NCBI GenBank assembly: GCA_021772895.1
Contig: JAJFLC010000012.1
Coordinates: forward strand, 1-64,000
Length of the DNA stretch: 64,000 nucleotides
From: Mariprofundaceae bacterium
Lineage (GTDB): Bacteria > Pseudomonadota > Zetaproteobacteria > Mariprofundales > Mariprofundaceae
Direction of reading: 5' to 3'
Part shown: positions 1 through 64,000 of the stretch, piece by piece
Layout: every line of letters begins with the position of its first letter
How positions within the stretch are numbered: the stretch's first letter is position 1
The notes under the pieces: generated by a model
Databases searched by the model: none
Told to the model about the DNA's origin: nothing
What the model saw: only the letters and a program-made list of their open reading frames with translations
Translations under genes and position numbers: made by a program

Positions 1-897
<897 letters not shown>

Positions 898-1117
898 AAG
901 CTATATTATTATATTAATGATCCCAACATTGATCACAAAGATCAACTCAATTGAATAAACGTTAACGTTCATTGCTGAACTTGTTTACGCAATCAAAGTC
1001 AATCAATCAATGATTGGAAAGACTCGATGCGTCCACAGTTCAAATAAAAACTACTAATTGTAAAGAACAAATCCGCGGCCGTTTCTGCTTGCGCCCAACT
1101 GGGCTCGATCCGGCTGC
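898..1117 (-). other. rRNA operon leader region
   Basis: This is the transcribed leader between the nearest rRNA promoter and the 16S 5' end, about 220 bp. It has no credible coding frame. It contains a boxA-like antitermination element (1056-1069) and an AT-rich stretch near 900-1020 with short TCAATCAATCAATGATTGA-type repeats. That stretch may form part of the precursor processing stem, but the 3' partner is outside the window. Confidence 0.7.
1056..1069 (-). promoter_or_regulatory. boxA-like antitermination element of rrn leader
   Basis: On the minus strand the segment reads TGTTCTTTACAATT, close to the rRNA boxA consensus (TGCTCTTTAACAATT in E. coli leaders, from established knowledge). 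It lies about 160 nt before the 16S 5' end and downstream of all four candidate promoters, which is where the NusB/NusE-loaded antitermination site is expected. Confidence 0.75.
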
Positions 1118-1126
1118 GGGCGGCGA

Positions 1127-1154
1127 ATCATATCTCCGCCGTTTGAGGTGTCAA
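1127..1154 (-). promoter_or_regulatory. rrn promoter P1 (nearest 16S)
   Basis: On the minus strand TTGACA (1154-1149) is followed by a 16-bp spacer and TATGAT (1132-1127). A GC-rich discriminator, TCGCCGCCC, follows immediately. Such discriminators are typical of growth-rate- and ppGpp-controlled stable-RNA promoters. This is the copy closest to consensus. Confidence 0.88.
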
Positions 1155-1230
1155 CCTCTAATTCAAACACGCTCTTCGCAGTATGTTTTCAGCGCCTCTC
1201 AGCGCGGCTTCCTCTTGCGAAGGGCGGCGA

Positions 1231-1258
1231 ACATTATCGCCACATTTCGGTGCGTCAA
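1231..1258 (-). promoter_or_regulatory. rrn promoter P2
   Basis: Minus strand TTGACG (1258-1253), 16-bp spacer, TAATGT (1236-1231), then the same TCGCCGCCC discriminator as P1. The A-rich sequence upstream of the -35 (AGTTTAAACAAAGG) could act as an UP element. Confidence 0.82.
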
Positions 1259-1333
1259 CACCTTTGTTTAAACTTCCTTTCCAAGCTCAATTCAATGCCT
1301 TTCGGCGTCACCTTGTCTTGTCGAGGGCGGCGA

Positions 1334-1361
1334 ACATTATCGCCACATTTCGGCGCGTCAA
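1334..1361 (-). promoter_or_regulatory. rrn promoter P3
   Basis: Minus strand TTGACG (1361-1356), 16-bp spacer, TAATGT (1339-1334) and the TCGCCGCCC discriminator. It sits in the repeat unit nearly identical to that of P2 and has the same A-rich upstream sequence. Confidence 0.82.
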
Positions 1362-1436
1362 CACCTTTGTTTAAACTTCCTTTCCAAGCTCAATTCAATG
1401 CCTTTCGGCGTCATCTTGTCTTGTCGAGGGCGGCGA

Positions 1437-1464
1437 ACATTAGCGGCGCCTTTCCGCACGTCAA
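1437..1464 (-). promoter_or_regulatory. rrn promoter P4 (most distal)
   Basis: Minus strand TTGACG (1464-1459), 16-bp spacer of different sequence from the other copies, TAATGT (1442-1437) and the same discriminator. Upstream it diverges from the repeat and runs into the 3' flank of the bepA-like gene about 100 bp away. Conservation of the hexamers and discriminator while the spacer has changed argues for function. Confidence 0.78.
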
Positions 1465-1559
1465 CACCTTTGTTGTCCACATCAATCGATCTGTCGCTCA
1501 CACGCCAAATTTGCGATGTTTTACCGCTCGACAAACCCTTCAAAATGACAGTATTAAAG

Positions 1560-3107
1560 CTAACGAACCACCTGTGCGCGAATGACGCTGACACGCAGTG
1601 TATTCAATTGTTCATGAGTCAACACACCCGCCAGACCCAAATCGAACAGCTGCTGACTGCCGGAGGCAACTGTGCCTCGCAATGAACGCTGCATCTGCTG
1701 CACCTGCCCGGCTGCACTCGTAAATTGCACCAGCACCACCAGCGCTTCGACACTCCTAGGCGTCGGGTTACTGATCTGGGCAACCACCCTGCCTCGGGCA
1801 TCCTGCCCTGTTCTGACCTGAATGTATTTACCCGGGTTGTCTTTCAGATCAAGATCCACCAGTGCGCCATAGGCCTGTTTGCCAAGCTCGCCCTGGCTGG
1901 CTGCCACCTTGGCATAATAGGCCTTGGCCTCATCCAGACGCCCAGCTTTACGGGCCAAATCCCCTAACGCGTTATAGGCATCGGCTGTAGGCAACAATTG
2001 AACACTGTGCTCCAGGTCAGAGCGAGCCTGTCCGGCAAAGTTCAAACGCTCATTCACTTTACCGCGCTGTAGATAATAATAAAAGAAGTTTGGATTCAGA
2101 CGAGCCGCTTTATTATATTGTTGGACTGCGCCTTTCAACCGGCTGCCTTTCTGCTCAATATCCCCCATCAAACCGTAGAACTGCGCCTCTTTCGGTTCCA
2201 GTGCGACCGCTCGCTGTGCCAAACGCTTGGCCATGTCCACATCACCCTTAGCCAGTGCTTTACGCCCTTTATCGTAGGCATCATAAGCAGGCTTGGTTCG
2301 TATCAAATGCACAGTCTTTAAGCGGTACCTCTCCACGCCCTGATCTCCGCCCTTGGGCAAGGTCGCCAGTAAGCTGACATTATTCTGTACCCGCTCCTGC
2401 GATGGCGGATGACTTGCAAAAAGGCCACTCAACCAGTCCTGCCGCTTTCCCTCAGAGAGTTTGACAAACGTTCGCTGTAAATCCACCGCTCCTTGAGGAT
2501 CATAACCCGCACGCACCATGTACTGCATACCGTAATAATCTGACTCACGTTCGGCATCACGACCAAACTTCTGACTGATCAGCTGTGCTCCAATACCCGC
2601 CCCCAACTGCGCCACGTTGGCATAATCTTTTCCCTGCGTAGCAATCACCGTTCCCATTACCGCCGTCTGCAGCAACATACCCTTCGACATATTCTGTGCG
2701 CCATGTCTGGCTGCCGCGTGCACAATTTCATGCCCAAGCACGGCCGCAAGTTCAGATTCACTTTTTAATTCTGTTAACAGACCACGATTAATTGATATTT
2801 TACCGCCGGGCAGAGCCCACGCATTCGGAACAGAGTTATTAAGCACTTTAAATTCATACGGAAGTTTTCTATCACTGACTGCGGCCAGGCGGTGGCCCAC
2901 CTGACTGACATAAGCAGTCAACTCCCGATCAACGACGTAATCACCACCCTGAGATTGCCGTGCTGGCGAATATTGTTGCGCTCCAATAGCAAGTTCCTGC
3001 TTTTCGCTCACCAGACTTAATTCATTTTTCCCTGTCACAGGATTGGTGGCACAGCCGGATAAGAACCCCACAACAAACCATAGTACAAGCAGTTCTCTTT
3101 TCACCAT
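1560..3107 (-). CDS. bepA: M48 family metalloprotease with TPR domain (BepA/YfgC-like lipoprotein)
   Basis: The 515-residue product has an N-terminal hydrophobic segment ending in a lipobox (LSGC, Cys19), so it is probably a lipoprotein. An M48 peptidase domain follows with the zinc motif HEIVH at residues 126-130 and a downstream acidic ligand region (ERESDYYGM). The C-terminal half holds several TPR-like helical pairs (about 275-410). The family acts in the periplasm on outer-membrane protein assembly: BepA degrades stalled LptD and BAM substrates. E. coli BepA has a cleaved signal and is a little shorter, so orthology is likely rather than certain. The gene reads towards the rRNA promoters. 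I see no strong terminator in the 80 bp between them. Confidence 0.88.
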   Translation of the reverse strand: MVKRELLVLWFVVGFLSGCATNPVTGKNELSLVSEKQELAIGAQQYSPARQSQGGDYVVDRELTAYVSQVGHRLAAVSDRKLPYEFKVLNNSVPNAWALPGGKISINRGLLTELKSESELAAVLGHEIVHAAARHGAQNMSKGMLLQTAVMGTVIATQGKDYANVAQLGAGIGAQLISQKFGRDAERESDYYGMQYMVRAGYDPQGAVDLQRTFVKLSEGKRQDWLSGLFASHPPSQERVQNNVSLLATLPKGGDQGVERYRLKTVHLIRTKPAYDAYDKGRKALAKGDVDMAKRLAQRAVALEPKEAQFYGLMGDIEQKGSRLKGAVQQYNKAARLNPNFFYYYLQRGKVNERLNFAGQARSDLEHSVQLLPTADAYNALGDLARKAGRLDEAKAYYAKVAASQGELGKQAYGALVDLDLKDNPGKYIQVRTGQDARGRVVAQISNPTPRSVEALVVLVQFTSAAGQVQQMQRSLRGTVASGSQQLFDLGLAGVLTHEQLNTLRVSVIRAQVVR

Positions 3108-3202
3108 GCACCCCTTCTACTTTTACGAACTTTCTTTATGAACCATGAACCACAACCTGATTAAAGATCACTATGCCTGTAGCTTCAACTGAAACTTGTG
3201 AG

Positions 3203-4387
3203 TTATTCTACCGAAAGATTCACAAACTTACGCTTTCCGAGTTTTATCAAATAGGGCCCACCAGGCTTAAGCTGATGATCCTTGTCCACGATTTTTTCAC
3301 CATCTATAGATAGTGCGTTCTGTTTGATCATGCGAATGGCCTCTCCATTAGAGGCCGTCAGTCCGGATTCTGTCAACGCCCGAACCACCCACAGGGAACC
3401 ACCTACAGCTGAAAGCACTGCCTCCGGCACATCATCGGGCACCTCTTTTTTGGCAAACTGTGCTTCAAAACCTTCGCGCGCCACTTGCCCCGCACCCTCA
3501 CCATGAAAACGATCCACAATCATCACTCCAAGCTGTTTTTTAGCCTCCATCGGGTGCATCTCTTTGACCTGACCAAGATCAACATCGGTCAATAACTCAT
3601 AATATTTAAACATGAGTTCATCTGAAGCACTCATCAGCTTACCAAACTGCTCTTTGGCAGACTCTGCCACGCCAACATAGTTAGCCAGGGACTTGGACAT
3701 CTTGTTAACGCCATCCAAACCTTCCAGCAATGGCATTGTCAAAACCACCTGTGGTACTTTGCCATAAGACTCTTGCAATTGACGACCCATTAACAGATTG
3801 AACTTTTGATCGTTTCCACCCAGCTCCACATCAGCATCCAAAGCAACTGAGTCATAACCCTGCACCAGTGGATAAAGAAACTCATGAATAGCGATCGACT
3901 GCCCTCCCTTATAACGTTTCTCAAAATCATCGCGCTCTAACATTCTTGCCACTGTCGCTTTGCCAGAAATACGAATCAAATCGGCTGCGGTCAGGTTTCC
4001 CAGCCATTCGGAATTAAAACGCACCTCAGTCTGTTTAGGGTCGAGAATTTTAAACATCTGTTCTTTATATGTTTCAGCATTAAGCAATACTTCATCGTGA
4101 GTCAGTGGTGGGCGCGTCTCGTTTTTGCCAGTCGGATCACCAATGGTTCCTGTGAAATCACCGATCAGAAATATCACCTGATGACCACAATGCTGGAACT
4201 GACGCAGCTTTTCGATAAGTACGGTATGGCCCAAATGAAGATCCGGTGCGGTTGGATCAAACCCGGCCTTCACACGCAGTGGCCGCCCCTCTTTTTCAGC
4301 GATCTTTAACTTGGCCTCAAGACCGCCTTTAGGCAAAATCTCCAGCGTACCGCGAGACAATAAGTCCATCTGTTCCTGAATATTCAT
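3203..4387 (-). CDS. tyrS: Tyrosyl-tRNA synthetase
   Basis: This 394-residue class I synthetase charges tRNA-Tyr. The HIGH-type signature appears as HLGHT around residue 52 and the KMSKS loop is intact around residue 230. A C-terminal S4-like RNA-binding domain spans about 330-394. The length matches the ~400-residue TyrZ-type bacterial enzymes rather than the 424-residue E. coli form. It starts at an ATG and is transcribed away from anmK, leaving a 130-bp divergent gap that should hold both promoters. Confidence 0.97.
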
Positions 4388-4517
4388 AACAACCCCAATT
4401 CAGATAATTAAACACGAATGCTACGCAGCAGGGTCATCGATACCAGCCCCAAGATAAAGTCCACAGATACCAGACACATATCATCGAGCTAGATGATTCT
4501 TTGCCAGCGGTTATGCT

Positions 4518-5717
4518 ATGCCAATGAATAAGGAAATAAGCCAGCCTGAATACTTACTCGGAATCATGTCTGGCACATCAGCAGATGGCATCAACATCGC
4601 TATCATTCGTGAAACTGATGCAACACTGATTTATTTCTGTGAACGCCCCATGCCACAGGAGTTACGCGAACCCATCCTGCGGCTGGCCGAACCCGGCCTT
4701 AATGAAATTGACTCATGTGGCGAACTGGATCAGACATTGGGGCAAGCGTTTGCCGAAGCGGCTTTACATGCCATTCACGAAGCTGGCATCACACCCTCTG
4801 ACATCATTGCCATCGGCTCACATGGTCAAACCATTCGCCACAGACCCAAGGGTATCGACGGCGGCAAGCCATTTACCTTACAAGTTGGCTGTGCCGCAAA
4901 CATCGCTGAATACACGGGTATTACAACCATCTCAGATTTTCGCAAGCGTGACATCGCAGCAGGTGGTGAAGGCGCGCCACTGGTTCCATTTGCACACCAC
5001 ATACTGTTTGGCAGCCCTGATCATCCAACAGCCGTGCTCAACATCGGCGGCATTGCCAATATAACTTATCTGTATAAAGACGCCGACCATGAAACCATCA
5101 CCGGTTTTGACACTGGCCCCGGCAATATGCTGATGGATGCACTCATGCTTGCCATGTCCGATGGTCGCAATGCATACGATAAAGATGGGCAACTGGCTGC
5201 CTCCGGCACAATTGACAATCCTCTCCTGAACACATTACTCGGTCACCCTTACCTGAAACGTTTACCACCCAAATCAACCGGACGCGAAACATTTGGTAAA
5301 CAAATGCTCGATAAAATCATGGCATGGCCCGAGCTATCAGATGCAGATCGCATGGCAACAACCGCTGAGTTTACCGCCCGAAGCATTGCCGAAAGTTGCC
5401 AGTTTTTGCCCGAACGACCTGAATCATGGTACATCTGCGGTGGCGGCGCATACAATTCACACCTTATGAGCCGTTTAGAAAATTTGCTCAAGCCTGCCAC
5501 AGTAAAAAGCACCGCTGATATGGGAATTTCACCTGAAGCCATGGAGGCTGTTTGTTTTGCCCTGTTGGCAAAAAACACATTACGGGGTCTTTCCAACACA
5601 ATCCCGGAGGTGACAGGTGCTGCTCGTGCTGTGGCTGGAGGTCAAATCACACCCGGAAACAACTGGCCTAACGTTCTGGAGAAGATTCAGGCATGGACCC
5701 GCTCACACACGCTTTAA
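4518..5717 (+). CDS. anmK: Anhydro-N-acetylmuramic acid kinase
   Basis: The enzyme phosphorylates and opens 1,6-anhydro-N-acetylmuramic acid recovered from cell-wall turnover, giving MurNAc-6-phosphate. The N-terminal signature GIMSGTSADGINIAI (from about residue 15) and the FDTGPGNMLMDA block are diagnostic. The length of 399 is slightly over the usual ~370. An in-frame ATG at 4524 is an alternative start. The stop codon lies inside the next gene (25-bp overlap), so the two are probably co-translated. Confidence 0.96.
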   Translation: MPMNKEISQPEYLLGIMSGTSADGINIAIIRETDATLIYFCERPMPQELREPILRLAEPGLNEIDSCGELDQTLGQAFAEAALHAIHEAGITPSDIIAIGSHGQTIRHRPKGIDGGKPFTLQVGCAANIAEYTGITTISDFRKRDIAAGGEGAPLVPFAHHILFGSPDHPTAVLNIGGIANITYLYKDADHETITGFDTGPGNMLMDALMLAMSDGRNAYDKDGQLAASGTIDNPLLNTLLGHPYLKRLPPKSTGRETFGKQMLDKIMAWPELSDADRMATTAEFTARSIAESCQFLPERPESWYICGGGAYNSHLMSRLENLLKPATVKSTADMGISPEAMEAVCFALLAKNTLRGLSNTIPEVTGAARAVAGGQITPGNNWPNVLEKIQAWTRSHTL

Positions 5718-6718
5718 GCGGTGCTATTTTAGCACGGAGTGTGCCCAAAACAGCCATCCCGCATCGGTATGTATGGCTTCTCGCCGCTGTTGCTATGCTT
5801 CCGGACATTGATTATGTCCTGACATTCATCTCAGATACAACTTACCTTCGATATCACCGAGGAATGACCCACTCCTTTCTTATGCTCCCCATGTGGATAT
5901 GGCTTCTTTACAGCCTGCTGCCACACGCAAAAAGACAGCAACCTTTTATACCATGGCTGATTGGCAGTGCGTTGCTGGCACATATTTTCCTTGATCTGGT
6001 CACTTCCTTTGGCACCATGATACTGGCTCCTTTCTCAGATACCCGAGCCAGCCTTGATCTGCTTTTTATTATTGATCCACTGTTCACACTGCTGCTGATC
6101 CTGCCTCTGATTTTTATGCTGTTTTTGAAAAAACATGCTCGGGCACTTGCCATGATTTCGCTGGTATTAATAACGGCTTATTTATCAATCGTTTATTATT
6201 ATCATGATAAGGCCATCGCACTCACACGCCAACATCATCCTGATGCGGCAAGTGTGCATGCACTTCCACAACCGTTCACGCCATTTGCCTGGATGCTTGT
6301 GGCCAGCTATCCATTAAAAGAAGTCCGTACGGTTATCGATTTTCTCCCGGTCTTTTCAGGCACCACACCTCTTTTCCCTGATTCTCTGGTACAACAATTT
6401 ATATATCATAAGGATATTTCAAATATCAAGTGGCAGGAACTTCCTGCCATGAGAAGCATTGCCAATATCGATCAACTGCCCGGTGTTGGCTTTTATCGTT
6501 GGTTTGCTCGTTTTCCGGTACTGTTAAAACGTGATCAACACATGATTGAATTTGCAGATTTAAGATTCGAAACCATGGACATGAAAAGAGTAGCCTTCAG
6601 GTTACGTATAGAATTGGGCAACGATTTACTTGAACAAAAAGCTCGCGCCTGGTTGATATGGAAAAAAGAGAAAAAGATTGATGTTTCCGAGGCAACAGCG
6701 CCGCCGACCAGTTGGTAA
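5693..6718 (+). CDS. Membrane-bound metal-dependent hydrolase (YdjM/DUF457 family)
   Basis: The 341-residue product starts with MDPLTHALSGAIL and has HRGMTHSF around residue 53. These His/Asp motifs define the DUF457/YdjM family of putative membrane-bound metal-dependent hydrolases. Four or five hydrophobic spans lie between about residues 20 and 175, followed by a soluble C-terminal half of ~150 residues. The family's substrate is unknown. In E. coli ydjM is SOS-induced, but I see no LexA box here, and the overlap with anmK suggests expression from the upstream promoter. Confidence 0.85.
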   Translation: MDPLTHALSGAILARSVPKTAIPHRYVWLLAAVAMLPDIDYVLTFISDTTYLRYHRGMTHSFLMLPMWIWLLYSLLPHAKRQQPFIPWLIGSALLAHIFLDLVTSFGTMILAPFSDTRASLDLLFIIDPLFTLLLILPLIFMLFLKKHARALAMISLVLITAYLSIVYYYHDKAIALTRQHHPDAASVHALPQPFTPFAWMLVASYPLKEVRTVIDFLPVFSGTTPLFPDSLVQQFIYHKDISNIKWQELPAMRSIANIDQLPGVGFYRWFARFPVLLKRDQHMIEFADLRFETMDMKRVAFRLRIELGNDLLEQKARAWLIWKKEKKIDVSEATAPPTSW

Positions 6719-6735
6719 TGGCCGTAAAAAAATAA

Positions 6736-7026
6736 TCAGGCGTGCAGCGGGCCATCCAGGAATGCCAGCTCTTCCCAAACATGTGTCGGATGGCCTTCCG
6801 CATCGCGGAAACGCAGACTCTGCTGTTTTGGCACCATACGATGCGCCCGACCATAACTATCTTCCTGCATCCCCTCCTCCTCAAAGGCGGAAAGAATGAT
6901 GAGATCTTCATCAGAAACAAAATCGATAATTTCATAAGGCTGGTTCAGATAAGTAACACGTCTGCCAATCAGCTTACGCATCGCACGTTCATTTTCAATC
7001 AAACCTTGCAAAGCCGAATCACTCAT
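6736..7026 (-). CDS. Conserved small hypothetical protein, 96 residues
   Basis: Probably a real gene: AAGGAG lies 7 nt before its ATG and it fills the gap between two opposing genes. The product is soluble and acidic. A helical N-terminus (about 1-22) leads into short beta-rich segments (RRVTYLNQPYEIIDFV, DEDLIILSAF), suggesting a small beta-barrel fold. There is no signal peptide, cysteine cluster or catalytic motif. I do not recognise the family and assign no function. Confidence 0.7.
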   Translation of the reverse strand: MSDSALQGLIENERAMRKLIGRRVTYLNQPYEIIDFVSDEDLIILSAFEEEGMQEDSYGRAHRMVPKQQSLRFRDAEGHPTHVWEELAFLDGPLHA

Positions 7027-7100
7027 TTCATGCTCCTTGTTTATACATGCAGCTTAGAAACTGCGGCGATATCCGTCAACACTGATTGAAAGAGGCAACT

Positions 7101-8207
7101 ATGGGTGAGTTCTGGAATTCTTTACAAAGCTGGACGATTCTTGACATAGCATCCACACGCTGGCTGTTGGCTGCTGCGACTCTGTTTCTCACCATTGTGA
7201 TGCAACGGCTTGTGATTCGAGGCTTTCATGCGTTAACCCAAAACATTGCAACACGCACCCAGACAGAACTTGATGATGTGCTTTTAGCTGCTGCTGAAAA
7301 GCCTGCGAGCTGGCTCATCCTTATCATCGGAATTTTGATGACGGTGCATATTTTAAACCCTCCTGCAAACATCTTTCCATTAATCACACTTGTAGATCAG
7401 GTTGGTAAAGTCGGCTCGATTGTTCTTGGCATGTGGTTTTTATGGCGATTGGTTGACGGATTTTCCGCCTATTTTTCTGCACGTGCATCCCAATCCAAAA
7501 CTGCGCTGGATGACCAACTCGTACCTTTCATTGCCAAAACACTGAAAATTTTTCTCGTCCTGACCGGCGTTCTGGTTCTTGCCCAGAACATGGGTTATTC
7601 CATTTCCGGGCTTATTGCTTCACTCGGCATTGGTGGCATCGCAGTTGCCATGGCCGCTAAAGACACCATTGCCAACGTTTTTGGCTCTATCATGCTGCTG
7701 GTTGATCGCCCTTTCACCATTGGCGACTGGATCAAAACCAAAGAATTTGAAGGCGTGGTTGAAGAGATTGGCTTCCGTTCTACCCGCATTCGCACCTTTG
7801 CCAAAACAGTAGTCAATGTACCCAACTCCATGCTGGCCAATATGGTGATTGATAACATAGATGCCAGACCAAAACGCCGTGTGAAGATGCGTATCGGTAT
7901 CACCTATGCCACAACAACCGAACAAATGAAGAACGCAATCAAAGGCATTGAAAATATTCTTAAATATCATATTGGTGTCGATCAGGATTTCTCACTGGTC
8001 AAATTTGATGAATTTGAAGATTCCTCACTTTCCATCTTCCTCTATTATTTTACCAAGACCACCCACTGGGAAGAGTATTTGCAGGTCCGCCAGGAGGTGA
8101 ATATGCAGATGATGGAGCTGCTGGAATCACTTAATCTCGAATTTGCATTCCCAAGCAGAACGCTCTATTTGCAGCAAGAACACCTGCAACAGGAAGCAAA
8201 AAAGTAA
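7101..8207 (+). CDS. MscS-family mechanosensitive ion channel
   Basis: The product has about four hydrophobic spans in the first 200 residues. They end in the pore-lining Ala/Gly-rich segment (GIGGIAVAMAAKDTIANVFG), followed by the highly conserved RPFTIGDWI turn and a C-terminal cytoplasmic beta domain. It should release solutes on hypo-osmotic shock from the inner membrane. I chose the ATG at 7101, which has GAAAGAGG just upstream, over the longer frame from a TTG at 7086. The protein is then 368 residues, larger than E. coli MscS (286) because of extra N-terminal helices, as in the YnaI/YbdG-type subfamilies. Confidence 0.93.
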   Translation: MGEFWNSLQSWTILDIASTRWLLAAATLFLTIVMQRLVIRGFHALTQNIATRTQTELDDVLLAAAEKPASWLILIIGILMTVHILNPPANIFPLITLVDQVGKVGSIVLGMWFLWRLVDGFSAYFSARASQSKTALDDQLVPFIAKTLKIFLVLTGVLVLAQNMGYSISGLIASLGIGGIAVAMAAKDTIANVFGSIMLLVDRPFTIGDWIKTKEFEGVVEEIGFRSTRIRTFAKTVVNVPNSMLANMVIDNIDARPKRRVKMRIGITYATTTEQMKNAIKGIENILKYHIGVDQDFSLVKFDEFEDSSLSIFLYYFTKTTHWEEYLQVRQEVNMQMMELLESLNLEFAFPSRTLYLQQEHLQQEAKK

Positions 8208-8332
8208 ATTTCCTGAAATAGTACAAAGAGAGCATGGCCCAAGCGTTTTTATCATCATCTCTATTGATAAGATACAAAGATACGTTAATGCAGACACTTA
8301 CATTCCCACACATGCATGGATAAACTTCGCAC

Positions 8333-8785
8333 ATGAACGCTACCGCAGACAAACTTCCAGAAGTCCACGCCTTTACCGATGGTGCATGCTCCGGCAATCC
8401 CGGTCCGGGCGGCTGGGGTGTTTTGCTACGCATGGGCAGCCATGAAAAAGAACTTTCGGGTGGAGAGGCCGCAACCACCAACCAGCAAATGGAGCTACAA
8501 GCCGCCGTCGAAGCGTTGAAGGCTCTAAACAAACCCTGTAACATCACTATACACTCCGACTCTAAATATGTCGTCCAGGGTATGAGTGAATGGATTCACA
8601 ACTGGAAACAAAAAGGCTGGAAAACAGCAGGCAAAAAACCGGTTTCCAATCTTGAGCGTTGGCAGGAGCTTGATTCACTGGCCGCCAAACATCAAACAAA
8701 CTGGCAATGGATCAAAGGCCATGCTGGCCACCCTGAAAACGAACGTGCTGATGAACTGGCCCGGCAAGGCATCCCGCAGAAGTGA
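8333..8785 (+). CDS. rnhA: Ribonuclease HI
   Basis: A 150-residue enzyme that degrades RNA in RNA-DNA hybrids (Okazaki primers, R-loops). The four DEDD catalytic carboxylates are all present: Asp16 in [15 protein letters not shown], Glu in NQQMELQA, Asp in IHSDSKYV and Asp in NERADELA. There is no N-terminal hybrid-binding domain. It ends 88 bp before yciB. Confidence 0.97.
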
Positions 8786-8873
8786 TTGTGCAGAAACCAG
8801 CACGATAACCATGAATACTGGGAAAAGAACAACACACTTTTACAATTTCAATCAAATATGATGGAGTCCACCC

Positions 8874-9422
8874 ATGAAATTTCTATTTGACTTCTTCCCC
8901 GTACTGCTCTTTTTCATCGCTTATAAGATGTATGATATTTATGTGGCAACGGCTGTATTGATCATCGCCTGCTTTGTCCAAACAGTCGGCCATTGGGCGA
9001 TGCATAAAAAATTTGAGAAATCACATGTCATTACACTGGTACTGGTTTCCCTGTTTGGCGGCGCAACGCTGTTACTACAGGATGAAATGTTCATCAAATG
9101 GAAACCCAGCGTCATCAACTGGATTTTTGGTGTTGTGTTCATAGGCAGCCAATTCATCGGTAAAAAGAATATTATTCAACGCATGCTCGGCGCACAACTT
9201 GAGCTGCCGCAAACCATTTGGCGCAACCTGAATAGCGCATGGGTACTCTTCTTTATCGCACTCGGTTTTCTGAATCTTTACGTAGTCTATAATTACGACA
9301 CCGATACATGGGTTGATTTCAAAATGTTCGGACTGATGGGTCTCACGCTTGGCTTCATGCTGCTGCAGGGTCTCTATCTGGCACGCCACATAAAAGAGAT
9401 TCCTGCCAAACCTGACGCGTAG
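8874..9422 (+). CDS. yciB: Septation protein A / YciB family membrane protein
   Basis: A 182-residue inner-membrane protein with five predicted spans. The start MKFLFDFFPVLLFFIAYKM and the internal WRNLNSAWVLFF and LGF blocks are typical of YciB/IspZ. The family is linked to septation and envelope integrity at the cell-division and elongation complexes. Length equals the family's usual 175-185. GGAG lies upstream of the ATG. Confidence 0.94.
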   Translation: MKFLFDFFPVLLFFIAYKMYDIYVATAVLIIACFVQTVGHWAMHKKFEKSHVITLVLVSLFGGATLLLQDEMFIKWKPSVINWIFGVVFIGSQFIGKKNIIQRMLGAQLELPQTIWRNLNSAWVLFFIALGFLNLYVVYNYDTDTWVDFKMFGLMGLTLGFMLLQGLYLARHIKEIPAKPDA

Positions 9423-9489
9423 AGACACCTTTGACATGACACTTATTGTCACCAAGCCTCTAAAGCTCTTGCAACACAACAATTCTCTT

Positions 9490-9505
9490 TGGCATTAACA
9501 TTGCT
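9490..9505 (+). promoter_or_regulatory. Sigma-54 promoter for the pilin gene
   Basis: The sequence TGGCATTAACATTGCT matches the sigma-54 consensus TGGCA-N6-TTGCW, with GG and GC dinucleotides exactly 10 bp apart. The predicted start is near 9516, giving a ~75-nt leader before the pilin ATG. In many proteobacteria pilA is driven by RpoN with the PilS/PilR two-component system. Neither rpoN nor pilSR is in this window. Confidence 0.82.
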
Positions 9506-9590
9506 TTTATCAGTGTCTTGACCTCTCCAACTATGGAGCAAAGAACCAAAAATTTTTAGTATGAAATCACAACTAGGAGTAATTAAAATT

Positions 9591-10076
9591 ATGATGAACA
9601 TTATTAATAAAAAGAAAGCCGAAAAGGGATTTACCCTGATCGAACTGATGATCGTGGTTGCGATTATCGGCATTCTGGCGGCGATTGCGATCCCGCAGTT
9701 TGCTCAGTATCGTATTAAAGCTTTCAACTCTGCAGCAGCAGCTGATGCAAAAACTTTTGTAACCATTATGGAAGCTTCATACACTGATTCTTATGTTTAC
9801 CCAACACAGGCTTCCCAGCTTGTCGGCCCTGGCCCAATTACTATCACAATGGGCAGTACAACCATCAACCTTTCCAAGGGTGTAAATGTTGCTGCAGCCA
9901 GTGCTGCACAGGCATACTCGGTCACCTTAAAACATGAAGGTGGTGATAAATGCTTCAGCGCTAACAACCTCACTCCGACAGTGACTGAGGCCACTGGTTC
10001 TGTTGCAGGCAGTCTTGCCGCTGGTAACGAAGGCACGCCTTCGACCACCACTGCTCCAACATATACCTGCCCATAA
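9591..10076 (+). CDS. pilA: Type IV major pilin-like protein
   Basis: The prepilin has a short leader ending in KKAEKG, then FTLIELMIVVAIIGILAA, the class III/type IVa processing site with Phe1 and Glu5. The mature head is Ala/Ser/Thr-rich. Two cysteines (GGDKCFSA and YTCP at the C-terminus) could form the disulfide-bonded D-region. The ATG at 9591 is used because AGGAG lies at 9575-9579. An upstream in-frame ATG (9561) would add ten residues to the leader. Length is 161. A sigma-54 promoter precedes the gene and a strong terminator follows, so it can be a single highly expressed unit. Ser/Thr richness makes it a plausible glycosylation substrate of the ligase encoded downstream. Confidence 0.93.
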   Translation: MMNIINKKKAEKGFTLIELMIVVAIIGILAAIAIPQFAQYRIKAFNSAAAADAKTFVTIMEASYTDSYVYPTQASQLVGPGPITITMGSTTINLSKGVNVAAASAAQAYSVTLKHEGGDKCFSANNLTPTVTEATGSVAGSLAAGNEGTPSTTTAPTYTCP

Positions 10077-10104
10077 CTGAGGCAAATCGAGAGTGTTTCT
10101 CTAG

Positions 10105-10137
10105 AAATGGGCGGCTGCAAAGCCGCCCATTTTCATT
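10105..10137 (+). terminator. Rho-independent terminator after pilin gene
   Basis: A 12-bp perfect stem (AAATGGGCGGCT with AGCCGCCCATTT) closes on a GCAA tetraloop and is followed by a short T-rich run. It separates the pilin transcript from the ABC transporter genes. Confidence 0.88.
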
Positions 10138-10152
10138 TAGAGTTACGTAACT

Positions 10153-10872
10153 ATGTTCGAACATTGGGAATTGAATAATCTCGTAAAGACCTATCATACA
10201 AAAAAAGCTCTGAACGGGGTTTCAATTTCATTGAATCCAAATGAAATTACCGGTCTATTTGGTACTAATGGCGCAGGGAAAAGCACGCTTATAAAATGTA
10301 TGATGAATCTAATCTCTTTTGATGAGGGCTCTATTCATCATAATTCTGAACAACCCCAAAACACTCATATCGGCTATCTTCCAGAACTCATTCAACTGCC
10401 TGAAAGTATTTCAGCTCTGCAGCTTATTCGACATGGCTTGCGCCTTAAACAGTCCGATCCAAACTTAGCAGAGGAAAGCCTGACAGAAGTTGGTCTAGAC
10501 AGTGCTTTTTGGAACAAACCAATCTCTACCTATTCAAAAGGCATGCGACAGCGAACTGGGCTGGCTTTCGCATTAGCAGGAAATCCAAGTTGGTTAGTTC
10601 TGGATGAGCCTATGAGTGGCCTTGATGCTATGGGGCGAAAGCACGTGCTTGAGCTGCTAAAAAAACGACATAAAGAACAGTGTGGAATTTTAATTTGCAG
10701 CCATATTGTTCCTGACCTAGTACGACTATGTGATCGAATTTTAATCATGGCCGCTGGTGAAGTACGAGAAAATTTCATAGTAGAAAAACATAGCATGGAA
10801 GAAGCTGAACACCTGGAGTCTAGGCTAGAGGACTGGGAAAAACTTAAAATCCCTGAGGCTATAACGATATGA
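10153..10872 (+). CDS. ABC transporter ATP-binding protein, pilin-linked (PilH-like position)
   Basis: The 239-residue nucleotide-binding subunit has Walker A GTNGAGKSTL, the signature YSKGMRQR (degenerate LSGGQ, common in CcmA/NatA-type ATPases) and Walker B LVLDEPMSGLD. Its stop overlaps the permease start by 4 bp (ATGA). The gene lies directly behind the pilin gene and leads an operon with permease, TPR-like protein and ligase. In Myxococcus xanthus the ABC proteins PilG/H/I near pilA are needed for pilus assembly, and this arrangement resembles that. The transported substrate cannot be read from sequence. Confidence 0.88.
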   Translation: MFEHWELNNLVKTYHTKKALNGVSISLNPNEITGLFGTNGAGKSTLIKCMMNLISFDEGSIHHNSEQPQNTHIGYLPELIQLPESISALQLIRHGLRLKQSDPNLAEESLTEVGLDSAFWNKPISTYSKGMRQRTGLAFALAGNPSWLVLDEPMSGLDAMGRKHVLELLKKRHKEQCGILICSHIVPDLVRLCDRILIMAAGEVRENFIVEKHSMEEAEHLESRLEDWEKLKIPEAITI

Positions 10873-11678
10873 GCAGTATCTTTGAAACCATGCGATTTAC
10901 AGCTCTTGAAATTATTCGCATGCGTGTATTTCATGTGCTAATAGCCGGGGCTTTTCTCCTACCCATAATGGCACTAATTTTTTCTAATCTTTTTCTTTTC
11001 GACATTGCAAAAGTGCAAGCAGATGTACTGATTTCCGGTGCCCGTATACTCGCCTCTGTTTACATTCTTTTTATTGCGGTCACTTTGCTAGGAAAAGATA
11101 TTTCCCAAAAAATATGTCATCTCTTTCTTGCCCCCCCCCTATCACGTTTCTCATATTTAACAGGCCGTTTTTTAGGGCTTCTTTTTGGCCTTTTTCTCCT
11201 CATGCTTGTAGTGATGCTAACCTCCGAAGCATCCCTGTTGCTTATGTTTAACCCTGATGGAGAGAATGGACGTAATGCTCTGCCGTGGTATACGGGCCTT
11301 TCGCTTGCTGGGTTCACCTTTTATCAACATATAAGTTTGCTTGCAGCAGTCTTACTAATTTGCACATGGGCTTCTGGCCTTGCTGAGATGCTTGTATTTT
11401 CTGTAGCCATACTATTAATATCATGGGTAGTGCCGCCAATTATACTGGCATTACAATCCCCTGATATAACGTCTCAGTTTCCCACACTGATAACCACACT
11501 TATCGAAACGATTGGTATGATTTTACCCCGATTAAACGGAGGCAATATAGGGCTGGCACTGGCTCATGGTTTTCCTTTGTCTTTTTCAAATATTGCATGG
11601 CATTTAGTTGAACACGCTGCGTATGCCTTTGTAATGTTTGGACTGGCTCAACTGGTCTTTTCCCGGCGTGATTTGTGA
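10869..11678 (+). CDS. ABC transporter permease (ABC-2-like), contains a C9 tract
   Basis: The 269-residue protein has about six hydrophobic spans arranged like ABC-2 type permeases, partnering the ATPase immediately upstream (4-bp overlap). Its stop overlaps the GTG start of the next gene, so the four genes look translationally coupled. A run of nine C (11131-11139) lies inside the coding sequence at the codons for Ala-Pro-Pro-Leu, about residues 88-91. Slippage there would truncate the protein in its second or third membrane span. Confidence 0.82.
   Translation: MSSIFETMRFTALEIIRMRVFHVLIAGAFLLPIMALIFSNLFLFDIAKVQADVLISGARILASVYILFIAVTLLGKDISQKICHLFLAPPLSRFSYLTGRFLGLLFGLFLLMLVVMLTSEASLLLMFNPDGENGRNALPWYTGLSLAGFTFYQHISLLAAVLLICTWASGLAEMLVFSVAILLISWVVPPIILALQSPDITSQFPTLITTLIETIGMILPRLNGGNIGLALAHGFPLSFSNIAWHLVEHAAYAFVMFGLAQLVFSRRDL
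11131..11139 (+). repeat. C9 homopolymer inside ABC permease gene
   Basis: Nine consecutive C bases in frame within the permease coding region. Homopolymeric C or G tracts of this length are classical slipped-strand sites in surface-structure genes of several pathogens. Here the reading frame is intact. Confidence 0.95.
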
Positions 11679-12379
11679 TTGAATCATTTCAATCTGCTCG
11701 CTGGCTTATGTGGGGATTTATTATCTCGGGATGTGTTCTCTATGCAGGTGCACGACTCTCCCAGCCTATAGTTCCGAACTATTCATACGCAATGGAATCC
11801 GGCCCAGCCCCAGCCAACACTCAGGCAATAGCTGCCGGTCCATTTAAAGGTCTTGTCTCTGATTATAATATCCTGTCTGTATTTACAATGTACGACCACA
11901 TCAAGAAAAAACCGTTGAGTCAAGCGCAACGCAAACTGGCATGGCAACAACTATCTTCTTACCTTCATAACGCTCAACACCTTGACCCATGGTTTAACGA
12001 TACATACCGATTAACCGTAGGTTTGCTAGCATTCCAAAAAGGGCTTGCCTTAGATGCTGTTCAAATTCTCAATATGGGTAGTGATTATATAGATTGGGAT
12101 TGGAAGCTTCCTTTCTATGCAGGCTTTATTGCATACGACCGACTGAACGATCAGAAGATGGCTTATGAATTCATGCAGGAGGCTATTAGCCGCCCTAATG
12201 TTCCCCCTCTGGCAATCGGATTGACCTCACACTTTCTTCAAAAGGAAAAGGGGCATGAAGCCAGCATGATGTTTTTGGAGTACCTACTTCAGACAATGCC
12301 TAAGGCGTATCACGATCCTATCAAACAACGCATTGAGAGGCTTAAAAGTCAACCAGACTCCAACATGAGAAGACAATGA
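11675..12379 (+). CDS. Membrane-anchored TPR-like protein of pilin-linked operon
   Basis: Starts at a GTG overlapping the permease stop. An N-terminal span (about residues 8-28) anchors a periplasmic domain of ~200 residues made of paired helices, with TPR-like spacing around 95-130, 135-165 and 170-215. The product has no signature I can name. The coupling to ABC and ligase genes suggests a shared role in pilin export or modification, which is inference. Confidence 0.72.
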   Translation: MIESFQSARWLMWGFIISGCVLYAGARLSQPIVPNYSYAMESGPAPANTQAIAAGPFKGLVSDYNILSVFTMYDHIKKKPLSQAQRKLAWQQLSSYLHNAQHLDPWFNDTYRLTVGLLAFQKGLALDAVQILNMGSDYIDWDWKLPFYAGFIAYDRLNDQKMAYEFMQEAISRPNVPPLAIGLTSHFLQKEKGHEASMMFLEYLLQTMPKAYHDPIKQRIERLKSQPDSNMRRQ

Positions 12380-14163
12380 AGCACGACTTTACACTCATAA
12401 AAAAACCGTCATCATTTAACACTTACATATCTCACTTCACTAAGTTGAACGGTGCCTTGTTTCTTTTTTTTCTGTCACCATTTTTTGTGCCCTACCTGAT
12501 TAATCCTCGAATTTTCGCCTTTTATTCCATTCCGGCTTTTTTACTTTGTCTTTGTGCCGTTCTATTCTTAAAAAGTGAGACAGAAAAGAAGGCCACTTTC
12601 ATCCCTCTCACCTCCCTTTTTCTTTTTCTGACCATAACCCTGGCAATCGGATATGCTTTTCATCCATCCTTCTCCGTCTATGGAAACGCAGAAGTCCCCT
12701 TGCTAATACTGGTTTCGTTTATCGCTTTCTTTGCAGCGTCTCAAAGCGGAATCGCTGTTAAAAGCGCCTATTTAGCCTACCTCCCAACAGCCTTTTTGTG
12801 GATCCTAATCGCGCTTCCTGTGTGGCTGGGCTGGACTGATGGTATACCATTACATGTCGGTGACTTGTGGGCGCTGACTACTGATCCACAAAACAAAATG
12901 AATGGCCCTTTCACCAATGGCAATATACTAGCAATACTTATCGCCATTGCCTGGATCATTTCCGTATTTTATTGGCTGAAAAACAGCCGTTCATATGCTT
13001 GGTGGTTCTTACAGACTTTTTTCTGGATTTGGGTTATTGCCGGCATGTCACGTGGAGCATGGCTGGCGCAAGCATTTATTCTGATATGGATTGCTGCCTT
13101 CCTTATTCGCAGCAAAGCATATAAACAGTTAATTCTCCTGTTAATCGCGGGCGTGATCGCATGGACAGCAGCTTTCAGCCTATTTTCCACAGTACAACCA
13201 GACGCCTCATCTGCGATTCAGGAACGATTTTCTTCCGGTCAAGAAGGTATAGGGGCTGAAGCACGCATTATTCTTTGGCACAGTGCCTTTGAAATGTGGA
13301 AAGAACACCCATGGCTTGGAGTTGGTGCAGGAAGATTTGATGCACATTTCCTTGATGCTCAGGCTGCTGCACTGGCAAGCATGGATGATGGAGTTGCAGG
13401 CCTAGAGACTGGCTTTGACAGTGCACATAATCTGTTGTTGCACCTGATGGCGGAACTAGGATTTGCTGGCATTATATTGTGGCTCGCTATCAGCCTGCTT
13501 TTAGCACAAAAAATCTGGCGCTACCGATATCGGCTACTATCACCTCAATGGCCAGCGCTAGCCGCAGCATCCATGCTATGGATTCAGGGAATGGTTAATA
13601 TCACCATGACAGATCCCTTCCCAGTTTTATTGTTCGCACTGCTTTTAGGCTGGTGTTATGCGCCCACACTGAGAAAAGCACAATTAGATGGCCTTCATGG
13701 CCTAAGCTTTCCAAAAAAGAATCTGGCAATCACTTCCATTAGCTTTGCTGTACTGATGTTTGCAGGCGCACTAAGTACGGCATCTGTATGGCTGGACTTC
13801 GAAAAGTGGACATACTTGGAAATGACAAACCCTGACAAAGGTCGAGCAGCAAGCCAATTTATCAGTCGAGATGATATATTACCTTATCTTATCCAGACCT
13901 CTGTTAATGAGCTCTATTCTATTGGGAACCGAGAAGCCGTTGGAAACATGCAACCTCTAATAATACAAGCCATCTCCGCACAGCAACACCCGATACTATT
14001 CAGGCAGCTATTTTTTTCTCATGCAATACGAGGAGAATTTGAACTGGCTTGCGAAACTGGCCGATTCATCACAAGGCAGCATTGGCCCAATGAAAAAAAC
14101 TCTGCCCTTTATCAAGCTGCATGTGAAAATAGACTTTCGCAAACATTGGAAATTCAAAAATAA
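12376..14163 (+). CDS. O-antigen ligase / pilin O-oligosaccharyltransferase family membrane protein
   Basis: A 595-residue protein with ten or more membrane spans and a Wzy_C (WaaL/PglL) core. The loop NGPFTNGNILA is like the PglL N-P/N-x-LA loop. The large periplasmic loop holds EARIILWHSAFEMWKEHPWLGVG followed by DSAHNLLLHLMAELG, which contains the family's conserved His. A soluble C-terminal extension of ~110 residues follows. These enzymes transfer lipid-linked sugars to LPS or to pilin. Placement in an operon behind the pilin favours pilin glycosylation, but LPS ligase activity is not excluded. The stop is 2 bp from the opposing tsaD stop. Confidence 0.82.
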   Translation: MKHDFTLIKKPSSFNTYISHFTKLNGALFLFFLSPFFVPYLINPRIFAFYSIPAFLLCLCAVLFLKSETEKKATFIPLTSLFLFLTITLAIGYAFHPSFSVYGNAEVPLLILVSFIAFFAASQSGIAVKSAYLAYLPTAFLWILIALPVWLGWTDGIPLHVGDLWALTTDPQNKMNGPFTNGNILAILIAIAWIISVFYWLKNSRSYAWWFLQTFFWIWVIAGMSRGAWLAQAFILIWIAAFLIRSKAYKQLILLLIAGVIAWTAAFSLFSTVQPDASSAIQERFSSGQEGIGAEARIILWHSAFEMWKEHPWLGVGAGRFDAHFLDAQAAALASMDDGVAGLETGFDSAHNLLLHLMAELGFAGIILWLAISLLLAQKIWRYRYRLLSPQWPALAAASMLWIQGMVNITMTDPFPVLLFALLLGWCYAPTLRKAQLDGLHGLSFPKKNLAITSISFAVLMFAGALSTASVWLDFEKWTYLEMTNPDKGRAASQFISRDDILPYLIQTSVNELYSIGNREAVGNMQPLIIQAISAQQHPILFRQLFFSHAIRGEFELACETGRFITRQHWPNEKNSALYQAACENRLSQTLEIQK

Positions 14164-14165
14164 CT

Positions 14166-15188
14166 TTAGCTCGGCAGGTTGCACCTTGGTTGTACGTCCC
14201 AGTTCATTGGCGATGAAACCTTACTTGATAACTGAAGCGAAGCCGCATAAGCAATCATCGCAGCATTGTCGGTGCAATACTTAGGATGAGAAAGAAAGCT
14301 CTCCATACCATTGTCTGAGGCTGCTTTAGCCAACATTGATCGAAGCCCTTGGTTTGCCGCAACCCCTCCTGCAATAACGAGTCTGTTGACACTTTCCTGC
14401 CGACAGGCTCGAATACTTTTTTTCACAAGCACGTCGCATATGGCAGTTTCAATGGCGGCTGCCATGTCGGCTTTCGCTTGCTCATCAAACTTCCCATGAT
14501 TTTTTACGGCATACATCACTGCTGTTTTAAGGCCTGAAAAACTGAAATTCAGATTGTCCTGATTCAGCAAAGGCCTCGGTAGCTTAAATCGCTTCGCATC
14601 GCCATGCTCAGCCAGTTTAGAAATTTCTGGGCCGCCCGGATATGACAGACCAAGTAAACGTGCGGACTTATCAAAACACTCGCCAGCCGCATCATCAATG
14701 GTCTGGCCAATAACCCGATACTCTCCAATTGCATCCACACGTACCAGCATAGTATGACCACCGGACACAAGCAGAGTGATAAAAGAGAAATCAGGCAGCC
14801 CGCCTTCAGAGAGGCCCGGAGCCAATAGATGCCCCTCCATATGATGAACAGGGATGACAGGAATGTTATTCACACAGCCTAATGCCCGAGCATAGGAGAC
14901 TCCCACCAGCAGCGCCCCCATAAGCCCGGGGCCGGAAGTGACTGCGATATGATCAATATCCGACCAGCCACAATCAGCTTCTTTCATGACGCCTTCAACC
15001 ATCATTGGCAAAGCTATTAAATGTTCCCGGGATGCAACCTCCGGCACTACGCCTCCGAAACGTGCATGTGTCTCGATCTGGGATGCGATTCGTTCTGAAA
15101 GAACACGGCCTTTTCCACTGGCTCTATCCCCTTCAAAGATCGCCACTGCCGTTTCATCACAGGATGTCTCGATTCCTAATATTCGCAT
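14166..15188 (-). CDS. tsaD: tRNA N6-threonylcarbamoyladenosine transferase TsaD
   Basis: This 340-residue ASKHA-fold enzyme transfers the threonylcarbamoyl group to A37 of ANN-decoding tRNAs, working with TsaB, TsaC and TsaE. The start MRILGIETSCDET, the metal-binding HHMEGH motif around 110-115, VSGGHTML and the C-terminal GGVAAN block are intact. Length is standard. It converges on the ligase gene. Its 5' side faces the outer-membrane protein gene across a 303-bp gap. Confidence 0.97.
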   Translation of the reverse strand: MRILGIETSCDETAVAIFEGDRASGKGRVLSERIASQIETHARFGGVVPEVASREHLIALPMMVEGVMKEADCGWSDIDHIAVTSGPGLMGALLVGVSYARALGCVNNIPVIPVHHMEGHLLAPGLSEGGLPDFSFITLLVSGGHTMLVRVDAIGEYRVIGQTIDDAAGECFDKSARLLGLSYPGGPEISKLAEHGDAKRFKLPRPLLNQDNLNFSFSGLKTAVMYAVKNHGKFDEQAKADMAAAIETAICDVLVKKSIRACRQESVNRLVIAGGVAANQGLRSMLAKAASDNGMESFLSHPKYCTDNAAMIAYAASLQLSSKVSSPMNWDVQPRCNLPS

Positions 15189-15313
15189 CTCAGATTCCGT
15201 TTCATGAATTTCTAATATCCGTCACTTGCGCACAATATCATGACTATCTACATATGTACCTGCTCTACTTCGCAGGCTATCACAAACTGATCCTGTTTCT
15301 TTTAAAGGATAAT

Positions 15314-15325
15314 CCCCCCCCCCCC
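15314..15325 (+). repeat. C12 homopolymer upstream of outer-membrane protein gene
   Basis: Twelve consecutive C bases lie in the 303-bp divergent gap between tsaD and the outer-membrane protein gene, 166 bp before its ATG. Apart from this tract and the palindrome at 15420-15433 the gap is AT-rich and shows no gene. Confidence 0.97.
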
Positions 15326-15419
15326 TCTACAATGTATCTAAGGAAAAAAACTCAACATTAATGCTTTTATTTAAAGCTCAAAAGGATTTAACTTGGATCT
15401 TAAAACATTCATCGATGTT

Positions 15420-15433
15420 TGTGATGCATCACA
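15420..15433. promoter_or_regulatory. Perfect 14-bp palindrome, candidate operator
   Basis: TGTGATGCATCACA is a perfect palindrome 58 bp before the outer-membrane protein ATG. The half-sites resemble those of CRP/FNR-superfamily regulators, but the arms are 2 bp closer than in the canonical TGTGA-N6-TCACA site. The regulator is therefore unknown. Confidence 0.6.
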
Positions 15434-15491
15434 CATCTCAGTTTTACCACCTTAGCCAAGATTGCTGCGTTATTAAAAACAGGAGAACTTC

Positions 15492-16247
15492 ATGAGAAAT
15501 CTAAAACTTGGTACTGCAATTTTACTTATTTGCTTTGGAGGCTTATCTGCACATGCGGATGAAGCAATTTCAGTTAAAGTGGGCTACGCCAGCCTGACCG
15601 CAAGCGGAGATCTCTCTGCAACCGGCCTAGGTATTCCGGGAACCACCCTTTCAGATGCTACACTGGACCTTGGCCGCAGTAATAACGTCACCGCAGAAGT
15701 CGCACTTCAGCTTGGTGATAGCCGCCTTTCTGCCTCTTATTTGCCTTTAAAATTTAGTGGTACATCCACACTGGCAACAAACATTAATTTTAATGGCCAA
15801 ACCTTTACTGTGGGTACGCCTGTCAGCAGTGAGTTAAAAGCTGACATTATTGATATTGCATACACCTATTACCTGGTCAATATGGATGATGCCCCTTCAC
15901 GCCTACAGTTAGGCATTGAAGCTTCTGTTAAATATATCCGTGCTGATACCTCTCTTAGTGGAGCAGGTGTGACACAAAATGCATCAGCAAATATTCCTCT
16001 TCCTACGATTGGTGTCCGTGGCCGGGTTGCATTGGCTGATTTTATCGGTGTTACTGCTCGTGTTGGCTATATTGGCTATAGCGGCAACAGGTTTTTGGAT
16101 GCAGACGCTCAGCTTGAATTTTCGCCGCTTCCAACCCTTGGTATTTATGCCGGATACCGTTATATAGATGTAAAAGTGGATTCTTCAGGCGTTGCACTAA
16201 ATGCAAAATTTACTGGTCCCTACGCCGGCGCATTTTTTAGATTTTAG
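15492..16247 (+). CDS. Outer-membrane beta-barrel protein
   Basis: The 251-residue product has a clear signal peptide (cleavage expected after AHA, residue 22), followed by alternating amphipathic strands and a C-terminal phenylalanine (FFRF), the BAM recognition signature. Repeated VKVGYASL, VGYIGY and GYRYIDVKV strands suggest an 8- to 10-stranded barrel. AGGAG lies 5 nt before the ATG. It is flanked by a palindrome and C12 tract upstream and by a long hairpin downstream. Function is unknown; it may be a small porin or a surface-exposed barrel. Confidence 0.85.
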   Translation: MRNLKLGTAILLICFGGLSAHADEAISVKVGYASLTASGDLSATGLGIPGTTLSDATLDLGRSNNVTAEVALQLGDSRLSASYLPLKFSGTSTLATNINFNGQTFTVGTPVSSELKADIIDIAYTYYLVNMDDAPSRLQLGIEASVKYIRADTSLSGAGVTQNASANIPLPTIGVRGRVALADFIGVTARVGYIGYSGNRFLDADAQLEFSPLPTLGIYAGYRYIDVKVDSSGVALNAKFTGPYAGAFFRF

Positions 16248-16261
16248 TAACAGCAAAAGCC

Positions 16262-16302
16262 TTTAAATATTAGTGGCCCAATATGGGCCACTAATATTTA
16301 AA
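16262..16302 (+). terminator. 19-bp perfect hairpin after outer-membrane protein gene
   Basis: A perfect 19-bp stem (16262-16280 with 16284-16302) closes over a 3-nt ATA loop. Its core is TGGCCCA/TGGGCCA with AT-rich flanks, and TTTCTAATTTT follows. It probably ends the outer-membrane protein transcript, and may also stabilise its 3' end. Confidence 0.75.
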
Positions 16303-16413
16303 TTTCTAATTTTACAGTAGGTGCCCCACCACTTCCCCTTTATTCCAATATCCCTAAATCACAGATTAAACATCGCTTTGCTGATAACTGACATATTGTT
16401 TTGTCCATAATCC

Positions 16414-16441
16414 TTGAAATTTCAATAGGTTCTGCTATTCT
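16414..16441 (+). promoter_or_regulatory. Candidate sigma-70 promoter for pilP
   Basis: TTGAAA (16414-16419) and TATTCT (16436-16441) are separated by 16 bp, with the ATG of pilP 51 bp further on. Confidence 0.5.
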
Positions 16442-16492
16442 GCTCGAGTAAAAGATTCTTTTTTGCGCCTAACTTGCGCTCGGAGGCCTACC

Positions 16493-16999
16493 ATGTCGCG
16501 CATTTTCATAGTCTGTTGTTACATCTTTGCTAGTATTCAGCTTGCCGTAGCAGCAGATTCTGCCGCCACTCCAGACACAGACACTGAGCTTATCCCCGAT
16601 GCCATGCAGCGCATGCAAAAGGCACCTGACATTGATTTTGAAAATTTGCGTGATCCCTTTGCCTCTTATCTCGCATTGGTTGCGCGACGCGGTCGTGCCA
16701 TACTTGATGATCAGCGACTACGTCTTGCAAACAGAGACCGTGAAATACTTGAAACCTTTGACCTTAGCACCCTAAAGCTTGTTGCAACCTATAGCATGGG
16801 TAAAGATCAGGTTGCCATGATTGAAGATGCGACGGGTAAGGGCTATACCGTGCGTCGCGGAAATTACATGGGCAAAAACAACGGCCGTATTGAAAAAATT
16901 GATAGCAGCACCCTCTATCTTGTTGAGCAGATCATCAACCCCGCCGGTGATATTGTCGATAATCAGGTAACACTCACATTAAAAGAGGTGAATGAATAA
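16493..16999 (+). CDS. pilP: Type IV pilus assembly protein PilP, stand-alone
   Basis: The C-terminal domain (about residues 75-165) fits PilP: LRDPF, then FDLSTLKLVATY, a VAMIEDATGKGYTVRRGNYMG block and a terminal beta strand. PilP links the PilN/PilO inner-membrane platform to the PilQ secretin. The ATG at 16493 has GGAGG 6 nt upstream, giving 168 residues. Unlike typical PilP it has no convincing lipobox; instead a Sec signal with AVA-AD cleavage is predicted. The usual pilMNO and pilQ neighbours are absent: the gene stands between a terminator hairpin and nth, 17 bp from nth. It may be the only pilP displaced from its operon, or a paralogue. Confidence 0.8.
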   Translation: MSRIFIVCCYIFASIQLAVAADSAATPDTDTELIPDAMQRMQKAPDIDFENLRDPFASYLALVARRGRAILDDQRLRLANRDREILETFDLSTLKLVATYSMGKDQVAMIEDATGKGYTVRRGNYMGKNNGRIEKIDSSTLYLVEQIINPAGDIVDNQVTLTLKEVNE

Positions 17000-17016
17000 A
17001 CAGCTGAAAAGCTTTC

Positions 17017-17652
17017 ATGAATCGTATTGCAATCATCCATCTGTTTGAGCACTTACAGAAGGTCAGCCCGGAACCGGAAACCGAACTTCATTATACATCG
17101 CCTTTTGAACTGCTGACTGCAGTCATGCTCTCCGCGCAATCCACTGACGTGGGTGTCAACAAAGCGATGGCCAAACTATTTCCCGTTGCCAACACACCTC
17201 AAGCCATCCTCGACCTTGGAGAGATCGAACTAAAACACTATATCTCTACGCTTGGTTTATATAACAGCAAAGCAAAACATTTGATCGCCACTTGCCGGAT
17301 CATGGTAGAGCAATACGACAGTCAGGTTCCGGATAATAGAAAAGCTTTAGAAAGTTTGCCGGGTGTGGGTCGAAAAACTGCAAATGTGCTATTAAACATT
17401 CTATTTGATCAACCAACCATTGCCGTGGATACACATATCTTTCGGGTTGGAAATAGAACCGGCTTAGCTTCCGGGAAAACACCTCGGGAAGTTGAAAACA
17501 AGCTACTAAAAGTTGTTCCCGTTCAATTCAGAAAACATGCCCACCACTGGCTTATTTTACACGGGCGTTACACCTGTAAAGCACGAAAACCTCTGTGTTA
17601 CCAATGCCCGATTGAGCAGGAGTGTGAATGGCCGGAAAAAATCACGGCATAG
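17017..17652 (+). CDS. nth: Endonuclease III
   Basis: A 211-residue DNA glycosylase/AP lyase removing oxidised pyrimidines. It shows the helix-hairpin-helix LPGVGRKTANV with catalytic Lys, the catalytic Asp in VDTHIFRV, and a C-X6-C-X2-C-X5-C [4Fe-4S] cluster (from CKARKPLCYQC) at the C-terminus. It follows pilP by 17 bp and may be co-transcribed. The stop abuts the convergent membrane-protein gene. Confidence 0.97.
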   Translation: MNRIAIIHLFEHLQKVSPEPETELHYTSPFELLTAVMLSAQSTDVGVNKAMAKLFPVANTPQAILDLGEIELKHYISTLGLYNSKAKHLIATCRIMVEQYDSQVPDNRKALESLPGVGRKTANVLLNILFDQPTIAVDTHIFRVGNRTGLASGKTPREVENKLLKVVPVQFRKHAHHWLILHGRYTCKARKPLCYQCPIEQECEWPEKITA

Positions 17653-18111
17653 TCACCCCCATGCGAATAACACCAACCAGAGGAGCAGTACCATCGCGGT
17701 GCTGACATCCCGAATCCAGGCAGGCCAAAGCCACCAGTCACATTCTCCTTGCCAAAGAGACCACGATGAACGCAAAGCATGAACAAAAAACATCAAAGCA
17801 AGCAAATAGGCACTATTCACTGCATTCAATACACCAGGTATCAGCGCAGCAGTAACGGCCAGCCACGTGATGTGAATCCATGCTTTCCGCGAAGATATAA
17901 CCATAGACAAAATTGAATCTGCTACGGTTGCAGCCAATAACATGATACTTGCAGATACAACCCAGTTTTTAGCAACACTGACACCAAACGATGGCTGCAA
18001 ACCCAGAACCAATGAAAATGGCCATAACAATACAGGAATTGCCAGAATAGATGAGATCAACACATAGGTATGCAATCTAAAATCTCTGGGAGCAGCTTCC
18101 TTATGACTCAA
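17653..18111 (-). CDS. Hypothetical integral membrane protein, 152 residues
   Basis: Four hydrophobic spans (about 18-38, 48-70, 78-108 and 130-150) with a Trp-rich C-terminal half. It begins at a TTG overlapping the yacG stop and is probably the last gene of the zapD-yacG operon. I do not recognise a family; the gene is supported by the operon overlap and by filling the space up to nth exactly. Confidence 0.6.
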   Translation of the reverse strand: MSHKEAAPRDFRLHTYVLISSILAIPVLLWPFSLVLGLQPSFGVSVAKNWVVSASIMLLAATVADSILSMVISSRKAWIHITWLAVTAALIPGVLNAVNSAYLLALMFFVHALRSSWSLWQGECDWWLWPAWIRDVSTAMVLLLWLVLFAWG

Positions 18112-18290
18112 TGAAGCAGGTCTTCGCTTTCCTCGTGATCCAAACTAGCTTTTTCAGCTGGGATTGCATAAGAACCGTCCGCCCAATTCCCGAGGTCAAT
18201 GATTTTGCATTGCTCTTTGCAAAAGGGAAAATGTTCGGCACTCCGTGTGATTTTGGCTTTGCAAATAGGGCAAAAAAAATACTGTTTCAT
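18108..18290 (-). CDS. yacG: DNA gyrase inhibitor / zinc-binding protein YacG
   Basis: A 60-residue protein with the YacG zinc ribbon: CPICKA followed by PFCKEQCKIIDLGNWADGSYAIP. YacG binds GyrB and inhibits gyrase. It overlaps zapD by 4 bp, matching the conserved zapD-yacG pairing of gammaproteobacteria. Confidence 0.95.
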   Translation of the reverse strand: MKQYFFCPICKAKITRSAEHFPFCKEQCKIIDLGNWADGSYAIPAEKASLDHEESEDLLH

Positions 18291-19060
18291 CCGATGGGCA
18301 CCAGCATCGCATGATAGGGAAGATCTTCATCAACATCATGTGCCGCCACGCCAGGTTCCCATTGCTGAAAACGAATGCGTAGCGCAAGCCTGTTACCGGA
18401 ACATTCAGGGTGAATACCCTGCTGAACGATTGCCGAATCAAGTCCCAGAATCAAAAGCCCATAATCAATTCCACGCTCTGGCGTGATTTGATCAGATCCT
18501 GAATCTGCCACACGCTTTTCCCAGCCAACGTAATCATTCAGCATAATGTCCAGATGTGTCACTGCGGCATGCAGATCATGTAAGCTATGACTTAAAATAT
18601 CTTTATGTTTTGAGCCATTCCACAAGATATTCAAACTCTGCGATAAGATAGGTTTGTGTGCCAATAAATCCTGTTTTTTTAAAGCATTAAAATAGCTTGC
18701 CAGCAAAGCATCTTCACAAAAGAAGTTCATTGCATCCTGAATACCAAGCCGCATAGACTCAATATATTCATCAATCATATCACATGCTTCAAGGATTTTA
18801 CTGCGATACTCAGGGTGTTTCTCAACCAGTTTTGTCAGGTGTACTCGCATCGAAGCCAATAAGCCAACCAGTTCCGGCACAGCCTGCTTGCGCCCGTGTT
18901 CGCCAAGCAATGATGTACGAACATCACAAGCTGCTAACAACCATGCATAAGGCTGGTCACATTGACGGGCTCGCTCCAGACAACGCAAACCATCCCGCAA
19001 CTCCATAAAAGAGCGCATGCGAGGTGTTAAAGCAAATCCAAAACGAACCAGTTCAGACAA
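18287..19060 (-). CDS. zapD: Cell division protein ZapD
   Basis: A 257-residue soluble, mainly helical protein with a C-terminal beta domain (LALRIRFQQW) typical of ZapD/DUF1342. ZapD crosslinks FtsZ filaments at the division ring. The N-terminus (FALTPRMRSFMELRDGL) matches the family's LNERMRTWLRLE-type opening only loosely; the coupling to yacG strengthens the call. The TTG start is supported by AAAGGAG 7 nt upstream. Confidence 0.85.
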   Translation of the reverse strand: MSELVRFGFALTPRMRSFMELRDGLRCLERARQCDQPYAWLLAACDVRTSLLGEHGRKQAVPELVGLLASMRVHLTKLVEKHPEYRSKILEACDMIDEYIESMRLGIQDAMNFFCEDALLASYFNALKKQDLLAHKPILSQSLNILWNGSKHKDILSHSLHDLHAAVTHLDIMLNDYVGWEKRVADSGSDQITPERGIDYGLLILGLDSAIVQQGIHPECSGNRLALRIRFQQWEPGVAAHDVDEDLPYHAMLVPIG

Positions 19061-19150
19061 ATCGGAACTCCTTTGATACGGCCGAAAACTTAAGCTTCCT
19101 AAACGGCAAAAAACACCAATGCATCAGCATGGCAGCATTGCTGACAATCA

Positions 19151-19612
19151 TCAATGTTCACTCACTCCGAAGCGTTGCATCCAAACATCAATGTGTTCGG
19201 CTATCTCGCTGTACACTTTACGAAAAGTTTCTTCACTTCGTCCCATCGGATCAGGTATTTTTTTTCCTCCGCCCGGTTGCGAAAGCATCATCACTTTTCC
19301 GATATGAGCTGGGCGCATTTTACTGAGATGCTGGCGCTGCTCAGCCTCCATGACCATAACCATAGCCGCACGATCCATATCAGGTGCCAGCAATGTTTGC
19401 GATACGTGCCCACTTAAGTCCACATCAAACTCTTTTGCAACTTTTATTGCAATCTCCGGAACCTTTCTACCTGCCATAAACAGCAGCCCCCGACTAAAAC
19501 ATTCGGCATGCACCCCGGCTTGCTCCAATCGCAATCGCATATACCTTTCAGCAAAAGGGCTACGGCATAAATTTCCTGCGCAGATCATGAGAATAGGCGA
19601 AGGCAACAGCAT
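19151..19612 (-). CDS. Low-molecular-weight protein tyrosine phosphatase
   Basis: The 153-residue protein has the P-loop C-X5-R-S at Cys11-Arg17 (CAGNLCRSP) and the general-acid loop IPDPMGRSEETF near residue 116. In Gram-negatives such enzymes often dephosphorylate BY-kinases controlling exopolysaccharide or act on arsenate, but no partner gene is adjacent. It ends against dnaQ with no gap, so the two may be co-transcribed. Confidence 0.93.
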   Translation of the reverse strand: MLLPSPILMICAGNLCRSPFAERYMRLRLEQAGVHAECFSRGLLFMAGRKVPEIAIKVAKEFDVDLSGHVSQTLLAPDMDRAAMVMVMEAEQRQHLSKMRPAHIGKVMMLSQPGGGKKIPDPMGRSEETFRKVYSEIAEHIDVWMQRFGVSEH

Positions 19613-19613
19613 C

Positions 19614-20345
19614 TTATTCAGCCATTTTCCAAATTAATTGCCCATTACTCTCTTGATGAATACGTTTTAGCAAAGCCTCATGTGCAGCATGATCATTTTC
19701 GGGAACGTACAAAGGATCCCGTCGCATCATGGTTGCGGTTTCTGCTTTTTCATCCCGACTTCGCACCGTCTTAGATACCTGTACAAATGCTGATGCAGGT
19801 TTTGTCTGAATCTCCATATCCAAAGAAAATTGCCTGCCTCCGGTCATCCCCAGGTAGACCTCTGCCAGCAGTTCCGAATCAAGCAGTGCCCCATGCAACT
19901 CACGATGCCCACGCTCAATTCCGTATCGATCACAAAGTGCATTCAGATTATTTCGTTGTTGAGGGTGCTGTTTACGCGCTAATTCCAGCGTATCAATGAC
20001 CTGCACATGCTCAATCCCCGGTTTTCCAAACAAGTTCAACTCATTCATGATAAAACCCAAATCAAAAGGTGCATTGTGGATCACCAGCGTCGCGCCATGA
20101 ATAAAGTCCAAAAATTCATCTGCAATCATTTCAAAGGTTGGTGCATCTTTAACCTTTTCGTTGTTAATACCATGAATACGCACTACTTCTTCAGGAATAT
20201 GGCGTTCAGGGTTCAAATACTGATGAAAAGTTCGATCTGAGAGAAGTTTGCGTTGACTCACCTCAATCGCACCGATTTCGACCATGCGATCCCCATTCTG
20301 GGGTGATAATCCGGTGGTCTCTGTGTCCAGCATAATCAGGCGCAT
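19614..20345 (-). CDS. dnaQ: DNA polymerase III epsilon subunit (3'-5' exonuclease)
   Basis: Proofreading subunit of the replicative polymerase. Exo I is LDTETTGLSP (Asp7, Glu9), Exo II is VIHNAPFDLGF and Exo III is HRELHGALLDSELLA, giving a complete DEDDh site. The ~55-residue tail after the nuclease domain should bind the alpha subunit. Length of 243 matches E. coli. Confidence 0.96.
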   Translation of the reverse strand: MRLIMLDTETTGLSPQNGDRMVEIGAIEVSQRKLLSDRTFHQYLNPERHIPEEVVRIHGINNEKVKDAPTFEMIADEFLDFIHGATLVIHNAPFDLGFIMNELNLFGKPGIEHVQVIDTLELARKQHPQQRNNLNALCDRYGIERGHRELHGALLDSELLAEVYLGMTGGRQFSLDMEIQTKPASAFVQVSKTVRSRDEKAETATMMRRDPLYVPENDHAAHEALLKRIHQESNGQLIWKMAE

Positions 20346-20442
20346 GCCCGGTATTATAAGCCAGGCCTTTTTTTTTGCATCATCAAACTGTTAAAGCGTT
20401 TCTAGCGTAAAACATTCGACTTAAGCTTCATGCCAGACTGAG

Positions 20443-23400
20443 TTATTTAATTAGCATCGATTTATCTTTACCAAACCATTTTTCCGGTAAATTTAAAAGG
20501 TTTTCAACAAAACCCGGAGCGGCCAATCCAGCACTTTCGGGTGATATCTGCTCAACTTCAGCATCAGCAAGCGTACCATGCATCCGATACACTTTACGAA
20601 TCAGACTATGCGCAGCGCCACCAAACATATCTCGAAGAATCGGCACTTTAGACAACAACGCATCCAGGTTCTGAAAGGGCCGCATCACAAGCGTCAAATC
20701 AATATAAGAGCGCTCAATATCCATCACACCCTGGCCCGCAACATCCATAGCTGAAGATCGCATGGCAAGCTTATGCACCTTCACATTTTTACCTTGCATC
20801 ACTGCCTCCATTTGCAAACGCTTATAACCAATGCCCGACTTGGTTAAATCATCTCTGCTACCAAAAAAGAGCCCCGGAAGATCTACCAGACTAATGGCCG
20901 CAAGGAACTTCGAGAGTGTCCCACCTTTCAAGAGTCGCCCATCGTCAACCCGCATTCTTAAACGTCCATCCAAAGCTTGCCACCATGGCTGATCACTAAA
21001 AATCTCTCCCTGACCAGAAAAAAGGGCATGCATATTTCCATTTGCAAAAAGGCTGGAAAGGCCTGCTCTTTTCATCATATTACCAAAGTCCCCATCCAGC
21101 TCTGCAAAGCCACGCCAGCGCATACCTCGTTTCAATTCAGGTGTTAACGTTCCGGTCAATTTCAGACGAATATCATCTAATTTCGCCTCAAATGAGCGTA
21201 AATCTATCAAACCACCACCAGGCATCGAAAATATTGTTAACAAATCTTTTACAATAAGATCACCACTTCGTAATGATGCAGCCTTCAGAATAGCTATACT
21301 GTTCAAAGCAGAGGCCAATTTAATAGATGCACCTTTGATTTCCGCATCATCCCATACAAAACGTGCCAAATTTGCCCGAAATGCCCATGGTTTTTCACGG
21401 GCCGCTAACTCACCTGAGCTACGAGAAAGAGAAACAGGTAAAGCCTTTCGATTTAAGTATTCAGCATCCACAGCCAACTCCCAGGGCTCTGGACCAAATG
21501 GCGCACGAATATCAATCGCACCAGTAAATAATGCTGTTTCAATATGCTGCAAATCCAGCCAAAGCGAAGCTTCAGAAACAGCTCCAACACCGCGCAAGCG
21601 CAACAATGCATCATTACAGTGCAGCTCTTTAATCAGAAGAGCAGCTTTCCCCTGCTTCATTCCATTGACCCCGGAATAATCAATGCGAAGCGGCTTTCCT
21701 GCCATTTTTTTTATGCCAAGAAAATTTTCCCAGGAGGCCTCTTCCAGACCAATTCCACCATGCCAGACACCATCAAAATCAAGTTCCATCGTAACCCGAC
21801 CATCAGCCGCTTCAATGGGCAGTAAAAAATATGCAGCCAACTCATCCAACTCTCCTTCTGCTGTTGACTGCATGGAAAGAACTCGCCACTGACCTTGATC
21901 ATTAACAGACGCAGACATATCTGTTGTTACATTTAGATGAGGTGTTGACCATACAAGTTCAGAAAATTGAATCCCTTCACTTAAACGCCACTTCACCTCT
22001 CCTGTCGTAACTCGAACAGGTATCTTTTTAACAGTCAGCATCCATGGCGCCAAAGGCTTGAGATTAATCTCAGCCTTCCGTGGACGATCCTCAGCAGGTA
22101 TCCATTGAAGCCTAAAATCTGTATAGGCGGGCGCTATTTTCCAGCCTAGCTTCTCAGCATCACTTTTATCCAACCATGTATGAAGTTTGCCTGCATCGGC
22201 ATTGCCGCTGCCAGACACATTAAGCAGCAATGTATCCCAGGAGATATGCAAACCACCACTGACAGAGCCAACAGCGTGCGGTAACTGCGTTGAAACAACT
22301 TTTGCCTTCAAACCTTCTTGATCCAACTCAACATCCGCTACTGTATGGGTCAGTAAACTTTCAGGCATACCAAGCGCAATATCCGCATCTTCAACATGTG
22401 CGGTTACATGATAATGCATCGCATCCAATTCACTGCTTGATGGAGAAGCTTGCCATGGTATCGCCCACATCAATTCAACATCAGCTCTGGCTTCTGAGGC
22501 CACACCACTTTGCATACTGGCCAACCATTCATGCCAGGAGTCTCCTCCCAATGGTTTTAGATTTTGCCAGATAAGTGGCATGCCAAGATATGAAGAAGAT
22601 GCAGATAATTGTAACCTTCCATCACGCCAAAGACCTGTGGCACGAACGATGTTTTTCCCAAGTTTCCACTCAAATAATTTGCCTTCAACTTGCAGCACCG
22701 AATGGCTGTGAGCATCTTCGAGAATAGCAAACTCGCCCTTCATTGAGTCAAACTGCCACGTTTCACCAGCATTTGAATAATTGACTGGTTTTGATTGAGT
22801 GGATGCCACTGAAAAATCAATCTTCCACTTTCCAACATTTTGCTCTTTGGTTTCTATTTTACCTGAAAGCCCACCATCAAATTGAGGTTTCCACTGATCA
22901 GGCAACCAGTTCAGATCTGAAAATGTTGCTTCGATAGCATTGGGAAACTGCCCATTCCTAAGCTGCGCCTCCACATGCACCCCTGGAAACTGAACCTGCA
23001 TCACATGATCATCACGATCAAAAGACATCGTAAAGTGTTCAATTTCCCCAGACATCTCTTCATATTCCCAATTCAATCGCATATCTTTCAATGTGATCAG
23101 ATCAGGTACAGGAATCTGAGGCTGCTCACTGCGATGGCCTTGCACAATGCTGATATTGCCGCCACTCAGGTGTATTCCCGCAGGCGTTAATGTGCCGGAA
23201 AAAAAGTCCAACATGGAAATATTGACTGTAATATTGCTCTGATGAACAACAATTGAGTCATCATGCGATGAAAATGAACTGGCTGTAGCCTTCACGCCTA
23301 AATGTCCAGCCCAATACCAGGATAAATTTCCAAGCTTTAAGGCCTTTAATCCAAGCTCCTGCTTCAAAAAAGTTTCTATTTCCGGGCGCATATTGTTTAC

Positions 23401-23514
23401 ATCCGGGGCATATGCCCACAGAGCAATGCCTCCACTCAATAGAAGTAGCAAAAAAAGAAAAATCACGCGCCGACAACTGGTCAACACGTGATTTATCCAA
23501 ACAGGAAGTTTCAA
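20443..23514 (-). CDS. AsmA/YhdP-like large periplasmic protein in the mla operon
   Basis: A 1023-residue protein with a single N-terminal span (about 15-35), then a very long beta-rich periplasmic region typical of AsmA-like/DUF3971 proteins. The C-terminal ~200 residues (LDGRLRMRVDDGRLLKGG, MDVAGQGVMDIERSYIDL) resemble the AsmA C-terminal domain. The TTG start lies 14 bp after mlaC. YhdP, TamB and YdbH form hydrophobic bridges moving phospholipid to the outer membrane. Co-transcription with mlaFEDC suggests a role in the same lipid traffic. It is shorter than E. coli YhdP (~1270). Confidence 0.8.
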   Translation of the reverse strand: MKLPVWINHVLTSCRRVIFLFLLLLLSGGIALWAYAPDVNNMRPEIETFLKQELGLKALKLGNLSWYWAGHLGVKATASSFSSHDDSIVVHQSNITVNISMLDFFSGTLTPAGIHLSGGNISIVQGHRSEQPQIPVPDLITLKDMRLNWEYEEMSGEIEHFTMSFDRDDHVMQVQFPGVHVEAQLRNGQFPNAIEATFSDLNWLPDQWKPQFDGGLSGKIETKEQNVGKWKIDFSVASTQSKPVNYSNAGETWQFDSMKGEFAILEDAHSHSVLQVEGKLFEWKLGKNIVRATGLWRDGRLQLSASSSYLGMPLIWQNLKPLGGDSWHEWLASMQSGVASEARADVELMWAIPWQASPSSSELDAMHYHVTAHVEDADIALGMPESLLTHTVADVELDQEGLKAKVVSTQLPHAVGSVSGGLHISWDTLLLNVSGSGNADAGKLHTWLDKSDAEKLGWKIAPAYTDFRLQWIPAEDRPRKAEINLKPLAPWMLTVKKIPVRVTTGEVKWRLSEGIQFSELVWSTPHLNVTTDMSASVNDQGQWRVLSMQSTAEGELDELAAYFLLPIEAADGRVTMELDFDGVWHGGIGLEEASWENFLGIKKMAGKPLRIDYSGVNGMKQGKAALLIKELHCNDALLRLRGVGAVSEASLWLDLQHIETALFTGAIDIRAPFGPEPWELAVDAEYLNRKALPVSLSRSSGELAAREKPWAFRANLARFVWDDAEIKGASIKLASALNSIAILKAASLRSGDLIVKDLLTIFSMPGGGLIDLRSFEAKLDDIRLKLTGTLTPELKRGMRWRGFAELDGDFGNMMKRAGLSSLFANGNMHALFSGQGEIFSDQPWWQALDGRLRMRVDDGRLLKGGTLSKFLAAISLVDLPGLFFGSRDDLTKSGIGYKRLQMEAVMQGKNVKVHKLAMRSSAMDVAGQGVMDIERSYIDLTLVMRPFQNLDALLSKVPILRDMFGGAAHSLIRKVYRMHGTLADAEVEQISPESAGLAAPGFVENLLNLPEKWFGKDKSMLIK

Positions 23515-23527
23515 CTTACAATCAGAA

Positions 23528-24148
23528 TCAGGCTTTATCCTTGGCTTCCAGCTTCTCCACCTTTTTCTCTAAGGCATGAACAAGCCCTTCGAAGTTACCA
23601 CTTCTCCTGATTCCTGCTTTGAAATCTTTGCGGAAATTACTTACCAGACTCACACCTTCGATTCTGATGTCATAGACCTGCCAACCTGCTGTAGTCTGAT
23701 GCAATCGATATTCTACAGGTGTCTCTTTTTCTGTATCAATCACGTTCGATTTAACACGTGCTTTATCTTTTTTAAACTGGGCATCATCAAATACAATTTT
23801 TTGATTTCGAAAGCTGGACAAACGATTGCCATATGAGCGCTCAAGCAATCTTCGGAAAAGCTCTGTAAAATGGCCCTTTTCACTTTCAGATATACCTTTC
23901 CAGACTTTCCCAAGGCTACGCTTGGACATTTCCCTGTAATCAAAACGGCCATGTACAACTTTCTGGATTTTAACCCTGTCTTCTTCTGTTAATTTTGTTG
24001 TATCTTCACGAGCTTCCAACACTTGAATAATTCCATGCACTGTTTCTTCTACAACTGTTTTAGGATCGCTTTCCACAGCCCATACATGGGTAGAAAAAAG
24101 TACCATTGCAGCTACAAGCATCACTCTGATTGAAAAAACTTTAGACAT
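23528..24148 (-). CDS. mlaC: Mla phospholipid shuttle, periplasmic MlaC
   Basis: The product has a Sec signal peptide (SIRVMLVAAMVLFSTHVWA) and an MlaC/Ttg2D fold: EETVHGIIQVL, FDYREMSKRSLG and the VYDIRIEGVSLVSNFR block that lines the lipid pocket. It carries phospholipid between the inner-membrane MlaFEDB complex and the outer membrane. The ATG at 24148 has GGAG 6 nt upstream and gives 206 residues. The C-terminus is extended by a Lys/Glu-rich tail. Confidence 0.94.
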   Translation of the reverse strand: MSKVFSIRVMLVAAMVLFSTHVWAVESDPKTVVEETVHGIIQVLEAREDTTKLTEEDRVKIQKVVHGRFDYREMSKRSLGKVWKGISESEKGHFTELFRRLLERSYGNRLSSFRNQKIVFDDAQFKKDKARVKSNVIDTEKETPVEYRLHQTTAGWQVYDIRIEGVSLVSNFRKDFKAGIRRSGNFEGLVHALEKKVEKLEAKDKA

Positions 24149-24229
24149 CACACACTCCATTCATCTTTGTCTGTCAGCTCCGCTGACACCAGCACTCTAT
24201 CCATTGCAGAGCATTTGTATGGGGGGAAT

Positions 24230-24682
24230 TTATTCCTCGCTGGAGGAAAAAATGTACTTACTCACCAGATCTTCGATATTAATCGCAGATTCGGTCTCTT
24301 CGATTTCATCACCGGATTGTAACAACGTATCATCACCGCCTTGTGAAATGCGAACATAACGCTCGCCAATAATTCCTTTGGTGCGTACCGAAGCTATGGC
24401 ATCTGCAGTAATCGAAATGTCATCATGAATCAGTAAGGTTAGTTTTGCCTCTGACTCTTCATTGATCACAACATCACTGACCCGGCCAATTACGACACCG
24501 GCCAACATCACATCGCTGCCAGAACGCATGCCTCCGGCATCTTCAAAGACAGCCTCTAAAGCATATCCCGAAGCACCGACACCACCGATTTGCCCGAGTT
24601 TCACCGCCATCCAACTGATGCTGATAATGCCTGCCAGAACAAACGCCCCAACAACCAACTCAATTTTTTTATACTCATTCAT
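24230..24682 (-). CDS. mlaD: Mla system MCE-domain protein MlaD
   Basis: The 150-residue protein has one N-terminal span (about 8-28) and a single MCE domain (YALEAVFEDAGGMRSGSDVMLAG, RTKGIIGERYVRI). MlaD forms the hexameric ring above MlaE through which lipid passes. Spacing to mlaE is 11 bp. Confidence 0.96.
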   Translation of the reverse strand: MNEYKKIELVVGAFVLAGIISISWMAVKLGQIGGVGASGYALEAVFEDAGGMRSGSDVMLAGVVIGRVSDVVINEESEAKLTLLIHDDISITADAIASVRTKGIIGERYVRISQGGDDTLLQSGDEIEETESAINIEDLVSKYIFSSSEE

Positions 24683-24693
24683 AATCGCTCTCT

Positions 24694-25497
24694 CTATAAG
24701 AAAAATGAAGTCAAAATGTAATCCATCATCAAAATACCGACTGATCCGATAACCACAGCCTGGGTTGTCGCTTTGGCAACACCTTCAGTTGTAGGCACAG
24801 CTCTGTAACCCATATAAGTGCATACAGAGCCAACCAGAAAACCAAACACGACGGCCTTTACCCAGCCAGCATAAAGATCTTCAGGTAAAATTTTAGCCAC
24901 CATTTCACCAGTAAAGGCCCCTGCATTGACACCCAGCATTTCAACACCAACCACATAACCTGCCCCCAATCCGATAATATCAAACATCGAAACCAGTAAA
25001 GGGGTCGCAATGGTTATCGCCACAATTCTTGGTAATATGATACGGGCACGCGGGTTTACAGCCATCATCTGCAACGCGTCCAGTTGTTCGGTAACCCGCA
25101 TGATGCCAATCTCGGCTGTGATACTTGAACCCGCTCGCCCCACCAACATCAATGCACCCAAGACAGGGCCAAGTTCACGAATAATCGAAAGTGCCACAGC
25201 AGATCCCAGCAGGGATTCCGAGCCAAACTTGGCAAGCGTATAATAGCCCTGCAATGATAAAACCATGCCGGTAAAAGCCCCGGTAATTGCAATGATAATG
25301 AATGAGCCAACACCCAGCGCATAGAGTTGCAACACAACGTGCCTGCCTTGCCAGGGTGGCGCAAAAATCAACGCCAGTGAAGAGGTCGTAATGGATGCCA
25401 TATCACCCAGCCATGAAACAATACCCAATACATTCCGGCCAAGTTTTCCCACCACACGCACAAACCAGTTATGTGTCACCACAAGCTCTCCACTCAT
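24694..25497 (-). CDS. mlaE: Mla system permease MlaE
   Basis: A 267-residue YrbE-family permease with five or six spans and the conserved ELGPVLGALMLVGRAGSSITAEIG segment. Its start overlaps the mlaF stop by 4 bp. It forms the inner-membrane core of the MlaFED lipid transporter. Confidence 0.96.
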   Translation of the reverse strand: MSGELVVTHNWFVRVVGKLGRNVLGIVSWLGDMASITTSSLALIFAPPWQGRHVVLQLYALGVGSFIIIAITGAFTGMVLSLQGYYTLAKFGSESLLGSAVALSIIRELGPVLGALMLVGRAGSSITAEIGIMRVTEQLDALQMMAVNPRARIILPRIVAITIATPLLVSMFDIIGLGAGYVVGVEMLGVNAGAFTGEMVAKILPEDLYAGWVKAVVFGFLVGSVCTYMGYRAVPTTEGVAKATTQAVVIGSVGILMMDYILTSFFL

Positions 25498-26297
25498 GAA
25501 TTCACTCCTCCGGAGCTATGCAATAAATCATCAATATAAGGTGTCGTGCTGCGTGAAAAGGGGATAGGGCCATCCGGCCTGCCTTCGATAAACTGACTCA
25601 CACGCTCATCTGTGCTTTGACGAATCTCATCCGCTGTTCCTTCTGCAATCACTTTGCCCTGCCAGAGCAGAATCACATGGTCGGCGATGGCGAGTCCGGC
25701 CTGAACATCATGAGTCACAACAATGGATGTCATTTTTGTCTTTTGCGTTAAATCATGAATCAACGTGGTCACAACACCCGCAGAGATCGGATCCAATCCT
25801 GAAGTTGGCTCATCAAAAAAGACCACTTCCGGATCCATCGCCAAAGCCCGGGCAAAGGCCACACGCTTGGCCATGCCGCCGGAAAGCTCAGATGGCATAA
25901 GATGTTCAAAACCTCTCAGCCCGACCTGTTCAAGCTTCATCGAGACAACCGTACGAATCACCGATTCATCTAATTTTGTATGTTCATGTAGTGGGAAAGC
26001 CACATTATCGTAAACATTGAGTGAATTCAGCAGCGCAGAATATTGAAATACCATGCCCATGCGCGCACGAAGTTCGTAAAGGCGTTTACTGCTCACCTGC
26101 GCCAAATCATCACCATCAAACCAGACCGAACCGGATGTTGGTATGTCCAATGCCGCAAGAAGGCGTAAAAGTGTCGTTTTTCCCGAACCAGAACCACCCA
26201 TAATCACTGTGATGGCATGTTCACGGATCGACACATCCGTCTGATCCAGTGCCGTCACATCGCCAAAACGACGTGTTAACTTTTCCGAACGGATCAT
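25494..26297 (-). CDS. mlaF: Mla system ATPase MlaF
   Basis: A 267-residue ABC ATPase: Walker A GGSGSGKTTLLR, signature LSGGMAKRVAFARAL (the MlaF-type MAKR variant) and Walker B VVFFDEPTSGLDP. First gene of the operon mlaF-E-D-C-asmA-like. No mlaB STAS partner and no mlaA are present here. The 101-bp gap to glnE holds divergent promoters. Confidence 0.96.
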   Translation of the reverse strand: MIRSEKLTRRFGDVTALDQTDVSIREHAITVIMGGSGSGKTTLLRLLAALDIPTSGSVWFDGDDLAQVSSKRLYELRARMGMVFQYSALLNSLNVYDNVAFPLHEHTKLDESVIRTVVSMKLEQVGLRGFEHLMPSELSGGMAKRVAFARALAMDPEVVFFDEPTSGLDPISAGVVTTLIHDLTQKTKMTSIVVTHDVQAGLAIADHVILLWQGKVIAEGTADEIRQSTDERVSQFIEGRPDGPIPFSRSTTPYIDDLLHSSGGVNS

Positions 26298-26398
26298 TGA
26301 ATACGACTCCTGTAAATTTTTTCCCGTAAAAAATTCATCATCAGAAATCTATCTCTTTGCCTGCTGCTTTGCACCCGCAATTTAGCTAGTCTTGAGAA

Positions 26399-29146
26399 AT
26401 GAGTGATGAAGCCATCCATAAAGCCATAAAATCAGCCCCTTACTTCAAGGACTCCATTCTCCATCTGGCAAACATTTCACCCTTATTTATCGAACTTATA
26501 CGCACAGCCAGCAACATGGAAATTGAAACTCTTTTCCAAGCAGAAAGCAGCGCCACACTGCCCGATAGAAGCTGGACTCCTGACATGTCATTTAACAGCG
26601 CAGAAGATGCCATGACCTCACTACGTGTCTGCAAACGAAATGGCATGCGTCATTTCCTATGGTGGGAGCTTGGGCTTCATGCCGACATTGAAAAATCAGC
26701 ACAACACCTGGCCCTATGGGCCGGAGGGCTGCTTCAGTCTTCGTATGAGACTGCGATTGAATTATTAAAGCCCCGTTATGGTCAAATAACCAAAGGACAA
26801 TTCAGCATCATCGGCCTAGGAAAATTAGGTGGTATGGAGCTTAATCTTGGCTCGGATGTAGATGTTCTATTCATTTGGAACTCACCACCTGACAGCATGT
26901 CAAATGGACGAAAACCGGTCTCGCCCCAAGAGTATTACCAACATCTCTCACGCATGATCATTAAATTAATGAGTGAACATCATGTTGGCGGCATCGTCTG
27001 GCCTGTAGACATGCGACTTCGTCCCGGTGGCGATGGTAGCGCAATCTGCCTGAGCCTCGATGCCACGCTGGATCACTACTGCAATTATGGCCAGACATGG
27101 GAACGGGCCATGCTGGTAAAAGCAGCGCCCGTTGCAGGCGATTTCAATCTGGGTGAAGAATTTCTGCAAGGTGTTGCCCCTTTTATCTATCGACGCTATC
27201 TCGATTACACCACGGTTCAGGCACTGGCTAAAATGAAGCAGCGCATTGATGCTCAGGGGAGCCTGCACAAAATTGGCGAAGGTTTTGATGTTAAACGGGG
27301 TCGGGGTGGTATCCGTGAAATTGAGTTCCTCATTCAATCATTACAAATGCTTTATGGTGGTCGCAATCCCGAACTTAGAATTCAATCCAGCATGGCATCA
27401 CTGAGCCAACTTTGTGAACATGGCATTATTCAGCCAGACGATAAAGAGCAGCTTCATGCCGCTTATTGTTTCTGGAGAAAAGTTGAACATGCCATCCAGA
27501 GCAGAAAAGGCGAACAAACGCATAAACTCCCAGCTGACTTTGAGGCTTATTTAAATGCCGCGCTATCCATAAAAAATATTTTAGCCTGCATGCAAATGCA
27601 TGCAGAAAAAGTGCATGCTCTCTTTTCAACTCAGTTTGCTGAAGTTCCAATAGATAACACATTGAATACTTCGTGGCTGACAATAGAGAAAGAAGAACTT
27701 TCAAAACAACTGGAACGCTTCGATCATGAGGGCATCCACCGCACCCATATCGCACTGAAAAAAATAAGTGCCCAACTCAATCGCGGTGTCCTCCCCGAGC
27801 GCAGCCGTCAACAGATTGAAAAAATTCTCGTCTATTGCATGAAACATTGGTGTAAAGATGCAAACGGTATACAGGCCATCGAACAACTGGCTCATATTTT
27901 TCAAAATATTGCAGGGCGTGCCACATGGATAGACCTTCTGGCAACACATGAAAATGTACTGCGCTGGCTGGTCAGCATGCTTTCAGCCAGCAACTACATT
28001 GCAGAGCATCTGGCGAAAAACCCATCCTGGCTGGAGTGGCCGATTGAAGCGGAGTCGAGTGAAAAAAGAATTCAAACCATCATCCAGCAGCTGAAGGCTC
28101 TTGATGCGAAACAGCTTGATGAAGAAGTTTTTCTTGCCGATTTTGGCAGATTAATTGATCAGGCTCGTCTGACCTGTGCGGTTGAAATTGCATCCAATGA
28201 TGATGCAGACCCTCTGCTAATCGGTAGTTGGCTCTCAGATTGTGCAGACAGTGCGACATCTGCTGCGCTAAAACTTGCACTGCATCAATTTAAACTCCCG
28301 GAAGATTTCCCGTTCATCGCCATAGCGATGGGCAAACATGGTAGCCGCACCATGGGTCTGGTATCTGATCTTGATATGGTTTTTCTGTTTATCTCTGATA
28401 ATCCTTCAGCAATGGGCCCAAAAGACCGGAGCATGCGTGACTGGGCTCAGCGCATTGGCCGACGCATCATTCAGCATTTAACACTGCAACCGCCCTTCGG
28501 CGCAGGCTTCGAATTTGATTCCAGACTTCGCCCATCCGGTGCCAAAGGCGCACTGGTCACCACTTTGGCCAATTTTAAAACGTACCAGCTAAACGACGCT
28601 CAGGCTTGGGAACATCAGGCTCTCACCCGGGCAAGAGCCGTAGCCGGCACGGATGAAAATCGTAATCGTGCTGATAGGGTCATTAAATCGGTTCTGGATC
28701 AAAAAAGAGATCATAAGGCACTGGCTGCCGAGGTCATCGCCATGCGAGAGAAGATGGTGAAACACCTCTCCAGCAAAAAATCAGAGCACATTAACATCAA
28801 GCAAGATCCCGGAGGCCTTGTCGACATTGAATTCCTTGCGCAGTATGCACGGCTTGCATTCGGTGGTGATGAAAAAGGAACTGTGAGTATCTTCAAACAG
28901 CTTTCGGACAGCGCCCCTGCTGCCTGGAAAGATGCAGTGGAAATACTGGTTCAAACGTTTATCGATTATCGACGCATGGAAAACGCACTTCGGGTTCATC
29001 TCTGGACATCGGTTGCACGATTACCAGCAAATGATTTGGCTTCAGAATGGGAAACACTCAGACGGCACGCGCCAATTAAGAGTGTCAACGCGCTGAAACA
29101 GCGAATGGTGAAAATTCGGAAACTATTCATTAAACTTCTGAATTAA
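26399..29146 (+). CDS. glnE: Bifunctional glutamine synthetase adenylyltransferase/deadenylase
   Basis: The 915-residue enzyme adds and removes AMP on glutamine synthetase in response to PII. Both nucleotidyltransferase domains keep their motifs: GSDVDVLF at residues 151-158 (removase half) and MGLVSDLDMVFLF near 656 (adenylylation half). Slightly shorter than E. coli GlnE (946) but complete. No nitrogen-regulation genes are adjacent. Confidence 0.97.
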   Translation: MSDEAIHKAIKSAPYFKDSILHLANISPLFIELIRTASNMEIETLFQAESSATLPDRSWTPDMSFNSAEDAMTSLRVCKRNGMRHFLWWELGLHADIEKSAQHLALWAGGLLQSSYETAIELLKPRYGQITKGQFSIIGLGKLGGMELNLGSDVDVLFIWNSPPDSMSNGRKPVSPQEYYQHLSRMIIKLMSEHHVGGIVWPVDMRLRPGGDGSAICLSLDATLDHYCNYGQTWERAMLVKAAPVAGDFNLGEEFLQGVAPFIYRRYLDYTTVQALAKMKQRIDAQGSLHKIGEGFDVKRGRGGIREIEFLIQSLQMLYGGRNPELRIQSSMASLSQLCEHGIIQPDDKEQLHAAYCFWRKVEHAIQSRKGEQTHKLPADFEAYLNAALSIKNILACMQMHAEKVHALFSTQFAEVPIDNTLNTSWLTIEKEELSKQLERFDHEGIHRTHIALKKISAQLNRGVLPERSRQQIEKILVYCMKHWCKDANGIQAIEQLAHIFQNIAGRATWIDLLATHENVLRWLVSMLSASNYIAEHLAKNPSWLEWPIEAESSEKRIQTIIQQLKALDAKQLDEEVFLADFGRLIDQARLTCAVEIASNDDADPLLIGSWLSDCADSATSAALKLALHQFKLPEDFPFIAIAMGKHGSRTMGLVSDLDMVFLFISDNPSAMGPKDRSMRDWAQRIGRRIIQHLTLQPPFGAGFEFDSRLRPSGAKGALVTTLANFKTYQLNDAQAWEHQALTRARAVAGTDENRNRADRVIKSVLDQKRDHKALAAEVIAMREKMVKHLSSKKSEHINIKQDPGGLVDIEFLAQYARLAFGGDEKGTVSIFKQLSDSAPAAWKDAVEILVQTFIDYRRMENALRVHLWTSVARLPANDLASEWETLRRHAPIKSVNALKQRMVKIRKLFIKLLN

Positions 29147-29297
29147 ATTGTCAAAAAACTGCGAGCTTTGGTCCGTTTATGAGCCAACAAAATTAGTTTC
29201 TGATTTTGTAAGTAACGGCAAAACCGCGTTTTGACTTTGCATAACCCTATTCGTGCAGAACGCATGCATAGACAATAAAAACAGTACGGAGCGAGTG

Positions 29298-30218
29298 ATG
29301 GATTTTGCTGATCGTGATGGCCTCATCTGGTTTGACGGAAAAATGGTGAATTGGCGTGATGCCAAGGTCCATGTCCTGACGCATACCCTGCATTATGGCA
29401 TGGGCGTGTTTGAAGGTGTCCGCGCCTACCATGCCGATCAGGGCACCGCGATTTTCCGTTTGCAAGAGCACACGGATCGTTTGTTCCGTTCAGCGCATAT
29501 CATGAACATGCCAATGACGTTCTCCAAGGATGAGATCAATGCAGCTCAACTGGCAACGATCAAAGAAAACAATCTGGATTCTGCCTACCTGCGCCCCATG
29601 GTTTTTTATGGCTCAGAAGGTATGGGCCTGCGCGCTGACAATCTAAAAACCCACGTCATTATTGCCGCATGGGAATGGGGCGCATATCTGGGTCAGGATG
29701 CACTTGAAAAGGGCATTCGCATCCGCACATCCTCTTTTACACGTCACCACGTCAACATCTCGATGTGCAAGGCCAAGGCCAATGGGCAATACATCAATTC
29801 CATGCTGGCACTCTCCGATGCGCTGCGTGATGGCTATGATGAAGCACTACTACTGGATGTAGATGGCTTTGTTGCCGAAGGCAGTGGAGAGAATTTTTTC
29901 ATGGTTTATAACGGTGTGATCTACACGCCGGAGCTCACCAGTGCACTTGATGGCATCACCCGTGCCACTGTCATACAACTGGCCGAGGAAGCGGGTTACG
30001 AAGTTCGTGAAAAACGCATCACCCGTGATGAGGTTTATGTTGCCGATGAAGCCTTTTTCACTGGCTCAGCCGCTGAAGTCACACCAATCCGTGAACTTGA
30101 TGGCCGTACCATCGGTTGCGGTTCACGCGGTCCAATTACCGAAAGATTACAGAAGAAATATTTCGATGTGGTTCACGGTAAAAGCAGTGCTCATACTGAT
30201 TGGCTAAGTATCGTATAA
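29298..30218 (+). CDS. ilvE: Branched-chain amino acid aminotransferase
   Basis: A class IV PLP-dependent transaminase making Val, Leu and Ile from their keto acids. It starts MDFADRDGLIWFDGKMVNW. The PLP lysine lies in KAKANGQYINSM, and the EGSGENFF and GITRATVIQLA phosphate-binding blocks are present. The ATG at 29298 follows a GGAG sequence and gives 306 residues, the normal length. Confidence 0.96.
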   Translation: MDFADRDGLIWFDGKMVNWRDAKVHVLTHTLHYGMGVFEGVRAYHADQGTAIFRLQEHTDRLFRSAHIMNMPMTFSKDEINAAQLATIKENNLDSAYLRPMVFYGSEGMGLRADNLKTHVIIAAWEWGAYLGQDALEKGIRIRTSSFTRHHVNISMCKAKANGQYINSMLALSDALRDGYDEALLLDVDGFVAEGSGENFFMVYNGVIYTPELTSALDGITRATVIQLAEEAGYEVREKRITRDEVYVADEAFFTGSAAEVTPIRELDGRTIGCGSRGPITERLQKKYFDVVHGKSSAHTDWLSIV

Positions 30219-30241
30219 TCGACTGCTTCAACCCACAAAAA

Positions 30242-30272
30242 AAGCCGTCCTGCTACTGTTACAGGACGGCTT
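30242..30272. terminator. Bidirectional terminator between ilvE and Shedu-like gene
   Basis: An 11-bp perfect stem (AAGCCGTCCTG with CAGGACGGCTT) spans a 9-nt loop. On the minus strand it is followed by a run of eight T, making it a strong terminator for the comM/nuclease transcript. On the plus strand it can also end ilvE. Confidence 0.85.
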
Positions 30273-30326
30273 ACTTCTTCCAGCAAGTCAATAGCTTTAC
30301 TTTTCCCACATTCAAGAAACTAAAAT

Positions 30327-31040
30327 TCAGTCATACCAATTCTTCTCTTTATTAAAAAAATAACTGATAAGCTGTTTATCAAGTGTTGGCACCCTACTTT
30401 TCAAGTCCACCATATATTCTATCTGTCGAATAAAGGCATCATATGTTCGTATTTGTAAAGACTTAGAGTCTCGATTAAAACTAGCTTTTTTGGCTTGTTT
30501 ACCAGGACACTCAAGAAGCTCTTTTTCTCTTCCGTACAACAAAATACCATTTGGTCGAGTAAATGAAGATAAGCCTAAATTATCACGAATATAAGCTTGG
30601 TTTCGATCACAATAGTCGATGTAACCCTCGATCTGACTTATGCTATCTTGCAGAGCTTGCGTTTGTGTAATGCGCCCACTGGAAGATTTCTTGTATAATT
30701 TATACCTTGGTGACTTTAACTCTACGACCCACCAAGTCACCCCATCAGAATTGTCTCCTGCGAACAAATAATCCGGTATTAATCCTTTGCCATTTATACT
30801 ACTCGGTTTGATTTGTGCTTGAGGCACAATCCATGTGTCATGATGACCAGTTCTAAAAAAACCTGATGTAAATGCGAGCAAAGACAATCTTTTTCTAAAA
30901 AACATATCGATAGAGTGTTCATTGTCATTTCTTACAAGCCTTAATAAAAGGCCTCTAATATCCTGAGCCGAGAAATCGTAACGATCAATTTTGAATGTGC
31001 TTGGTGGATAATCACCTCCATCAGCATTGCAATAGTTCAT
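30327..31040 (-). CDS. Shedu-like (DUF4263) PD-(D/E)xK nuclease, putative anti-phage protein
   Basis: The 237-residue protein has the DUF4263/SduA core around residues 85-175: IPDYLF supplies the Asp, WWVVELKSP the ExK pair, and ALQDSISQIEGYIDYC the Gln-containing helix, followed by the strand NGILLYGRE. This is the order of the Shedu nuclease domain. The ~80 residues before it (helical, with DMFFRKRLSLLAF) may be a sensor or oligomerisation segment. Its ATG overlaps the comM stop by 4 bp, and a terminator follows. AT content is higher than in its neighbours, consistent with recent acquisition. The nuclease-fold call is firm; the defence role is inferred from family membership. Confidence 0.75.
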   Translation of the reverse strand: MNYCNADGGDYPPSTFKIDRYDFSAQDIRGLLLRLVRNDNEHSIDMFFRKRLSLLAFTSGFFRTGHHDTWIVPQAQIKPSSINGKGLIPDYLFAGDNSDGVTWWVVELKSPRYKLYKKSSSGRITQTQALQDSISQIEGYIDYCDRNQAYIRDNLGLSSFTRPNGILLYGREKELLECPGKQAKKASFNRDSKSLQIRTYDAFIRQIEYMVDLKSRVPTLDKQLISYFFNKEKNWYD

Positions 31041-32545
31041 CTATCATCCTCTTCTCCTCGATATTGAAGCGCTTCAGCCACATGATTACTTGAGACTTTT
31101 GCCTCTCCCTCTATATCCGCAATGGTACGCGACACTTTTAAAATTCGATGGTAACTGCGTGCTGAAAGACTAAATCGGGACATCGCTGCATCCAGCAATT
31201 TGGCACCCTCACTATCCGGCTTGGCAAACGTCTCAAGCTGTGAAGGCGTAAGCCTTGCATTCACCACACCATCGCCCTGACGGGCATATTGGCGCTGGCG
31301 CGCTTCATTCACCCGCATGGCAACTGTGATGGATGACTCACCGACTGTCATGCCCATCAACTCTTCTTTTTCGACAGGCGGCACATGCACACGAAGATCG
31401 AACCGGTCTAATAATGGGCCGGATATCTTTGTTCGATATCTGCGAACCTGAATACCTGAGCACTGACAATTTCGGGTCGGGTGCCCAAGGTACCCGCAGG
31501 GACATGAATTCATCGCTGCAACCAATTGAAATTGGGCCGGAAACTCAAGCGTATCAGCAGCCCTTGCAATGCAAACATGCCCATTTTCAAGCGGTTGGCG
31601 AAGCACCTCCAATACCTGTCTACGATACTCAGGCAATTCATCCAGAAAAAGTGTGCCATGGTGTGACTTGCTCACTTCACCCGGCTTGGGAACACTGCCA
31701 CCGCCAATCATGGCAACATCCGAAGCGCTGTGGTGAGGAGCTCTGTATGGTGGTGTCGCAGACATGGGTGCACGGCCTGATTCACCTGAAATACTATAGA
31801 TACGTGCCACTTCAAGTTTCTGTGCAGAGGTTAACGGGGGAAGAATACCCGGCAAGCGGCCCGCTAGCATACTTTTACCAACACCCGGTGGCCCACTCAA
31901 CAGAATGTGATGAAACCCTACAGCAGAAATTTCCAATGCCCGACGGGCCTGCTGTTGACCACGTATATCTGCCATGTCGGGCACGTTTTGTGTCGCGATG
32001 CTCTCAGATAACTTTGCCTCATATATAGGTAACAACGCTCTCCCAGCCAAATGACTTGCGACCGCCAGCAGGTTGTTTGCAGGTAATACATCAATGCCAT
32101 CCACCACGGACGCTTCATCCGCATTGGCTTTAGGAAGAATGATTGATCTAAAACCCTGGGCACGCGCAAAAAGTGCCAAAGGCAGAGCACCGGATATTGA
32201 ATTAAGCCTGCCATCCAACGCCAACTCCCCAATCATGAAGGGAAGCGGTTCATCCGTCTGTATCTGCCCGGATGCAATCAACAGACCCATGGCAACGGGA
32301 AGGTCAAAATAAGAACCATCTTTGCGTTTATCGGCAGGTGAAAGGTTCACAGTGATATGACGGAGTGGAAATTCGAAGTTGGAGTTTAAAAGAGCCGCAC
32401 GGACACGATCACGGGACTCACGCACAGCACCTTCAGCAAGACCAACCATAGACCATGAAGGCAAACCTCGTGAAAGGTCTACCTCAACATCGACAGGCTC
32501 AGCATCAAGCCCGCGCAATGCGGCTGAAGCCAAACGAGCTAACAC
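31037..32545 (-). CDS. comM: YifB/ComM family Mg-chelatase-like AAA+ ATPase
   Basis: A 502-residue protein with an N-terminal Lon-protease-like fold (about 1-170), an AAA+ module with Walker A GPPGVGKSMLAG near 220 and Walker B TLFLDELPEY, the CPCGYLGHP zinc-like motif, and a C-terminal Mg_chelatase_C domain. ComM is a helicase promoting branch migration during natural transformation. GTG start. It lies 12 bp after ubiK and is translationally coupled to the Shedu-like gene. Together with type IV pilus genes nearby it hints at competence. Confidence 0.94.
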   Translation of the reverse strand: MLARLASAALRGLDAEPVDVEVDLSRGLPSWSMVGLAEGAVRESRDRVRAALLNSNFEFPLRHITVNLSPADKRKDGSYFDLPVAMGLLIASGQIQTDEPLPFMIGELALDGRLNSISGALPLALFARAQGFRSIILPKANADEASVVDGIDVLPANNLLAVASHLAGRALLPIYEAKLSESIATQNVPDMADIRGQQQARRALEISAVGFHHILLSGPPGVGKSMLAGRLPGILPPLTSAQKLEVARIYSISGESGRAPMSATPPYRAPHHSASDVAMIGGGSVPKPGEVSKSHHGTLFLDELPEYRRQVLEVLRQPLENGHVCIARAADTLEFPAQFQLVAAMNSCPCGYLGHPTRNCQCSGIQVRRYRTKISGPLLDRFDLRVHVPPVEKEELMGMTVGESSITVAMRVNEARQRQYARQGDGVVNARLTPSQLETFAKPDSEGAKLLDAAMSRFSLSARSYHRILKVSRTIADIEGEAKVSSNHVAEALQYRGEEDDR

Positions 32546-32557
32546 AACTAAAACGAC

Positions 32558-32812
32558 TTATGAATGGTCTTTCAGCTTTGCTTCCAGCTCTTTGACTCGT
32601 GCATCCAGTGTTGCAAGTTCTTCACGTGCTCTGTTCAACATGGTTTCCTGAACTTGCATACGCTCATGAGTAACCACATCAAAGTGCTCCAGCGCCCCTT
32701 CAACGATGCCGCGCACTTGTGTTTCTGCTTCCGTTTTCACACCACTAAACATACGCAGGCCACCTGCGACTTTTTCAGCGATATCATCCAATATTTCATT
32801 ATTTACAGCCAT
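32558..32812 (-). CDS. ubiK: Ubiquinone biosynthesis accessory factor UbiK
   Basis: An 84-residue BMFP-family protein (former YqiC): N-terminal amphipathic helix (ILDDIAEKVAGGL) and a C-terminal coiled coil (NRAREELATLDARVKELEAKL). UbiK assists late aerobic ubiquinone hydroxylation with UbiJ. GGAGG precedes the ATG. ubiX lies two genes upstream, which fits a ubiquinone theme. Confidence 0.93.
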   Translation of the reverse strand: MAVNNEILDDIAEKVAGGLRMFSGVKTEAETQVRGIVEGALEHFDVVTHERMQVQETMLNRAREELATLDARVKELEAKLKDHS

Positions 32813-32847
32813 CTTCCACCTCCATCAATGAACCCAGGCTAAGCATC

Positions 32848-33435
32848 TCATTTGTTTGTGGATGCAGCAAGACTCCCTTTCAGGTATGCTGTTTTACCAG
32901 AGGGCATTTTAATACGTAACCACGAAGACTTCCATATCTCATTCACATCAAGGAATTTTCCCGGCAGATACCAGCCAACCTGTTTTGACTTTACGTTCTT
33001 CTTCTCCCGGATGTTTTTATAACGCGCAAAGTTAAACCGGGCAGAACGCTTCACCCTCTCACTCTCTTTCCTGATCGTAATAATTAACGCACGTTCGACT
33101 GACTCTTCACGCATACCCCCGTCTTTCACCTTGATTGAAACCGTTGTCAGCTTGTTGGTCTGTTTTTTTAAGCCAATCTTTCCGTCCAGATTTTTATTCC
33201 CAAAGCTCATTAAATAGCCATCTTCGATCGGCTCAAGAACACTGACATTCAGATCCGTTTTTTGTAATCCTCGCTGTGTGGCCACAAGCATCGTACGCAT
33301 GCTAGCTGGGAAACTTTCTTCTTCCCCCTGAAACATATAAACCAGACCTTCAACCGCTGTTCCAGATACTGCTGTCACAATCGCACAGCCTGACATCATC
33401 AATGAAACCAAAGCTGTAATAATTATGCGCCCCAT
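32848..33435 (-). CDS. Lipoprotein with DUF3568-like domain and C-terminal SH3-like segment
   Basis: The 195-residue product has a lipobox (MMSGC, Cys17). The first half resembles DUF3568 lipoproteins (a short strand/helix unit with DLNVSVLEPI). The C-terminal ~55 residues (VGWYLPGKFLDVNEIWKSSWLRI...GKTAYLKGSL) look like a bacterial SH3-like domain. Overlaps the end of ubiX by 13 bp. Function unknown; probably an outer-membrane-anchored envelope protein. Confidence 0.75.
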   Translation of the reverse strand: MGRIIITALVSLMMSGCAIVTAVSGTAVEGLVYMFQGEEESFPASMRTMLVATQRGLQKTDLNVSVLEPIEDGYLMSFGNKNLDGKIGLKKQTNKLTTVSIKVKDGGMREESVERALIITIRKESERVKRSARFNFARYKNIREKKNVKSKQVGWYLPGKFLDVNEIWKSSWLRIKMPSGKTAYLKGSLAASTNK

Positions 33436-34037
33436 CGTTTAGATCCTCCATCATCAATATCCAAATGATCCATCACGCGATCCACAACAAAGTTCACCAG
33501 TTCATCTACCGATTCAGGGCGATGATAAAAACCGGGCATGGCTGGAATCATGTCGACGCCCATGTGGGAAAGTTTAAGCATATGTTCCAGATGAATACTG
33601 GAAAGTGGTGTTTCCCGCGGCACCAGAATCAAGTGACCACGCTCTTTCAGCATGACATCAGCTGCACGCTCCAAAAGATTATCTGAAATACCTCCGGCAA
33701 TGCGGGCCAATGAGCCCATCGAACAGGGAATTACCACCATATGGCGTATCCCTGCCGAGCCGGATGCCACTGGAGAAAACCAGTCTGAAAGGTGATAACT
33801 CTTCAACAGCTCAGAAGAGATATTCAAATGTTTAGCCAATGCCTGAACAAGCTGTGCTGGCTCATCTGGTAAACACAAATCAACTTCCTGTTTTAAAACC
33901 ACACGTGCAGCATCAGAAAAAAGAAGATGTTGCTTAACGCCCACAGCAGCCAATCGCTGAATCAGACGCAATCCATAGGCCGCACCTGAAGCGCCTGTCA
34001 TCGAAACAACAATCTGTTTCACTGGATTTGTTTCCAA
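33423..34037 (-). CDS. ubiX: Flavin prenyltransferase UbiX
   Basis: The enzyme makes prenylated FMN, the cofactor of the UbiD decarboxylase of ubiquinone synthesis. It has the N-terminal VVSMTGASGAAYGLRL flavin motif, PCSMGSLARIAGGISDNL and the VPRETPLSSIHLEHML block. Start is uncertain: the frame opens with TTG at 34037, while a GTG five codons later (34022) is better placed after a GGAAA sequence. About 200 residues, normal length. No ubiD is in the window. Confidence 0.95.
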   Translation of the reverse strand: METNPVKQIVVSMTGASGAAYGLRLIQRLAAVGVKQHLLFSDAARVVLKQEVDLCLPDEPAQLVQALAKHLNISSELLKSYHLSDWFSPVASGSAGIRHMVVIPCSMGSLARIAGGISDNLLERAADVMLKERGHLILVPRETPLSSIHLEHMLKLSHMGVDMIPAMPGFYHRPESVDELVNFVVDRVMDHLDIDDGGSKRWGA

Positions 34038-34136
34038 AGAAGCTTAACAGCTTTCATTCTTTCTCCTGCATTCATCACCTGCGGTCCCTATAATGGTCTA
34101 TTATCACAATTTTGGTCATTCACGTTGTGAGAGGTG

Positions 34137-34868
34137 TCACATCGAGAAGCTTTCGCCCAGATAAAGCCTGCGCGCATCCGGATCGTTAATAATCTCATCA
34201 GGTGTTCCCTGCACAAGAATTTCACCCGCACTCATCAGGTAGGCACGGCCACAGATACTCAAAGTATCACGCACATTATGATCGGTAATCAGAATGCCAA
34301 TGCCTCTTTCACGCAAATCAGCAATGATGGCCTGAATATCTTCAACCGCAATAGGATCCACACCCGCAAAAGGCTCATCAAGCAACAGAAACCTTGGCTT
34401 GGTCACCAGCGCTCTGGCAATTTCTGTTCTGCGCCGTTGACCACCGGAGAGTGTGTAAGCCTTCTGATGCTGAACACCTTCAATACCAAGATCAATCAAT
34501 AGCGTTTCAAGTTCCTCTTCAACCTGAGCATCCGGTAGCCCCAGTGTTTCAAAGATCGCCATCAGATTTTCACGCACCGTCAATTTACGGAAAATACTCG
34601 CTTCCTGCGGCAAATATCCAATTCCTTTTCTGGCACGCATATGCATCGGCAGCGTTGTAATACTTTCACCATTGAGTTCAACACTGCCCTGATCTGCGCG
34701 AATCAAGCCACACACCATATAAAAACTGGTTGTTTTGCCTGCCCCGTTTGGCCCAAGAAGCCCAACACATTCTCCCGAGTAAACATCAATACTCACAGAA
34801 TGAACCACTGTTTTTTTATGGTAACTTTTATTCAGTCCATCTGCTGAAAGATGATGCACTGTACTCAT
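34137..34868 (-). CDS. lptB: LPS export ABC transporter ATPase LptB
   Basis: A 243-residue ATPase with Walker A GPNGAGKTTSFYMVCGLI, signature LSGGQRRRTEIARAL and Walker B FLLLDEPFAGVDPIAV, all characteristic of LptB. It powers LPS extraction through LptFG. It overlaps lptA by 4 bp. In many proteobacteria rpoN and hpf follow lptB; here a 99-bp gap and then ubiX follow instead. Confidence 0.97.
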   Translation of the reverse strand: MSTVHHLSADGLNKSYHKKTVVHSVSIDVYSGECVGLLGPNGAGKTTSFYMVCGLIRADQGSVELNGESITTLPMHMRARKGIGYLPQEASIFRKLTVRENLMAIFETLGLPDAQVEEELETLLIDLGIEGVQHQKAYTLSGGQRRRTEIARALVTKPRFLLLDEPFAGVDPIAVEDIQAIIADLRERGIGILITDHNVRDTLSICGRAYLMSAGEILVQGTPDEIINDPDARRLYLGESFSM

Positions 34869-35356
34869 GGAAGCTTGCCTTCGCCGGGACTGCCAGTGTT
34901 GTCCTCCTCAGCCTCAAAGGTGAGATGAACTCTCTCCCCGGCAACACCTTGCTGCACTTTGGTTTCCGTCGTTTGAATGTTATGTATAATTTTTTCACCC
35001 CGAATCGTGCCCTCAGGATCTGCTACCTTTGCATCCCCAATCAAAATCAAGATGCCTTTGATCTGGTGATATTCCGCTTTGTTCGAAGAACCGTGTTTTT
35101 TCCCCTGCAACATGGAAACATGACCATAAGCCTCTGCCCGTTCAAGCTCCCCGCCAGCCCTGTTTTTATAAAAAGCTACAAGCCGGTCACAACGCAATTC
35201 AAAATCATCCCGGGTTAAGTGAACCGCTCCAAAAAACTGCGCTCGATTTTTGGCGTGATCAACCGTAAGAGATTCAGATTTTACCTGTAGTGGCCCCGCC
35301 TCGGCCATCGAAACCCCCGCCAACATCAAAACCAATACCCATAAGCACCGGATCAT
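34865..35356 (-). CDS. lptA: LPS transport periplasmic protein LptA
   Basis: A 163-residue protein with signal peptide (cleavage after AEA, residue 20) and an OstA/LptA beta-jellyroll (VKSESLTVDHAKNRAQFFGAV, LRCDRLVAFY). It forms the periplasmic bridge carrying LPS to LptDE. Overlaps lptC and lptB by 4 bp each. The Glu/Asp-rich C-terminal tail is not part of the fold. Confidence 0.94.
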   Translation of the reverse strand: MIRCLWVLVLMLAGVSMAEAGPLQVKSESLTVDHAKNRAQFFGAVHLTRDDFELRCDRLVAFYKNRAGGELERAEAYGHVSMLQGKKHGSSNKAEYHQIKGILILIGDAKVADPEGTIRGEKIIHNIQTTETKVQQGVAGERVHLTFEAEEDNTGSPGEGKLP

Positions 35357-35940
35357 TTCTGACCTCCAAATTGTCGTCCAGTAGCATCTTCAACCCAGAC
35401 ATCATGATCAACCGTAAGGCGTTCTGTTTTCCTATCCACACGCAAACCTTTTCCACGTAACGTCATATCCGGTTTTTTTGCCTCAAATGTTCCGGGAATC
35501 AGCACTTCATCACGTCCACTGTCATACCGCAACGTTTCACTGTTCAGTGTCCAGTCACGATAACTCACCTGCACCGCACCTTTAAAATGGATATTTTTTC
35601 TCATGGGCTCAAACCACGCTTCGCGCCCTTGAATCGGAATCACTTCTCCGGTTTCTGTAAACATTTCCAACCTTGGTTCTGTCAGATGCATTCCCTGCTC
35701 CTGCTGTTTCGCCACGTCTGCTTGCAAGCGCCAAATGATCCGGTCTCCTTTACGTTCCACCATCAATGGTTTTTCCACTTTTGCCTGAGGTTGCTGAACA
35801 TGTTCACCCACCGGCTGCTCTGTCTCTTCACTGACAATCGTTTTTGAGTTAAACCACAACAGTCCCGCAGCCACTGTAATACTGCCAACAGAAACAGCCA
35901 AACTACTCCATTTTACCAAGGCCCACTGTCTATCTTGCAT
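35353..35940 (-). CDS. lptC: LPS export protein LptC
   Basis: The bitopic inner-membrane protein has one span (about 10-30) followed by an LptC jellyroll (WRLQADVAKQQEQGMHLTEPRLEMF, GKGLRVDRKTERLTVDHDV). It links LptBFG to LptA. I used the ATG at 35940; a TTG one codon earlier is possible. Gene order kdsD-kdsC-lptC-lptA-lptB matches the canonical LPS operon. Confidence 0.93.
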   Translation of the reverse strand: MQDRQWALVKWSSLAVSVGSITVAAGLLWFNSKTIVSEETEQPVGEHVQQPQAKVEKPLMVERKGDRIIWRLQADVAKQQEQGMHLTEPRLEMFTETGEVIPIQGREAWFEPMRKNIHFKGAVQVSYRDWTLNSETLRYDSGRDEVLIPGTFEAKKPDMTLRGKGLRVDRKTERLTVDHDVWVEDATGRQFGGQK

Positions 35941-35949
35941 CAATCACCA

Positions 35950-36522
35950 TCAGGATGTCGGCCAGCCACACTCTTCCGGCATAAGGCCATACGCTTCATG
36001 CACCACCTGATTCCAAAAACCATTGGCTAAAATAAGTCCTTCAGCAGCCTGGCGTACCGCACCACACCCACCTTTATTGCCTGATACCCAATCTACTTTG
36101 CTTAACACACCTTTGTGTGCATCAGCCGGTGCCATGCTCAACCTGCACTGCTGCATCGCAGGCAAATCAATCACATCATCGCCCATATAAGCACACGCAT
36201 CAGCAGCAACATCCGCCTGCTCACACAATGCCTTGATGCCATCAGCCTTTCTAAGCGAGCCCTGCACCACATATTCAATGCCCAGATCACGGGCTCTGCA
36301 CGTGACAACCTGTGAAGTTCGCCCCGTCAGGATGGCTACCTTAATACCCGTACGTTGCAGCATTTTGATGCCATGCCCGTCCCGCACATTAAATGCTTTG
36401 GACTCTTCACCATGATCATCCATCACGATCTGTCCTTCTGTCAGCACACCATCCACATCCAGCACCAGCATCTGAATGCCCTGTGCCAGCCTGGTCGGAA
36501 AATGAGTGAAGGATGTACTCAT
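35950..36522 (-). CDS. kdsC: 3-deoxy-D-manno-octulosonate 8-phosphate phosphatase
   Basis: A 190-residue HAD phosphatase with nucleophile motif LVLDVDGVLTEG, the ILTGRTS motif II and YMGDDVIDLPAM motif IV. It has no cap domain, typical of tetrameric KdsC. It frees Kdo from Kdo-8-phosphate for lipid A glycosylation. It overlaps kdsD by 4 bp. Confidence 0.95.
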   Translation of the reverse strand: MSTSFTHFPTRLAQGIQMLVLDVDGVLTEGQIVMDDHGEESKAFNVRDGHGIKMLQRTGIKVAILTGRTSQVVTCRARDLGIEYVVQGSLRKADGIKALCEQADVAADACAYMGDDVIDLPAMQQCRLSMAPADAHKGVLSKVDWVSGNKGGCGAVRQAAEGLILANGFWNQVVHEAYGLMPEECGWPTS

Positions 36523-37490
36523 GCCACACCTGCTTTTAACAAGTCATGCATATGAACAATACCCACAGGAACATCGCCATGATCAACAACAAACAAAACC
36601 GTTACTTTATATTCTTCCATCATACGCACCGCTTCACTTGCCAGATGATCTGCTTCAATGGTAACTGGATTGTGGTGCATCAAGGTATTCGCCTTTACAT
36701 CAAGGTCTATCGTGCCCGATTCCAATAAACGCCGAAGATCACCATCACTTAAACAACCCATAAGTCTGCCATCTTCCTGAATCCCCGTAATACCAAGCCG
36801 ATGGCTGCTCATTGATACAATTGCCTCTCGCAATGATGCTGAGATATTCACCAGTGGTAATTCATCACCCGCATGCATCACATCGACAATGCGCATCAGT
36901 TTACGCCCCAGACTTCCCGCAGGATGCACACGTGCAAAATCCTCTTCTTTAAACCCGCGCTGTTTTAATACCACCACCGCCAGCGCATCCCCCAAAGCAA
37001 GTGCTGCCGTGGTTGAAGCGGTTGGAGCCAGGTTCATCGGACAGGCTTCTTTTGTAACAGGAACTGCAAGTGTAATATCAGCATGCTGACCCAGCGTAGA
37101 ATCCGGTTTGCCTGTGATGCCAATCAAGGTTGCACCAAGTCGCTTAATGGTAGGCAAAAGGCCACACACTTCATCCGTTTCTCCACTATGAGAAAGCGCA
37201 AGAACAGCATCATGGCTGGTGATCATGCCCAGATCACCATGTTGTGCCTCCGCAGCATGCACAAAAAATGCAGGGGTGCCGGTTGAAGCAAACGTTGCCG
37301 CAATTTTTCGCGCAATAATTCCGGACTTGCCCATGCCAACCACAACCAGCCGCCCTTCCAGCGCAAGGATCGATCCAACAGCTTCGGCAAAAGCCTCACC
37401 AAGGGAATCTCGCTGTAATGAAAGTGCCGCAATCTCAATATCCAAAACTTCGCGTGCTTTATCCAACCACACTTCTCTGTTCTGTATCAT
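36519..37490 (-). CDS. kdsD: D-arabinose-5-phosphate isomerase
   Basis: The 323-residue enzyme has a SIS domain (VVGMGKSGIIARKIAATF, LALSHSGETDEV) and two C-terminal CBS domains (about 205-320), the KdsD/KpsF layout. It converts ribulose-5-phosphate to arabinose-5-phosphate, the first committed step to Kdo. First gene of the LPS operon. Confidence 0.95.
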   Translation of the reverse strand: MIQNREVWLDKAREVLDIEIAALSLQRDSLGEAFAEAVGSILALEGRLVVVGMGKSGIIARKIAATFASTGTPAFFVHAAEAQHGDLGMITSHDAVLALSHSGETDEVCGLLPTIKRLGATLIGITGKPDSTLGQHADITLAVPVTKEACPMNLAPTASTTAALALGDALAVVVLKQRGFKEEDFARVHPAGSLGRKLMRIVDVMHAGDELPLVNISASLREAIVSMSSHRLGITGIQEDGRLMGCLSDGDLRRLLESGTIDLDVKANTLMHHNPVTIEADHLASEAVRMMEEYKVTVLFVVDHGDVPVGIVHMHDLLKAGVA

Positions 37491-37572
37491 GTACTAAACC
37501 ACCTGTTCTTTTTAAGTCATCATGATCACAAACGAACATGATGTAAGATCAATCTTGGCGTCCTGCCTGCAC

Positions 37573-38940
37573 TCATTCCCAGACCAGTGCAATCAGTGGT
37601 GCTGATAACTGAGCAAACATATTGGACGCAACATCTTTGAACTGCGCCAGTTCTTTTTCAGGAACGGGTCTCGCAGGTGCATGTTTTACAGCCAACGGAT
37701 TCACAGCCCTGCCGCGAACCCTGAATTCAAAATGAAGATGTGGGCCTGTAGCCAGACCACTCATGCCTACATAACCAATAATTTGCCCCTGTTTGACACG
37801 TTTACCGCGTTTGATTCCCCCGCCATAACGCCGAAGATGTGCATAAGCCGTTGAATGCGCTGAATTTGTATGTCGAATCTCTACAAAGCGACCATAACCA
37901 CCCTTTCTGCCTGCATAAACCACCCGGCCATCACCAATCGCCCGGATCGGAGTGCCGCTTGAGGCAGCATAATCCACGCCGCGATGTGCCCGGGTATAAC
38001 CCAACACAGGGTGCTTTCTGCTTGTAGAGAAACGCGAAGAGATACGTGAAAATTTCACTGGAGATTTCAGATAGGTCTTACGCATGCTTCGGCCTTCAGG
38101 CGTAAAATATTCCACATTGCCATTGGCAAGCTCATAACGGATTGCTTTATAGCTTTTGCTCTGATTCATGAACTCGGCGGCAAGAATCACGCTGCCATGC
38201 ATGCCTCCTTCATCATCAAATTGCTCTTCATAAAGCACCGAAAAACGGTCCCCTGATCGCAAATCTCTGGAAAAATCAATATCCCAGCCAAAAATATCGA
38301 TCAAATTCATGGTTGTTCGTTCATCAATTCCCGCTTCAAGTGCCGCAGCAAAAAGTGAATCATGAATCACGCCCGATGCCCTGACCTGACGACTGTTAAC
38401 AGCACGCTGCTGTAGTTCCGCCCCCCATACCTCCTCACCTTCAGCAAGATGAAGATGCAACCGCTGCTTTGCATTAACATCATAATAAACATGAATTTGA
38501 GTATTTTCATCCTCACGGGAAAACGTCTGTCCGGCGCGTACATTTTTAAGTGGGTAAACACCTTTTGAGGCTTTACTCATCTGTATCACTTCTGCAAATG
38601 GGAAACCAAGTTTGCCCAATGCAGTTGCCGCTGCATCGCCCGATTTTAGAGTCACTTTTTTTACAGCGTGCTCTACCGTCTTCTCCAGAGAATGGACTTC
38701 CAGCCACTCCTCTTTTGTAATCGGCACACTTGCATCAACACGAGAACCACTAAATACCAAAGAAACCAGCAACACCATACTGAGAAGTCCCCCAGCACTG
38801 AGCAACATCATCCTGTGGGATGCTGAAACCTTTGATGCAAAGGCATGCAAGGAAAAACGAGAGGAAGGAGAATCCTTACGACAAGACACGGAAGGTCGCG
38901 CACTCTCCCGGACAACTCTATTGGCAAAATCCTGCTGCAA
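37573..38940 (-). CDS. M23 family peptidoglycan DD-metalloendopeptidase (MepM-like)
   Basis: The 455-residue product has an N-terminal span (about 43-63), an OapA/LysM-like middle region and a C-terminal M23 domain with HRGVDYA (H-x3-D) and HLHFE at residues 401-405, giving a complete LytM zinc site. It should cleave peptidoglycan cross-links during wall growth. The TTG start is supported by AGGAG 6 nt upstream. The cytoplasmic N-terminal 40 residues are basic. Confidence 0.92.
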   Translation of the reverse strand: MQQDFANRVVRESARPSVSCRKDSPSSRFSLHAFASKVSASHRMMLLSAGGLLSMVLLVSLVFSGSRVDASVPITKEEWLEVHSLEKTVEHAVKKVTLKSGDAAATALGKLGFPFAEVIQMSKASKGVYPLKNVRAGQTFSREDENTQIHVYYDVNAKQRLHLHLAEGEEVWGAELQQRAVNSRQVRASGVIHDSLFAAALEAGIDERTTMNLIDIFGWDIDFSRDLRSGDRFSVLYEEQFDDEGGMHGSVILAAEFMNQSKSYKAIRYELANGNVEYFTPEGRSMRKTYLKSPVKFSRISSRFSTSRKHPVLGYTRAHRGVDYAASSGTPIRAIGDGRVVYAGRKGGYGRFVEIRHTNSAHSTAYAHLRRYGGGIKRGKRVKQGQIIGYVGMSGLATGPHLHFEFRVRGRAVNPLAVKHAPARPVPEKELAQFKDVASNMFAQLSAPLIALVWE

Positions 38941-39282
38941 TCACTGCTCCTGTTGTTTCGCAAATGGTCATTCAAAATGAACTCCCTGGATGCGAAAAAA
39001 GCCCATGCTTGAAGGTTCAGCAGCTATTGTCAAAAAAACACGGGGCTTTTAGGCACTGAAGCTCGATCCCCTGCCAAATCAAAGCATCATCAAAACGGAG
39101 TTATTTCCTGAACGCATACAGGGTTTTTTCAAAAAATCTTAAAAAATGATAATATCACATTAAAATGAAGAATTTTATCAACATTCTAATACAATAATTG
39201 CCTTAAAATGCTATTTTGGCATAAGATTTATTTAATAACTCAGTGGTTCATTGTCGGATAAAAAACACTTCCATAACCAGCT
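38941..39282. other. 342-bp intergenic region, AT-rich
   Basis: No gene seen. It holds the promoter region of the M23 gene (minus strand) and the 3' end of the acyl-CoA ligase gene. On the minus strand AAAAGCCC (39050-39043) can pair with GGGCTTTT inside the run ending near 38995, forming a loose terminator with a T-run and a long loop. The stretch 39120-39240 is very AT-rich, without further recognisable structure. Confidence 0.5.
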
Positions 39283-41049
39283 CTATCTGTAGAGTGATTC
39301 AAAAATTTCAGCATAATGCTGATTAATCAGTCTGCGCTTGAGTTTCATGGTTGGGGTTAAAAATCCATTTTCAATCGTGAAAGGCTCAATCTGGATGTAA
39401 ATGCGCCGAACCTGTTCATGAGGATTTAAAGTTTTTAAACGTTGTTGAATCTGACTCTGAATATGTTTACGCAAAACTTCTGAACTTGCCAGCTCCTGCC
39501 AACCAGAACCGGGCATGCCAGATGATACTGCCCATGCCATACATGCATCCTGATTTGGAACTACCATCGCGACCAGATAAGGGTGTTGATCTCCATACAC
39601 AATGACCTGTTCAATCAGCGGCTCACCAATCAACGGTGCTTCAACACGCTGAGGCGCAATGTTTTCACCACCGGAATTAACAATCAGGTCTTTTTTGCGG
39701 TCTGTGATATAGAGATATCCATCATTCAAATGCCCAACATCACCTGTATGCAACCAACCGTCCTGAATCACTTCTGCGGTCGCATCGGGTAAATTCCAAT
39801 AACCCAGCATAATATTCCCGCCACGGGCCAGAATCTCACCATCTTCAGAAATTTGAATCTCCACACCCGCCGGAGGCCTGCCTACAGAACCCAGTCGCCG
39901 ATCATCCTCCGGCGTAATTGCCAAAATCGGTGCAGACTCTGTTAACCCATAACCTTCAACGACCGGAATGCCCAATGTTTCAAAAAAAGCGCCAATCTCT
40001 GCGCTTAATGGCGCACCGCCCGATACAAAAAAACGAATGTTCCCACCAAACTTTCCACGAAGCTTCACACCAACGAGTCGATTTAAAAGTTTATATTTCC
40101 ATGTCGAAAACATCGAGATGTTTCCCGCTCTTTTTCTCTCGGAAACCTCAAAAAACGCATGAAACAGCGCCCGATGTAATCCTGACTGCTTTGCCACTTG
40201 CGCTAAAATCCGGCTTTGAATCACTTCCAGCATGCGTGGAACAGCTATCATAATGGACGGGCTTACTTCAGCGAGGTTTTTGGCTACGGTATCCGGTCTT
40301 TCAGCAAAGGCCACAGAGAAACCTGTAAGATAAGGAAGAAAATGCCCACCAGTTCGTTCAAATGCATGTGCCAGCGGAAGAAATGAAAGCATGATATCAT
40401 CTCCAAGCTGTAGCGTCCTGAGCACTGATTCAAGATTCGAAAGGATATTGCCATGCGAAAGCATAACCCCTTTCGGACTTGCTGTTGTGCCTGATGTATA
40501 AATAAGTGAGGCCAGTGAATCACGTGTGAGTTCCGAATACCGATTCTGCACCTGCTCATCATCCGCTTCGATCTCAAGCTCTGAAAACAGGTGCATTTTT
40601 TCATGCGGCTGTTGAATGCCCAACGCATAAGCACCTCTAATTTCCGGACATTCGTCCATGGCCTGTACCATGTGCCCTTGCAACTGACCCGATGAAACAA
40701 TCGCCAGCACTGCGCCGGAATCCTGCAAGACATAAGCGATATCCTGCGGCCTGTAAGAACAATAAAGCGGTACCGTCACCGCACCTACAGATAAAATAGC
40801 AAAATCGGCCACGCCCCACTCCGGGCGGTTCTCCATCAGAATAGCAACACGATCACCAGGGTTTACGCCTGCTTTAATCAGACCCGTTGCAACTTTTTTA
40901 ACACGATCACTAAACATTTGATATGTAATCGGGATATATTTGCCTTCTCTTCGCTCCCACTGAGCAGGATGCAAAGCACCCGTTTTAACCTGCTGAAAGA
41001 AACCGGCGGGAAGACTCGGACACGTTACAAGACCATCAACTTCCTGCAT
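39283..41049 (-). CDS. AMP-dependent long-chain acyl-CoA synthetase
   Basis: A 588-residue adenylate-forming enzyme with the P-loop SLIYTSGTTASPKGVMLSHG near 190, VEGYGLTESAPIL near 365 and GWLHTGDVG...ITDRKKDLI near 455. The FAA1-type architecture predicts activation of long-chain fatty acids to acyl-CoA. It overlaps the upstream membrane-protein gene by 14 bp. Substrate chain length cannot be read from sequence. Confidence 0.92.
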   Translation of the reverse strand: MQEVDGLVTCPSLPAGFFQQVKTGALHPAQWERREGKYIPITYQMFSDRVKKVATGLIKAGVNPGDRVAILMENRPEWGVADFAILSVGAVTVPLYCSYRPQDIAYVLQDSGAVLAIVSSGQLQGHMVQAMDECPEIRGAYALGIQQPHEKMHLFSELEIEADDEQVQNRYSELTRDSLASLIYTSGTTASPKGVMLSHGNILSNLESVLRTLQLGDDIMLSFLPLAHAFERTGGHFLPYLTGFSVAFAERPDTVAKNLAEVSPSIMIAVPRMLEVIQSRILAQVAKQSGLHRALFHAFFEVSERKRAGNISMFSTWKYKLLNRLVGVKLRGKFGGNIRFFVSGGAPLSAEIGAFFETLGIPVVEGYGLTESAPILAITPEDDRRLGSVGRPPAGVEIQISEDGEILARGGNIMLGYWNLPDATAEVIQDGWLHTGDVGHLNDGYLYITDRKKDLIVNSGGENIAPQRVEAPLIGEPLIEQVIVYGDQHPYLVAMVVPNQDACMAWAVSSGMPGSGWQELASSEVLRKHIQSQIQQRLKTLNPHEQVRRIYIQIEPFTIENGFLTPTMKLKRRLINQHYAEIFESLYR

Positions 41050-42082
41050 GTTGTTCGCCTTCCGTCACATCAGATACCACCTCGACCATTCCCTCCGCGA
41101 TTTCCTCCGCATCTCCCTCTTTTTTCTCCGGCGTGTGTTTCTTTTGTTTCTTTTTTCTCGTTGCCGGTTTACGTCCTGGTTTGGGAGAACTTTCATCACT
41201 TTCACTTGCTTGTGAAATGCTTTCATCACGCTCTGATATAAGTTCCATGTGCACAAGCAGTGTCATCTGAGTAATCACCACGCCCGGTACACTGGCAACT
41301 GCCGCCAACAACAAACCAAACATCACCAAACCAACCAGATGTGCAATACTTCCCCAAAAACCTGTTGCATCATACACTCGCACCAACGAATCCTGTGCAG
41401 TATAATCAACCAAGGTCAGGGTAACCTGAGCACCCAGCCAAAGCGGAGAAAGCACCAGTGCTGCCATAAAAACAGCAACCAATACACCACCCAGATTATA
41501 AATCAGCAACTCTGGAAGCTTCTCTTTCAACAATTGCCACACATCATTTTTTAATGAATTGGCATCCGTATCAACAATGGCAACACGTGCAGCTATATTG
41601 AACAGGGCCAGCATCAGGGCAACGGCCACAACCGTATTCAAAAGCAGCAGAGGAACCCCGATCAAAGCCAGCCATACCAGACCAAGGGCAGGCATATTTG
41701 CCAGTGAAAGCACCAGCATTTCTGCCAGAATCAATGCCAGCAGCAGGCCTGCACCCCATGCCGGCAACATCAGAATGGATCGTACCTTGCCCCATGCAAA
41801 CCTGCTTGCTTCAATGGTGTTGGGAACAGCTTTGTCATTAAGCTGGCAGTGCAATTGATACGCCAGTGCAGTCAAACCAAATAACAGAGCAAAGAGAGCG
41901 CCTACCCCACCAACAAAATGAGAAAGGATGATGCCAAAGGTTAGCTCCCCATCTGTATGAAAAATCCCGTAAATCACAACAGCAGATAACACGGACAATG
42001 CCATCGTAGATAAAATACGTAGTTTTAATGCATTCCTAGCTGCACCCAACCAGTGATCTGGCTGAAAATAACGTTGCTTCAT
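41036..42082 (-). CDS. Polytopic membrane protein with highly charged C-terminal tail
   Basis: The 348-residue protein has about seven hydrophobic spans between residues 25 and 280, followed by a cytoplasmic-looking tail of ~65 residues. The tail is first Lys/Arg-rich (RKPATRKKKQKKH), then acidic. No family recognised. Overlap with the acyl-CoA ligase gene suggests co-expression, possibly in fatty-acid handling at the membrane; this is inference. Confidence 0.72.
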   Translation of the reverse strand: MKQRYFQPDHWLGAARNALKLRILSTMALSVLSAVVIYGIFHTDGELTFGIILSHFVGGVGALFALLFGLTALAYQLHCQLNDKAVPNTIEASRFAWGKVRSILMLPAWGAGLLLALILAEMLVLSLANMPALGLVWLALIGVPLLLLNTVVAVALMLALFNIAARVAIVDTDANSLKNDVWQLLKEKLPELLIYNLGGVLVAVFMAALVLSPLWLGAQVTLTLVDYTAQDSLVRVYDATGFWGSIAHLVGLVMFGLLLAAVASVPGVVITQMTLLVHMELISERDESISQASESDESSPKPGRKPATRKKKQKKHTPEKKEGDAEEIAEGMVEVVSDVTEGEQHAGS

Positions 42083-42190
42083 GAAAAATACCCCTCAGCA
42101 TGCTGGATTTCAAACAGATTAAACATATTAACGTAATCTGCAAGGTAGATTGACCTTACCGCGATCAATTCCTACAAGAACCCAATAAAC

Positions 42191-42216
42191 AAAAAGGCCC
42201 TGCATCGCAGGGCCTT
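42191..42216 (-). terminator. Rho-independent terminator of the cyclic-nucleotide-binding gene
   Basis: A 10-bp perfect stem (AAGGCCCTGC with GCAGGGCCTT) with a 3-nt loop. Read on the minus strand it is followed by TTTTTGTTT. Confidence 0.88.
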
Positions 42217-42250
42217 ACCATCCAATTCACAAGGATGTAACGGTTAAAAC

Positions 42251-42721
42251 TCAGACACGTCGCCCATAAATATATTGCTGAGAATACGCGTTAGAGCTGT
42301 TCATATCACGAACAATGCTCGCCAACTGACGAATGGTGTTTATCATAATATCTTTTGCCATATCATGGCGATATGCCATCAAATGCCTTAATGCCTGACG
42401 CGGAAGCTTGTAAGCCACGCAACTTGAAAGTGCTACAATGGTTGCGCTGGAGGCCGTATCATCAAATATCGCCATATCACCCAGCTGTGCACCTTCATGT
42501 ACTTCGCTCACACGTACTTTTTCGCCATGATTCTCATGCATCACACCAGCACGTCCTGAATACAGCAAATAGAGGCCATCGCATGGCTCACCTTCAGCAA
42601 TTAACACATCACCTTTTTTGAATTCTTTGACAAGCACAGATTGAGACAGGGTATCCTTCTCTTCTGCATTAAGATGGCGGTGAAAAATATTGTCCTCGAT
42701 CCATACAAAATCAATATCCAT
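42251..42721 (-). CDS. Stand-alone cyclic nucleotide-binding domain protein
   Basis: The product is one CAP_ED-type beta-roll (GDVLIAEGEPCDGLYLLYSGRAGV, GAQLGDMAIFDDTASSATIVALS) with short flanking helices and no helix-turn-helix. It is therefore not a CRP-type transcription factor; it may sense a nucleotide and act through protein contacts. The phosphate-binding cassette (GDMAIFDDTASSATI) lacks the usual Arg, so ligand binding is doubtful. The ATG at 42721 follows AAGGAG and gives 156 residues. Confidence 0.85.
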   Translation of the reverse strand: MDIDFVWIEDNIFHRHLNAEEKDTLSQSVLVKEFKKGDVLIAEGEPCDGLYLLYSGRAGVMHENHGEKVRVSEVHEGAQLGDMAIFDDTASSATIVALSSCVAYKLPRQALRHLMAYRHDMAKDIMINTIRQLASIVRDMNSSNAYSQQYIYGRRV

Positions 42722-42905
42722 AACCTTTCTCCTTCCTGCAGCACCACCTGTCAGGCAAAACAAATTGTCCATATACAATATATGGCTTCCGTGACCTCAA
42801 TCACGAGAGTCAATTTTTCCTGAAAACGGGGTTTTCAAAGACTTCTAGCGAACATGTCAAAGCGAAGCTAAGATTCCGCCAAAGCTTTCGGGAGCATGAC
42901 ACACA

Positions 42906-43763
42906 GTGACATTTCAAGATTTATTACTGACATTGCAACATTTTTGGGCAAAACAGGGCTGTGTTGTACAGCAGCCTTATGATAGTTCAATGGGTGCCGG
43001 CACATTCCATCCTTCGACATTTTTGCGTGTTTTAGATCATAAAGATTGGCGCACAGCCTATGTTCAGCCATGTCGCCGCCCAACAGATGGCCGTTATGGT
43101 GAAAACCCAAATCGTTTGCAACATTATTACCAGTTTCAGGTCATTCTAAAACCAGCACCTGAGAATATTCTTGATCTGTATCTGGCGTCACTGCGTGAAA
43201 TTGGCATTGATACCGATGTGCATGATATTCGTTTTGTCGAAGATGATTGGGAATCACCAACGTTGGGTGCATGGGGTCTTGGCTGGGAAGTCTGGCTGAA
43301 TGGTATGGAAGTGACACAATTCACCTACTTTCAACAAGTCGGCGGCGTTGAACTAAGCCGTACACCGGGCGAAATCACATACGGTCTTGAACGCTTAGCA
43401 ATGTATATCCAGGGTGTTGAAAATGTTTATGATCTTGTTTGGGTAGAAAACCCGGATGGTTCAAACGTGACTTATGGTGAGGTATTTCTTCGCAATGAGC
43501 AGGAATTTTCAGCCTATAACTTTGAACATGCAGAGATTCCTTTTTTACAAAAACAATTTGACCAGGCAGAAGGTGATTGCAAACGTCTGGCTGAAAAGAG
43601 TTTGTTCCTTCCTGCGTATGAAGAAGTGATCAAAGCTTCGCATACCTTTAATTTGCTTGATGCACGCGGGGCAATCTCTGTGGCTGAGCGTCAGCGTTTT
43701 ATTGGCCGGGTACGCACTCTGTCGCGCACCGTTGCACAAGGTTATGCAGGGGTTGAATCATGA
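42906..43763 (+). CDS. glyQ: Glycyl-tRNA synthetase alpha subunit
   Basis: The 285-residue catalytic subunit of the alpha2beta2 synthetase, beginning [18 protein letters not shown] and holding the class II motifs ([29 protein letters not shown]). GTG start. The stop overlaps the glyS start by 4 bp. Confidence 0.97.
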
Positions 43764-45832
43764 GTGCGCCATTATTAATTGAGATTGGTGTTGAAGAAAT
43801 TCCGGCAGGTGTTGCGCCACGTATGGGCAAGGCGCTTTTAACCGCTTTAAGCAAAACATTTAAAGACTCAAATATTGAAATTTCTGAATTAAAACTTGGT
43901 GTTACGCCACGTCGCCTGTTGCTTCATGCAGCATCATGTCCAGTGATGCAAGCAGACCGTGAGCAAGTGCTTTGGGGCCCGCCTGAAAACATTGCGCGCA
44001 AAGATGGTAAACCAAGCAAGGCTGCAGAGGGGTTTGCTCGTAAATCAGGCCTGAATGTCTCTGATTTTGAATTCGCCGATAAAGGTGATGGTAAAGCACG
44101 TTATATGCGTGCCCTGCAAACAGTCAAAGGCCGTGTGGTTGCTGATATTATTGCGGAAGTGATGCCAAGTGTTTTGAGAGGCCTGCCAAGCCCGAAACAA
44201 ATGCAATGGCAAGATGGTGAGGCCCGTGTTGATGCGTTTATTCGCCCGGTGCGTTGGATCGTGGCGCGTTTGGCAGATGAAATCATTCCATTCACCTTTG
44301 CTGGTATTCAATCCGGTAAAACATCTTATGGTCATCGCATGCACGCAGATGCAAAAGGCGAGATCAGTGTAACTGAGCCACTTGTCTGGTTAAATGAACG
44401 TATGGTTGTGGCGGATCGTGATGTGCGTAAAGCAATGATTGTCCAAGGTTTGAGCGATGCCGCAAAAGCAGCCGGTGTTAGTCTGGTTGAAGACGATGCT
44501 CTGATTGAAGAAGTCACTGATTTAACTGAGTGGCCGCATGTGATTACAGGACATTATTTGGAAGATTTCCTGCGTTTGCCGATTGAAGTCAGCCGCATTG
44601 AGCTCAAACATCATCAACGTTGTTTCTCTTCCCATGATGGCAACGGAAAAACATCCAATGTTTTTTTTGCAGTCGCCAACATCAAATCGAAGAATCCCGC
44701 ACTTGTCGCACATGGTAATGAACGTGTCGTAAATGCACGCCTTGCGGATGCCACATTCTTTTATGACCGTGACCCTAAAGAAACGTTGGAATCACGTGTT
44801 GCGAAGTTATCCAATATCACCTTTCAGGATGGCTTGGGCATGGTTGGCGATCAAGTAGGGCGTATGCGTAGTTTTGTTTTGGATAACGCGGCCAAATTAG
44901 GTGTGGATGCCAATGCAGCACAACGCGCTGCTTATCTTTGCAAATCTGATCTTACGACTGGTTTGGTCGGTGAGTTTCCTGAGTTACAAGGTTATATGGG
45001 TGGTATTTATGCTGGCATGGATGGTGAGTCTTCAGAAGTAGTGCAGGCGATTGCTGAACATTACGCACCCGCGGGTGCAGATGATGCTTTGCCAAACAGT
45101 GCGACAGCCTGTGCCATCAGTGTGGTTGAGCGTACGGATAAACTATTGGGTTATTTCCATCTTGGCAAAATCCCGACCGCAAGTGCAGATCCTTTTGCGT
45201 TACGCCGTGCAGCAATTGGTCTGATTCGCCTGCTGGCAAATGAAACCAACACGATCAACATGACATTAACTGAAGTTCTGCAAGAAGCATCTAAGCAATG
45301 GAATCAACAACGTGTGACCATTACGATCAGCGATGAGATACAAGCTGCCGTGACTCACTTCATCCATGATCGTTTGTTGGGTATGGCAGACGCATTTGGT
45401 GTGTCCCGTTCAGCTTGTGACGCAGCTTTGGGTGCAAGCATTGAGCTGCCACTGGCACAACATTTGGCCGTTGCAAAACTGCTCACTGGATTTGCAAACT
45501 CTGAAGCCGGTCAGGCTGTAGCCGCAGCCAACAAACGCATTGCCAACATCCTGAAGAAATCAGGCAATGTTTCGGCCAAAATTGATGCAAAATTGTTTGA
45601 AAAAGATGCAGAAATCAGTCTTTTTAATCAATTAAGTGCTGTTTCTTCTAATTTCCCAAGTCTTCCATCAGAACAATTGGAAACACTTGCGAGTTTGCGT
45701 GAACCAGTGGATGCCTTTTTCGATGATGTCATGGTAATGGCCGATGATGAAGCTGTTCGAAATAACCGTCTGGCACTACTCTCTCAACTTCGCGAACTGT
45801 TCCTGCGATTGGCAGACGTTTCGCGCCTATAA
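43760..45832 (+). CDS. glyS: Glycyl-tRNA synthetase beta subunit
   Basis: A 690-residue subunit that binds tRNA-Gly. The opening [13 protein letters not shown] and the internal FFAVANI...[20 protein letters not shown] block are diagnostic. The C-terminal anticodon-binding domain is present. glyQ and glyS use T-ending codons (CGT, GGT, GAT) more than the flanking genes, probably reflecting high expression. Confidence 0.97.
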
Positions 45833-45858
45833 ACATTCACAAACAGTAGCTACAAACA

Positions 45859-46551
45859 TTGCCTGATAATTTAATCAATACGCTTATTCCGCTCATGGCT
45901 GCCTGGTTATTGCTGGCAGGAGTCGCCTTATGGGCCAAACGCGAAAACCTGGGCATTTCCAAAAAAATGCTCATTGCTTCGCTCAGAGGTCTTCTCCAGC
46001 TATTGGCTTTGGCATTTGTGTTACACTGGATTTTTGATATTGAATCCCACTTAGCACAAACACTCATCATTTTCGGCTTCTGTACTCTGGCCGGACACAA
46101 TAGCGCCCGCTATCAATCAGATCATCATTCAAAGACCAAAATCGCATGGCTTTCCAGCACGACAGGCCTTATCTGTGGCTGTGCCGTGACACTCCCATGG
46201 CTGGCTTTTACAGGAACCATTGACTCAGATACCAGAACGCTGGTTCCACTCGGCAGTATGGTTGCCGCCAATGGTATGAATGCCATTTCCATCATGTTTG
46301 AACGAATGAACACAGGCAGCAAAACAGGCGATGGCATCCGCACCGCCATGATACCAACTGTGGACACCCTGAAAGTGGTTGGGCTGGTTCACATGCCCGG
46401 AATATTTGTCGGCATGATCCTTGCCGGAAGCGCCCCCATGGCTGCTGCATCAGCTCAATTAATCGTATTGTACATGATAGTGGCATCGAGCTTTACCTCA
46501 TGTATTGTAAGCCTCTTGATGATAAACCACTTCGGCAAAGCAAAAACATGA
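45859..46551 (+). CDS. fetB: UPF0014/FetB-type ABC permease without its ATPase
   Basis: The 230-residue protein has six or seven spans and the family block LVPLGSMVAANGMNAISIMFERM, typical of FetB/YbbM (iron export in E. coli). It starts with TTG. The cognate ATPase FetA is not adjacent: glyS lies upstream and smc downstream. The family assignment is firm, the substrate is not. Confidence 0.82.
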   Translation: MPDNLINTLIPLMAAWLLLAGVALWAKRENLGISKKMLIASLRGLLQLLALAFVLHWIFDIESHLAQTLIIFGFCTLAGHNSARYQSDHHSKTKIAWLSSTTGLICGCAVTLPWLAFTGTIDSDTRTLVPLGSMVAANGMNAISIMFERMNTGSKTGDGIRTAMIPTVDTLKVVGLVHMPGIFVGMILAGSAPMAAASAQLIVLYMIVASSFTSCIVSLLMINHFGKAKT

Positions 46552-46576
46552 AGGCAAAATATATGAAGGTCACAAT

Positions 46577-49500
46577 TTGAGGCTTAAACGGCTCGAACTG
46601 GCTGGCTTCAAGTCCTTCGTAGACCCGACTAAAATCGATTTTGGTGATGGTATCACCTCGATTGTTGGGCCAAATGGCTGTGGCAAATCAAATATCGTCG
46701 ATGCAATTCGCTGGGTTCTTGGTGAGCACTCGGCCAAACATTTACGCGGCGGTGTGATGGATGATCTCATCTTTCAAGGCTCCGATAGCCGCCCTCCCGT
46801 GGCCTTATGTGATGTGGAGTTGACCTTTGCGGTTGAAAAAGGACGCTTACCCAGCCCTTATCACGACATGGATGAAATTCGCATTCGCAGACGCCTGACC
46901 CGTGAAGGTGGCTCCGATGGATTCATCAACGGCAAAATGGCTCGCATTAAAGATATTGTAGATATTTTTCTTGATACAGGCATCTCTACACGTGCCTATG
47001 CCATTGTTGAACAAGGCTCCATTTCCCGCATGATCACTGCCAAACCGGAAGAACGGCGTTCGCTTTTTGAAGAGGCTGCGGGTGTCATGAAATACCGTTC
47101 CCGCCGCCGCGAATCAGAGCTTAAGATGAACGCCACCCGGCAAAATCTGGAACGTGTAACTGATCTGCTCGAAGAAGTGCGCTCACAATGCCGAAGCCTG
47201 AAACAACAATCATCCCGTGCGGAGCGATTCAAAACATTACAGGAAGAGTGTGAACAGCTACAGGCTCACAGTTTTGGCATCCGTTATCGCCAGATGAATC
47301 AGCAGGTTGCTGCGATTAAACTACAGCTTGCCGAGGCGGAAAAACAGGAAGCAGAAAAAGCCTGTATCCACAGTGAAACTGAAAAACAATTAAGCAAAGC
47401 GCGTGACAACCTCATTGCACATGAAACGGAAGCTCAGATCAAACAGGATGAGTTGCGCAGCGCCGAACAAAATCGTGCAGCACTCCAGCAACAGGCTGAA
47501 CGCATGGCAGGCGAACGCAAACTGTTAGCCGAACGCAAGGGCGGCCTGGAACAACGTATCGAAGAGTCTAAAAATCGTTCAGAACAATTGGCCAATGAGA
47601 TGGAACGCCTGAAAGAGCAGATGGAGTCCAGTGATGACAGCCGCCTGAAACAGGCAACACATGATGCTCAGGTTCAAGTATCAAACGCTCAGAAAGCTTA
47701 TAACCAAGCACGTGAACAACGTGATTTACTTTTGGCTGAACATGAACGCCTGCGCAGTGCTTTTGAAAACCAGGAAAAACGCCGTCAGGAATCCCGAAGT
47801 GCTTTAGAGCGTCTTGAGGCCAGGCAACAGAATGTTCAACGCCAGATTGAAGAGGCAACATCCCGTTTAAGTGAAAGTGAAGCTATTATTTTACTCGCGC
47901 GTACCAGCGCTCAAAATGCAGAGAAAAAAACCGCTGCTACATCCAAACAACTTGAAAACGCCCAGAAAAGCCTTGATACATGCAGGGCCAACCGTGAAAC
48001 AGCCATCCATGCACGCGCAACATGTGAACAGCAGGTTCGTACACTGCGTGGCGAATCACGTGAGCTTGCTGCTCAACTGGAACATCAGGATGTGCCAGAT
48101 GCCCTGCGTGAGCAGATGCGTTCCAAAGGTGCTGTCTGGGTCGATGAATCCCTTCAAGTGCCAGCAGGTTTGGAACAGGCCGTTGCCGCAGCCCTTCGTG
48201 GGCGCGCAGCAGATGTAAGCCTGCCAGGCAATCCCGACCTCTCCGGCTGGCAGGAACTCTGTGCCCAGGCCAAAGATGCTCCGATTGCCATGTTTGCATC
48301 CGGGCTTATCAAGAACAAAGCCATCGATAACAACAATGAAAGCTTGGCATCAGCAATCGGACTCACTCAGGAGCATCCGTTATACCCGGTTTTTTCACAC
48401 ATTCTGTTGTGTGATAACGTTTTCAATTCAAAACCTTCCGAGCACGACTGCCTTGTCAGCAAAGATGGTTGGCGATTGGAGTCCAATGGCTGGCTCATTC
48501 CACCGGCACAAAGCCATACGGCTCGTCGCCTGACGTTGCAAAGAGAGCAGCGCGAATGCACAGGCAGATTGAAAAAGCTTGAGCAGGAACTTGAAAAACT
48601 GGAACAGAATGTCACTCAAAATGAAGCTGCATTGACACTTCAACAACAAAACTGGCAGACACAACACCTTGAAGCTACAGAAGCAGAAAGTGCACTGAAA
48701 TCTTCTCATGCAGCCCTTGTACGACATGAAGATGAACAACATTCCATTCAATCCCGCATCACACATTTAACGGCTGAAAATAGTGAAATCAGTCAGGACA
48801 TTCAACACTGGAAAGCACAGCAAAATGGTTTGACCCATATGGATGATAAACAGCAGCTTGAAGCCAAAAAGAGACTCGATACACAGGTAGAAAAACAACA
48901 TCAGTGTGAACAGCAACTTCAACAGGCCAGAAGTAAACTCTCCGCATCCGAGCAGGCAATGGCACTGCACCAGCAAGCACTGGAAAATCTACATCGTGAA
49001 CATAAAAGAATTGCACAAGAGCGCGAGCATCTGGCCGCAAGAAACCAACAGGACCTGAAACAACTCGAAAACACCATGCAAGAGATCACAGCAAGCGCGG
49101 AACACAAAGATCTGGATAAAGAGTTACGCAAAACAGCAGAAAAAGTTGAAGCCGCTCATCAGGCACTGAATGCAATTCGGCAGAAAGGCCATGCGTTACA
49201 GCAGCATGCCCATAGCTCTGAGCGTGCTGAACGCGATGCACGCATGGTTAGCCAGCAAGGCAATGAAAGCCGTCAAAAAGTTGAAATCCATCTGGCAACC
49301 GAACAGGCACGCATTCAGGATCTTGAGAGCGAAATCACCCAACGATTCAAGGTTTCAGTCCAAACGCTGCTGGATAACATTGATAAATCAGAAGAATCCT
49401 CTGGAGAAAAACCGGAAGAAAATGCGGACAGGATCATCCAGCGCGCCAGAGAACTGGAAGAACGTTTAAGCAGATTCGGCCCGGTTAACCTGCTGGCGAT

Positions 49501-50074
49501 TGAAGAGTTTCAACAGGCATCCGAGCGAGAAGTTTTTTTAAGTGAGCAGGCGAATGATCTTGAAACAAGCCTGAACACCCTGACTGATACCATTTCACGC
49601 ATTGATCGCACTATGCGCCAGCGTTTTATTGATGTTTTTAATGAAACCAACCTGATCTTTAAAGAGATGTTTCCTCGCCTGTTTGGTGGCGGACGTGCCG
49701 AACTACAACTTGATTCTGATGACATATTAACGGCTGGTGTCAACGTAGTTGCCCAACCACCCGGAAAACGCTTGGGCGACATTGCGCTTTTATCTGGTGG
49801 TGAAAAGGCCCTGACTGCGGTTGCACTGGTTTTTTCAATTTTCAAGATCAAACCAGCGCCTTTCTGTATCCTTGATGAAGTCGATGCACCACTTGATGAT
49901 GCCAATGTCAGCCGTTACAACGATATGATCCATGAACTTTCCAACACGGTTCAATTTCTTGCCATCTCCCACAACAAACTCACCATGCAAAAAGCTGATC
50001 GTCTGATTGGTGTTTCAATGCCGGAGCCGGGCGTCTCTCGCATCGTTGCAGTCGATATGTCCGAAATGAGCTGA
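46577..50074 (+). CDS. smc: Chromosome segregation protein SMC
   Basis: The 1165-residue ATPase has Walker A GPNGCGKSNIVDAIRW near residue 32, two long coiled-coil arms (about 170-500 and 660-1000), a hinge around 505-620, the ABC signature LSGGEKA at ~1072 and Walker B CILDEVDAPLDD at ~1098. It organises the nucleoid with ScpAB. TTG start preceded by GAAGG. Confidence 0.97.
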   Translation: MRLKRLELAGFKSFVDPTKIDFGDGITSIVGPNGCGKSNIVDAIRWVLGEHSAKHLRGGVMDDLIFQGSDSRPPVALCDVELTFAVEKGRLPSPYHDMDEIRIRRRLTREGGSDGFINGKMARIKDIVDIFLDTGISTRAYAIVEQGSISRMITAKPEERRSLFEEAAGVMKYRSRRRESELKMNATRQNLERVTDLLEEVRSQCRSLKQQSSRAERFKTLQEECEQLQAHSFGIRYRQMNQQVAAIKLQLAEAEKQEAEKACIHSETEKQLSKARDNLIAHETEAQIKQDELRSAEQNRAALQQQAERMAGERKLLAERKGGLEQRIEESKNRSEQLANEMERLKEQMESSDDSRLKQATHDAQVQVSNAQKAYNQAREQRDLLLAEHERLRSAFENQEKRRQESRSALERLEARQQNVQRQIEEATSRLSESEAIILLARTSAQNAEKKTAATSKQLENAQKSLDTCRANRETAIHARATCEQQVRTLRGESRELAAQLEHQDVPDALREQMRSKGAVWVDESLQVPAGLEQAVAAALRGRAADVSLPGNPDLSGWQELCAQAKDAPIAMFASGLIKNKAIDNNNESLASAIGLTQEHPLYPVFSHILLCDNVFNSKPSEHDCLVSKDGWRLESNGWLIPPAQSHTARRLTLQREQRECTGRLKKLEQELEKLEQNVTQNEAALTLQQQNWQTQHLEATEAESALKSSHAALVRHEDEQHSIQSRITHLTAENSEISQDIQHWKAQQNGLTHMDDKQQLEAKKRLDTQVEKQHQCEQQLQQARSKLSASEQAMALHQQALENLHREHKRIAQEREHLAARNQQDLKQLENTMQEITASAEHKDLDKELRKTAEKVEAAHQALNAIRQKGHALQQHAHSSERAERDARMVSQQGNESRQKVEIHLATEQARIQDLESEITQRFKVSVQTLLDNIDKSEESSGEKPEENADRIIQRARELEERLSRFGPVNLLAIEEFQQASEREVFLSEQANDLETSLNTLTDTISRIDRTMRQRFIDVFNETNLIFKEMFPRLFGGGRAELQLDSDDILTAGVNVVAQPPGKRLGDIALLSGGEKALTAVALVFSIFKIKPAPFCILDEVDAPLDDANVSRYNDMIHELSNTVQFLAISHNKLTMQKADRLIGVSMPEPGVSRIVAVDMSEMS

Positions 50075-50174
50075 TTTCAATAAACGCCAGCCCTGAATCT
50101 TTAACCCTGAATTTTCACATAATGAACCTGTTGCTTGTTGATATTCATCCATTTCCGCTAGTATCGGGCTTTCC

Positions 50175-51539
50175 ATGTTAAACGAGACCATCAAACAATC
50201 ACGTTCAGACAAAAATCTGGACACACTTTTCATGAAAACATACGGCTGCCAGATGAACGAATATGACTCATCCCGTATGGCTGACCTGATGAAAGAGGCC
50301 TATGGTTTGCGCCTTGTTGCAACACCTGACGATGCAGATGTTATTCTGATGAACACCTGCTCAGTACGTGAAAAAGCAGAAGATAAAGTCTATTCCGAGC
50401 TTGGCCGTTACAAAAAAATAAAAGATAAACGCCCTGACCTGATTATCGGTGTCGGTGGCTGTGTCGGCCAGCAAGAGGGAGACCGAATTCAAAAACGTGC
50501 GCCCTATGTTGATATCGTATTTGGCCCGCAGACTTATCACAACCTGCCAGAGATGGTAAAACAGATTCGGCGGGGACGCGTCCATTTAACCGCCACTGAA
50601 ATGCCTGAAATTGAAAAATTTGATCACCTGCCAACACCTGAAACACATGGTCTTTCAGGTTATGTCACCATCATGGAAGGCTGTGATAAATTTTGCACAT
50701 TTTGTGTGGTTCCTTATACACGGGGACCTGAGCTATCCCGGCCTGTTCATGATGTATTGGATGAATGCCAGAAGCTACTCGATAAAGGTGCGCTTGAGCT
50801 CAATCTTTTGGGTCAGAATGTCAATGGTTACAGGGGTGCAGGGCCTGATGGCGAAGAGTGGGACTTTACAATGTTGCTTTATGCCGTAGCAGCACTGAAA
50901 AAGCTGAAACGCTTGCGGTTCATCACCAGTCATCCTATGGAAATGACCACCGAGCTGGCCATCGCATTTGGAGAGATTCCTAAACTCATGCCGTTTTTTC
51001 ATCTGCCCGTTCAAAGCGGATCGGATCAGATTCTTAAAGCCATGCATCGTGGTCATACACGTGATGACTACTTCCGCATGATTGATGAGCTTCGTGAACA
51101 CTGCCCTGACATTGCGCTCTCCTCAGACTTTATCATCGGTTATCCCGGTGAGACCGATGAAAACTTTGCAGATACCATTGATCTGGTGAAACGTGTGGGT
51201 TATGACTCCGCCTTTTGTTTCAAATATTCCCCACGGCCAGGCACACCTGCATCCAAAGTCATCGATGATATTCCAGAAAGTGTCAAAGATGCCCGCCTGC
51301 AAACCTTATTGGAACTCACACGTGAACAAGCTAAAACATCCACAAAACGTCAGGTTGGCAAAACGCTGGATATCCTTGTTGAAAAAGAAGGTAAAAACCC
51401 GGGCGACATGCAAGGGCGCACACCTGACTTCAAAATTGTTCACTTTCAAGGGCAACCAAGACAGATTGGTCAAATTATGCCTGTAAAAATAACTGAAGCG
51501 TATGCTCAATCGTTAAGAGGAGAACTCTTTTTTGCGTAG
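50175..51539 (+). CDS. miaB: tRNA-2-methylthio-N6-dimethylallyladenosine synthase
   Basis: A radical-SAM methylthiotransferase modifying A37 in tRNAs. The N-terminal UPF0004 domain has its three cysteines (TYGCQMNEYDS, NTCSVREKA, GGCVGQ). The radical SAM motif is CDKFCTFC, and a C-terminal TRAM domain completes the 454 residues. Start of the conserved block miaB-ybeZ-ybeY-corC-lnt. Confidence 0.97.
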   Translation: MLNETIKQSRSDKNLDTLFMKTYGCQMNEYDSSRMADLMKEAYGLRLVATPDDADVILMNTCSVREKAEDKVYSELGRYKKIKDKRPDLIIGVGGCVGQQEGDRIQKRAPYVDIVFGPQTYHNLPEMVKQIRRGRVHLTATEMPEIEKFDHLPTPETHGLSGYVTIMEGCDKFCTFCVVPYTRGPELSRPVHDVLDECQKLLDKGALELNLLGQNVNGYRGAGPDGEEWDFTMLLYAVAALKKLKRLRFITSHPMEMTTELAIAFGEIPKLMPFFHLPVQSGSDQILKAMHRGHTRDDYFRMIDELREHCPDIALSSDFIIGYPGETDENFADTIDLVKRVGYDSAFCFKYSPRPGTPASKVIDDIPESVKDARLQTLLELTREQAKTSTKRQVGKTLDILVEKEGKNPGDMQGRTPDFKIVHFQGQPRQIGQIMPVKITEAYAQSLRGELFFA

Positions 51540-51592
51540 CATCCGTGCTGCTCAAATAGAAAGTTGATATGGAAGGGAACAGGGAAACCAAT

Positions 51593-52555
51593 ATGCAAAC
51601 AATCGACCTTTCATCGATGGGCACCTCAATGCTCACAGCACTTTGCGGACCAGGAAACAAAACGTTAAAACAGGTTGAATCACACTTTGACGTCCGTTTT
51701 CTCGGTAAACCCGGCACATGGACCATTGAAGGAGAACAGGCAATAAGGGCTGCAACCGCAATCACACAGCTTGCTCAACAACTTGAACAGGGATCATTAA
51801 CACAAGTTGATATTGCAGGCGTGCTGGCTGATGGTCTCATGGATAAAGATGCATCAACACATTCATCCGAGAATGAAAACAATATAGATCGACAAGGCCC
51901 GGTTTTGATCGCAGGTCGCCGTCACATTCAAGGAAAAACCACAAATCAACGCCTTTACCTAAAAGCCATACATGACAACACGCTGACACTTTCCATTGGG
52001 CCTGCGGGTTCTGGGAAAACCTATCTGGCTGTTGCCGCAGCCGTCGTTGCACTTAATGCACATGAGTTCGAGCGTATTATTCTAACACGCCCGGCTGTGG
52101 AAGCAGGTGAACGCCTCGGCTTTCTTCCGGGCGACTTACAGCAAAAGATCGACCCCTATCTACGCCCCCTTTTTGATGCTCTTTCCGATATGCTGGGCAT
52201 TGAAAAGATGAATGCGATGATGGAAGCCGGACGTATTGAAATCGCACCACTGGCTTACATGCGCGGACGTACACTCAATGATGCTTTTATTATTCTCGAT
52301 GAAGCACAAAATACCACACGCGCACAAATGAAAATGTTTCTGACCCGGTTGGGTTTTGGTTCAAAGATGGTGGTCACAGGAGACAGCACACAGGTTGACC
52401 TGCCCAACCATCAGCATAGTGGCCTGTTGCATGCACTTCAGGTGCTCGAACATGTGAAAGATATTGGTATTTGCCGTTTAACCGCAAACGATGTTGTACG
52501 TCACCGGCTGGTTGAAAAGATCGTTTCAGCCTATGAAGAACGTGAAGATGATTGA
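51593..52555 (+). CDS. ybeZ: PhoH-family ATPase YbeZ
   Basis: The protein has Walker A IGPAGSGKTYLAVAAAV and Walker B FIILDEAQNTT, with an N-terminal KH-like RNA-binding region (CGPGNKTLKQVESHF). YbeZ partners YbeY in rRNA maturation. I chose the ATG at 51593, which has AGGGA 7 nt upstream, over an ATG at 51569 with weaker signal, giving 320 residues. Its stop overlaps ybeY. Confidence 0.94.
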   Translation: MQTIDLSSMGTSMLTALCGPGNKTLKQVESHFDVRFLGKPGTWTIEGEQAIRAATAITQLAQQLEQGSLTQVDIAGVLADGLMDKDASTHSSENENNIDRQGPVLIAGRRHIQGKTTNQRLYLKAIHDNTLTLSIGPAGSGKTYLAVAAAVVALNAHEFERIILTRPAVEAGERLGFLPGDLQQKIDPYLRPLFDALSDMLGIEKMNAMMEAGRIEIAPLAYMRGRTLNDAFIILDEAQNTTRAQMKMFLTRLGFGSKMVVTGDSTQVDLPNHQHSGLLHALQVLEHVKDIGICRLTANDVVRHRLVEKIVSAYEEREDD

Positions 52556-53042
52556 TATCATGATTGATGAGGGCGTTGCTGGACAAGTGAGTAGCTCTTT
52601 ACCTGATGAAAAAAGTATTCAAGCCACTGTTGAGGCTGCCTGTATTGAAGCAGGTCTCTCGCACGTACCTTCGCTCTGTATCCGTTTTTCCGATGATGTA
52701 ACCGTACAAGCCTTAAATCTTGAATGGCGGAAAAAAGATGCTGTAACGGATATCCTCTCTTTCCCCATGCAGGAGGAGGGTAAGTTTGATGTGAACCAGC
52801 CACTCGGAGATATGATTTTTGCAACACCTTTTACCATTCAGGAATCTGTTAGACTGGCACTGCCTGCCACCGATCACATGCTTCACCTGATTGTTCATGG
52901 CACACTCCATCTATTAGGCTATGATCATATCAATGATGACGAAGCCAAAGCCATGCACACACATGAACGCAGCGTTATGAAAAAACTTGGCCTGCATGAC
53001 CCCTACCCCGATGAGCTGTACAAGGATGAAGCACATGGCTAA
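52548..53042 (+). CDS. ybeY: Endoribonuclease YbeY
   Basis: A single-strand endonuclease for 16S rRNA 3'-end maturation and ribosome quality control. The zinc motif H-G-x-L-H-L-x-G-Y-D-H is intact (HGTLHLLGYDH). The start is one of several in-frame ATGs. I prefer 52548, which overlaps the ybeZ stop and gives 164 residues; 52533 is possible. Confidence 0.95.
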   Translation: MIDIMIDEGVAGQVSSSLPDEKSIQATVEAACIEAGLSHVPSLCIRFSDDVTVQALNLEWRKKDAVTDILSFPMQEEGKFDVNQPLGDMIFATPFTIQESVRLALPATDHMLHLIVHGTLHLLGYDHINDDEAKAMHTHERSVMKKLGLHDPYPDELYKDEAHG

Positions 53043-53850
53043 GCGCTGGCAGGAATGGCTGCGAAAAAAACTACTCGACCGCTTAAGGCCCGGACGAACC
53101 GATGAGGAACTGTTAGCACTGATCAGTCGTGCAGAAGGCATACACTCGGATGAACAACGGCGTCACATGGAACGTATGGTGGAGTTTTATGATACCCGCG
53201 TTCGTGAAGTCATGATTCCACGATCTGACATCAAGTCAGTTGAAATTGGCATGTCTCTGACAGAGGCTGAAAAAGCCATGTCAGAAAGTGGTGTCACACG
53301 ATTGCCTGTGATTGATGGTGAGCTGGATCGTGTCCTTGGCGTGATCCATGTGTGGGATCTTTTTTCAGCCAGAGTTCAGAACGAATCACCTACGCTAAGT
53401 GACCTGATTCGCCCATGCCAAAATGTGTCTGAGTTAGAACGTGTCTCCGGGCTACTTTCAGAAATGCGTGAAGGCAGTCATATCGCCATCGTGCTCGACG
53501 AATTTGGTGGAACTGCCGGACTGGTCACGCTCTCAGACCTTCTCGAAGAAATCGTTGGCCCCATTGATGAAGGTGGTGATTCTGATGAAGATGCAGATTT
53601 TCAACGAACCGATAACGGTGCCTTGGAAGTTCAGGCACGTATGCATGTTGAAGATTTTGCAGAATTACTTGAACTAAAGGTACCGAAAGGTGATTTTGAC
53701 ACCGTCGGCGGTTTGATTGTTACAGAGCTTGGACGCATCCCGGTGAAGGGTGAGCAAATTAAAGTCGCAGGACTCAATATCCATGTTCAGGATGCAGACC
53801 CACGCAGAATTATCCAAGTCCTGATCAAACCGGATTCAAACGGCAGCTGA
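53035..53850 (+). CDS. corC: CorC/HlyC-family CBS-domain protein
   Basis: The protein has two CBS domains (about 55-185, beginning VMIPRSDIKSVEI) and a C-terminal CorC_HlyC domain (VQARMHVEDFAELL...TVGGLIVTELGRIP). It lacks the DUF21 membrane domain, as does E. coli CorC (YbeX), which is linked to Mg/Co efflux and ribosome metabolism. The ATG at 53035 overlaps the ybeY stop and follows AAGG, giving 271 residues. Confidence 0.94.
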   Translation: MAKRWQEWLRKKLLDRLRPGRTDEELLALISRAEGIHSDEQRRHMERMVEFYDTRVREVMIPRSDIKSVEIGMSLTEAEKAMSESGVTRLPVIDGELDRVLGVIHVWDLFSARVQNESPTLSDLIRPCQNVSELERVSGLLSEMREGSHIAIVLDEFGGTAGLVTLSDLLEEIVGPIDEGGDSDEDADFQRTDNGALEVQARMHVEDFAELLELKVPKGDFDTVGGLIVTELGRIPVKGEQIKVAGLNIHVQDADPRRIIQVLIKPDSNGS

Positions 53851-53855
53851 TTCAT

Positions 53856-55361
53856 ATGTTTATGGAGCAGGAAAAAAAGAAAATCAAACTGCAACAACTC
53901 ATCCTTACCTTTCTTTGCGGCGCAGCGATGCAATTCAGCTTCTCCCCTTATGATCTAAACTGGCTGGCCGTCATCGCAATCGCGATCTGGGCACAGCTAT
54001 TGATCAAAAGCCACCACCCGTTCCTGATAAGTTATGCATTTGGTTTTGGCTGGTTCGGTTTGGGTTCATGGTGGCTGGCAGACACATTCCATCTCTACGG
54101 GGGCTTGAACTATCCACTGGCCTATGTCTGTGTCGCACTGGTGGGTGCTATTCTGGCCTTTTTTCCAGCCTTCTGGGGCTGGTTAAGTGTTCGAATTGCC
54201 AGCAACAGCAACTGGATTATTTTTGTTTTCCCGGCAACTGCGGTGCTTATTGAATGGCTTCGTGGACACCTCTTTACCGGCTTACCCTGGACTTCCCTTG
54301 GCAATCTCATTCTGGATACACCCGCTATCGGCTGGGCCGGTGTCATTGGGGTTTATGGTGCTGCATTTATTCCTGCTTTGATTGCCATCGGACTTGCCAC
54401 GTTTTTTGACCGTCGCACAACATCAACCGCAGTGCCTGCACTTATTTTTTGCATCCTGTTTGTATGGTTCTCACCTCAAAGTGTTGAGTTGGAAGGAAAA
54501 GAAAAAACCGTATCGCTGGTTCAGGGAAATATTCCTCAGGATGTAAAATGGGATCGTGCATTTCTGACTGAAACCATGCATCGCTACGACAACCTTTCAA
54601 CCGCTGTTGCTGACAGCAGTGATCTTCTTATCTGGCCTGAAGCCGCTATACCCTTCTTTCTTTCACGCGCGCCCGGTTGGGATCAATGGCTCAAAAACCG
54701 TGTCACTTTATGGAATCAACCTCTGTTATTTGGTGGTTTGAAAGTTACTGGCAAAAAAGAATCATCCGATATCCCCAATGCCCAAAATGGGCTATTTCTT
54801 CAAATGCCCAGCCAAGGCGAACGTCATTTTACAGGCAAACATCACCTTGTGCCCTTTGGTGAATATGTCCCATCCTGGCTGCCCTGGTTAAGTAAACTGG
54901 TTCCCAACATCGCTGATTTTCAAGCCGCTGAAAACGGGGGCGTGTTAACGACCAGTGATACAATTTTTGGCTCACTGATTTGTTATGAATCCATTTTCCC
55001 TGAAGAGGCCAGATCACGTGTAACGCAAGGTGCACAAGTGCTCGTCGTTGTGACCAATGATGCATGGTATGGAAAAAGCCCCGCCGCATGGCAACACCTT
55101 CAGGCCGCCAGAATGCGTGCGGTTGAAACAGGGCGATACGTGCTTCGTGCTGCCAATACCGGTGTTTCAGCCATCATCGCGCCAAATGGCAACATCAAAG
55201 CAAGCATACCGTGGTGGACGCAAGGTGTAGTAAAAGGTACATATCAACTTTCAAACGTGGTGACGCCTTATCAAAAGTGGGGTGACCTGCCACCGTTAAT
55301 GTTAGCAGGCCTGCTTATATTGGCTGCCTGCCTGTGGAGAAAACCGTGGAAGAAACAATGA
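53856..55361 (+). CDS. lnt: Apolipoprotein N-acyltransferase
   Basis: A 501-residue enzyme that adds the third acyl chain to lipoproteins at the periplasmic face. Six to seven N-terminal spans precede a nitrilase domain with the Glu-Lys-Cys triad: Glu in LLIWPEAAIPFF, Lys in GKHHLVPFGEY and Cys in LICYESIFPE. The C-terminal span is present. Its stop overlaps the gpsA start. Confidence 0.96.
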   Translation: MFMEQEKKKIKLQQLILTFLCGAAMQFSFSPYDLNWLAVIAIAIWAQLLIKSHHPFLISYAFGFGWFGLGSWWLADTFHLYGGLNYPLAYVCVALVGAILAFFPAFWGWLSVRIASNSNWIIFVFPATAVLIEWLRGHLFTGLPWTSLGNLILDTPAIGWAGVIGVYGAAFIPALIAIGLATFFDRRTTSTAVPALIFCILFVWFSPQSVELEGKEKTVSLVQGNIPQDVKWDRAFLTETMHRYDNLSTAVADSSDLLIWPEAAIPFFLSRAPGWDQWLKNRVTLWNQPLLFGGLKVTGKKESSDIPNAQNGLFLQMPSQGERHFTGKHHLVPFGEYVPSWLPWLSKLVPNIADFQAAENGGVLTTSDTIFGSLICYESIFPEEARSRVTQGAQVLVVVTNDAWYGKSPAAWQHLQAARMRAVETGRYVLRAANTGVSAIIAPNGNIKASIPWWTQGVVKGTYQLSNVVTPYQKWGDLPPLMLAGLLILAACLWRKPWKKQ

Positions 55362-56344
55362 AACTGGCTCCGGTGTGTGTCATTGGCGCAGGCTCATGGG
55401 GAACAGCTCTGGCGATGGTGTTAGCGCGCCATGGCCGTGATGTGCGTTTGCTTGCCCGCACAGAAACAGTGGCAGCCAATATGACTCAGGAACGTGAAAA
55501 TCGTGATTTTCTTCCCGGCATTCCTTTTCCAAAAATGCTGTCCGTTACCGCTGATTATAATGATGCGTTGGCTGATACCGCCGCAACCGTACTGGCCGTG
55601 CCATGCGCTGCTGCTGATTCAATTTTGAAGACGCTGGAACCACTGCATACACCCGTGATCGCTGCCTGCAAAGGCCTGAACCCTGATACACTGGAACGCA
55701 TTGATGAGCTTTTGATTCGCCATATTGGGCTTGAAAGAACCGCCCTTCTTTCAGGACCATCTTTTGCCAAAGACAGCGCTGAAGGGCTGCCTACAGCGAT
55801 TACCATGGCTGCCCCGAACATCGAACTTGCCAAACAGTGTGCCAAGCTCTTCGACGACCCGGCTTTTAGAATCTATACCAGCACTGATACCGCAGGCGTA
55901 GCACTGGGTGGCGCATTAAAAAATGTTATCGCGATTGCTGCCGGTGTCGCTGCGGGCCTTCATCTTGGACACAGTGCTATGGCAGCCCTGATCACACGTG
56001 GCATTGCTGAAATCTCAAGGCTGGCTGTGGCCTGTGGTGGGCAACCTGAAACCTTAAGTGGCCTGTCAGGGCTCGGCGACCTTGTATTAACATGTACCGG
56101 TGAACTTTCACGCAACCGGAAAATGGGTATAGCGCTGGCAAATGGTATGAGTATTGATAATGCCCGCGCCCATGTCGGGCAGGTTGTAGAAGGCGAAAAG
56201 ACTGCGATTGCAGCATGTAAACTGGCAAAACACCATGACATTGAAATGCCCATATGTGAAACCGTTCAGAGTGTGCTACTGGGGCAAATCAAACCCGGCG
56301 ATGCTGTTTCAAACCTGCTCGCACGCCCTGAAAAAAGCGAATAG
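55358..56344 (+). CDS. gpsA: Glycerol-3-phosphate dehydrogenase [NAD(P)+]
   Basis: The enzyme makes sn-glycerol-3-phosphate for phospholipids. The Rossmann motif VIGAGSWGTALA is at the N-terminus; IAACKGL, LLSGPSFAKD and the catalytic Lys in GGALKNVIAIAAG are intact. The ATG at 55358 (ATGA overlap with lnt, GGAAG upstream) is preferred over a GTG at 55334. 328 residues. Confidence 0.96.
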   Translation: MKLAPVCVIGAGSWGTALAMVLARHGRDVRLLARTETVAANMTQERENRDFLPGIPFPKMLSVTADYNDALADTAATVLAVPCAAADSILKTLEPLHTPVIAACKGLNPDTLERIDELLIRHIGLERTALLSGPSFAKDSAEGLPTAITMAAPNIELAKQCAKLFDDPAFRIYTSTDTAGVALGGALKNVIAIAAGVAAGLHLGHSAMAALITRGIAEISRLAVACGGQPETLSGLSGLGDLVLTCTGELSRNRKMGIALANGMSIDNARAHVGQVVEGEKTAIAACKLAKHHDIEMPICETVQSVLLGQIKPGDAVSNLLARPEKSE

Positions 56345-56359
56345 GCAGACCACCAAAAC

Positions 56360-56881
56360 ATGGGTGATGAAGATCTGTTTTCCAAAGCAATGAGCGTGGT
56401 TCGTCCCATTGCGCAGTCAGATAAAGCCAATATCGAAAAACCAAAACCCCGAAAAGAGATCCTGAAAAAAAGGACACATTCTGTTGCCGCCTCACCTGTT
56501 CAGCATGAGCATATGGAAACAGAACATGATGAAGAGGCATGGATACTAAAAACCAGCGGAATCTCACGAGAAAAAATGAAACAATTAGGGGCTGGCAAAC
56601 CTCCGATTGATATCGAGATTGATCTTCACGGTATGACCCGCAACGAAGCACTATTAACACTGGAAAAAATGCTGGAAGCCGCAGTTGATGAGAAATACCG
56701 TGTTTTATGCATTGTACATGGGCGCGGCTTACACTCACAGGGTAAACCCGTATTAAAAGAGATGGTTTACCAATGGCTCAAGTCCGGGCCTTATGCAAGA
56801 CATATCCTTGCCGCTATTCCTACGCCCTATACCGGAGGTGGCTCCTGCCTCGTATTGCTTCGGCGAAATCGTCCCCGTTGA
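56360..56881 (+). CDS. Smr-domain endonuclease-like protein
   Basis: The 173-residue protein has a disordered basic N-terminal half and a C-terminal Smr domain (IEIDLHGMTRNEALLTLE, VLCIVHGRGLHSQGKPVLK, AAIPTPYTGGGSCLVLL). DLHG, HGRG and the GG loop are all present. Proteobacterial SmrA/SmrB proteins cleave nucleic acid; SmrB acts on mRNA at collided ribosomes. Which member this is remains uncertain. Confidence 0.9.
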   Translation: MGDEDLFSKAMSVVRPIAQSDKANIEKPKPRKEILKKRTHSVAASPVQHEHMETEHDEEAWILKTSGISREKMKQLGAGKPPIDIEIDLHGMTRNEALLTLEKMLEAAVDEKYRVLCIVHGRGLHSQGKPVLKEMVYQWLKSGPYARHILAAIPTPYTGGGSCLVLLRRNRPR

Positions 56882-56909
56882 TGCAAATCGACGCAAATCA
56901 ATGCAAATC
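56880..56909 (+). repeat. Three direct 10-bp repeats upstream of DUF2782 gene
   Basis: GATGCAAATC, GACGCAAATC and AATGCAAATC stand head to tail in exact 10-bp register, ending 26 bp before the next ATG. The first copy overlaps the Smr gene stop codon. Confidence 0.85.
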
Positions 56910-56935
56910 GGTTATCGCTAAGCTATGATAGCCTT

Positions 56936-57358
56936 ATGCATAAAAAATACTTTTTTCCTGTTATCTCTCTTGCCGTCACACTGATGCTCACAACGCTGAT
57001 TTTTTCTTCGTCAGCTTTTGCTGAAAAAGAAATATTGCCTCCACCAACGAAGATTCACAATTCCGAGGAAGCTCGTGAAACAGTTGAAGATACATCTGCT
57101 GATACAAACCTTCATCATGAGCTTTCAAAACCTGAAATCAGCAAAGGCACAGAAATCAACGCCTACATACGGAAAGATGGTGCTGAAATCACAGAATATT
57201 CGGTCAAAGGCAAAGTCTACATGGTACGGGTGAAACCAACTGCCAACCTGCCCGCCTACTACTTGTATGATAATAATGGTGATGGTGTGTTTGAACAAAA
57301 GCTTCCGGGTGGTTATAAACGCCCAAGCCCACCCATGTGGGTGATCAAACAGTTCTGA
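56936..57358 (+). CDS. DUF2782 periplasmic protein
   Basis: The 140-residue protein has a signal peptide (cleavage after AFA, residue 29), a charged linker and a C-terminal DUF2782 domain (ITEYSVKGKVYMVRVKP...YYLYDNNGDGVFEQ...PPMWVIKQF). In gammaproteobacteria such genes are common beside polA or thrB; function unknown. No obvious ribosome-binding site precedes the ATG. A TATGAT hexamer at 56924-56929 would put transcription start at the ATG, so leaderless translation is possible. The end overlaps thiE by 22 bp. Confidence 0.85.
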   Translation: MHKKYFFPVISLAVTLMLTTLIFSSSAFAEKEILPPPTKIHNSEEARETVEDTSADTNLHHELSKPEISKGTEINAYIRKDGAEITEYSVKGKVYMVRVKPTANLPAYYLYDNNGDGVFEQKLPGGYKRPSPPMWVIKQF

Positions 57359-57969
57359 AAAACAATCTTCCCAAATTGCCTGAACTGACGCTCATCACAG
57401 ATAGTCAGCGGCTACCAACAAATCGTTTTTTTGAAGTCGTCGATGCAGCACTATCCGGTGGTGTGGATGCTGTTCTGGTTCGGGAAAAACAGATGGATTC
57501 CGCACGCCTGCTCGCATTTGCATCAACCTTGCGGGAACTCACGCATTCACATGGCGCAAAGCTCATCATTCATACTCAAGCTGATATTGCGAAGGCCATC
57601 AAAGCCGATGGTGTACACCTTTCCGCATCTGAAATAAATCAGGTACCAGCGATCAGAAAATGGCTAGGTACAAAAGAGATGACGCTCTCGGCCTCCTGCC
57701 ACAATGCCATCGAATTGGATTTTGCATCAAAATTCGGCGCTGACTTTGCTTTTCTCTCACCTGTTTTCATAACACAGAGTCATCCAGGTGAACTCGCACT
57801 CGGCATCAAAGCATTCAGGGCGCTGGCAACAGCAACACCACTTCCAGTCATCGCACTGGGTGGTATTGATGAAAAGAACCGGAGTCAACTGGAAGGCTTT
57901 CCTATCGCTGTCATCAGCGCCATCCTTGATGCTGATGATCCGCGTGCTGCGGCTTTAGCATTACGTTAA
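57337..57969 (+). CDS. thiE: Thiamine phosphate synthase (ThiE/TenI family)
   Basis: A 210-residue TIM-barrel protein with LTLITDSQRLP, the REKQMD phosphate-binding stretch, GVHLSASE and the C-terminal PVIALGGIDEKN phosphate loop. ThiE couples the thiazole and pyrimidine units of thiamine. The SASCHN motif is also seen in TenI-like and Nudix-fused homologues, so catalytic identity is likely but not certain. A GTG start inside the previous gene is used. Confidence 0.82.
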   Translation: MGDQTVLKNNLPKLPELTLITDSQRLPTNRFFEVVDAALSGGVDAVLVREKQMDSARLLAFASTLRELTHSHGAKLIIHTQADIAKAIKADGVHLSASEINQVPAIRKWLGTKEMTLSASCHNAIELDFASKFGADFAFLSPVFITQSHPGELALGIKAFRALATATPLPVIALGGIDEKNRSQLEGFPIAVISAILDADDPRAAALALR

Positions 57970-58085
57970 AACTTTATTTGCCTCAAGCCAAAAATGTTCT
58001 GCCAATACAATAAATCAAAAGGAATATTCGAAACTTAGAGTTTCTATTTTTGGCCAAAATCAATTATTTAGCACTGTTTGAACAC

Positions 58086-58895
58086 TTAATTCCAGCCAAC
58101 TGCTTTTTCTGTCATGTTTCCAATATGTGATTCTACAACCCATCCAAGATGGGAAGAGAATAAAAATGTTGACGGAAGGCCCTGGCCTTTCTTCGATTGC
58201 TTAGAATGAATTGTTATTTCAAACACGTTGCCCGGCAACTTAGAGTTATTTAGCAGATAGCCCTTCATCTGTTTTGTCACCTCAAATTCCAACGTTTTTG
58301 TTCTTTCCTTTCCTTTTTCCATAGAATTCTCAGAGGTATGTTGAATGATCAGTTTATTTCCGACCTTTAGAGGAAATAGCTGACCCGATATTTTTTCTAG
58401 CTTTGTTGTTTTGGACTCAATGGTCATTGTTCGAGAAAATGTTGCTGGTAAAAACTTAAGATTATTTGAAGTCTTCATATTCATTTGATTAAGGCCCAAT
58501 AACTCGATGAGTCCACCCGCAGAAACTCCAGAACCATTAGAGCGTAATTCATGCTCAAGCGTTGATCCTTTATCAATAAATCCGCTTAAAAACAAATTAT
58601 AAGCCACATCTTGTGTTTCAAAAGTCTGAGTCGCAGCAGTAGAAACTCTAGCAAGACCAGAGCTTACTTCATCAACCCTATAGTGACCGTATGTAACACT
58701 TGTTGGTTTCTCCTGAGTGAAAGCCACCATACCTAACTCTTTGAATCTTGGCGTAGGGAAATTCAATAATTTTGCCGACTCTTTAACCTGATTTGGAATT
58801 TGAGAAAATGAAACCCTATTTACATCTTCAGAAGCAATAACAGAATAATTTGAGCAAGCCAACATGCTTAAAACAATTAAAATAAATTTTTTCAT
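58086..58895 (-). CDS. Secreted protein of unknown function, 269 residues
   Basis: The product has an N-terminal signal (FILIVLSMLACSNYSVIA). A lipobox reading, LACS with Cys14, is possible, in which case it is a lipoprotein. The rest is beta-rich with no catalytic motif I recognise; GWVVESHIGNMTEKAVGW closes the chain. It is monocistronic and AT-rich compared with its neighbours. A 14-bp palindrome lies 39 bp upstream. This looks like an accessory gene. Confidence 0.7.
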   Translation of the reverse strand: MKKFILIVLSMLACSNYSVIASEDVNRVSFSQIPNQVKESAKLLNFPTPRFKELGMVAFTQEKPTSVTYGHYRVDEVSSGLARVSTAATQTFETQDVAYNLFLSGFIDKGSTLEHELRSNGSGVSAGGLIELLGLNQMNMKTSNNLKFLPATFSRTMTIESKTTKLEKISGQLFPLKVGNKLIIQHTSENSMEKGKERTKTLEFEVTKQMKGYLLNNSKLPGNVFEITIHSKQSKKGQGLPSTFLFSSHLGWVVESHIGNMTEKAVGWN

Positions 58896-58933
58896 TCCCC
58901 TATCTCCTTGAATAATAACGATGGTCTAATTAT

Positions 58934-58947
58934 TTCAGATGTCTGAA
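58934..58947. promoter_or_regulatory. 14-bp palindrome upstream of secreted unknown
   Basis: TTCAGATGTCTGAA is a perfect inverted repeat (6-bp arms around TG) 39 bp upstream of the ATG of the secreted protein. A second TCTGAA half-site follows about 15 bp away. Candidate operator; regulator unknown. Confidence 0.45.
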
Positions 58948-59010
58948 CCATTGCTCTGTCTGAATCGAAAGTGAATGTGCGAAAACTTATAAATAAAAAC
59001 CAAAAACACC

Positions 59011-59235
59011 TTATTTATATCCACAACACCCTTCATTCAACTGAATCGGCGGACAAGGAATACTTCCATACGAGCAAAACACACAGCAATCACCTTTTTT
59101 AGGCCTTAGCAATTCCCCACAATTCACACATTCATAAAACCATTGGCATGCATCTGTTGGCATGGTTTCAGTTTGTTTATGAGCACAGTGGGGGCAGGTA
59201 ATTTCAGACTCTAAAATCACCTTGTTTTCATTCAT
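59011..59235 (-). CDS. GDCC-motif small zinc-ribbon protein
   Basis: A 74-residue protein with ten cysteines: CPHC near the N-terminus, CVNC in the middle and the hallmark GDCCVFCSYGSIPCPPIQ. Small proteins with this GDCC signature are widespread and often sit near mercury or redox genes; their role is not established. Two zinc ribbons are likely. It overlaps the thiI stop by 4 bp, so it is probably translated with thiI. Confidence 0.88.
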   Translation of the reverse strand: MNENKVILESEITCPHCAHKQTETMPTDACQWFYECVNCGELLRPKKGDCCVFCSYGSIPCPPIQLNEGCCGYK

Positions 59236-60398
59236 GGATTTCGGCTCTCCCGCGCTTCTTCACCGCCATAAAAGAACACATCCTGCCGTGTACATTCCAA
59301 CCCCTCTAATGGCAGCATCGCTTCAAATTTGCTCACCTGATCTTTCTTGCCACGTGTTTCAGGATGTTTGGCAATCAAAAATGAACAAATATCGCAATAC
59401 TCTTCAATCGAAATTTCATAAGTACCGATCCGTTTACCGAGCTTGATGATTTCTTCTTTATCAAAACCGATCAATGGTGAAAGCAATGGCAATGGACTCG
59501 CATCATAGATGGCATTGATATTCTCCAACGTCTGACTTGCCACCTGCCCCAGTGAATCGCCTGTTACCAACGCATGAGCATTTACCTCTTCGGCTACCTG
59601 AACAGCCGAACGAATCATCTGACGTTTGTAAATAATCATACGATATCGATCCGGCACCATCGCAATCGCGTGGCGCTGAAACTCTTCCAGATCGATCATA
59701 ATCAGTTGCGTTCGCCCCTGATATTTTGACAGCTGTTTTGCCAAATCCCGAATCTTGGAAAAATCACGGTTAATGGTGCTGTTATAAAGATGAACCAGCA
59801 CCACCTCCATACCCCGCTTCATCATGGTGTAAGCAGCCACAGGAGAATCAATGCCGCCGGAGAAGAGAACCACGCCCCGACCTGAAGAGCTTACGGGCAA
59901 GCCACCAATACCATTACGTTTATCTGTATAAATATAGGCTTCATCTTCGCCAACTTCGACATGTACCGTGATTTCAGGGTTTTTGAGATTCACTTCCATA
60001 TTCAACTCAGCTTTGAGGTAACCACCTACTTGCAGGTTGATCTCCGGGCTGGTTAATGAAAACCTTTTATTGCTACGTCTCGCACTTAATCGAAAACGAC
60101 GGCCAGTGACATCACCATGGGCTTCTGTGATGGCTTGTTTAGCAACTTCGCGTATTGCCTCCAGTTCAAGTTCGGCTACATAGACCGGCGCAAAATTGCG
60201 TACACCGGGAATCAACGCAAGATGCGCTAATATCTCTTCCGTGATCTCATCCATATCAAGCAACATGCGATCATACTGACGTGTGACTTTTTTTGGCTTG
60301 AGCAAACGCTTTAAGTTCCTTCCCATTTGCCGCTCAAATGCGCCTCTGTTTTTTCCTTTGAGCGCCAGCTCACCAAAATGAATCAATATTTTCTGCAT
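59232..60398 (-). CDS. thiI: tRNA 4-thiouridine synthase ThiI (no rhodanese domain)
   Basis: The 388-residue enzyme has a ferredoxin-like/THUMP N-terminal region (about 1-165), the PP-loop FSGGIDSPVAAY near 180 and the conserved Cys region EEYCDICSFLIAKHP. It makes s4U8 in tRNA. The C-terminal rhodanese domain of E. coli ThiI (482 residues) is absent, so sulfur must come from a separate carrier. Confidence 0.95.
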   Translation of the reverse strand: MQKILIHFGELALKGKNRGAFERQMGRNLKRLLKPKKVTRQYDRMLLDMDEITEEILAHLALIPGVRNFAPVYVAELELEAIREVAKQAITEAHGDVTGRRFRLSARRSNKRFSLTSPEINLQVGGYLKAELNMEVNLKNPEITVHVEVGEDEAYIYTDKRNGIGGLPVSSSGRGVVLFSGGIDSPVAAYTMMKRGMEVVLVHLYNSTINRDFSKIRDLAKQLSKYQGRTQLIMIDLEEFQRHAIAMVPDRYRMIIYKRQMIRSAVQVAEEVNAHALVTGDSLGQVASQTLENINAIYDASPLPLLSPLIGFDKEEIIKLGKRIGTYEISIEEYCDICSFLIAKHPETRGKKDQVSKFEAMLPLEGLECTRQDVFFYGGEEARESRNP

Positions 60399-60527
60399 GC
60401 CCGCAAGCTAACGATTTACAAAAAAGATGCAGCCCTATTGAAAAAAATATCAATGTAACAACCCGCCAGGATTTAACTTCAATTGATTTCTGCTAGCCTG
60501 CGCAGCCCTTGATCTCTGGAGGTCTGT

Positions 60528-61451
60528 GTGACTCATATCCGTATTGCGACCCGAAAATCCCCGCTTGCCCTTTGGCAGGCTGAACATGTTTCCGCCGAAT
60601 TGAAGAAACTTGATAAAAACCTGACAACTGAGCTCGTAAAAATTGTCACCAAAGGCGATAAAATTCTGGATGTGCCGTTAGCCAAAGTTGGTGGTAAAGG
60701 CCTGTTTACCAAAGAAATTGATGAAGCACTGCTGGATGGCCGGGCAGATATCGCCGTTCATTCCATGAAAGATGTCCCCACTCAGCTACCGGAAGGCACC
60801 AATATTCGCGCACTTCCAAAACGTGAAGACCCAAAAGATGCAATCGCCACCATCACAGGCGGTGATATGGATACCTTGCCTGAAGGTGCCAGAGTCGGTA
60901 CCTCCAGCCTGCGCCGCATTGCCCAGTTACAGGCTAAATATCCATCATTTAAGTTTATTTCCATTCGCGGAAACATTCAGACACGTCTCTCCAAACTGGG
61001 TGCAGAGGTCGATGCAGTGATTCTGGCCGCCGCAGGTGTGCACCGCATGGGCATGGCTGATCAGATGCATCAGTTTATCGATACTGACATCATGCTGCCA
61101 GCGGTTGCGCAAGGCACCTTGGGCATCCAAACCCGTGATACTGATGCTGAGATTAATGCGCTGGTGGATCAGCTTAATGATTCTGAAACTGTCATACGTA
61201 CCCGAGCAGAACGTGCCTTTCTGGCCCGCCTTGAAGGCGGCTGTCAGGTACCCATTGCTGCCTATGCCACGCTTGAGGGTGAAACCCTGCACTTGAAAGG
61301 GCTGGTCGGTGAAGTTGATGGCTCAGTTGTATTGCAAAGCGAAATCACGGGCCCGGCTATTGATGCTGAAAAGATGGGCATCGCACTGGCAGATGAACTG
61401 CTGGATGCAGGCGCACGCAGCATTTTGGAAAAGCTGTACGCAACACAATAA
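60528..61451 (+). CDS. hemC: Porphobilinogen deaminase
   Basis: Builds hydroxymethylbilane from four porphobilinogen units in haem synthesis. The start IRIATRKSPLALWQA, VGTSSLRRIAQL, IRGNIQTRL and the dipyrromethane-binding Cys in LEGGCQVPIA are intact. GTG start with GGAGG upstream. 307 residues. Not followed by hemD here. Confidence 0.97.
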   Translation: MTHIRIATRKSPLALWQAEHVSAELKKLDKNLTTELVKIVTKGDKILDVPLAKVGGKGLFTKEIDEALLDGRADIAVHSMKDVPTQLPEGTNIRALPKREDPKDAIATITGGDMDTLPEGARVGTSSLRRIAQLQAKYPSFKFISIRGNIQTRLSKLGAEVDAVILAAAGVHRMGMADQMHQFIDTDIMLPAVAQGTLGIQTRDTDAEINALVDQLNDSETVIRTRAERAFLARLEGGCQVPIAAYATLEGETLHLKGLVGEVDGSVVLQSEITGPAIDAEKMGIALADELLDAGARSILEKLYATQ

Positions 61452-61494
61452 ACGGTGAATTTCATTTAAAAGTGCACCACGCTTGAATTCAATC

Positions 61495-61522
61495 GAAAAA
61501 AGCGGCAAATGTCGCTTTTTTT
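61495..61522 (+). terminator. Terminator after hemC
   Basis: A-rich arm AAAAAGCGGC pairs through one G-U with GTCGCTTTTT across a short AAAT loop, followed by T-rich sequence. Confidence 0.8.
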
Positions 61523-61535
61523 ATGCCTCAATCAT

Positions 61536-61552
61536 TGTGACCTGCATCGCAT
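61536..61552 (+). promoter_or_regulatory. CRP-like site upstream of microprotein gene 1
   Basis: TGTGA-CCTGCA-TCGCA fits the CRP pattern TGTGA-N6-TCACA with one mismatch. A CATAAT -10 candidate lies at 61573-61578, placing the site centre about 41 bp before the expected start (class II position). Confidence 0.6.
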
Positions 61553-61606
61553 CTCCGCATAAGTAGCACATCCATAATCACATGATCTTTCGTAAAGGAG
61601 GTTTCC

Positions 61607-61729
61607 ATGCGCAAAGTAAATTATGTGAAGAAGTTTGGTGATTTTCTCTATAGGAATGGTCTGATGGTCATCGCACTTGATCTTTACGTTGGCATCTATG
61701 CTGCCAATCTGGACGAGTTAAACATCTAA
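61607..61729 (+). CDS. 40-residue single-span membrane microprotein, copy 1
   Basis: The ATG follows a perfect AAAGGAGGT. The product has a basic N-terminus (Arg2, Lys3, Lys8, Lys9), then GDFLYRNGLM and a hydrophobic span to about residue 34 (interrupted by Asp25 where copies 2 and 3 have Gly and Ser), ending ANLDELNI. It shares about 80% of residues with copy 3. No known small-protein family recognised. It has its own CRP-like site and strong terminator. Confidence 0.9.
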   Translation: MRKVNYVKKFGDFLYRNGLMVIALDLYVGIYAANLDELNI

Positions 61730-61750
61730 ACAAACACGACTTTTAATCCT

Positions 61751-61782
61751 AACGGCGGCTGGAAACAGTCGCCGTTTTTTTT
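61751..61782 (+). terminator. Terminator after microprotein gene 1
   Basis: Stem AACGGCGGCTG/CAGTCGCCGTT (one G-U) with a GAAA tetraloop and a following T8 run. The core is the same as in the terminator at 62237-62267. Confidence 0.92.
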
Positions 61783-61806
61783 ATGCGCACGCGCCACATT
61801 AAAATG

Positions 61807-61823
61807 TGTGACGTACATCGCAT
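61807..61823 (+). promoter_or_regulatory. CRP-like site upstream of microprotein gene 2
   Basis: TGTGA-CGTACA-TCGCA, the same half-sites and spacing as at 61536-61552, and nearly the same distance (56 versus 54 bp) from its start codon. Confidence 0.6.
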
Positions 61824-61879
61824 TTAACATCAACTCAACTCGTTAACGTTCCTCTATTGAAACACAGAGGAATCACGAT

Positions 61880-62002
61880 ATGAAAAAGATAAACATTGTT
61901 CAAAAGATTGGTGATCTGCTTTATAAAAATGGCCTGATGGTCATTGCACTCGGTCTTTATATCGGCATTTATGCCGCCAACATTGATCAATTTAACATCT
62001 AA
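61880..62002 (+). CDS. 40-residue single-span membrane microprotein, copy 2
   Basis: Same length and layout as copies 1 and 3, with more substitutions at the N-terminus (INIVQKIGDLLYKNGLM). The hydrophobic span and the ending YAANIDQFNI are conserved. AGAGG lies 9 nt before the ATG. No terminator separates it from copy 3, so the two are probably one transcript. Most differences among copies are conservative, indicating selection on the protein. Confidence 0.9.
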   Translation: MKKINIVQKIGDLLYKNGLMVIALGLYIGIYAANIDQFNI

Positions 62003-62088
62003 ATAAGATTAAGAAGCTTTAAATCAAACGTTCATCATCGTGTCATATTCAAACGATACAGTTACGCACAGGTGAAAGGAGACATTCA

Positions 62089-62211
62089 ATGAATAAAGTG
62101 AATTATGTTAAAAAATTTGGTGATTTCCTCTACAAAAATGGCCTGATGGTCATTGCATTGAGTCTCTATATTGGCATCTATGCTGCCAACCTGAACGAAT
62201 TCAATATTTAA
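62089..62211 (+). CDS. 40-residue single-span membrane microprotein, copy 3
   Basis: AAAGGAG lies 7 nt before the ATG. The sequence is closest to copy 1 (NYVKKFGDFLYKNGLM), with Ser25 in the span and ending ANLNEFNI. It lacks its own CRP-like site and follows copy 2 by 86 bp; a strong terminator follows. Confidence 0.9.
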   Translation: MNKVNYVKKFGDFLYKNGLMVIALSLYIGIYAANLNEFNI

Positions 62212-62236
62212 ACCCAACACCATCCTCTTAATGGTG

Positions 62237-62267
62237 ACGGCGGCTGGAAACAGTCGCCGTTTTTTTT
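62237..62267 (+). terminator. Terminator after microprotein gene 3
   Basis: Stem GACGGCGGCTG/CAGTCGCCGT with GAAA loop and T-run. The core is identical to the terminator after copy 1. Confidence 0.92.
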
Positions 62268-62323
62268 ATCTCACCCCAAAGCATCTATTGCATTCACACA
62301 ACATCCCATACAACGTTCGATTT

Positions 62324-64000
62324 ATGAATGACATTGCCAACAACCCTCTGATTCAAAGCCTGACAACATCACTGCCTTTATTTAATGATATCAAGCCGGA
62401 ACATGTGCTCCCTGCGCTGAACAAAGTGCTGGAATCCAATTACCAAACTATTGAGAAACTAACAAAGCTTGAGCACCCAACATGGGATAATTTCATGAGT
62501 CCGCTTGAGATGCTGGATGAAAATATCCAGCGTGTCTGGGGCCCTGTCACCCATATTAATGCTGTATCAAATTCCGATGAACTTCGTCCGATCTATCAAG
62601 AGGCGGTTCAAAAAGTGGCCTCCTACCATGCCGAAGTTGCCCAGAACGAGGCACTTTATACTGCCATCAAACATGTGCGTGCCAGCAGCGAATTTAATAC
62701 GCTCAATCATGAAAAAAAACAGATGATTGAACATGCTCTGCGCGATTTCAAACTTTCCGGTGCTGAGTTAGAAGGCAAAGACAAAGAACGTTATAAAAGC
62801 ATCCAAATGCGTCTTTCTGAACTTGCAACCCAGTTCGAGCAGCATGTACTTGATGCTACACGTGCCTTTGAACTTTATATCAGCAATGAATCAGACCTTG
62901 CCGGGCTGCCCGCTTCCATCTGTGATGCTGCAGCACAGCGTGCAAAAGAGAGTGAGAAGACCCGGCAGAAAGGCGACTGGCTTTTCACACTGGATATCCC
63001 CTCCTATCTGCCGTTCATGCAATATGCTGAGAATCGAAATTTAAGGGAAAAAATATATACTTCCTATGTTAGTCGTGCTTCAGAGGGTGAACTCAATAAT
63101 ACGCCCGTGATTGATGAAACACTAAAACTTCGAACAGAAGCTGCACAATTGATTGGCTTTCAAAACTATGCTGCCTATTCATTGGCAACCAAGATGGCTG
63201 ATAGCACAGATGAAGTGATCGCTTTTCTGCGTGAGCTGGCCAACAAAAGTAGCAAGATGGCAAAAAACGAAGTAATCGAGCTCAAAACCTTTGCAAAGAA
63301 TGAGTTAGGCATCGATACGCTTGAAGCCTGGGATGTGCCATTTGTTTCTGAAAAGCTTCGTCTGCATACCTATGCCATCTCTGAAGAAGAACTAAAACCT
63401 TACTTCCCGGAAAAAAAGGTGATCTCCGGCATGTTTGCGCTGGTCGAACGTCTTTATGGCATAAAAATAAAAGACGGAAACGCACCAAAATGGCATAAAA
63501 ACGTCCAGTTTTTTGATATTTTTGATGAAAATGAAGAAAAAATAGCCAGTTTTTACCTTGACCCATACGCTCGCGCTCACAAACGTGGCGGTGCATGGAT
63601 GGATGAATGTACCGTTCGCTGGCACAAAGCAGACAACACCCTGCAACTGCCTGTCGCTTATCTGGTTTGTAACTTTGATGCTCCGGTGGGTGATAAGCCT
63701 GCCTTGTGGACGCACAATGAAGTGTTAACCCTCTTCCATGAATTTGGACATGGCCTGCACCATATGTTGACCACAATGAGTACCCGCAGTGTATCTGGTA
63801 TCAATGGTGTGCCATGGGATGCTGTGGAACTGCCGAGCCAGTTCATGGAAAATTTTTGTTGGGAGCGCGAGGTCACCAACCTTTTTGCACGTCATTATAA
63901 AACCGATGAAATACTACCCGATGTCCTGTTTGATAAGATGCTGGCAGCAAAAAATTTCCTCTCCGGCATGCAAATGTTAAGGCAGGTCGAATTTTCATTG
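62324..64000 (+). CDS. prlC: Oligopeptidase A (M3 metallopeptidase), cut by right edge
   Basis: The frame is open from the ATG at 62324 to the window end (559 codons) with no stop. The zinc motif HEFGH is at residues 472-476, within FHEFGHGLHHML, matching E. coli OpdA. The SGINGVPWDAVELPSQFMEN block that follows is diagnostic. The full protein should be ~680 residues, so about 120 are missing. It degrades oligopeptides and cleaved signal peptides in the cytoplasm. Confidence 0.96.
   Translation, partial: MNDIANNPLIQSLTTSLPLFNDIKPEHVLPALNKVLESNYQTIEKLTKLEHPTWDNFMSPLEMLDENIQRVWGPVTHINAVSNSDELRPIYQEAVQKVASYHAEVAQNEALYTAIKHVRASSEFNTLNHEKKQMIEHALRDFKLSGAELEGKDKERYKSIQMRLSELATQFEQHVLDATRAFELYISNESDLAGLPASICDAAAQRAKESEKTRQKGDWLFTLDIPSYLPFMQYAENRNLREKIYTSYVSRASEGELNNTPVIDETLKLRTEAAQLIGFQNYAAYSLATKMADSTDEVIAFLRELANKSSKMAKNEVIELKTFAKNELGIDTLEAWDVPFVSEKLRLHTYAISEEELKPYFPEKKVISGMFALVERLYGIKIKDGNAPKWHKNVQFFDIFDENEEKIASFYLDPYARAHKRGGAWMDECTVRWHKADNTLQLPVAYLVCNFDAPVGDKPALWTHNEVLTLFHEFGHGLHHMLTTMSTRSVSGINGVPWDAVELPSQFMENFCWEREVTNLFARHYKTDEILPDVLFDKMLAAKNFLSGMQMLRQVEFSL

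Follow-up and report, generated by a model that had tools for sequence, protein, structure and literature searches.

The question raised by this locus is what four evenly spaced promoters are doing in front of a single rRNA operon. The window, meaning the whole 64,000-nucleotide stretch of DNA that was analysed, comes from a Mariprofundaceae genome (Zetaproteobacteria). It begins with its contig inside a minus-strand 16S gene, the 5' end of which lies near position 897, while an M48-peptidase gene (1560-3107) bounds the promoter region on its upstream side. Between the two genes are four sigma-70-type cores, all on the minus strand and directed at the 16S gene (Table 1). Each consists of TTGACR, a 16-bp spacer, TAATGT or TATGAT, and then TCGCCGCCC, and the cores follow one another at 103, 103 and 104 bp. 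Exact matches to the pattern TTGAC-N17-TANNNT-TCGCCGCC are found on the minus strand at 1119-1154, 1223-1258, 1326-1361 and 1429-1464, with no fifth match in the 64-kb window even when up to two mismatches are allowed. In shuffled sequence the core turned up 0.06 times on average and never more than once, against the four exact cores observed, and a chance origin was ruled out on that basis. With at least two same-direction cores before a 16S gene, the region probably represents a tandem multi-promoter rRNA operon control region.

Table 1. Positions of the rRNA promoters and leader elements in the window, with the inverted repeats and hairpins discussed in the text
Feature	Position	Strand	Details or basis
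16S rRNA gene, 5' part, target of the promoters	1..897	-	Rfam RF00177, 874 bits
boxA-like element TGTTCTTTACAA of the rRNA leader	1058..1069	-	downstream of all four promoters; sequence
boxB-like hairpin GCCCAGTTGGGC in the leader	1093..1104	-	sequence and fold
Promoter unit 1 (proximal)	1118..1154	-	-35 TTGACA 1149-1154, -10 TATGAT 1127-1132, discriminator TCGCCGCCC 1118-1126
Inverted repeat at unit 1 -35, GAGG-TTGACA-CCTC	1145..1158	-	covaries across the family
Promoter unit 2 (inner)	1222..1258	-	-35 TTGACG 1253-1258, -10 TAATGT 1231-1236, discriminator 1222-1230
103-bp tandem repeat	1222..1474		copies 1222-1324 and 1325-1427, partial third 1428-1474 over unit 4 core
Inverted repeat at unit 2 -10, GGCGA-TAATGT-TCGCC	1226..1241	-	sequence and fold; same for unit 3 at 1329-1344
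Inverted repeat at unit 2 -35, GGTG-TTGACG-CACC	1249..1262	-	sequence comparison and fold
GNRA-loop hairpin GCC-GAAA-GGC between units 3 and 2	1297..1306	-	predicted fold; copy between units 4 and 3 at 1400-1409
Promoter unit 3 (inner)	1325..1361	-	-35 TTGACG 1356-1361, -10 TAATGT 1334-1339, discriminator 1325-1333
Promoter unit 4 (first, most distal)	1428..1464	-	-35 TTGACG 1459-1464, -10 TAATGT 1437-1442, discriminator 1428-1436

The four units do not resemble one another equally. Tandem Repeats Finder reports a period of 103 with 2.5 copies at 93%, and only two of 103 positions (1250 and 1311) distinguish 1222-1324 from 1325-1427, the stretches that hold units 2 and 3. Units 4 and 1 have hexamers, 16-bp spacer and discriminator intact, with 62-nt upstream flanks in which only 20-25 positions match the other units, and unit 1 is conserved in other Zetaproteobacteria. 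The repeat runs into the unit 4 core and ends there, which is the pattern expected from recombination between two promoter cores. An initial annotation of this DNA had already described four promoters aimed at the 16S gene, their hexamers, spacer and common discriminator, two differences between the middle units, and outer promoters that keep hexamers and spacing amid diverged flanks, and all of these statements proved correct. The exact number of units may be an underestimate, as short reads could collapse near-identical units. An assembly artefact as the source of the array itself was ruled out, since other genera have such arrays, and one of them (genome G014, locus L003) carries three such units at 103/104 bp.

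Loci of relatives were retrieved by homology to the region and not by the promoter motif, and arrays of one to four units with the same core were found before 16S across the family. Such promoters precede the gene in 17 of the 17 loci that hold a 16S start, with the proximal unit 242-299 bp before 16S, and the period of the arrays varies by genus, at about 86-94, 97-106, 113-115 and 134-153 bp. The number of units also differs between rrn copies within genome G093, where one locus (L241, G093:C101) has four units, three of them, including the proximal one, near-identical at 113-114 bp, and the other (L219, G093:C29) has two units 139 bp apart. In a further genome, two rrn upstream regions lie 16 kb apart on one contig (L025 and L008, G033:C2), with three and two detected units, respectively. 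A literature search found nothing on the rrn promoters of Mariprofundus.

Several promoters drive one rRNA operon in Streptomyces coelicolor (rrnD) and in Vibrio natriegens (rrn). The E. coli rrn operons have two tandem promoters with distinct roles, P1 for growth and P2 for basal expression (PMC4696680). They are alike in having several sigma-70 promoters with a GC-rich discriminator before 16S and then a boxB/boxA leader, whereas the cores found here, as many as four, are all of one type, the inner ones arising from tandem duplication. The mycobacterial rrnA hypervariable multiple promoter region (HMPR), with two promoters in M. tuberculosis and five in M. chelonae, is also similar in that promoter number differs between species and promoter duplication is invoked (PMC10218544). 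In the zetaproteobacterial arrays too, unit number varies between relatives and the units within an array are paralogous. The mycobacterial system belongs to another phylum and has another promoter layout, the two being likened by description and not by sequence, and the source passages describing it do not mention covarying read-through hairpins (PMC10218544).

A motif scan covered one genome per species and sought two cores 85-115 bp apart; since it requires this motif, the matches listed give a lower bound and no frequency. Besides Zetaproteobacteria, the matches listed include Pseudomonas, Halopseudomonas, Thalassolituus, Marinobacter and others, often with three or four cores. In nearly every locus read the tandem pair lay before 16S or near a contig end, where rRNA breaks assemblies. 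The rrn arrays of these gammaproteobacteria share with the window a layout of two to four cores, a 16-bp spacer, a KCGCC discriminator and a spacing of mostly 80-115 bp, but their neighbouring units share little outside the core. Four evenly spaced rrn promoters are, as such, ordinary. Unit number does vary between relatives, but four evenly spaced copies could not be upheld as special, as three or four rrn promoters about 100 bp apart are widespread in gammaproteobacteria and mycobacterial rrnA has up to five (PMC10218544). Less ordinary here are the near-identical neighbouring units and the stretches between promoters, which look built to fold as RNA.

Neighbouring units were compared over 60 nt outside the core, and those at least 75% alike were regarded as near-identical. 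Near-identical neighbours occur in ten zetaproteobacterial loci of at least seven lineages and with different periods, three of the ten being rrn copies from M. erugo alone, and in none of the 61 gamma-type arrays among the matches listed. For example, unit 3 of the window is 97% like unit 2 in a gapped comparison and no more than 85% like units from other species, the ceiling for the middle units being 88%, in agreement with the earlier proposal of a recent amplification, now seen as a lineage-specific duplication or homogenisation of the middle units. Neighbours are likewise closest to each other in other genera, which suggests that inner units have been duplicated or homogenised independently more than once. 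Orthologues of inner units exist in other genera (83-88%), so that the inner unit appears to be old and only the extra copy recent, while the first and proximal units retain their own flanks. Judged by these comparisons, unit duplication or homogenisation is recurrent in zetaproteobacterial arrays, unlike the gamma arrays among the matches listed. The first and proximal promoters would both be old and flank inner units that multiply and shrink through recombination between near-identical cores. Here rRNA promoter number changes through plain duplication of units, and does so among iron oxidisers, not in the fast growers for which multiple rrn promoters are usually discussed.

Indirect evidence on whether the upstream units are used came from the folding of the DNA between the promoters. 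In Zetaproteobacteria, folding was scored for the 52 nt that precede each -35. The mean z per locus is -1.93 for units with another promoter upstream of them and -0.13 for the first promoter of those arrays (paired p = 5e-6 over 31 loci, which include non-independent, related genomes as well as loci that are copies from a single genome and were counted more than once). A weaker effect is seen in gamma arrays (z of -0.81 downstream and -0.39 at the first promoter, p = 0.02). Hairpins with GNRA loops, counted with stems of at least four pairs, numbered 31 against 4.0 expected, an excess of about eightfold. In the window, for which the structures come from single-sequence folds, the predicted read-through transcript across unit 2 has the GCC-GAAA-GGC hairpin, a hairpin that loops out the -35 and another that loops out the -10. 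In Mariprofundus, four loci (L009, L008, L025 and L090) have a two-tier GCAA-capped stem-loop between rrn promoters, just before the proximal -35, with altered stems ATCC/GGAT, ACCC/GGGT and TAAC/GTTA and predicted folds that reach a z of -4.7.

Since the folding is found mainly downstream of the first promoter, it is inferred that the upstream promoters fire and that the read-through leader is selected as RNA. Only three of the six positions of TAATGT fit the -10 consensus, and units 2-4 could therefore be weak promoters. It is quite unlikely, on the analysts' weighing, that the proximal unit alone, or with the first, is active and that the inner units are mostly silent by-products of repeat slippage. 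Such silence would fit the weaker TAATGT of the inner and first units beside the TATGAT of unit 1, as well as the spread of unit number across the family, by which extra units are dispensable over evolution. Inner cores and discriminators are nevertheless intact in many species despite diverged flanks, and the position of the inter-unit folding fits transcription from the upper units.

A second line of evidence for selection as RNA deals with the inverted repeats around the hexamers. Five pairs of complementary arms, changing together, flank the proximal -35 (GAGG/CCTC, AAGG/CCTT, AAGC/GCTT, GGGC/GCCC and GGTA/TACC), to which inner units add GGTG/CACC and GGGG/CCCC. In an alignment of 20 proximal units, both sides had changed in 11 cells, compared with 2.4 in shuffles. 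Allowing for relatedness, the number of independent arm changes is closer to four or five, and little covariation is seen in slid controls. The -35 inverted repeat peaks in proximal units (11 of 32 distinct contexts, 1.6 expected), followed by inner units (5 of 28, 1.0 expected), and weakest in first units (3 of 41, 0.8 expected); it occurs in none of the 134 contexts from gamma arrays among the matches listed. By these counts, from a pattern spotted in and then tested on largely overlapping data, the -35 sits in the loop of a covarying hairpin, predicted from sequence, in many of the proximal units and in some inner ones.

The same repeats might instead act as DNA, as a protein site or through supercoil-driven extrusion, which is considered unlikely. 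They surround both hexamers, a few first units also have GGTG/CACC, and in zetaproteobacterial arrays sense and antisense fold equally well, the structure signal there not being strand-specific. Against a protein site, the arms vary yet stay complementary. The signal, moreover, increases from first to proximal units, and near-complementary arms contain, in small numbers, G-T mismatches that rrn-sense RNA would tolerate as G-U, neither of which favours a role as DNA. In gamma arrays (among L082-L161), the cores of downstream units fold better in the sense than in the antisense direction (p = 8.5e-5), hinting at selection as RNA there also.

The whole is probably best explained as an rRNA operon control region with four sigma-70 promoters of the same type, in which the transcribed stretches between promoters are selected as RNA. 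RNA polymerase very probably binds at each core and initiates about 7 nt after the -10. Transcripts from upper units would read through the lower units, pass boxB and boxA and enter 16S, and the units may add or share initiations. Promoter dosage might tune rRNA output, as the initial annotation proposed. The inter-promoter stretches, being transcribed, would hence be selected as RNA, with GNRA-capped hairpins and, in many of the proximal but only some of the inner units, with the -35 and -10 in hairpin loops. The boxA element recruits the Nus antitermination complex, which opposes Rho (PMC4807359). Unit 4 transcripts would run for a few hundred bases before gaining boxA protection, and until the complex is recruited at boxA the hairpins may protect this long leader against Rho and nucleases. 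More tentatively, and with somewhat less than even confidence, multi-promoter rRNA regions may in general carry a selected RNA architecture, the same sequence acting as a promoter in the DNA and, once transcribed, as a structured leader that may shield against Rho, such that duplication copies both. Selection for RNA structure downstream of the first promoter would offer a sequence-only test for the use of upstream promoters, and if the hairpins have a function, the DNA between rrn promoters ought also to be studied as RNA.

The leader and the discriminators tie the region to known rRNA control. The boxA-like TGTTCTTTACAA is conserved in relatives. DksA and RelA/SpoT are encoded in this genome, and the GC-rich TCGCCGCCC shared by all units makes the promoters likely targets of ppGpp and DksA. 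Inspection by eye gave no convincing match to a Fis site at the inter-unit hairpin. The 5S and 23S genes were not found in this genome's assembly, an absence that says nothing on rrn copy number, since at least one genome (L211, G079:C1) has N in place of rRNA from inside the leader onward.

It is highly improbable that the repeat is an array for binding a protein or serving as UP elements in which the promoter-like cores are incidental. A/T-rich tracts do lie ahead of each -35, but every unit has the exact 16-bp spacing and intact hexamers, oriented towards 16S, and related sites precede rpsO and tRNA genes. These GGCGGCG-type sites of the same genome, before rpsO and a tRNA-Thr-Tyr-Gly-Thr cluster, together with DksA and RelA/SpoT, fit a control by growth as in E. 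coli, and so agree with the preferred reading of the units as rRNA promoters. The first is a promoter-like site of the GGGCGGCGAA type at about 1235-1249 of L047 (G000:C19:210134), just 5' of rpsO, the gene for ribosomal protein S15, and shares the rRNA discriminator. The second, a variant element GGGCGGCGCATCATA near 2363 of L048 (G000:C4:379362), lies directly 5' of the tRNA-Thr, -Tyr, -Gly and -Thr genes.

Follow-up and report, generated by a model that had tools for sequence, protein, structure and literature searches.

The locus behind comM in this Mariprofundaceae genome raises the question of why a putative defence nuclease should lie directly downstream of a gene associated with DNA uptake. 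The earlier note on this DNA had offered two answers, either the gene is a lone immigrant, or defence is functionally coupled to DNA uptake. We favor the former, and put at roughly 80% the probability that sduA is a horizontally gained single-gene Shedu anti-phage nuclease, made of the core alone, which sits in a variable slot behind comM and is probably read from the comM transcript. The whole stretch of DNA analyzed, 64,000 nucleotides, is referred to below as the window. The relevant features are as follows.

29253-30218, forward strand: class IV aminotransferase gene (ilvE-like), the convergent neighbor of sduA, assigned with Pfam and linked to comM in two congeners too
30242-30272, reverse strand: terminator-like hairpin (12 pairs) followed by a T run, between sduA and ilvE, from terminator and repeat searches
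30327-31040, reverse strand: sduA, compact Shedu-family PD-(D/E)xK nuclease of 237 aa, supported by ORF, Pfam, PADLOC, fold and alignment
31037-31040, reverse strand: ATGA, the 4-nt overlap of the comM stop and the sduA start, read from the sequence
31037-32545, reverse strand: comM, YifB/ChlI-type AAA+ protein of 502 aa, from ORF and Pfam
31048-31051, reverse strand: GAGG within comM, a possible ribosome-binding site 7 nt 5' of the sduA ATG, proposed from the sequence

The affiliation of the protein was determined by profile searches. Pfam PF14082 (SduA_C) matched it with an E-value of 8.4e-12 and a score of 46 bits (cut-off 27), and the PADLOC SduA model PDLC00397 covered residues 10-208 with an E-value of 4.6e-50. 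No NCBIfam profile matched, and PDB sequences searched by profile yielded nothing meaningful (the top entry was uS4, E 0.23), so a search at the level of fold was needed. A model was predicted with AlphaFold2 from an 11-row alignment (pLDDT 80.3, pTM 0.81). Its top PDB match in Foldseek was the Shedu protein of B. cereus (8ti9, 4.1e-07). In VIA-align, the model gave Z 16.2 and an rmsd of 3.2 over 177 aligned residues with 8ti9, and Z 11.9 and an rmsd of 4.1 over 182 residues with E. coli SduA (8ps4), whereas the next non-Shedu structure, FokI, reached Z 6.9. The predicted fold is thus a PD-(D/E)xK fold like that of the solved Shedu proteins, and the comparison with SduA structures suggested in the earlier note came out in its favor.

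To examine the active site, 26 SduA proteins were aligned, among them those of 14 of the 16 PF14082 loci outside the window's genome (L058 and L059, whose domain matches are partial, were omitted before counting) and, as an addition, the protein of a genome of the same family, G262. The arrangement characteristic of the Shedu family (D, E/D-x-K, Q) was found in the window protein, with D90, E107, K109 and Q136 all present. Across the alignment, D90 and Q136 were conserved in 26/26 proteins, position 107 was E or D in 26/26, and K109 was retained in 24/26. The order of residues read by eye in the earlier note, with Asp in IPDYLF, then ELK, then Gln in SQIEGY, was correct. Pfam, PADLOC, fold and motif agree that 30327-31040 encodes a Shedu-type (DUF4263/SduA) nuclease, and the window SduA is a member of this already known family.

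The protein is compact. The nuclease domain of B. cereus SduA (8ti9, 8ti8) belongs to the same Pfam family, SduA_C, and shares the fold at 13% identity, but the match begins only at its residue 184 (model residues 21-216 align to 184-379), and the N-terminal region is missing in the window SduA. In the same way, residues 21-218 align to 204-408 of the E. coli enzyme (8ps4, 8ps5), a type I Shedu, which has the nuclease fold in common with the window SduA but carries an N-terminal DNA-end clamp without counterpart in it. Type I Shedu is described as having an N-terminal regulatory domain (PMC12137116; PMC12409362), and the N-terminal region of E. coli SduA as a clamp that binds and senses DNA ends (summarized in the review PMC12904381). 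With the nuclease domain filling residues 21-216 of 237, there is no room for such a regulatory or sensor domain ahead of the nuclease. As modeled, the window SduA consists of nothing but the nuclease core and lacks the sensor that type I Shedu carries at its N-terminus. The name type II is used for single-protein Shedu in one review (PMC12409362).

The nearest relatives were 10 cyanobacterial proteins (L033-L042) from genome contigs, with 44-54% identity. These and the window protein were all matched by PDLC00397 (11/11), and HH at positions 66-67 was common to 12/12 compact members, including that of G262. The genomic neighbors of the cyanobacterial copies differ among the 10 loci (close relatives aside) and from those in the window, as is expected of a single-gene system; a scan of ten proteins found among them tRNA synthetases, a Mur ligase, a DNA methylase, XisH and XisI. 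Three of the 10 carry C-terminal additions (DUF6888 or BrnT). At L036:5986-7109 and L039:5986-7109 (Chlorogloea, Aliterella), compact SduA carries DUF6888 as a C-terminal fusion, and the next ORF, which overlaps it by 4 nt, encodes DUF6887; the DUF6888/DUF6887 pair may act as a module partnering the nuclease. At L040:5536-6727 (a Crocosphaera MAG), the SduA ORF continues into a BrnT toxin domain (1e-26), after which comes a 67-aa ORF. In the close relatives L041 and L042, SduA ends before BrnT, and we read the arrangement at L040 as a fusion or the insertion of a toxin-antitoxin pair. The compact SduA of G262 (L060:69-2234, 35% identity) lies near a contig end and is adjoined by an ORF that combines a Schlafen AlbA_2 with a RecG-C-like domain. 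When 14 compact SduA proteins were placed in a tree, the window protein stood on its own branch beside two groups holding cyanobacterial proteins and fell in no starred set, and G262 was placed elsewhere on a long branch; the tree therefore settles neither donor nor direction.

The distribution of sduA among relatives of the genome is sporadic. None of 60 relatives searched had a match at E <= 0.001, while comM (E <= 1e-80) was found in 55 of them (56/61 when the window's genome is counted). The search of the class returned SduA matches in 3 of 78 genomes, namely the window's own, G262 (35%) and G124 (26%). When 398 genomes of the phylum were searched with the family alignment, two matched (the window's own and G262); with Pfam PF14082, 17 matched, the window's own included. 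The composition of the gene is foreign as well: its GC content is 37.0%, whereas the window ORFs average 46.7% (sd 2.9), and its GC3 is the lowest among 56 ORFs (of 58, two lying opposite other genes being omitted). Low GC alone is not decisive, as a single further ORF, 58086-58895, has an equally low value. That ORF encodes 269 aa, has the lowest GC of all those measured (36.8%) and no Pfam match; it is possibly another immigrant.

Traces of the event that brought sduA were sought in several ways. ORFs, Pfam and a repeat search revealed no transposase, integrase or repeat marking an insertion, and no tRNA genes were found in the window. Target-site duplications or inverted repeats around sduA were considered and rejected, as besides the hairpin there were just repeats of 10-18 nt, read as chance. 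A viral origin was also set aside, with no relative among viral contigs or phages. A plasmid search with SduA gave two distant matches (38% and 31%). The same genome contains another SduA-like match (G000:C4:246776-246988, E 9.5e-4), which was rejected; it has an internal stop, is missed by PF14082 and runs antisense within an ORF of L002 that, from its translation, we take to be pyruvate dehydrogenase E2-like.

The slot itself was then read in congeners. G001 and G003 share with the window the order of the aminotransferase gene and comM, and the proteins are 93-94% (over the part of the aminotransferase present) and 86-87% (ComM) identical. The space between the two genes is occupied by an unrelated ORF, lipoprotein-like and ~200 aa long, whose start likewise lies within the end of comM. 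At the DNA level, the similarity between window and congeners tails off at the stop codon of comM and is back near the end of the aminotransferase gene. The lipoprotein-like ORF (L004:906-1508, and L005) has no Pfam match, and a search for it in the window's genome found none. A third congener, G002, had no comM match at the threshold used and no match to this ORF. The congener assemblies are 69-83% complete, so sduA could be present elsewhere in them; the slot was read directly in G001 and G003. Over 30 comM loci read, the window's included, the gene behind comM varies widely. At six of these (L008, L009, L017, L021, L028 and L030), the ORF just behind comM has a type IV prepilin-like start (FTLIELMIVVAIIGILA), named from reading of the sequence, and pilin genes next to comM might point to a real connection with DNA uptake. 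Foreign DNA at comM is also known from the AbaR islands of Acinetobacter baumannii; there, as PMC7508600 describes it, a large island interrupts comM, whereas in the window comM is intact and followed by a single gene, with no genes of an island or transposon. Absence from all 60 relatives, foreign GC and a slot that differs in congeners together speak for the lone immigrant of the earlier note.

Whether the newcomer is functional was judged from its reading frame and expression signals. A passenger without present function, i.e., a recent arrival neither usefully expressed nor protective and heading to decay, would fit a single-copy, sporadic gene, and promoter-like sites in the region were not above chance (3 found, 5.0 expected). 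This explanation is nonetheless unlikely: the frame is full-length with all four motif residues intact, the gene forms part of a transcription unit, and a plausible ribosome-binding site precedes its ATG (31038-31040 in the ORF list and sequence). Terminator-like sites in 30150-33500 numbered 6 against 3.1 expected. It is probable that sduA is transcribed together with comM.

The junction with comM bears on the second answer of the earlier note, a functional coupling. The product of 31037-32545 contains Mg_chelatase, ChlI and Mg_chelatase_C, which we take to be the domain set of ComM/YifB proteins. As the earlier note had observed, the sduA start overlaps the comM stop in the same direction, the comM TGA at 31037-31039 sharing ATGA with the sduA ATG, and translation of sduA may on this account be coupled to that of comM. 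No RNA structure beyond chance was detected at the overlap (z 1.58). In a functional coupling, SduA would be made with ComM and would check or cut taken-up DNA, or branched and linear recombination intermediates, during branch migration. Besides the overlap, several facts are in keeping with it. The genome encodes a ComEC-type DNA channel (PF03772, 5.9e-56), so transformation is possible in principle. ComM is presented as the canonical branch-migration helicase of Gram-negative bacteria (PMC11612176), and phage T6 is reported in a review to escape Shedu through mutations in UvsW, a helicase of Holliday branch migration (PMC12904381).

The comparative data argue strongly the other way. Of 45 same-strand neighbor pairs examined in the window, 9 have 4-nt overlaps, which makes the comM/sduA overlap routine here, and since the congeners' lipoprotein-like ORF overlaps comM too, the overlap is a property of the slot in the genus and not of sduA. 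That slot holds an unrelated ORF in the congeners and many different genes in the family. Flanks were searched for comM over up to 6 kb per side at the 10 cyanobacterial loci, several shortened by contig ends, and over 1.5 kb per side at the 16 other PF14082 loci. The results were 0/10 and 0/16, and comM was also not at L060 or L061; among all loci of this search it adjoins SduA at the window's own locus only. The association is thus seen in one genome, and sduA does not accompany comM across relatives as a competence gene of the comM operon would. No paper in the collection searched mentions Shedu and comM together. We consider the coupling very improbable and read the placement of sduA beside comM as chance.

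There is about as little to be said for a stronger version, in which a sensor-less Shedu is wired into the comM unit and ComM supplies substrate recognition in place of the N-terminal domain. If it were true, ends or branches of incoming DNA processed by ComM would license cutting by SduA, and the escape of T6 via UvsW would be a related phenomenon. The weakest explanation is that sduA encodes a nuclease of the comM operon that has been domesticated for housekeeping or DNA repair, which the intact motif would allow (the gene being under selection or recent) but which is disfavored by the foreign composition of sduA and by its lack of conservation in relatives having comM: inspection of the comM locus, proposed in the earlier note, revealed no universal conservation, and a housekeeping role is thus not indicated.

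In the preferred reading, that of a horizontally gained Shedu nuclease, sduA would have taken the position held in congeners by the lipoprotein-like gene of the variable slot. We infer an anti-phage role by analogy with characterized members; in VcSduA, the nuclease mutant K557A is reported to lose anti-phage activity (PMC12137116). We likewise infer the oligomeric state and the co-transcription with comM. By analogy with the family, SduA would oligomerize through its PD-(D/E)xK core and remain inactive until it encounters susceptible DNA, for example the free ends of linear phage DNA. It would then cut this DNA using metal ions held by D90 and E107, together with K109. End-dependent cutting by the oligomer is taken from the family, whose sensing of DNA ends is summarized in a review (PMC12904381). 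For the compact protein, end sensing is a guess, as the N-terminal clamp of the E. coli enzyme has no counterpart in it.

With this locus, a compact Shedu nuclease with good support is added outside cyanobacteria, in a genus in which the family is otherwise unseen. If the preferred reading is right, it would also indicate that a lone defence gene can replace another gene precisely at a core gene's stop codon and leave no trace of a mobile element. The compact clade, predicted to consist of the nuclease only, may offer a simple system in which to study how Shedu without an N-terminal sensor discriminates between self and foreign DNA.
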